Origin: a virus | IMG/VR virus record: IMGVR_UViG_3300031594_000015 | Span: 1 to 23,989 of that record | Length of the DNA: 23,989 nucleotides | Strand: one strand, 5' to 3' | In this document: positions 1 to 23,989 of the stretch, one piece after another | Numbering within the stretch: the stretch's first letter is position 1 | Layout: the number at the start of each line of letters is the position of its first letter | Translations under genes and position numbers: made by a program | The notes under the pieces: generated by a model | What the model saw: only the letters and a program-made list of their open reading frames with translations | The model's database searches: none | Told to the model about the DNA's origin: nothing

Positions 1-3000
1 CTAATTGAACTTTAGATTTAACGTCTATTTGCCCAAGTACATCTTTAACCGCTTGCACGTTTTTAACGGCATCATCTGCAAAATAAAAATCATTATAGCC
101 TTCAGCTGCCTTGCCCATAATCCATCCGGCTTTTGCTTGAGCTGTACCATCACCTAAACCTGTTATATTTTTTAAAGGTATATTTATGCCGTTAGCTTCC
201 ATAAAAGCTTTTATAGGGCCGTCAGCACCTTGAGGTCTTGCGGTAAGTATAAAAACATCTTCAGTTCCACGAGCATCCGCTATTTTTTTAGCAACATCAA
301 ACAAAGGTCCTTTTTTTCCTTCAACTACTTTGCTAAATTCAGAAAAATCAAACTCAGCGCCTTCAGATTCTAAGCTTGCTGCTTGTTGTGCAAATTGAGT
401 TGCGTTTATTTGATTAATAGAACCATCAGGCATATTAACAATAACCATGCTTTTTGATTTTGCCAATGTATCATCAAAGTCAAATACTCTAATTTTTTTA
501 ACAGGAGCATCCAGTTTTCTTGCATTACCTAAAGCTTTATCTGTTTTTTCTAAAGCATTAATAGCTGTTTGAACAGTTATAGGCTTATCATACTTTATAG
601 CATTAGGTATTAAACCGCTATTACGTTTTGACGCTGCTACTTTGCCAGGCAGTAATTGTGTTTGTTGTATTTTAAATTGTTTTTTAGCTTGCTTTTGAGT
701 AATTTTACCTGTCAGCACTTGGTTTATAAGATCATTAGCTATTGCTTGAGTTTCAATTAAACCTACTTTTGAAATTTCAGATTTACCTAAAAAATATTCT
801 CCAACTGTAATTCCTTTTTCAAGAAGCATTAAAGAAAAAGGATTTACGTCGTTTTCTATTGAGTATCTAATATACCAAAGAGCTTCATTTACAGAATCTA
901 ACTTACCTTCTTTATTTAGCTGAAGTACTGTTTCGTAAAACTCATTAGCTTGATCTTGCTTTAAAGCAGAAGACATGTTTTCGTCTATGCTTCTTAGCAA
1001 TCCGCCTTGAGCCGCAGAGGGTTCAATTACTTCTGCAAACACCTGTTCAACATTTCCATTTTTTGCAGCATCCATTATTAGTCTTCCAATTCCAACGACT
1101 GGACTAGTATGCTCTTCAGTAACTTCTTCGTTTACATTTAAACTTAAATTTAAAGGATTTACTGTTGCAAACTTAAGAGGTATTAAGTACCTTAAAGGGT
1201 GGTTTTGATCTCTTGATCCATCTTTAAAAAATTGTTCAAAAACATAAGCTTTATCTTTATTCCCTTCAATAGCTAAAAACGCTTCAATGTCTAAAGCCAT
1301 ATTTTTAAGCATATCCATTCTTGCTTTGTTATCTGCTTTTAAAGTAGGTATAGCTTTGTCTATTGTTTTTTTAGATTGAAATCTAGATTTAGAATACGCA
1401 AGCCTTGTTATAAGTTTTTTAGCGTCTTTAAAACCTGGTACATACTTATCAAAAATAGACACTAAGCCATAAGTATGGGTTTGCTTTGTGCCAGTGTAAC
1501 CTTGTCTAAGATAAGGCCCATAAATAGGATTTGTTTCAAGAAAATCATTTACAACAGACGTAAACTCTTGCATTTCTTTAGATTCTAAATCTGTTACTTT
1601 TATTTTAACTTCTTTTCCTCTAGAAGTTGTTCTAGTGTCAATTTTTTTAGTAAGCTTAACTTCGTATGGTTTCTTTGATATTTCTCTAGCGGTATTAAAA
1701 TCAAGCCTTTTACTAGCCATAGCTTTATTCTTGCCGGCCGCAACATTTTGCTTAGCTTCTAAGCTTAAATCTGTGTCAGATCTTACAATTTCATTTGTAA
1801 CTAATTTACCGTACAAGCCAGCTATACCTTTTAAAGCCTGGGCTTGAGAAGATCTAGCGTCAAACCCTTCAGCTTTCTTACCTTTGACAATACCAAACGC
1901 TTCTAAAAATTGTGCCTTGTTTATTCCTTTATTTAAAACAAACGGAGCAAGCCCAGCGCCTTTACTAAGTCTAGCTTTTTTAGTATAAAATGCGTCAAGC
2001 AATCCTTTTGGCACGCCTGTGGAGGTGCCTAAGAGCTTCTCTGTTGCAGCTTCCACTACTGCGCCTTGTGGTAATATCTTTAATAATTTATCGGCGTTCT
2101 TATTGACAAATTGTTGAATAGCTGTTGCATCGCCTTTTGATAAATTAGCAGCGGGTACAGTAAGTTTTTTAACTGGTATACCAATTTCAGCTGCAATAAT
2201 TTCAGGAGCTAAGTCACCAAGTTTTTTAAACGTTAAATTTTTAGGATCGATGCCTTCAATCTTTTCCTGTATTTGTTCTTTGATCTTACTTACAGCATCA
2301 TTAGATATGAGTGAGCTAGGTTTTATTTTTCTTTTAGTAGTCTTTGTAGCAACTTCATTTTCAACCTCCTCAGCCATTACGCCTTTAGCTTCTGTAACGT
2401 CCACGGTAAACTCTTCACCTAAAACTCTTTGAGAAGCTTCAATAGCTCTAGCTGGTAAAAACTTATTTATATAAGCAGCTAAGGGCACGCTTGATTCTGG
2501 ATTGTATTCTTTTATTAAATCAAATATTCCACGCTTACCTGTTTCAATTTCGTCTGTTAAAAGTTGACGATCAAAGTTAGGTGCTTCACTTCTTTTTTCT
2601 ACTATTCTACTTACTATGGGCTTAAATTGTTTTATAATGTCAAAAGCTCCAGCTTCACCTTGTGTATCGTATATTTCTTGAACTTTAGTAGAAGCTATAG
2701 CGCCTGTGTCTCTTTTACTTTCTTTAGCTACGACATTTGTAACCTCAGCTTCTATATCTGTTGGAACTTTTACATCTATCTTAGCTCCTTTAGCCGCTGC
2801 TTTTTTTAAACCCTTAGATAGACCGGAATTTCTATGAACACTATCTGTGTAGTCTCTAACAAAATTTAAAACACTCTTGCCATCTTTAAATTTAACATTC
2901 ATACCCATAGCGCTTAACGTTCTACGTATGAAATCACCTATTTTCATAGCTGTTGTTTCGTTTATAGTAATATTACCTTCGCTTATACCATTACTAATAA

Positions 3001-5452
3001 GAACGATAGCTTCTTCCATCGTGTCAGCTTCAGATATTTTATCATCGTTAATGTATTGATCTAATTGAGATTGAAATGCTGGTGTCATTTTCACGTTAGG
3101 ATTTGACGTAAGCTCTCCGATTACATCTTTACCTAGTTTTACAGCAAGATTTGGATCTTTTTTAAAAGTTTCATATAATATAGCATGACCAACTTCATGA
3201 CCACCTCTACTAAGAACACCTAAAGAAGCATCTTCTCTAGTTACTTGTTTGTTTATTATTATAACTCTTTTATCAGGTTTACCTTTTCCTTGTTCTATAA
3301 CTACAAAAGTACCGTAGTTATCAGAGTTTTTTTCATCTATCACACCACCATCTTCCACTAGCTCAGCTATAGCTGCATCAACTTCTTCTTGTGTCTCAAG
3401 AGCTTTATAATCAGTACTGGCGTCTGCCGCTGCTGTTTTAGCGCCTTTGTCTATTTTGTCAGACCTATCTTTTATTATTATGTTGCCTAACTCTGCGTCT
3501 ATTTCACTAAGTCTATCTGACTCTGCTTTTGTTAAACTAGAATTATCTGCTTGTTTTATAGTATTTTTTAAATTTTTTTGCTCAATCATTAAGTCAACCA
3601 TAGCTGGTTGATTTTCTATGCTAATGCCTAAAGGTTTTAATTTATTTACAGATCCTTGAATATTTCTGTATCTTTCTTTTACTATATTAGCTTCTTCTAT
3701 CGTTTTTTCACCTTTAGAAACCTGCAAATTTAGTTCTGCATCTATTTTAACACCTCCATTAGGTATTGATGTAAAATCTAAGCCTTGAGGCATAATATCA
3801 CCTTCAAAAAGCTCTACAGCGTTGCTAACACCCGCTTCTTTTATTAATGATCTTTGTTTATTATTATTTATGCCTGTCTTAAGTATGTTAATACTATTAG
3901 AAGCGCCGCTAGGCCCTGCCCCAGAGACTGTTCCAATTATAGAGGCGTCGTAGATTTCTTGCATTGCTTCTTTAAAATCAACTTCTTTTCCTTGGATTAA
4001 AAAATTTGAAGCTTTTTCTATTGCTGTTTGTATTCCTTCTGTTAAGCCCTCTCCACCGCTATCTTTTATAAAGCCTAAAACATATTGTTTAAGGTTTTTT
4101 TCAATAATTTCTTTTGGTTGACTTTTAAAAGTGTTGAAAAAGTTTCTTGCTAAGCCTCCTGACCATCTTTCAAAAATACTATTACTAATCCCAACAACTG
4201 AATGATGAGCTAAATTTTGTAAACTTATTTTTCCGTTTCTTATTTTTTCTTCTAACTTTTTTCTTTTACTATCGTAATCTGGGTCTACTATTTTTAAGTT
4301 TATTAATTCATTGTAAGCTTTAGAGGCTTCGCTGTTTTCTTTAAATTCTCCTCCGGCTGCTGTAGAAACACCAATAATCCCTAATCCTCCAGGCACCGCA
4401 GCAACAGCCATATATGGAGCAGAAGCCGCTGCTTCTTTAGTTGTTCTAGTTAAAGCTCTAATGTATCCAGAAAAATCCCCTTGTTCTATAGCATCGCTAA
4501 ACATTTCTGTTACACCCATTTCGTATTGAAAAACTTCTTTATCTAATTTTTCTACGTACTCGTCTGTTTTGTCAGCAAGTTCTAAAGCTAATTCATCTAC
4601 ATTTTCACCTGTTAAGTTTTCAAAAATTGTTTTTGTATTGCTATATGCTGGAAGTATTAGTTTTTCACTAAAGTCTTTAAGTGTTCCAACAGGAGAGTTA
4701 GCAATAAAATTATTAATTTCTTTTGATTCGTTAGACGCGTCTTTAGCAAAAACAAATTTTCCTTCAATTTCATTTAACTCCTCTGGATATAAAACTCTCA
4801 TAGCTATTTTATTAGCAAAATCTTCCGCTCTTAAAGTTCCACTGAATATGTTTCCTGCAGTAGAGCTTATTCTTTTAACAGTATCAAGACTAAAAAACCC
4901 TGGGGCATTCTTATCATGCTCTCTTGCTCTATAATTGTCTTCTTCTTTAGAACGAATCAAAATTCTCATTTTGTTTTGAATTGCTTTTTCGTTTAATTCT
5001 ATCCCTTGTTCTTTAAGAATATTTTTAGCTTCAATTCTTTGTTCTTCGTAAGGAACAATATCTACATCAAAAGATTGAGAAAACTTACCCCCCAAGCGCT
5101 TTGTTTTTACAGAAGTATTTAAATCAATTGAGTTTACTTTTTCGTTTATTTTTAACGATTCTTCTTCAGGTATTAATAATTCCGATGAACCATCTTCCAG
5201 CGCTAAATCCGTAGGATCTACTGGTGCTTTTGCTTTCACTGGCTCCACACCTGCACCCGCTGCATCGCCCTCCGTCTTTACTGCTTCAAGAACTTCTTCT
5301 ACGGCTTCTCCCCCGTAAGTTATATCTTCAGCTGGTTGAGGCTTTTCTTCACCCCAATTATTGTCTATTTTCCATTGCTCAATAAGCTTTATTCTTGCCT
5401 CTCTATTTAATGGAGAAGGTAGTGAAGCTGCGTATTCTTCTAATTCGTTCAT
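1..5452 (-). CDS. Giant multidomain virion/ejected protein (HExxH peptidase + HAD domain), C-terminus cut by window edge
   Basis: An open frame runs from an ATG at 5452 to the window edge without a stop: 1817 codons, with the 3' end missing. Visible parts in order are an acidic N-terminus (to about 120); a Gly/Ala-rich hydrophobic segment at about 344-361 that could touch a membrane; a Gly/Glu motif GGEGLTEGIQ near 465-474; a charged, probably coiled stretch at about 630-680; HEVGH at 752-756 with candidate third ligands E813/E814; a long helical middle; and HAD motifs from D1658 to D1794. The gene starts 5 bases after the 366-aa gene, at the end of the tail module, where podoviruses place internal virion proteins. 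Phages are known to fuse peptidase, phosphatase and other effector domains in 'polyvalent' proteins delivered with the DNA. I infer the same role here. The frame is certain; the function rests on motifs. Confidence 0.85.
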   Translation of the reverse strand, partial: MNELEEYAASLPSPLNREARIKLIEQWKIDNNWGEEKPQPAEDITYGGEAVEEVLEAVKTEGDAAGAGVEPVKAKAPVDPTDLALEDGSSELLIPEEESLKINEKVNSIDLNTSVKTKRLGGKFSQSFDVDIVPYEEQRIEAKNILKEQGIELNEKAIQNKMRILIRSKEEDNYRAREHDKNAPGFFSLDTVKRISSTAGNIFSGTLRAEDFANKIAMRVLYPEELNEIEGKFVFAKDASNESKEINNFIANSPVGTLKDFSEKLILPAYSNTKTIFENLTGENVDELALELADKTDEYVEKLDKEVFQYEMGVTEMFSDAIEQGDFSGYIRALTRTTKEAAASAPYMAVAAVPGGLGIIGVSTAAGGEFKENSEASKAYNELINLKIVDPDYDSKRKKLEEKIRNGKISLQNLAHHSVVGISNSIFERWSGGLARNFFNTFKSQPKEIIEKNLKQYVLGFIKDSGGEGLTEGIQTAIEKASNFLIQGKEVDFKEAMQEIYDASIIGTVSGAGPSGASNSINILKTGINNNKQRSLIKEAGVSNAVELFEGDIMPQGLDFTSIPNGGVKIDAELNLQVSKGEKTIEEANIVKERYRNIQGSVNKLKPLGISIENQPAMVDLMIEQKNLKNTIKQADNSSLTKAESDRLSEIDAELGNIIIKDRSDKIDKGAKTAAADASTDYKALETQEEVDAAIAELVEDGGVIDEKNSDNYGTFVVIEQGKGKPDKRVIIINKQVTREDASLGVLSRGGHEVGHAILYETFKKDPNLAVKLGKDVIGELTSNPNVKMTPAFQSQLDQYINDDKISEADTMEEAIVLISNGISEGNITINETTAMKIGDFIRRTLSAMGMNVKFKDGKSVLNFVRDYTDSVHRNSGLSKGLKKAAAKGAKIDVKVPTDIEAEVTNVVAKESKRDTGAIASTKVQEIYDTQGEAGAFDIIKQFKPIVSRIVEKRSEAPNFDRQLLTDEIETGKRGIFDLIKEYNPESSVPLAAYINKFLPARAIEASQRVLGEEFTVDVTEAKGVMAEEVENEVATKTTKRKIKPSSLISNDAVSKIKEQIQEKIEGIDPKNLTFKKLGDLAPEIIAAEIGIPVKKLTVPAANLSKGDATAIQQFVNKNADKLLKILPQGAVVEAATEKLLGTSTGVPKGLLDAFYTKKARLSKGAGLAPFVLNKGINKAQFLEAFGIVKGKKAEGFDARSSQAQALKGIAGLYGKLVTNEIVRSDTDLSLEAKQNVAAGKNKAMASKRLDFNTAREISKKPYEVKLTKKIDTRTTSRGKEVKIKVTDLESKEMQEFTSVVNDFLETNPIYGPYLRQGYTGTKQTHTYGLVSIFDKYVPGFKDAKKLITRLAYSKSRFQSKKTIDKAIPTLKADNKARMDMLKNMALDIEAFLAIEGNKDKAYVFEQFFKDGSRDQNHPLRYLIPLKFATVNPLNLSLNVNEEVTEEHTSPVVGIGRLIMDAAKNGNVEQVFAEVIEPSAAQGGLLRSIDENMSSALKQDQANEFYETVLQLNKEGKLDSVNEALWYIRYSIENDVNPFSLMLLEKGITVGEYFLGKSEISKVGLIETQAIANDLINQVLTGKITQKQAKKQFKIQQTQLLPGKVAASKRNSGLIPNAIKYDKPITVQTAINALEKTDKALGNARKLDAPVKKIRVFDFDDTLAKSKSMVIVNMPDGSINQINATQFAQQAASLESEGAEFDFSEFSKVVEGKKGPLFDVAKKIADARGTEDVFILTARPQGADGPIKAFMEANGINIPLKNITGLGDGTAQAKAGWIMGKAAEGYNDFYFADDAVKNVQAVKDVLGQIDVKSKVQL
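2..499 (-). other. HAD-superfamily phosphatase domain within the giant protein
   Basis: Residues about 1652-1817 hold all four HAD motifs in order. Motif I is VFDFDDTLA with D1658 (nucleophile) and D1660 (acid/base). Motif II is ILTARP with T1737. Motif III is a Lys in AQAKAGW (K1774). Motif IV is YFADDA with D1793 and D1794. Spacing suits a small-cap HAD phosphatase of the polynucleotide-phosphatase or nucleotidase type. No catalytic residue is missing, so activity is plausible. Nothing in the sequence fixes the substrate. The domain reaches the window edge, so I cannot tell whether further domains follow. Confidence 0.8.
2963..3355 (-). other. Predicted zinc metallopeptidase domain within the giant protein
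   Basis: Residues about 700-830 contain the zinc-binding motif HEVGH, encoded at 3185-3199 (H752, E753, H756). It sits in a helix after a beta-rich lead-in ending VIIINKQVTREDASLGVLSRGG. About 57 residues later, the sequence MEEAIVLISNGI offers E813 or E814 as a gluzincin-like third ligand. HExxH alone occurs by chance, but the small Gly before the first His, the hydrophobic residues around the motif and the downstream acidic helix together fit a real minimal zincin. Substrate is unknown. It could mature virion proteins or cut host proteins after ejection. Confidence 0.6.
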
Positions 5453-5457
5453 TTAAT

Positions 5458-6558
5458 TTAATTTAAATTATTATCTTTTAAAAACTTTTGAGCCTTTGTT
5501 TTTTTAGCTTCTGCTAAATCAAAAACTGCTGCATCTTTTTTAACCGTTGGTAATTGGTTAGTAATAAATTGTTTTAGATAATTATTCATAAAGTATTCTT
5601 TGTATTTTGTTTCAAATAAAACTTTTTTGTCTTGCTGTAAAGGTAAATCTATTTCATAGCTCCAACTAGATGCTCCTGCGTTAGCGTTCTGAGCCATTTG
5701 AGCGTCCTCTTCAACACTTGTGCCTTTAGATATATAAACGTTCCAAGCTGCAATTACGTCTTGCTCAGAGCTCATTAAACCAGCTACTTCAGCATTTATA
5801 AATGGAGTAACTTTTTTTTCAATTTTATCAAGATCATACTTAAACACGTTTCTACCTTTGCCGTTTCCAATGTCTATAATCTCGTAATCAATTGAGCCAT
5901 CTGTGTTTATCATTACGTACTCATCAACAATTTTTGCCGCGGGTTTTAATTCCCCATTCTCACTTATCGCATTTGCAGCAAATATACCAACCTCAGTTAA
6001 AAGTCTTAGCATGTCCTTATTTATGTCAGGAGTAGATGCAATTAAGGAAGTGCCAGAAGCGGCTAATGAATTTAAAGCAGAGCTGTTAATAGTTAAAGGC
6101 ATGTAAAAAGCAGGGCCCACAAAAATTATTTGCTGAGAACCATCAGGCATAAGATCCAAATAAGCGTTATAGCCATCTGTTTTAGAATAACCAGGCTTAC
6201 CGTTCATCAAACTATTTGCAACCATGTATCTGTAATCGTTGTTTAAATCAAAGTTAGGCTCGTCTGTAATACCTAAATCTGCCATTAAAGAAGATAAAAA
6301 ATCTAAAGAAACTTGAGGAGCTTCTTCTAGTTGTTTTAATTGTGATAATTCCATAGAGCAATGCTCTGATTGGCACTTATTAGTTTCAACTGCTATTTTT
6401 AATTTTGCATATATTTTACCAGCATTTCTATAAGCGTTATCTAATAATTGAAAATTATAATCGCTTGCGCTAGATACAAATGTTTTACTATAAGCAATGG
6501 CGTTACTTTCGTTAAATTGTCTTAAGTAAAGGTTTTTAGATAAATTGTTGTCTTCCAT
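5458..6558 (-). CDS. Hypothetical virion-associated protein (366 aa)
   Basis: I do not recognise a family. The ATG at 6558 follows a run of A residues and no Shine-Dalgarno site. The protein is mixed alpha/beta and acidic, with a helical N-terminus (about 1-70), two nearby cysteines (CQSEHC, about 62-67), a hydrophobic central stretch (about 140-200) and a Lys-rich helical C-terminus. No signal peptide or membrane helix is evident. It lies between the 229-aa internal-type protein (15 bases upstream) and the giant multidomain protein (5 bases downstream), so it is probably co-translated with both. That position suggests an internal virion or cargo protein. The role is inferred from position only. 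Confidence 0.8.
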   Translation of the reverse strand: MEDNNLSKNLYLRQFNESNAIAYSKTFVSSASDYNFQLLDNAYRNAGKIYAKLKIAVETNKCQSEHCSMELSQLKQLEEAPQVSLDFLSSLMADLGITDEPNFDLNNDYRYMVANSLMNGKPGYSKTDGYNAYLDLMPDGSQQIIFVGPAFYMPLTINSSALNSLAASGTSLIASTPDINKDMLRLLTEVGIFAANAISENGELKPAAKIVDEYVMINTDGSIDYEIIDIGNGKGRNVFKYDLDKIEKKVTPFINAEVAGLMSSEQDVIAAWNVYISKGTSVEEDAQMAQNANAGASSWSYEIDLPLQQDKKVLFETKYKEYFMNNYLKQFITNQLPTVKKDAAVFDLAEAKKTKAQKFLKDNNLN

Positions 6559-6573
6559 TTTTTTTATTTAATA

Positions 6574-7263
6574 TTAACCAGCACCAAATCCGCCAGCACC
6601 TGCAACTCCGCTAAGAGCATCTGTAACCCCGCCAATCATGCCAAGAGTCGCGCTTGTTTGGTCCGCTTGAGACTGAGCTCTTACGGTTTCAGCCATGCCT
6701 AGTAAAGACGCTGTTCTATCTAATTGTTGTTGTTCTCTTTTTTCTTGTTGACCAAAAACAAAAGCACTACCTTCTACTTCTGCTTGTTGTAGTCTTTGTG
6801 CTTCAGACATTTGGCGTTGTTCCATTTGCTGTTCTCCTTGCGCTCTTTTATCTTCATTAGTTTTTTCCTGCTGTTCAATACTAGCAGCAACTCCTTGTTT
6901 AGATTTTAAAGCGGCTTGAGCTAGAGCGGTTGCTCCGCCTGCTCCAGAGCCAGTTGCTCTTATAGTGTCTAGTGTATTTGCTAAAGATATATCAGCTTCT
7001 TCAATTTTCATTTCAGCAGCACCTGTGGCTACTGATAAGTTTGCAAAAGGATTGCTTATTAAAGCACTTAAATCTTCAATGCCTTCATAAGGATTTATTA
7101 CATCTTGTCTATTAGCCTCAAGATGATTTAATTTATTTTGAAGTCTAGCTTTTTCTCTTTCTGCTGCTCTTGTAGCTTTTTTTGCTGCACGACCGGCAAA
7201 AATACCCCCAACTATAGATCCAGCTCCGCCAATTATACTTGCGGCTATTAATGGTATTGGCAT
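6574..7263 (-). CDS. Glycine/alanine-rich internal virion (ejection) protein-like, 229 aa
   Basis: The N-terminus is a Gly-rich hydrophobic segment (about residues 4-25, IAASIIGGAGSIVGGIFAG) followed by a strongly basic and then charged helix (AAKKATRAAEREKARLQNKL). Residues about 120-190 are Gln/Glu-rich and probably coiled-coil. The C-terminus is again glycine-rich (GGVTDALSGVAGAGGFGAG). This build, with amphipathic glycine ends flanking a helical rod, matches internal core proteins of podoviruses such as T7 gp14, which form part of the ejection conduit through the envelope. No sequence homology is claimed. The neighbours fit: a tail protein ends 12 bases upstream, and two cargo-like genes follow downstream. 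Confidence 0.75.
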   Translation of the reverse strand: MPIPLIAASIIGGAGSIVGGIFAGRAAKKATRAAEREKARLQNKLNHLEANRQDVINPYEGIEDLSALISNPFANLSVATGAAEMKIEEADISLANTLDTIRATGSGAGGATALAQAALKSKQGVAASIEQQEKTNEDKRAQGEQQMEQRQMSEAQRLQQAEVEGSAFVFGQQEKREQQQLDRTASLLGMAETVRAQSQADQTSATLGMIGGVTDALSGVAGAGGFGAG

Positions 7264-7275
7264 AATATTGTTTTT

Positions 7276-8757
7276 TTATTGTTCATATCCGTTGTTTCTT
7301 GTATATTTTGAACTAACAGAGAATAATTCTTTAACCCCTGTATTATCAGTTACTCCATCAGTTTGCATAACAACTGTTACATAATTACCTTTAATACCGC
7401 TAATGGAATCACCAAAAACAACCTCAGCTTCTGCCGCTGAAGAGTTGTTTATTAAATTAGCAACATAGGTATTTTCTTTTCTATTAAAGCCAGCATAGTT
7501 TATTGGTGGATTTAATACAGCAGGGTATTCGTTTCCGTAGTTATCAAAAGCTCCAGTGGTATAGCTTCTAATACTTGGAACTGGCGGAGTTGCTTCCATG
7601 TTGCCAGCCGCATCGTCTTGAGTAAATACCCAACCAGTACCATCTGGGTTTTCATAACTAGCTCCAGCTCCCACAGGATCTGAAGTTATACTATTTACTT
7701 GCCAGCCATTTGTTCCTTCATAACTAATAGTTTCAAAAGATTTACTTTGTTCTGGTTCTGGATTTAAAACAAAAGTTATAGAAGACTGATAAGTTGTATT
7801 ATAAAAACTTGTAGGTCTTGTAGTATAATGCTGCCAAAGCCCCGCATTTTTAAGACTATATGTTTGATTTCTTAAATTAAATATTTGATCCGGTTGATAA
7901 TTAAAAAAGCCAATCCATCCTTTAACCCTTTCGTCCCAAGACAATGTTTCATAACTTAAATCTTGTAATAGCACATTTTTTTGAATAGACACAACATACT
8001 GCTTATTGTATATATCATAACCACCTATTAGCCTGGCTGGAAATGAAGGAACTGAAAATTTATTTATATTATCTCTAAAAAAGTCAATCATACCAGCTGC
8101 CGATATTTCAGTTATACCGTCCATAGAAAGTCTTAATATTGCATTTTTATTTGCATCTGAAAAATATTTTTGATACCCATAAACAGCAAAGCTTTCCGGA
8201 TTAGTACTTATTCCATAATCCCCTGCATACGCCTGTACATCTCCAATGATTAAATTTGAAGCAGTTACAAGGCTTGATCCCTCGGCTGTGTAAATTGCAT
8301 CCTTGTCTATTAAAGCTCTACTTACTTTACTTTCTTGAAATATAATTAATCTGTTGTCTTCAGCATAAAGTTTTTGTATTGAGCCATTTGCTGGGTCTAC
8401 TGATTTAGTTATATTTTCTCCTATTGAAAATACATTAGTTCTATTTATACCTGTTCTAGAATTAAATATACCAGAGTATATTAATGAATTTATTCTGTTG
8501 GAAGCATTAGGTTCATCTTCAACTAAATAAGCTTTTACACCAAAATCTACGGTTGTATTATTATAACCCCCTCTAATTCTAGATTCTTCTATTGCCCAAT
8601 TCCCAAAGTCTGTTAAGTCAGACCCTGGTCTGCTATAACCGCCAATAGTTTGAGGTATACCAAATGAGCCATTCCACACTGCTTTTTCAGGTGGATTGCT
8701 TATAGTCTTTTTTAATATAAAAGTGTTAAAATATTTTACTTCTACTACTGCTCCCAT
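7276..8757 (-). CDS. Tail/muzzle-associated protein, propeller-like (493 aa)
   Basis: The protein is rich in beta strands, Asn, Tyr and Gly, as in podovirus tail tube or 'stabilisation' proteins. Residues about 125-245 show successive blade-like strands (KLYAEDNRLIIFQESKVSRA, then YAGDYGISTNPESFAVYG, then ILRLSMDGITEIS), as in a beta-propeller closing the portal channel. Residues about 255-330 continue the strand pattern, and the end (YVTVVMQTDG...ELFSVSSKY) resembles a small beta domain. It begins 39 bases after the 1506-aa tail gene, and the two may form one assembly or be halves of what other phages encode as one protein. The tail role is inferred from composition and position. Confidence 0.78.
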   Translation of the reverse strand: MGAVVEVKYFNTFILKKTISNPPEKAVWNGSFGIPQTIGGYSRPGSDLTDFGNWAIEESRIRGGYNNTTVDFGVKAYLVEDEPNASNRINSLIYSGIFNSRTGINRTNVFSIGENITKSVDPANGSIQKLYAEDNRLIIFQESKVSRALIDKDAIYTAEGSSLVTASNLIIGDVQAYAGDYGISTNPESFAVYGYQKYFSDANKNAILRLSMDGITEISAAGMIDFFRDNINKFSVPSFPARLIGGYDIYNKQYVVSIQKNVLLQDLSYETLSWDERVKGWIGFFNYQPDQIFNLRNQTYSLKNAGLWQHYTTRPTSFYNTTYQSSITFVLNPEPEQSKSFETISYEGTNGWQVNSITSDPVGAGASYENPDGTGWVFTQDDAAGNMEATPPVPSIRSYTTGAFDNYGNEYPAVLNPPINYAGFNRKENTYVANLINNSSAAEAEVVFGDSISGIKGNYVTVVMQTDGVTDNTGVKELFSVSSKYTRNNGYEQ

Positions 8758-8764
8758 AGGTAAT

Positions 8765-8780
8765 TATTACTTGTTTTTAT
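8765..8780. repeat. 16-base intergenic direct repeat, copy A
   Basis: The plus-strand sequence tattacttgtttttat is identical to 15404-15419. On the coding strand it lies between the 1506-aa stop and the 493-aa start, ending 7 bases before the start codon. Low complexity makes chance possible. Confidence 0.5.
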
Positions 8781-8796
8781 TGGTATTAACATATCT

Positions 8797-11700
8797 TTAA
8801 ACGCAGTAAGGTTGTGATGGTCCATTCCCGCAGGAGTTGCCACCACCGCTAATTCCTGAAGGTTGAATGCCAGTTTCTACAAAAGGCGCATAACCCGCAA
8901 CGGTTGTAGGACATAAAGGGCTAACGCATTGCTGGAAAGGAGGTGTACATGGTGCATAGCACACACTAACCTGAAAAAGCCCTGGCGGTGGAAAAAGTTC
9001 TATTGGTGCTCCAATCGCTCTAGAAAAACTAAATATATGCTTGTAATTAAAAATTGCATCACAGCGAGTTCCAGCTTGATTTGTGTAACCTATTTGTTTT
9101 TTTCCAGTAAAAAATCTTAATTGAGTTTTAACAGGTATAGTGGAAAAGTCAATTAATTGCGGTCCTCTCATTTTTATTTCGCCAGTAAAATTTCCTCCAG
9201 TTTTATAATATTGTATGCTTCCCGCGTTAACCCATACGTTATTTATGAAAGCTTGTACTTTAGAAGATCCATCTAATCCGGATGCTCCTAAATCCCCGGC
9301 TTGTATATTTCCAACAGCCTCTTGAGTACAATAACTATATATATTTAAAGTAGGATTAGTTAAAGCTATACCTTCAATTTCAAATTCTTGATCATTATCC
9401 ACAAAACTTCCACCTATAACACCATTAAATACAGCAGTTGCATCAATAATGTTGCCTGGATTATTAGTTAAAACAAAAACCGGGCAACCATCAACACAAG
9501 GTGCATCAATTTCAACATTAAAAGTACAACTTGCTGCGCTTGTTGATAACGAGCCTGCTTCAACTTCTCCTTGAGCATCTTTCAATATTATTTCTATTGA
9601 AAAATTACCCGCGGTAACAGTATTTTTGGTTATATTTATATATGCAAATCCATCTGTTCCTTCTGCCGGTATAAAAGGAGTGGCTGTAAAAGGTCCAAGT
9701 CCGTCTGCTAAAACTGTTCCAGCGGAATCTTTTTGAATCATTTCCCATACTAAATCTTGCCCCGCTAAATTTGCAACAGCTGGGTTTTGACCAGTAGCGT
9801 TTTTATAAGCAGATCCATTATAGCCTTTTATTTGTGTTACAAAAGTATCAATTATATCAGTAACAATAGTTGTACCATCAGCAAGACATTCAACTTCTGG
9901 AACAATATTTGTTAAATTTGCTGTTTCAATAAATAAGCTTTGAGTCCCATCGGTTGTTGTAGCTTGAAATGTAAAAATAAAAGTTCTAGGAGCAGGTTCG
10001 ATACCGTACCAAAATAAACTTTTAGTTTTTATTTGATAGGTTCCATTATTTAAAGACAAATCTAGTTCAAAATCATTTAATCTATCTACCGGGTTTTCAG
10101 AAGTTCCACTAGTTACGCTAAGCAATTCAAAACTTAATATATCTGATTGCGCAATTTGGGCGCCAAAGCTATTAGTTAAATAAAAAGGAGCGTCGGTTAT
10201 AATAGTTCCTATAGTTGCAGCTTCTGTAAAATTAGTTGTTGCAAAATTTTCTAAATCTGCTCCTCCTAATGATTGATCTAATATAGCTGTATTTAAATCA
10301 GTTATTAGTCCACTGGTTGAAGTTTCCCAAAATATATCTAATAAAGATTCTACTGGTTTAGTTTCAAAAACTGCTAAGTTTTGTATATTAATAGGAGCAA
10401 CTTGCGGAGAAAACAAAAGCAATGTATCGTCCGCTAATGTCTGAGCTTGATTAACTCTAACAGTAAAAGTACCAGGAGTAAAATTAACAACTGAAGTGTC
10501 TGCCAATATACCTGATCCAGTAACTATGTCGCCAGGTTTTGGTTGTAATAATGGATCACTAGAAAAACCATCCACAATAATATCAATGTTATTACTAACA
10601 ACCCCATCTACAGTAGCTTCAACAACTGTAGCAATTACTCCAAATTGAGTTGTTGTTGATATTCTGCCTATTAAAGGATCTGATTCGTAAAGATAAAATT
10701 CTTTATATCCTGCAACAGGATACCCTACCGAAAGCGGATTTAATCCAAACAAATCATCCATGCCTGCTATTGAACTAACTACTTCAGAGCTTCTTCCTGG
10801 ATAGTATTGTTTATTTTTATCAGCTGTGACTGTTGATGCGTTTAAATTTTCAACTCTACCAAACAATTCTTCAGAGCTTCTAAATAACCTTTGTAAAGGT
10901 CCAACCTCGTTTAAATCCCTAGGAACTTTATTTATATTGTCATTAAATAAAACTGTATGAGAAGTTTTGCCTAATTCTAATGTATTGTTTTCAGGATAAG
11001 CTGCCATTACACCGGGAAGGTATACATTGTAATATTCTTGTTCTGTTTGTTTAACTACAATTTTAAAAGAATGCCATCCTAATGGATTATATTTAGGGCT
11101 ACTAGCTTCGCCGTTATAAATTCCAGGCCAACCAGTTATTGCATCGTTGTTTGATGGAGATATGGGACTATTAAATAATACTTTTAAAGAATCACCCGGC
11201 CATTCCGCTGGGACTACACCAGCTGATCTATATGGCGAAAATATTGTAGATCCTATGTAATCTTGTCCATCAACAACTGAACTAGCTAAACTGTTTGAAA
11301 GTATAACAGAAGACTGCCTTCCGAATTTATCAGACAATACAATACCGACTTGGTAATTTCTATTTTCTTTTAAAGAATGATTAGGATATTCAATCTTGCT
11401 AACGTTAGCTTCTACATCAGAATTAGCAGTAAATATTAATATATCCCCGGAAGCTAATGTAACATTATTTGAAAAAGTCATTGCTAAGTTTGAAGGATCA
11501 AAAGCAATAACAGTTGTGTTTACTGGAATTATAGCGCCTGTAGAATTTGAAGAAACAAAAGATCCGGTAAAAACGTTACCTGTTACATTTGTGTAATTTA
11601 TAGTAGACACATTAGTAAAAGTGCCATTAACATCAACAGTTCCTCCCTTTAAGCTAAAGTTGGCTTTAGGAGACGCGTTAACATTATAATCTAATGTTGC

Positions 11701-13317
11701 CGGTGGTGTGTGCTTATCTTGAAAATTAGAGTAAACAACTCTATTGCTTATTATTTCTTGGCCAAAAGCTTTAACTGGTACTTTATCAAATACTCTTACT
11801 ATTTCGCTTTCAGGTAAAGTTTTATAAGGTTTTTTAGACTGATAGTTGTATACAAAAAAGCTTGGCTCTCCAATTGTAAGTAATGTTAAATTAGAAAGAG
11901 TTTGAGCAACACTCATGGTTATAGTAGAAGTATCTTGATCAAAACTCACTACAGTTGTTCCGTCAACAATTCCATCACCATTTACAATACTTCCTGGCTG
12001 TATGCCTCCTGCAATACTTCCAACTATAATAGCCCTAACTGCCGTAAAAGCTCCGTTTACGTTGCAAGTTCCTGATTGATTTGTTACTGCTTGAATAGGT
12101 ATTGTGTCTACAACTTTAACTGCTAGCTGGTCAGCTTCTTTGTAAAGTATGTCAATTTCCGTAACTTTTAAATCACTTTGAAGTGAAGTATTAGTAACAT
12201 TATTTTCAAATGGAATTTTTAAAAGTATTTTATCTACTTTATTTTCCACAAATTCAACAATTGTTGTTCTGTAAGCTGCTTCTTCGTCGTCTTCTTCAAT
12301 CCCTGTAGCTGCAGGTGTTTTTTGCATAAAATAACCATCTTGCTTTGGTATAAAAGTTATTTGAGTAAATGGAGCAAAAACTGAATACTCTCCGTCATCA
12401 TATCTAAACCTATAAGAAAATCTTACAAACCTGTCTTCTAAATAACTAGGGTCTCCATTGAACGTAGATTCATAATAAGGATTAGCATTAAAAACTAATT
12501 CACTATTATTATTTAAAGTTTGAGCAAAATTAACCTCTAGGTTTGGCGCAACGTATTCAACAACTGTAGTGCCGGCTATTACGCCGGGCCCAGTAACTAT
12601 TGAATTAACTGGTATAGAGCCAATTATATTATCTATTGGAAAAATTGTTAAAGCTGACACTGCACCATTGGTTAAAGCTTCTCCTCCGTCAGGATAAAAT
12701 TTAGAAGAAACATCGTACATAGTTGTTTCATATTCTTTTTCAGAGGGGGAGGTGCCTAGTTGACTTTCTTGCCAAAGCTGCATAGCTTGATATGGAAAGT
12801 TTTTAGCTACTGATATTTGCTCTTCTTTTGTGTAATATCCTGGGGTTTCAGAAGCTATTGCTACATTTATTTTTCTTGGTTGATTTCTATTGTCTGTCCA
12901 AAATAATAAATTTTCTAAAAGATTAACTCCATAAATAGGATTAGATTGTGAAAAATTTAAAAATGGACCAGAAACAAGTAAAGTACTTTGGCCATTTAAA
13001 GTGTTATAAGAATATATGCCGTGCGTTTTAGAAGGATCATACTGAGGTCCTGGATTATTATCGTCTAAGTAATTTGTTACAAAAACATATACCCTAGAAG
13101 ATGAGTCGTCTGCAAAATATCCTATTGATTGTGATCCCGCTTGAAAAGTTGCAAGATTACTATTTCCTAAAATATTTTCTAATGCACCCACAGAATCACT
13201 TTCAGATCTACTGATTTGAACGTTTAAAGCATTTCTATATTCACCTTTAGGCAATATTCTAGCATCTAGATCCTTATTCATTTTAGATCTTAAAAAATTA
13301 TTTTTTGCTTGTGCCAT
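8797..13317 (-). CDS. Very large tail/muzzle-like structural protein with repeated beta modules (1506 aa)
   Basis: The N-terminus (FLRSKMNKDLDARILPKGEYRN..VGALENILGN) is of a type I associate with large tail-end proteins of uncultured marine phages and possibly with the muzzle proteins of crAss-like phages. This is from memory and was not searched. Residues 50-180 look propeller-like. Four divergent copies of a 60-75-residue beta module lie at about 217-277, 414-482, 556-632 and 900-970, separating blocks of other sequence. Residues about 1150-1270 look Ig-like. The last 363 residues hold 12 of the protein's 13 cysteines, including CVDGC and CYAPC. It starts 6 bases after the connector-like gene. 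A distal tail role, possibly host contact, is inferred. Confidence 0.85.
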   Translation of the reverse strand: MAQAKNNFLRSKMNKDLDARILPKGEYRNALNVQISRSESDSVGALENILGNSNLATFQAGSQSIGYFADDSSSRVYVFVTNYLDDNNPGPQYDPSKTHGIYSYNTLNGQSTLLVSGPFLNFSQSNPIYGVNLLENLLFWTDNRNQPRKINVAIASETPGYYTKEEQISVAKNFPYQAMQLWQESQLGTSPSEKEYETTMYDVSSKFYPDGGEALTNGAVSALTIFPIDNIIGSIPVNSIVTGPGVIAGTTVVEYVAPNLEVNFAQTLNNNSELVFNANPYYESTFNGDPSYLEDRFVRFSYRFRYDDGEYSVFAPFTQITFIPKQDGYFMQKTPAATGIEEDDEEAAYRTTIVEFVENKVDKILLKIPFENNVTNTSLQSDLKVTEIDILYKEADQLAVKVVDTIPIQAVTNQSGTCNVNGAFTAVRAIIVGSIAGGIQPGSIVNGDGIVDGTTVVSFDQDTSTITMSVAQTLSNLTLLTIGEPSFFVYNYQSKKPYKTLPESEIVRVFDKVPVKAFGQEIISNRVVYSNFQDKHTPPATLDYNVNASPKANFSLKGGTVDVNGTFTNVSTINYTNVTGNVFTGSFVSSNSTGAIIPVNTTVIAFDPSNLAMTFSNNVTLASGDILIFTANSDVEANVSKIEYPNHSLKENRNYQVGIVLSDKFGRQSSVILSNSLASSVVDGQDYIGSTIFSPYRSAGVVPAEWPGDSLKVLFNSPISPSNNDAITGWPGIYNGEASSPKYNPLGWHSFKIVVKQTEQEYYNVYLPGVMAAYPENNTLELGKTSHTVLFNDNINKVPRDLNEVGPLQRLFRSSEELFGRVENLNASTVTADKNKQYYPGRSSEVVSSIAGMDDLFGLNPLSVGYPVAGYKEFYLYESDPLIGRISTTTQFGVIATVVEATVDGVVSNNIDIIVDGFSSDPLLQPKPGDIVTGSGILADTSVVNFTPGTFTVRVNQAQTLADDTLLLFSPQVAPINIQNLAVFETKPVESLLDIFWETSTSGLITDLNTAILDQSLGGADLENFATTNFTEAATIGTIITDAPFYLTNSFGAQIAQSDILSFELLSVTSGTSENPVDRLNDFELDLSLNNGTYQIKTKSLFWYGIEPAPRTFIFTFQATTTDGTQSLFIETANLTNIVPEVECLADGTTIVTDIIDTFVTQIKGYNGSAYKNATGQNPAVANLAGQDLVWEMIQKDSAGTVLADGLGPFTATPFIPAEGTDGFAYINITKNTVTAGNFSIEIILKDAQGEVEAGSLSTSAASCTFNVEIDAPCVDGCPVFVLTNNPGNIIDATAVFNGVIGGSFVDNDQEFEIEGIALTNPTLNIYSYCTQEAVGNIQAGDLGASGLDGSSKVQAFINNVWVNAGSIQYYKTGGNFTGEIKMRGPQLIDFSTIPVKTQLRFFTGKKQIGYTNQAGTRCDAIFNYKHIFSFSRAIGAPIELFPPPGLFQVSVCYAPCTPPFQQCVSPLCPTTVAGYAPFVETGIQPSGISGGGNSCGNGPSQPYCV
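10408..10620 (-). repeat. Beta module copy 4 in the 1506-aa tail protein
   Basis: Residues about 900-970. The core reads PKPGDIVTGSGILADTSVV followed by NFTPGTFTV and the closing strand AQTLADDTLLLF. It lies about 270 residues beyond copy 3, so the modules are scattered insertions, not a tandem array. Confidence 0.7.
11422..11652 (-). repeat. Beta module copy 3 in the 1506-aa tail protein
   Basis: Residues about 556-632. The lead-in is VDVNGTFTNVSTINYTN, the core is GAIIPVNTTVIAFDPSN, and the closing strand is VTLASGDILIF. It is the most diverged copy: the V-x-G-x-G-I turn is lost, but N-T-T-V-I-A-F-D and the lead-in are kept. Confidence 0.6.
11872..12078 (-). repeat. Beta module copy 2 in the 1506-aa tail protein
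   Basis: Residues about 414-482. The core reads GGIQPGSIVNGDGIVDGT followed by TVVSFD and the closing strand AQTLSNLTLLTI. This is the cleanest copy and the best seed for a profile. The lead-in CNVNGAFTAV parallels VDVNGTFTNV in copy 3. Confidence 0.75.
12487..12669 (-). repeat. Beta module copy 1 in the 1506-aa tail protein
   Basis: Residues about 217-277. The core reads IIGSIPVNSIVTGPGVIAGT followed by TVVEY and a closing strand AQTLNNNSELVF. It matches copies 2 and 4 in the pattern G-x(4,8)-I-V-x-G-x-G-[IV]-x(2)-[GD]-T-x-V-V and in the AQTL motif. Confidence 0.7.
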
Positions 13318-13323
13318 TTAATT

Positions 13324-14565
13324 TTAGTGTTTAATCCATTTAGATTTTCCTCTCATTACTTGAACTATTTCTTCAAGTTTTATGTTTGATAATCTAATTT
13401 TTGTATTTCTAAGCGTTGCTCTTTTTTCTTTTTTAAGTCTTTGTATTATATATTCTGGTTGATTTATTCTTGAAGATAATATAGCATAATTTAAATAAGC
13501 ATATAAAGCTTCTTCTGCCATTTTAGGTATTCTAGTATCTAAATCATACGCTAGTCCATCGGAAATATATTCTAATACAATAAGCTTATTACTTAAGTTG
13601 CTGGAAAAAGACATCTTACCTTCTCTTTCGTTTATATTAAACCATCCATTTGCTTGAGAAGTTTGAGGATCAAGGCCATATTGTCTACCCCAGTTCCAGC
13701 TACCTTCAAACCCATATGCATTTTGAAAGTTAATAAGCTCATCTACGTTATTACCTATTTGGCCATTTATTAAATTATCATTAGCTCTTTTCCATCTTTC
13801 CTCCGTAAGGGAAGTGCCTTCAATGTTGTCCCCAAAATTGTCATTTGTAGGTACGCCAGCCTCATCTTGCACAGGAGTACTAAAAGGACTTATAGTTAAA
13901 TTGTTAGCTGGATATATTGGTCTTTTAACACCTAATTGATCAATCCACGAAACGCCAACATAATTTACGTAGTCTTGAGGTAAAATAACATTTAAGCTTG
14001 GATTTATACTTAGCTCTGCGGATTTAATACTTTTTAAAGTATCATAGCTAAACTCTTGAAGGCCCCGCTTTGCATGAAATATTACATCCGTTCTTTTTAC
14101 GCTAGGTATTAATTTTCCAGCACCAACGTATGCAATTAAAAAATTGTTTATTGCATCACCTAAAGTATTATAAGCATAGCTTTGATAGTTATCTTCTACT
14201 ATTTGACCAAAAGCTTTTTCAGCATCGGTTTGACCATACTTTCCACCGGTTAATATTTTTAACTGAATAACAATATAGGTTCCAGCTGTAAGCGCTGCAG
14301 TAAAAGTTATTCTATTTCCTATTACAGTATATGCTAAAACATACTCAGTGTATGTCCCAGGAAGTCCTGTAGCGCTTGTATAGACCTTAAAATTATTTAA
14401 AGCATAATTAACAGCATTAGGATCAAAAGACCCAAATATTAAATCCGTATTAAACGTAGCGTTAAAAAATTCTCCCACCGCACCTGTCTGAGACACAAAA
14501 CCTTGAGCGCCTTCGTAATATTGTTGATTTGTTTCGGTTATTAAACCACCATTAGGTATAGGCAT
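13324..14565 (-). CDS. Head-tail connector/ring-like protein with an extra beta-rich N-terminal domain (413 aa)
   Basis: Residues 1-110 form a beta-rich unit: FFNATFNTDLIFGSFDPNAV, then YTEYVLAYTVIGNRITFTAA and TAGTYIVIQLK. The strand pattern resembles the adaptor domains at the N-termini of podovirus tail fibres. From about 115 the protein changes to an alpha/beta connector type with FHAKRGLQEFSYDTLKS (about 163-179), ILPQDYVNYVGVSWIDQLG and a basic helical C-terminus (RLKKEKRATLRNTKIRLSN). Its position between the 260-aa connector-like protein (6 bases upstream) and the giant tail protein (6 bases downstream) fits a ring under the portal that could also dock fibres. No enzyme motif is visible. 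The family assignment is inferred. Confidence 0.8.
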   Translation of the reverse strand: MPIPNGGLITETNQQYYEGAQGFVSQTGAVGEFFNATFNTDLIFGSFDPNAVNYALNNFKVYTSATGLPGTYTEYVLAYTVIGNRITFTAALTAGTYIVIQLKILTGGKYGQTDAEKAFGQIVEDNYQSYAYNTLGDAINNFLIAYVGAGKLIPSVKRTDVIFHAKRGLQEFSYDTLKSIKSAELSINPSLNVILPQDYVNYVGVSWIDQLGVKRPIYPANNLTISPFSTPVQDEAGVPTNDNFGDNIEGTSLTEERWKRANDNLINGQIGNNVDELINFQNAYGFEGSWNWGRQYGLDPQTSQANGWFNINEREGKMSFSSNLSNKLIVLEYISDGLAYDLDTRIPKMAEEALYAYLNYAILSSRINQPEYIIQRLKKEKRATLRNTKIRLSNIKLEEIVQVMRGKSKWIKH

Positions 14566-14571
14566 GTCGTA

Positions 14572-15354
14572 TTAGCTTTTTTCGTTCATTTCTTCTTGCT
14601 GCACTTTTTGTGAAGCAACCTGTATTACTGTAGGGTCATTTATAATAACTCCAGAGTATTGTAATATTTTTAATATTATATTAGTTTGTTCAGAGGCATC
14701 CAATTCAAAATTTCTAGATCCTGTATTTGGAAAAACCGTAGGATCAAATATAGTAAAATCATATATATATTGCCCTAAGTTACCCACGGTAAAACCCCAA
14801 ACTGGGTCTAAAGGCTTTCTTATAAAATCTACATTAACAACACCGGTAGTATTTGTAATAGTACTTGGATTAATAAAAAGTCTGTTATTCTCTAATAAAT
14901 AAGTAGGAAAATTTTCTGTTGATCTTGTTAGTCTTGACTTTTGAATATTATAAAAATCATTTCTTTGCAGTCTTTGTAGTTCTACTGCTTCTTTATTTGT
15001 AGGCTGAAAAGTTACAGTCCCTAATTTATATAATTCTACAGCTTGACTATATATATCAGTAGTAGGTAATGCCCAAAAAGGGTTTGTAGGTATTGAGGCA
15101 GAATCATATGTAGCTGTTCCAAATGTTTTTAATATTGAAAGCTTTTCATCTATGTTTAACACTCTGTCGGCATAATCTAAATCCGTTTGAGGCACACGTA
15201 TTTGCTGATTTAAGTCTTCAAAATATTTATTAAATATTTCAAGTTGGACTTGCGTAGCAACGTCATTGAACTCTTGAGGAGTTATATAGCCTCTTTGTTC
15301 TTTGTTTAATATCAATAAAACTGTTTGATATACTGTGTTTACATTTACTGCCAT
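14572..15354 (-). CDS. Head-tail adaptor-like structural protein (260 aa)
   Basis: The first 60 residues are helical and amphipathic (VYQTVLLILNKEQRGYITPQ, then FNDVATQVQLEIFNKYFEDL), a pattern I associate with small connector or adaptor proteins of uncultured marine phages. A beta-rich centre follows (FPTYLLENNRLFINPSTITN, VVNVDFIRKPLDPVWGF) and then a helical C-terminus (QTNIILKILQYSGVIINDPT). The length is normal for a portal-binding adaptor. It is the first gene after the strong terminator at 15369-15406, so it is transcribed by read-through or from a promoter I could not identify. The gene ends 6 bases before the connector-like 413-aa gene. The role comes from composition and order. Confidence 0.78.
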   Translation of the reverse strand: MAVNVNTVYQTVLLILNKEQRGYITPQEFNDVATQVQLEIFNKYFEDLNQQIRVPQTDLDYADRVLNIDEKLSILKTFGTATYDSASIPTNPFWALPTTDIYSQAVELYKLGTVTFQPTNKEAVELQRLQRNDFYNIQKSRLTRSTENFPTYLLENNRLFINPSTITNTTGVVNVDFIRKPLDPVWGFTVGNLGQYIYDFTIFDPTVFPNTGSRNFELDASEQTNIILKILQYSGVIINDPTVIQVASQKVQQEEMNEKS

Positions 15355-15368
15355 TTATTTATTTTTAT

Positions 15369-15406
15369 ATACTAAAAAGGCGGCCGAAACCGCCTATATA
15401 TAGTAT
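15369..15406 (-). terminator. Rho-independent terminator after the capsid-region genes
   Basis: On the minus strand a 6-bp GC stem (AGGCGG / CCGCCT, plus-strand 15378-15383 and 15390-15395) with loop TTTCGG is followed at once by a T run. Outer arms atacta (15369-15374) and tagtat (15401-15406) can extend the pairing. It lies 10 bases past the 274-aa stop. The plus-strand side has no T run, so it works one way. It probably separates abundant head transcripts from the tail genes, with partial read-through. Confidence 0.85.
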
Positions 15407-15419
15407 TACTTGTTTTTAT
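15404..15419. repeat. 16-base direct repeat, copy B
   Basis: Identical to 8765-8780 (tattacttgtttttat on plus). Here it overlaps the stop codon of the 274-aa gene and the outer arm of the terminator, so the two copies have different contexts. Confidence 0.5.
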
Positions 15420-16240
15420 AGTTTTTTATCTATAGATTTATAGATTTCAACTCCTTCATCTGTTTTTAAGAAAGCCGCAAACGCTGAGTAAGGATTTTCG
15501 TCAAAAGGAACATTCATTAATTTTCTACCAGTTGATCCCCAAGTAAAGGTTCTTTGATCTTGCGATAGTATAATTATATTTAATTCAGATGCTCTAATTG
15601 CAAAATTTCTAAGCTGAACATTTTCATCATTAGCTAGGCTAATAAATAAGGCTGGATCATTTTTTGCAAACAAAAGTAAATCTCTTTTAAGTTCTTTTGA
15701 ACTCATTGTATTTACAGCTGATCCTTTTTCTACTCTAAGGATAGCTTCTGCGTGATCAATATCCATTGCTCGTGCTGCATTTAAAGCGTCAATTTGTAAA
15801 TCTAAAATATCTAATTCATCTTCAGCTACTGCTTTAGCACTAAACTCTTCATAAATTCTACCTTTTAAAGGGTGATATAAAGACAATAACTTTTGTAAAT
15901 TTTGTTGATTTTTAGCAACCATTAATGTGCCGTTTAAAAATCTTATATGGCCCATTGTAGCTTCTCCTTTTTGTTCGTCTACTAAAGGTGAATCTTGATT
16001 AGTTGCATATCTAATCTCTCTTTGTTTTCCAGTTTTTTCATCAAAATATAGCAAAGCATGTTTTCTTGTGTGCCTTCCTGGTATTGTTAAAGTTAATGGT
16101 GATTTATTACCTTTTAAATAATAAGTTCTATCTTTGATTTCCCACTCTGGTTTTGTAGGTTTTACTGGAGTAGCAACTTTTGTTACCACTTCTTCTTGAG
16201 GTGCAACCTCAACTTTTTCTGCTTTAGCTTGTTTAGCCAT
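15416..16240 (-). CDS. Head-associated structural protein of unknown function (274 aa)
   Basis: The N-terminal 30 residues are a disordered, Lys/Glu/Val/Pro-rich tail. Residues about 33-120 are beta-rich (RTYYLKGNKSPLTLTIPGRH, ALLYFDEKTGKQREIRYATN). Residues about 125-215 are helical (EDELDILDLQIDALNAARAM, MSSKELKRDLLLFAKNDPAL), and the end is compact alpha/beta (FTWGSTGRKLMNVPFDENPY). No enzyme motif is visible. It follows the MCP after an 84-base gap with a hairpin and is itself followed by a strong terminator, so it shares the end of the capsid transcript. A head decoration, completion or connector role is likely, but I do not recognise the family firmly. Confidence 0.8.
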   Translation of the reverse strand: MAKQAKAEKVEVAPQEEVVTKVATPVKPTKPEWEIKDRTYYLKGNKSPLTLTIPGRHTRKHALLYFDEKTGKQREIRYATNQDSPLVDEQKGEATMGHIRFLNGTLMVAKNQQNLQKLLSLYHPLKGRIYEEFSAKAVAEDELDILDLQIDALNAARAMDIDHAEAILRVEKGSAVNTMSSKELKRDLLLFAKNDPALFISLANDENVQLRNFAIRASELNIIILSQDQRTFTWGSTGRKLMNVPFDENPYSAFAAFLKTDEGVEIYKSIDKKL

Positions 16241-16261
16241 AATATAATAAAATTAAATAGT
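16238..16261 (-). promoter_or_regulatory. Conserved A/T-rich leader element before the 274-aa gene
   Basis: The 24 bases ending in the ATG match the leader of the scaffold gene (18982-19005) at 22 of 24 positions by hand alignment. No Shine-Dalgarno sequence is present. It may be a translation enhancer of the Bacteroidota type or part of a phage promoter. Confidence 0.45.
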
Positions 16262-16275
16262 TATAAAAGTAATAA

Positions 16276-16302
16276 TTACCCCCGTTGATATAACGAGGGT
16301 AA
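16276..16302 (-). terminator. Stem-loop after the major capsid gene, possible leaky terminator or processing site
   Basis: Arms ttaccc (16276-16281) and gggtaa (16297-16302) pair, then a C-A mismatch, then cgtt (16283-16286) pairs with aacg (16292-16295) around a 5-base loop. On the minus strand it is followed by TTATTACTTTT, which is T-rich but interrupted. Its place 22 bases past the MCP stop suggests partial termination or mRNA 3'-end protection, giving more MCP than downstream product. Confidence 0.65.
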
Positions 16303-16324
16303 CAATTACATTAATTTTGAATCA

Positions 16325-17773
16325 TTAGATTCCTTTGAATAATACAAAGTTGTTAGCAGCTTGAGTTACTAAACATCTTTCAGATAGGAAGTTTACTTCC
16401 ATAGCATCAAGAGTTGAAGTAAATGCACCACCAGCAGAACCAGTTAACCAAGACTTCATTCTTCTGTCATCAGATTGTGAAGCTCTGTAACGTACATGTA
16501 AGAATGGTCTACGGATATTAGTTCCTAAAACTTGATCATATACTGTAGAAGTTCCAGCTGGTACTAATACACCTTCAATTGAATTGATACCTACAATACC
16601 ACCTCTTGTAGAAGCATCATTTAAGTATTTCCAATCTGTTTTGTAAAAGTCATAAGAACCTCTTCTAAATCCTGAAAATCCAAGATTTAAAGCCATTTCT
16701 TCAGAATTTTCAAATAATCCAAAAGCAGTACCTCCAGCGAATCCACCAGAAATAGAAGCTAACATATCGTCAAAATCAAGAGATGTTTGTCTCTGTAGGA
16801 ATAACATGTTTTCTTCAATTGCTCCTTGAGTATCTAAATTCTTAAGGATAGCATCAAATTCATCAAGTCCAGCAGCAGCAGTAAATCCTACTTCTACATT
16901 TCCACGAGATTGAATAGCAGCAAATAAACCTTCAGTTCCAGGGTTTGTACCAATAGTTCCAGCAATTTGATTATACTCACCTTCTACCATAGCCATTTCT
17001 AAGTGATCTTCAAAACGTAAACGTGTTTCAGATTCAGCTTTTAAATACCATAAGTATCCAGAAGTTCCGTCTTCAGTTGCAACTTCAACCCATCCAATTT
17101 GAGCCATATCAGATCCATTGATCACAAATTGATCACGAATAATAATTGGCGAATTAGAATACTGTGTAAAAGAAGGGGTTATAGAAACTCTTGTGTTAGC
17201 GTTTTGAGCACCAGCCCCTGCAGCTACACCAGCTAAGTTAGAACCTTTTGCGTAATCAGAACCGTATACAAATATTTTTAGTCCTGCATTAGCAACTCCA
17301 AAAGTAGCAACTATTGTTTGAGCTACTGGCGCGTAAGGCACAACAACAAGAACACCTGTTGTTGTGTTTGATTGCGTTACTAAAGCTTTTGCTTCAGCTC
17401 CAGAAGCGGGATCAAGTATAACAATAGTGTCATTTATTGAAATAACATTTACAATAGTAGCTCCAACTGGAATAGTAAGCTGATTAGCAGTACCACCAGC
17501 AGCTCCAGTCAAAACGTTTTGATAAGAGACGTGCAGTCTATTTTGTTCAGACCAAATTACTTGATCAGATGTCATTGGCATTTCAGCGCCAACCATTCTT
17601 AAAAAGCCAGACAACGTTCTGTTTCCATAACGCTCTACTTCAGCTTCGTATACTTCTGGTAGATATTGTTGTGCAAAATCATTTGCACCGTTGTTAAATT
17701 GTAGGTAGTTACTAGGCAGGAGTTGTTGAGCCTGCGAAGGTATTAAACTACCAAATTGAGGAGTTAAAGCCAT
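16325..17773 (-). CDS. Major capsid protein (482 aa)
   Basis: It sits directly after portal and scaffold, has a typical MCP length, and uses more balanced codons than its neighbours, as expected for a highly expressed product. A helical N-terminus (about 1-60) leads to VIWSEQNRLHVSYQN (72-86), then a strand-rich insertion at about 95-172, then a helical core (LWYLKAESETRLRFEDHLEM, about 241-260) and a beta-rich C-terminus. A HK97-type fold is expected but not provable by eye. No prohead protease gene was seen. The leader is A-rich without Shine-Dalgarno, and a hairpin follows the gene. The assignment rests on order, length and composition. Confidence 0.85.
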   Translation of the reverse strand: MALTPQFGSLIPSQAQQLLPSNYLQFNNGANDFAQQYLPEVYEAEVERYGNRTLSGFLRMVGAEMPMTSDQVIWSEQNRLHVSYQNVLTGAAGGTANQLTIPVGATIVNVISINDTIVILDPASGAEAKALVTQSNTTTGVLVVVPYAPVAQTIVATFGVANAGLKIFVYGSDYAKGSNLAGVAAGAGAQNANTRVSITPSFTQYSNSPIIIRDQFVINGSDMAQIGWVEVATEDGTSGYLWYLKAESETRLRFEDHLEMAMVEGEYNQIAGTIGTNPGTEGLFAAIQSRGNVEVGFTAAAGLDEFDAILKNLDTQGAIEENMLFLQRQTSLDFDDMLASISGGFAGGTAFGLFENSEEMALNLGFSGFRRGSYDFYKTDWKYLNDASTRGGIVGINSIEGVLVPAGTSTVYDQVLGTNIRRPFLHVRYRASQSDDRRMKSWLTGSAGGAFTSTLDAMEVNFLSERCLVTQAANNFVLFKGI

Positions 17774-17787
17774 AATTTTTTTTTGTT

Positions 17788-18984
17788 TTAGTTAAATTTT
17801 TTTGTTTTAATTTTTAGTTTTGTAGAATCAGCTCCTGATATTGCTTTAACTTTTAATCCATTTATAAATATATCTCCTTGAGTAGCTCTAGCTTTAGTGC
17901 TACTTAAGTTTTTTGAGCTATTTACAACGTCTTTAACTGCGTCAGCTTTTCCTTGCTCATAAAAATGAGCGGCAATCTTATCTACATTTTCAGCAGCGTA
18001 CATAGCTTTATGATAACCTTTTGTGTCACTAACATTGCCATCTGCGTCAAGGAACTTCCCGACAAGGTTGTTAATGTTTGATTGGCTTTCTGCAACTTTA
18101 TCACGATTTTGAATGTTGTACTTGTAATTTTTTTCACCAACTTTAATATCGAAACCTTCGAAATTATTGCCAAAATGATTTTTAGTACTTTCTTTAAATT
18201 GTGCGTGTTGTTGCTCAGCTGTTTCTTGCTGCTTATTATATCGGTTAAAAAAGTCCGTAGCTTTTTGTTGGTCTTGAGTAACGCCCGGTCTCAACTTGAT
18301 CTCGTCGTAATATTTACTCTTTGTTTCTTCCAAATAGCTTTTGGCTTTTGCAACTTCTTCTTTAAACGCAATTCTTTTTTTGCGTGCATCTCTATCTTCG
18401 TCGATATCTTCATCAATAATAAAGTCTTCTAGTAACATATCAATGTCTTCACCTTCTAAATAAGGTTTTTCTTTTTTATAGTATTCTTTTAATAATGTAA
18501 TATCATCTACTTGAGAGTAATCCGCATTAAGTCTGGTATAGTCCTCTATTGTCCCACCAGTTTCTTCCATAAATGAAACTAGCTTTTCAATATTATCAGG
18601 CAAAGCTTTACCAAGAATTCTTTCATCTTGTACTGCTTTTTCTACTTGAGCTTCAACTTCTTTAACTTCTTCTTCAGTTACTTCTTTGATTGGAGAAAAC
18701 CCTTCAGGAGTTTCGTGGGACTCTTGTACATGTTCTCCCATCTCTGCGCTATCTCCGGATGGTTTTTCCACAGATACCTCCTTTGTTTCTCCGATTTGAA
18801 TGGCATCTTCTTCTTGTTTTGGAATTATTACTTTTGTAACATCTGGTGGTAATTCAATTAAAGGCTCTTTAATATTTACCTTTATTGGTTCATTGCCTGA
18901 TGTTGTTAATTTTTTAGGAGTTTTCTTTTTAATTTTAAACTCACCTTCCTGTTTAACAGGTTCATTTGTTTTTATTTCTGACAT
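17788..18984 (-). CDS. Capsid scaffolding protein (398 aa)
   Basis: The first 130 residues are very hydrophilic, acidic and low in complexity (Lys/Glu/Pro/Val), so probably disordered. Residues about 185-290 are charged and coiled-coil-like (DIDEDRDARKKRIAFKEEVA, QQETAEQQHAQFKESTKNHF). The C-terminus is strongly basic (TKLKIKTKKFN), as in scaffolds that bind the capsid protein by a basic tail. It lies between portal and MCP, 14 bases before MCP, the standard place for a scaffold. No protease catalytic motif was seen in it, so how the scaffold leaves the prohead is open. Confidence 0.85.
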   Translation of the reverse strand: MSEIKTNEPVKQEGEFKIKKKTPKKLTTSGNEPIKVNIKEPLIELPPDVTKVIIPKQEEDAIQIGETKEVSVEKPSGDSAEMGEHVQESHETPEGFSPIKEVTEEEVKEVEAQVEKAVQDERILGKALPDNIEKLVSFMEETGGTIEDYTRLNADYSQVDDITLLKEYYKKEKPYLEGEDIDMLLEDFIIDEDIDEDRDARKKRIAFKEEVAKAKSYLEETKSKYYDEIKLRPGVTQDQQKATDFFNRYNKQQETAEQQHAQFKESTKNHFGNNFEGFDIKVGEKNYKYNIQNRDKVAESQSNINNLVGKFLDADGNVSDTKGYHKAMYAAENVDKIAAHFYEQGKADAVKDVVNSSKNLSSTKARATQGDIFINGLKVKAISGADSTKLKIKTKKFN

Positions 18985-19005
18985 AATATAATATAATTAA
19001 ATAAT
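18982..19005 (-). promoter_or_regulatory. Conserved A/T-rich leader element before the scaffold gene
   Basis: This leader matches 16238-16261 at 22 of 24 positions, including the ATG. Both copies precede head-morphogenesis genes. Whether it drives transcription or translation cannot be told from sequence alone. Confidence 0.45.
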
Positions 19006-19015
19006 TGTTTACTTT

Positions 19016-21403
19016 TTACATAAGAGCAGGTATACCCTCCTCAGATTTATTTTCAAAGTCTATTGGCAAACTATCGTTTTTTCTTTGACTTATAAGTTCA
19101 CTTTGTTGCGTAGCTTCCATTTTGCTACGAGTATCTTTACGATCTTCAATTTCTCCTTCTTTTTGTTGAGTTGTTTGAACATCTAATTGCTTAAGCTGCA
19201 TGTCATACTGAAATTTAGTTTGCATTTTTTGTGCTTCTAATTTAGCAGCTATTTCCATACGCTGAATCTCCATTTGATTCTTAGATTGTTCAAATTGAAC
19301 ATTTGCACCCATTATAGCTTCTTGCTTTTGCACTTCAGCCATAGCAGTTTTTTCTGCTGTATCGGCTTGCGACTGCCCTTGAGCCGCTATATTAGCTTGT
19401 TGGTTTGCTTGATCTTGCTTACCTTTAGCTTTACGTTTTATCTTAAGCATTTGATTTGCTAGCTTAAGATTTTTAATATTTCTTAAATCTATAGCGTCTT
19501 CAAGATCAATGCCTCCTTGTTGTAATGCGACTTGTATGTTATTTTCTAATTGAGCTTGCTCTTCGTCATCTGGCTCTAGTTCTAAAAATATACCAAAATC
19601 ATGAAGATTTAAATTTACTATTTCATCTAAAGTTTTAATGTTGTATGTAGATATAGAATTTTGTAAAGCACTTCTGGTCAATGGGAATTCTAATGCATCA
19701 GCTATCTTAAGCGCAATGTTTTCGGCTAGTTTAAGAGTAATATAAAGGCTAGACTGATTAATATGCCTAGTCGCTACATTAGATGCGTTAGCAGCCATCT
19801 TTTGAAGCCCTACAAGCGAGTTCTTATCCATAGCAGTACCGTCTCTAGCTTCGTTAAGCCCGGTTACATCACGTATCATTTGTAAATAATATTGATACGT
19901 TTGTATAAGAGCATTAATTTTAGCTTGCCCAGATGAACTGTTAAGTTCTTGAATAGGCACTTTACCTGGATTCATATCACCGTCTTGAGTAAGTGATCTA
20001 CCAACTATCGAACCTGTTTGGAAATACATATTTAATGCTTCCGCTGGATTATAATTAGTTCCGTTACCTAAATCAACTTCTGCAAGTCCATCCATATCTA
20101 GATAGACACCATCTGGCACCATACGAGATAATACTTGTTGCAGTTTTAAATGTGTTAACTGAATCATATCAGCAAAGCCGACACATTTACTTACAATAGA
20201 TTCAATACGGCCTTTGTACATTCTTGGTGCACATAAAGCATAATTCATTTCTACTTTAGTTGTATCAGCCGTAGGCCTAGACATGTTTTCTGCTAGTTCC
20301 CACTTAATCATTTCATTAGAGCCTAATACTTTAGCTCCATTATATAAAACTTCAATAGATCTTGATACTCTTTCAAAGTTATCATTTTCTGGTGGATTAA
20401 ATGAATCCGGCTTTTCTAAAGCTTTTAATAATCCTTGAGGAGTTTCTTTTATTTTAAAAACTTGATTGTGATATGTTTTGTAATCAAAGTATAATACTTG
20501 AACTGTATTTTCGTCGTAATTACCCCAGCCTGTTACATACTGGCTGTTACCTGGCATTGACTGTATTCTTTCAAGTTCTTTTTCTCCAATGTTCGGAAAT
20601 TCTTTTTTAAGCTCAGGTATTGTTATAGACTTTACTTCACCTACATAATATACATCATCAAAGTTTGGATCTTCAGTATAAGAATAAACCACATAAGCCG
20701 GGTCTACATAATCAACTGTAATTCCTTCTGCTGTGTTAAAGCTAGTTTTAGCTACTGCTATACCTAATACAGTTAGATCCATATTTAATCTTCTTCTAGT
20801 AAGATCAAATTTGTTTTGAGCAAGCACGGACGCTATAGCTTCTTCTTCTGCTATTTCTACAGACTGCTTGTAGCTTAGTTGCATGTGCAGCTCTAATTCG
20901 TCTTTAGACTCAGGTACTGTATCAATGTTAGGAGTTTGGTATAAATTAATACCTAAAGTTTGCTGAAGACTATCTAAATATTCTTTAGACACCATATCCT
21001 CGTAGAGCATAGAGGCATAGTCAGTTCTTTTCTTTATAGAAGATGGATCTTGAGCATAAGCTTTAATATCGTAAGCTTTAGCTGAGATACCATTAACAAC
21101 AATATCTACAAACTTAGATAAAATTGGTACAGGCTTCCAGTCTAAGTTTAAATAAGATAAATCACCATTAATAGATAGCTCATCTTTGTATTTTTGTATT
21201 GACTGCTCGCCTCGAGCATATAATCTTAATTGGTGAAATTGATTCCAACTAGTTAAGTATCTATTACCATTAGTACGCCCTTGGCCAAACCATTCGTATT
21301 CGATAGCTTGCCCAACCTGCGTTCCGTATTCCCAGCTTGCTTTTTCTGCATCGCTCACTACTTGACTAGGGAAAGCGCTATTGGTGTTAGTATATATACC
21401 CAT
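19016..21403 (-). CDS. Portal protein (795 aa)
   Basis: It forms the dodecameric channel at one capsid vertex through which TerL loads DNA. Evidence is position between TerL and scaffold, length, and portal-like layout: an N-terminal helical clip region (LRLYARGEQSIQKYK, about 60-74; FVDIVVNGI, about 98-106), an alpha/beta wing (about 190-360), and a long helical stem/crown with QMIRDVTGLNEARDGTA (about 508-524). From about 655 to the end it carries a Gln/Lys/Met-rich coiled-coil barrel extension of about 140 residues. The start codon follows the TerL stop with no gap, so translation is probably coupled. C-terminal barrel extensions are known in podovirus portals such as P22. Confidence 0.9.
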   Translation of the reverse strand: MGIYTNTNSAFPSQVVSDAEKASWEYGTQVGQAIEYEWFGQGRTNGNRYLTSWNQFHQLRLYARGEQSIQKYKDELSINGDLSYLNLDWKPVPILSKFVDIVVNGISAKAYDIKAYAQDPSSIKKRTDYASMLYEDMVSKEYLDSLQQTLGINLYQTPNIDTVPESKDELELHMQLSYKQSVEIAEEEAIASVLAQNKFDLTRRRLNMDLTVLGIAVAKTSFNTAEGITVDYVDPAYVVYSYTEDPNFDDVYYVGEVKSITIPELKKEFPNIGEKELERIQSMPGNSQYVTGWGNYDENTVQVLYFDYKTYHNQVFKIKETPQGLLKALEKPDSFNPPENDNFERVSRSIEVLYNGAKVLGSNEMIKWELAENMSRPTADTTKVEMNYALCAPRMYKGRIESIVSKCVGFADMIQLTHLKLQQVLSRMVPDGVYLDMDGLAEVDLGNGTNYNPAEALNMYFQTGSIVGRSLTQDGDMNPGKVPIQELNSSSGQAKINALIQTYQYYLQMIRDVTGLNEARDGTAMDKNSLVGLQKMAANASNVATRHINQSSLYITLKLAENIALKIADALEFPLTRSALQNSISTYNIKTLDEIVNLNLHDFGIFLELEPDDEEQAQLENNIQVALQQGGIDLEDAIDLRNIKNLKLANQMLKIKRKAKGKQDQANQQANIAAQGQSQADTAEKTAMAEVQKQEAIMGANVQFEQSKNQMEIQRMEIAAKLEAQKMQTKFQYDMQLKQLDVQTTQQKEGEIEDRKDTRSKMEATQQSELISQRKNDSLPIDFENKSEEGIPALM

Positions 21404-23617
21404 TTAACTTATTATTTTTGATGTTGAACCTTTATTATCGTACTTTTTAATACCTAGATCTACCGCCTGTGGTTTTTGTCTAGGTGGATTAGGTGCGTAT
21501 CTGTGTTTATTACAAGCCATTAAAGCTAACCCCGAACTTATAGATGCATCGTGCTTTGTTCTATTATTAATATCAAACTTTGCCCAATCTTCTAATGTTC
21601 TTTGAAAATACACATCACCATAACCGGTTTCTTTTAAACCTACGAAATCATTTATATAAGTTTCTATAGCCGCAGCGTGTGCTTGTTTAATGTCTTCACT
21701 TGAATTAGGTATTCCACCTAGTTCTCTTTCCGTAACAGAAAGTTTATTATATTTTTTATCAGGCCTATTAATTGAATAGCCTCTATAGCCTCTTCTTTTA
21801 AAATGATACAATAATCTTGGTTTATTATTTTCTGCTAGTATTGGCATTCCGTAAAACACACAAGCCATTAGCACATCTTCAAAAAATATTTCAGCGGTTT
21901 GAGGTCTAGCAATATATTCTAAAAAGAAATGATTAGGAGGTACATCCTCCATGCTAAATTTTGTTAAACCGTGAAGAGATCCATTGGATCCTCTGCCGTC
22001 TGTAGTACCTGATATATCGTATGGATCACACCCAAATGCTCCGCAATGCTCATTACCAGGATGATTACTACCATTTTTTATATATCTTTTATTTTGTAAA
22101 TTTTCAGGTGGAACCCAACTAATTAAAAATCTACCATCTTTATTTGGTACAAATATTACTTTAGTATCTTTATGCCCGTTTTCCCATTGAAAACTTCCTT
22201 TGGTTATATTAATTGAGTTTCTAAGATCTTCATTAAAATCTATTTGTTCGTATATCTTAGTTAGATTAAATAAAGATTGCTTGCTTTCATCTCTAAATGC
22301 ATGCTTTGTTGTTCTTGGAAATTGTCTGTAGAATTCATTTAAACTATCTTGATCAGACTTTAATCCTTCTACTTCATTATCCCAATACTCTATTACACCT
22401 TGTGTTATTTTAGAGCCGTGCGGATCTTCAACTTCTTTTTTTGGTGTATTGAATACAGGTATCCCATAAGAATCAATGTATCCTTCGTAGTTCCATTCCA
22501 TAGGTATGAACAAAGAATAGAGTCCTGAGCGAGTCTGTCCATTGGCGTTTCTTTGGGTAACATTTGAGTTGTCATAAAGCTTTTTAAAATTTGCACCTCC
22601 TTTGTCAAGTGAATTTGATGTTGATCCCATCATACACTTTCCAATAACTCTACTACCTAATCTGAGGGTGGTTTTCGTAACCCTCCAGTTGTTGAGGATG
22701 TTGTTCGGCCTTTCCCATTTACCGCTTTCATCATGGACGAGGAGCCTGAGCTTCTCTCCATCGTAGGCATTGTCGCCGGTGTTCTTCCAGTCGATGGTGG
22801 TGTCCAGACCGGTAATTTCTTTAATGGCTTGATTGGAATCAAGTTTTCTACGGGTAAATTTGGAGGCAGGGACTCTGTAGGCAAGTTCGGTCTTGGGCCT
22901 GTCCATTCCGTCCTGTATCGGTTTGAAGAAGAATGGATAGTTAACGGATATTGGTACCACCTTATCTGTGAACATCTTCTTAGCATCGGCACCAGATTTG
23001 GACAATATGCCGTACCGTGAATCCGTGGATATTGTAGCAAGGTTGACCGATTCAGCTGAGGACATAAATGAAAAGCCTGATCGACGGTTTTTAAGATAAC
23101 ACATTCCATAAGACCGTGTGTCTGATTTACAAGCTTCCCAGAAAATGTAGAATAATCTATTTGATTCCCTAAAGTCCGGTTGCCCGACGTCAATCTTACT
23201 CCACTGCAAGTACATATAATTAGTGCCAGTAATGTAAGTAGGAACACCTTTGTTAATGAACCAAAAACCTTCTTCACGCCTTGTAAATTCTTTGTCAATA
23301 TAGTCATACCATTTTTCTTTAAAGTCCAACGGGTATTCTTCCCAGTCAAACACAGATTTAATTCTATTTAATTCTTTTGGGTATGGTGTATAAGCCCACT
23401 TATCTTTTTCAAATTTAACAACATCTTTTACTTTAGGCAAAGCTATTTTAAGGTTTTGTATTTCATAAACCTCGTCTATCTCACCTGTTTTACTTATAAC
23501 TATTAAATCATGCTCTTTGTTATAACCATAATCCCATTTTTTATACCTATTCATTCTGTTAAGAACCTTAGGTTTTATGTAGTCTTTTAAGACTTTATAT
23601 AAAGTTTGCTTATACAT
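21404..23617 (-). CDS. terL: Terminase large subunit (737 aa)
   Basis: This is the packaging ATPase and headful/end nuclease. I choose the ATG at 23617, which overlaps the upstream stop by 8 bases and has AAGGAAGA ahead; a TTG at 23638 would add 7 residues. In this numbering the ATPase has a deviant Walker A, KNRRSGFSF (176-184), with the Lys at the front as in lambda gpA; Walker B LRLLVHDESGKW with D296/E297; and a coupling motif near GKCMMGSTSN (326-335). The RNase H-like nuclease shows GCDPYD (D531), E596 in LAENNKP and D690 in KHDASISSGLALMA. All key acids are present. A high-GC patch covers the ATPase core without breaking the frame. Portal follows directly. Confidence 0.93.
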   Translation of the reverse strand: MYKQTLYKVLKDYIKPKVLNRMNRYKKWDYGYNKEHDLIVISKTGEIDEVYEIQNLKIALPKVKDVVKFEKDKWAYTPYPKELNRIKSVFDWEEYPLDFKEKWYDYIDKEFTRREEGFWFINKGVPTYITGTNYMYLQWSKIDVGQPDFRESNRLFYIFWEACKSDTRSYGMCYLKNRRSGFSFMSSAESVNLATISTDSRYGILSKSGADAKKMFTDKVVPISVNYPFFFKPIQDGMDRPKTELAYRVPASKFTRRKLDSNQAIKEITGLDTTIDWKNTGDNAYDGEKLRLLVHDESGKWERPNNILNNWRVTKTTLRLGSRVIGKCMMGSTSNSLDKGGANFKKLYDNSNVTQRNANGQTRSGLYSLFIPMEWNYEGYIDSYGIPVFNTPKKEVEDPHGSKITQGVIEYWDNEVEGLKSDQDSLNEFYRQFPRTTKHAFRDESKQSLFNLTKIYEQIDFNEDLRNSINITKGSFQWENGHKDTKVIFVPNKDGRFLISWVPPENLQNKRYIKNGSNHPGNEHCGAFGCDPYDISGTTDGRGSNGSLHGLTKFSMEDVPPNHFFLEYIARPQTAEIFFEDVLMACVFYGMPILAENNKPRLLYHFKRRGYRGYSINRPDKKYNKLSVTERELGGIPNSSEDIKQAHAAAIETYINDFVGLKETGYGDVYFQRTLEDWAKFDINNRTKHDASISSGLALMACNKHRYAPNPPRQKPQAVDLGIKKYDNKGSTSKIIS
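22655..23195 (-). other. High-GC, atypical-codon patch inside terL
   Basis: By hand count, 60-base blocks here reach 50% (22681-22740), 58% (22741-22800) and 58% (22861-22920), against roughly a third in flanking blocks. Codons shift to CTC, ATC, ACC, GCC, TCC, AGG and CGG where the rest of the gene uses TTA, ATA/ATT, ACA, GCT and AGA. The patch spans about residues 141-321 of TerL, from just before Walker A to just before the coupling motif, and is in frame throughout. Its edges are approximate. Confidence 0.8.
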
Positions 23618-23891
23618 TTTTAGATCTTCCTTCAGCAAAACCTTTAAAAGATTTTTCTTCTTTTACTTCTTTAGGTTTTTCATTTAGCAAAGCTTCTTCA
23701 GCTTCTAATCTACTTAGTATTTCAAAAGCATCAAATATAGCTAGCTTTTTTGTGGCTGCTGCATTTTTTAATCTATCTGCCGTGATATCGTCTCCTGAAT
23801 CAACAATAGCTTCTTTAGCTACTTTGATTAGCTCCTCAACTGCTACTTGCCCAGCTTGGATTATATTCAACTTCGTTTCCTTGGTATTCAT
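23610..23891 (-). CDS. Small helical protein, candidate terminase small subunit (93 aa)
   Basis: The protein is almost wholly helical and charged: AGQVAVEELIKVAKEAIVDS, then ITADRLKNAAATKKLAIFDA, then a Glu-rich coil (FEILSRLEAEEALLNEKPKE) and a basic end (GFAEGRSKNV). It lies directly ahead of terL and shares 8 bases with it, which suggests translational coupling. Small terminase subunits occupy this place and combine a DNA-binding helical region with a coiled-coil oligomerisation region, so this is a candidate. I do not see a convincing helix-turn-helix. The start overlaps the upstream partial ORF by 56 bases; a TTG 7 codons in would shorten that overlap. Confidence 0.65.
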   Translation of the reverse strand: MNTKETKLNIIQAGQVAVEELIKVAKEAIVDSGDDITADRLKNAAATKKLAIFDAFEILSRLEAEEALLNEKPKEVKEEKSFKGFAEGRSKNV

Positions 23892-23989
23892 ATTTAATTA
23901 CAATATCATTAGATTTCATACAATATAAACGCTTGCCATCAATTAAAAATTCCCACTCACCGTTAGGTGTATAACCTACAAGGTCACCA
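23836..23989 (-). CDS. 3' end of an unknown ORF cut by the right window edge
   Basis: An open frame enters from the right edge and ends at TGA 23836-23838, giving 50 residues ending EYQGNEVEYNPSWASSS. Segments such as YTPNGEWEFLIDGKRLYC read like a real small beta protein, and the strand matches all other genes. It shares 56 bases with the 93-aa gene in another frame, which is long for a phage. Either both are real, or the downstream gene starts later. The function is unknown. Confidence 0.5.
   Translation of the reverse strand, partial: GDLVGYTPNGEWEFLIDGKRLYCMKSNDIVIKYEYQGNEVEYNPSWASSS

Follow-up and report, generated by a model that had tools for sequence, protein, structure and literature searches.

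A giant candidate polyvalent protein of crAss-like-related phages combining predicted zincin, sigma2-like and HAD domains

Polyvalent proteins, as the main text of Iyer et al. (2017, PMC5512222) describes them for phages and conjugative elements, are very large, multidomain proteins with a zincin metallopeptidase domain (MPTase) bearing an HEXXH motif and a helix-borne glutamate, and their delivery together with the DNA is predicted there. The words 'phosphatase', 'haloacid' and 'sigma' have zero occurrences in that main text. In phage phi-crAss001, the cargo proteins gp45-gp50 are virion-borne and have been proposed to be ejected, gp47, gp49 and gp50 being RNA-polymerase-related (Bayfield et al. 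2023, PMC10172136). A third point of comparison is provided by the giant virion proteins of isolated phages, namely gp101 of phi40:1 and phi38:1 (Pervagoviridae), elemo gp18 and Panino CDS69, among which phi40:1 gp101 is annotated from experimental MS/MS and is 99.9% identical to its phi38:1 counterpart.

The locus described here lies at one end of a linear IMG/VR fragment of 23,989 nt, the whole of which was analysed and is referred to below as the window. The gene at this end encodes a giant protein that we read, with a probability of roughly 0.6, as a polyvalent cargo protein of a crAss-like-related phage, in which a virion domain (N1), a processing zincin, an RNA-polymerase-binding sigma2-like module, a HAD phosphatase and a helical ejection C-terminus would be united; the host of this phage is probably a marine Bacteroidota. 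The features of the window on which this reading draws are the following.

2..5452, minus strand: giant polyvalent-type protein, residues 1-1,817, 3'-open at the contig end (open frame; full-length relative L002)
3593..4555, minus strand: N1 domain, residues 300-620, presumed virion anchor, homologous to the isolates' giant virion proteins
2798..3385, minus strand: zincin-like metallopeptidase domain, residues 690-885 (alignment A2)
3185..3199, minus strand: HEVGH motif, residues 752-756
3011..3013, minus strand: putative third zinc ligand, Glu 814
2378..2704, minus strand: sigma-70 region-2-like domain, residues 917-1025
2..520, minus strand: HAD phosphatase-like domain, residues 1645-1817 (alignment A1)
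467..481, minus strand: HAD motif I, DFDDT, residues 1658-1662
242..244, minus strand: HAD motif II, Thr 1737
131..133, minus strand: HAD motif III candidate, Lys 1774
71..76, minus strand: HAD motif IV, Asp-Asp 1793-1794
7276..8757, minus strand: crAss-type muzzle protein (PF25729, E 4.5e-10)
6574..7263, minus strand: 229-aa protein with a weak likeness to T7 gp14 internal virion proteins (PF24072, E 0.027, below the cut-off)
5458..6558, minus strand: 366-aa protein immediately upstream of the giant, a conserved neighbour

An earlier note on this DNA had described an unbroken frame of at least 1817 aa closing a virion module, and both observations hold. The frame starts with ATG, runs uninterrupted over 1,817 aa and leaves the contig before a stop codon; the missing end could be seen in a full-length relative of 2,941 aa (L002:7256-16081), from which about 800 C-terminal residues are deduced to be absent from the window, the HAD sequence being essentially whole despite the contig end. 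The module reads TerL, portal, MCP, ring/head proteins, muzzle, 229-aa protein, 366-aa protein and, as the last gene, the giant. This order is largely kept in three long relatives, the 366-aa protein occupying the same place in G010 and G007 and being unmatched in G012. Family searches with the 366-aa protein gave no match, and it is possible that it represents a second cargo or ejection protein. Like the phi-crAss001 cargo genes, the giant gene lies downstream of that for the muzzle; no sequence similarity was found between the giant and crAss001 gp47, gp49 or gp50. Beyond the giant, the L002 contig carries (16235-19503) a DUF6321 gene, a small M15 peptidase, likely an endolysin, and then an opposite-strand gene resembling ribonucleotide reductase.

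The giant is probably built into the virion particle, as the homology of its N1 domain and the position of its gene support. The N1 profile matched elemo gp18 (5e-35), phi38:1 gp101 (1.6e-30) and Panino CDS69 (9.4e-30) with 94-112 bits, and shuffled and reversed decoys reached at most 15 bits; the genes of these three proteins are likewise the last of the same virion module. Elemo gp18 also shares the zincin with the giant (E 6.9e-10). In gp101 of phi40:1 and phi38:1, elemo gp18 and Panino CDS69, neither a HAD nor a sigma-like domain was detected, nor the conserved C-terminal one. The virion proteins crAss001 gp47 and phi14:2 gp76 contain HExxH motifs, HEAFH and HEIMH respectively (L094:1120-8145, L095:98-4363). 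The MW202828 giant of 3,859 aa (L092:741-12320) has two such motifs, and the conserved C-terminal domain matches it weakly (E 0.0015). The idea of polyvalent cargo packaged in the head, which the earlier note had put forward, gains from the MS/MS-detected homologue, the module position, the C-terminal fold discussed below and the presence of zincin and HAD in one chain; its description as an undescribed system was overstated, since the polyvalent class has been described and the giant appears to be a variant of it with a new domain combination.

The zinc-peptidase signature that had been noticed at HEVGH proved to be a family property. Among 60 dereplicated, aligned relatives, HExxH is present in 57 and the glutamate of the following helix in all 60, as in the MPTase of polyvalent proteins; in the remaining three, EExxH replaces HExxH and the first zinc ligand is lost. 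Pfam Peptidase_M78 matched eight of 56 members (best 5.9e-4), and hhalign aligned 19 Bacteroidota M78 proteins with the family over 65 columns at E 2e-6, where eight sibling domains gave 0.08-0.84; block shuffles reach 3.1e-5 in this comparison because the motif block is kept. In the predicted model, strands are followed by helices 460-474, with HEVGH, and 519-535, with the glutamate (model numbering), an order that agrees with the MPTase description in PMC5512222. A search of the zincin profile against PDB returned nothing significant. We consider residues 690-885 as a zincin-like domain whose homology appears to extend beyond the motif, and predict a peptidase activity for it.

Behind the zincin, residues about 917-1025 resemble region 2 of sigma-70 factors, the stretch 965-1005 corresponding to regions 2.2-2.4. 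This domain and the kinase insertion treated below were absent from the earlier note. By hhalign it matched 14 sigma factors from three MAGs at E 2.1e-6 to 3.5e-6 and still at 2e-5 when only the 45 most divergent members were used; the score of 46.8 compares with at most 12.7 in 150 column shuffles, at most 21.8 in 100 block shuffles and 14.9 for the reversed profile, and the eight sibling domains gave E 0.12-0.94. Likewise, a sigma HMM run with HMMER hit residues 928-1063 of the window protein (E 2.6e-4) as well as the equivalent position of many relatives, and PF04542 (Sigma70_r2) hit the giant of G013 (E 1.3e-4). An AlphaFold model, built with phage sequences only as input, gave 20 sigma factors among its best 50 Foldseek matches in PDB, including 8b3z, which holds the N-terminal domain of SigE (prob 0.96, TMt 0.65, 2.7 A); no E-value was significant (E<=0.001). 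The best PDB match of the 900-1125 profile was T4 gp55 (E 0.071), a late sigma factor that, like the domain of the giant, has a sigma2 without demonstrable region 4. T4 gp55 is a free, non-virion protein and in this respect differs from a module set in a giant virion protein. Since a region 4 in the giant is unsupported (E 0.066, not above decoys), we name the domain sigma2-like rather than a sigma factor, and predict from profiles and models that it binds RNA polymerase. In titles and abstracts of the literature outside subscription papers, nothing on point was found on sigma factors that are packaged in a virion or ejected from it.

A rival reading of the sigma2-like similarity is convergence, the domain being in that case a helical linker without RNA-polymerase binding. 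The lack of region 4, the rapid divergence of the domain and the Foldseek E-values speak for it; independent profile, HMMER and structure routes converge on the same place, and the shuffled, reversed and sibling-domain decoys are clean, so that we regard convergence as somewhat unlikely. A derivation of the domain from the phage's own stand-alone sigma factor is unsupported, as these factors align with it only at E 0.1.

The genomic context of transcription bears on what such a domain could do. Nine of 10 long relatives encode a separate sigma-70 factor of ~250 aa (L119-L127), and in three long relatives no gene related to the crAss-type vRNAP was found. A promoter-like motif of 31 nt with fixed spacing, TTACAAACAAAAT-N10-TGGATAAT, also written TACAAACAAAAT...TGGATAAT, stands 7-42 nt ahead of small genes, counted to their start codons; it occurs in 36 exact copies in 10 of 50 records, on one strand in each, with G007, G010, G008, G015 and others (L136-L139, L128-L131) as carriers and 95 stretches in IMG/VR. 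The variants CAGATAAT and TAGATAAT are found in particular lineages. The motif was absent from 61 Bacteroidota genomes and from seven isolates without a sigma2-like domain. The giant is encoded by 26 of 30 other motif-bearing contigs, a co-occurrence that may reflect mere common descent. In G007 the stand-alone sigma gene follows the last motif in the cluster at a distance of ~3 kb downstream, and the motif-bearing contig G135 holds a frameshifted or decayed copy of the giant with many in-frame stops (C1:13760-16661). A role of the sigma2-like domain in reading this motif is weakened by its variability, a poor fit to a promoter-reading function: even among phages sharing the motif it is often 20-35% identical. 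As the motif and the stand-alone sigma factor are conserved and the domain is divergent, the motif is more readily assigned to the stand-alone factor.

About 900 residues after HEVGH, as the earlier note had reported, the four HAD motifs follow (1658-1794), and the same spacing recurs in nearly all complete family members, which range from 2,353 to 3,353 aa. The two aspartates and the threonine of motif I, Thr 1737, Lys 1774 and the Asp-Asp pair are invariant in 49 sequences, as is Lys 1781. The HAD-clan family DUF2608 (PF11019) matched 44 of the 49 (best 2.6e-6); PF00702 (1.7e-4) and PF12710 (0.0041) were also matched. The predicted model alternates strands and helices at the motifs. In the structural search suggested in the earlier note, neither a clear zincin for the multi-domain model nor a HAD for the model of HAD plus C-terminus appeared among the Foldseek matches to PDB listed; for both models these matches stayed short of significance (E<=0.001), and the HAD profile found nothing significant in PDB. 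We assign residues 1645-1817 to a HAD domain with predicted phosphatase activity.

In a minority of relatives (L019, L038, L039, L042, L046, L068), a P-loop kinase of ~200 aa is inserted in the HAD domain after motif I; in L015, L017, L018 and others, the same region takes a shorter insert of ~46 aa. These kinases raise the alternative that nucleic-acid end healing is the main effector function, a HAD 3'-phosphatase, with the nested 5'-kinase in some members, repairing RNA or DNA broken by host nucleases at entry and the sigma-like part being merely a helical bundle. In agreement with this, AAA_33 was found in the giant of five of 20 records searched, always inside the HAD/giant frame and nowhere else, few parts of the protein are as conserved as the HAD, and the best PDB matches of the nested kinase are C. 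thermocellum Pnkp kinases listed as metallophosphoesterase (7e-4), ahead of T4 Pnkp (0.024) and zeta toxins (0.28-0.53). Such relatives resemble T4 and bacterial Pnkp in joining kinase and HAD phosphatase in one chain, but the kinase is nested rather than in tandem and no ligase partner was found, RNA ligase PF09414 being absent from the 20 records searched. The kinase is missing from most relatives and from the window giant, and the alternative leaves the sigma-family signals unexplained; we judge it unlikely.

The spread and conservation of the family are informative in their own right. A single IMG/VR scan with the C-terminal part as query retrieved 565 related viral loci, and the same part detected relatives on seven MAG contigs, of which three belong to Bacteroidota bins; tblastn searches of INPHARED with the giant and with the L002 relative returned zero matches. 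In the HMM search of the whole protein recommended in the earlier note, Pfam, PHROGs and NCBIfam produced chance-level matches only, none significant; the M78 and HAD-clan matches emerged among individual family members. In the family alignments, conservation peaks in the HAD domain and the C-terminus (alignment A5, mean column identity 63%), and the N-terminal half is highly variable. The conserved C-terminus has no Pfam match and its profile found nothing significant in PDB; its model, taken from L002, had matches in BFVD to proteins of the ART-PolyVal, LPD and MuF types and to a structural protein of a Tenacibaculum phage, which suggests the helical fold of polyvalent-type proteins.

This C-terminus also lends some weight to a mainly mechanical role, in which the giant would act as an ejection or scaffold protein forming a DNA-translocation channel and the zincin, sigma-like and HAD parts would be inherited modules of little enzymatic importance. 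Ejection proteins of the T7, P22 and N4 type are likewise giant and virion-borne, and the N-terminal half of the giant is highly variable. However, very divergent members of the family keep the catalytic residues of both HAD and zincin almost without exception, and we find this explanation quite improbable.

Compared with the L002 giant, residues 619-1817 of the window are 76% identical and the first ~600 residues have no significant BLASTP match. Over residues 1317-1817 there is not a single amino-acid change and 28 codons differ in DNA, which speaks for strong purifying selection or, alternatively, for a block that was exchanged recently. With ~98% DNA identity over these codons (window 2-1505) and ~71% in the upstream genes, the C-terminal half seems to have been exchanged recently. 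Chance motifs or a chimeric assembly, to which a contig ending within the gene and its near identity to another contig over the last 500 codons might point, have a negligible probability, since HExxH, Glu 814 and the HAD residues are conserved across the family, 74 complete homologues keep the same domain order, and the synonymous differences scattered across the block shared with L002 rule out a chimera.

Returning to the giant as polyvalent cargo, several effector-type domains in one chain and the C-terminal fold of its models liken it to the proteins of PMC5512222, and HAD and sigma-like domains and a conserved core of HAD plus C-terminus set it apart from those in the main text of that paper. 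In the sequence of events we propose, N1 would hold the giant in the particle, as its homology and position suggest, and the protein would exit with or before the DNA. The zincin might then cut the chain, either before packaging or in the host, freeing the parts behind it; the sigma2-like module may bind host RNA polymerase, displacing or mimicking the host sigma factor; the HAD phosphatase probably works on nucleic-acid ends or nucleotides, a substrate suggested by the polynucleotide-kinase-like domain that some relatives nest in it; and the conserved helical C-terminus beyond the window, similar to that of other polyvalent proteins, may serve ejection. A tentative idea, to which we give odds well below even, is that a large group of marine phages, in which no own RNA polymerase was detected, brings a sigma2-like module into the cell within a self-cleaving giant and so seizes host RNA polymerase at entry. 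If true, such a module would be an alternative to the whole polymerase of N4 and crAssphage or to the RNA-polymerase-modifying Alt of T4.

Taken together, these data describe a family of giants abundant in marine metagenomes, with its 565 related loci, and yet unmatched in INPHARED. They extend the repertoire of virion-borne effectors with a predicted phosphatase, in which some relatives nest a polynucleotide kinase, and with a sigma-like module, through which the giant may affect host transcription and nucleic acids from the start of infection. They also offer a testable hypothesis for how transcription could start in such phages without an injected polymerase, for which the promoter-like motif specific to these phages is at hand together with their stand-alone sigma factor.
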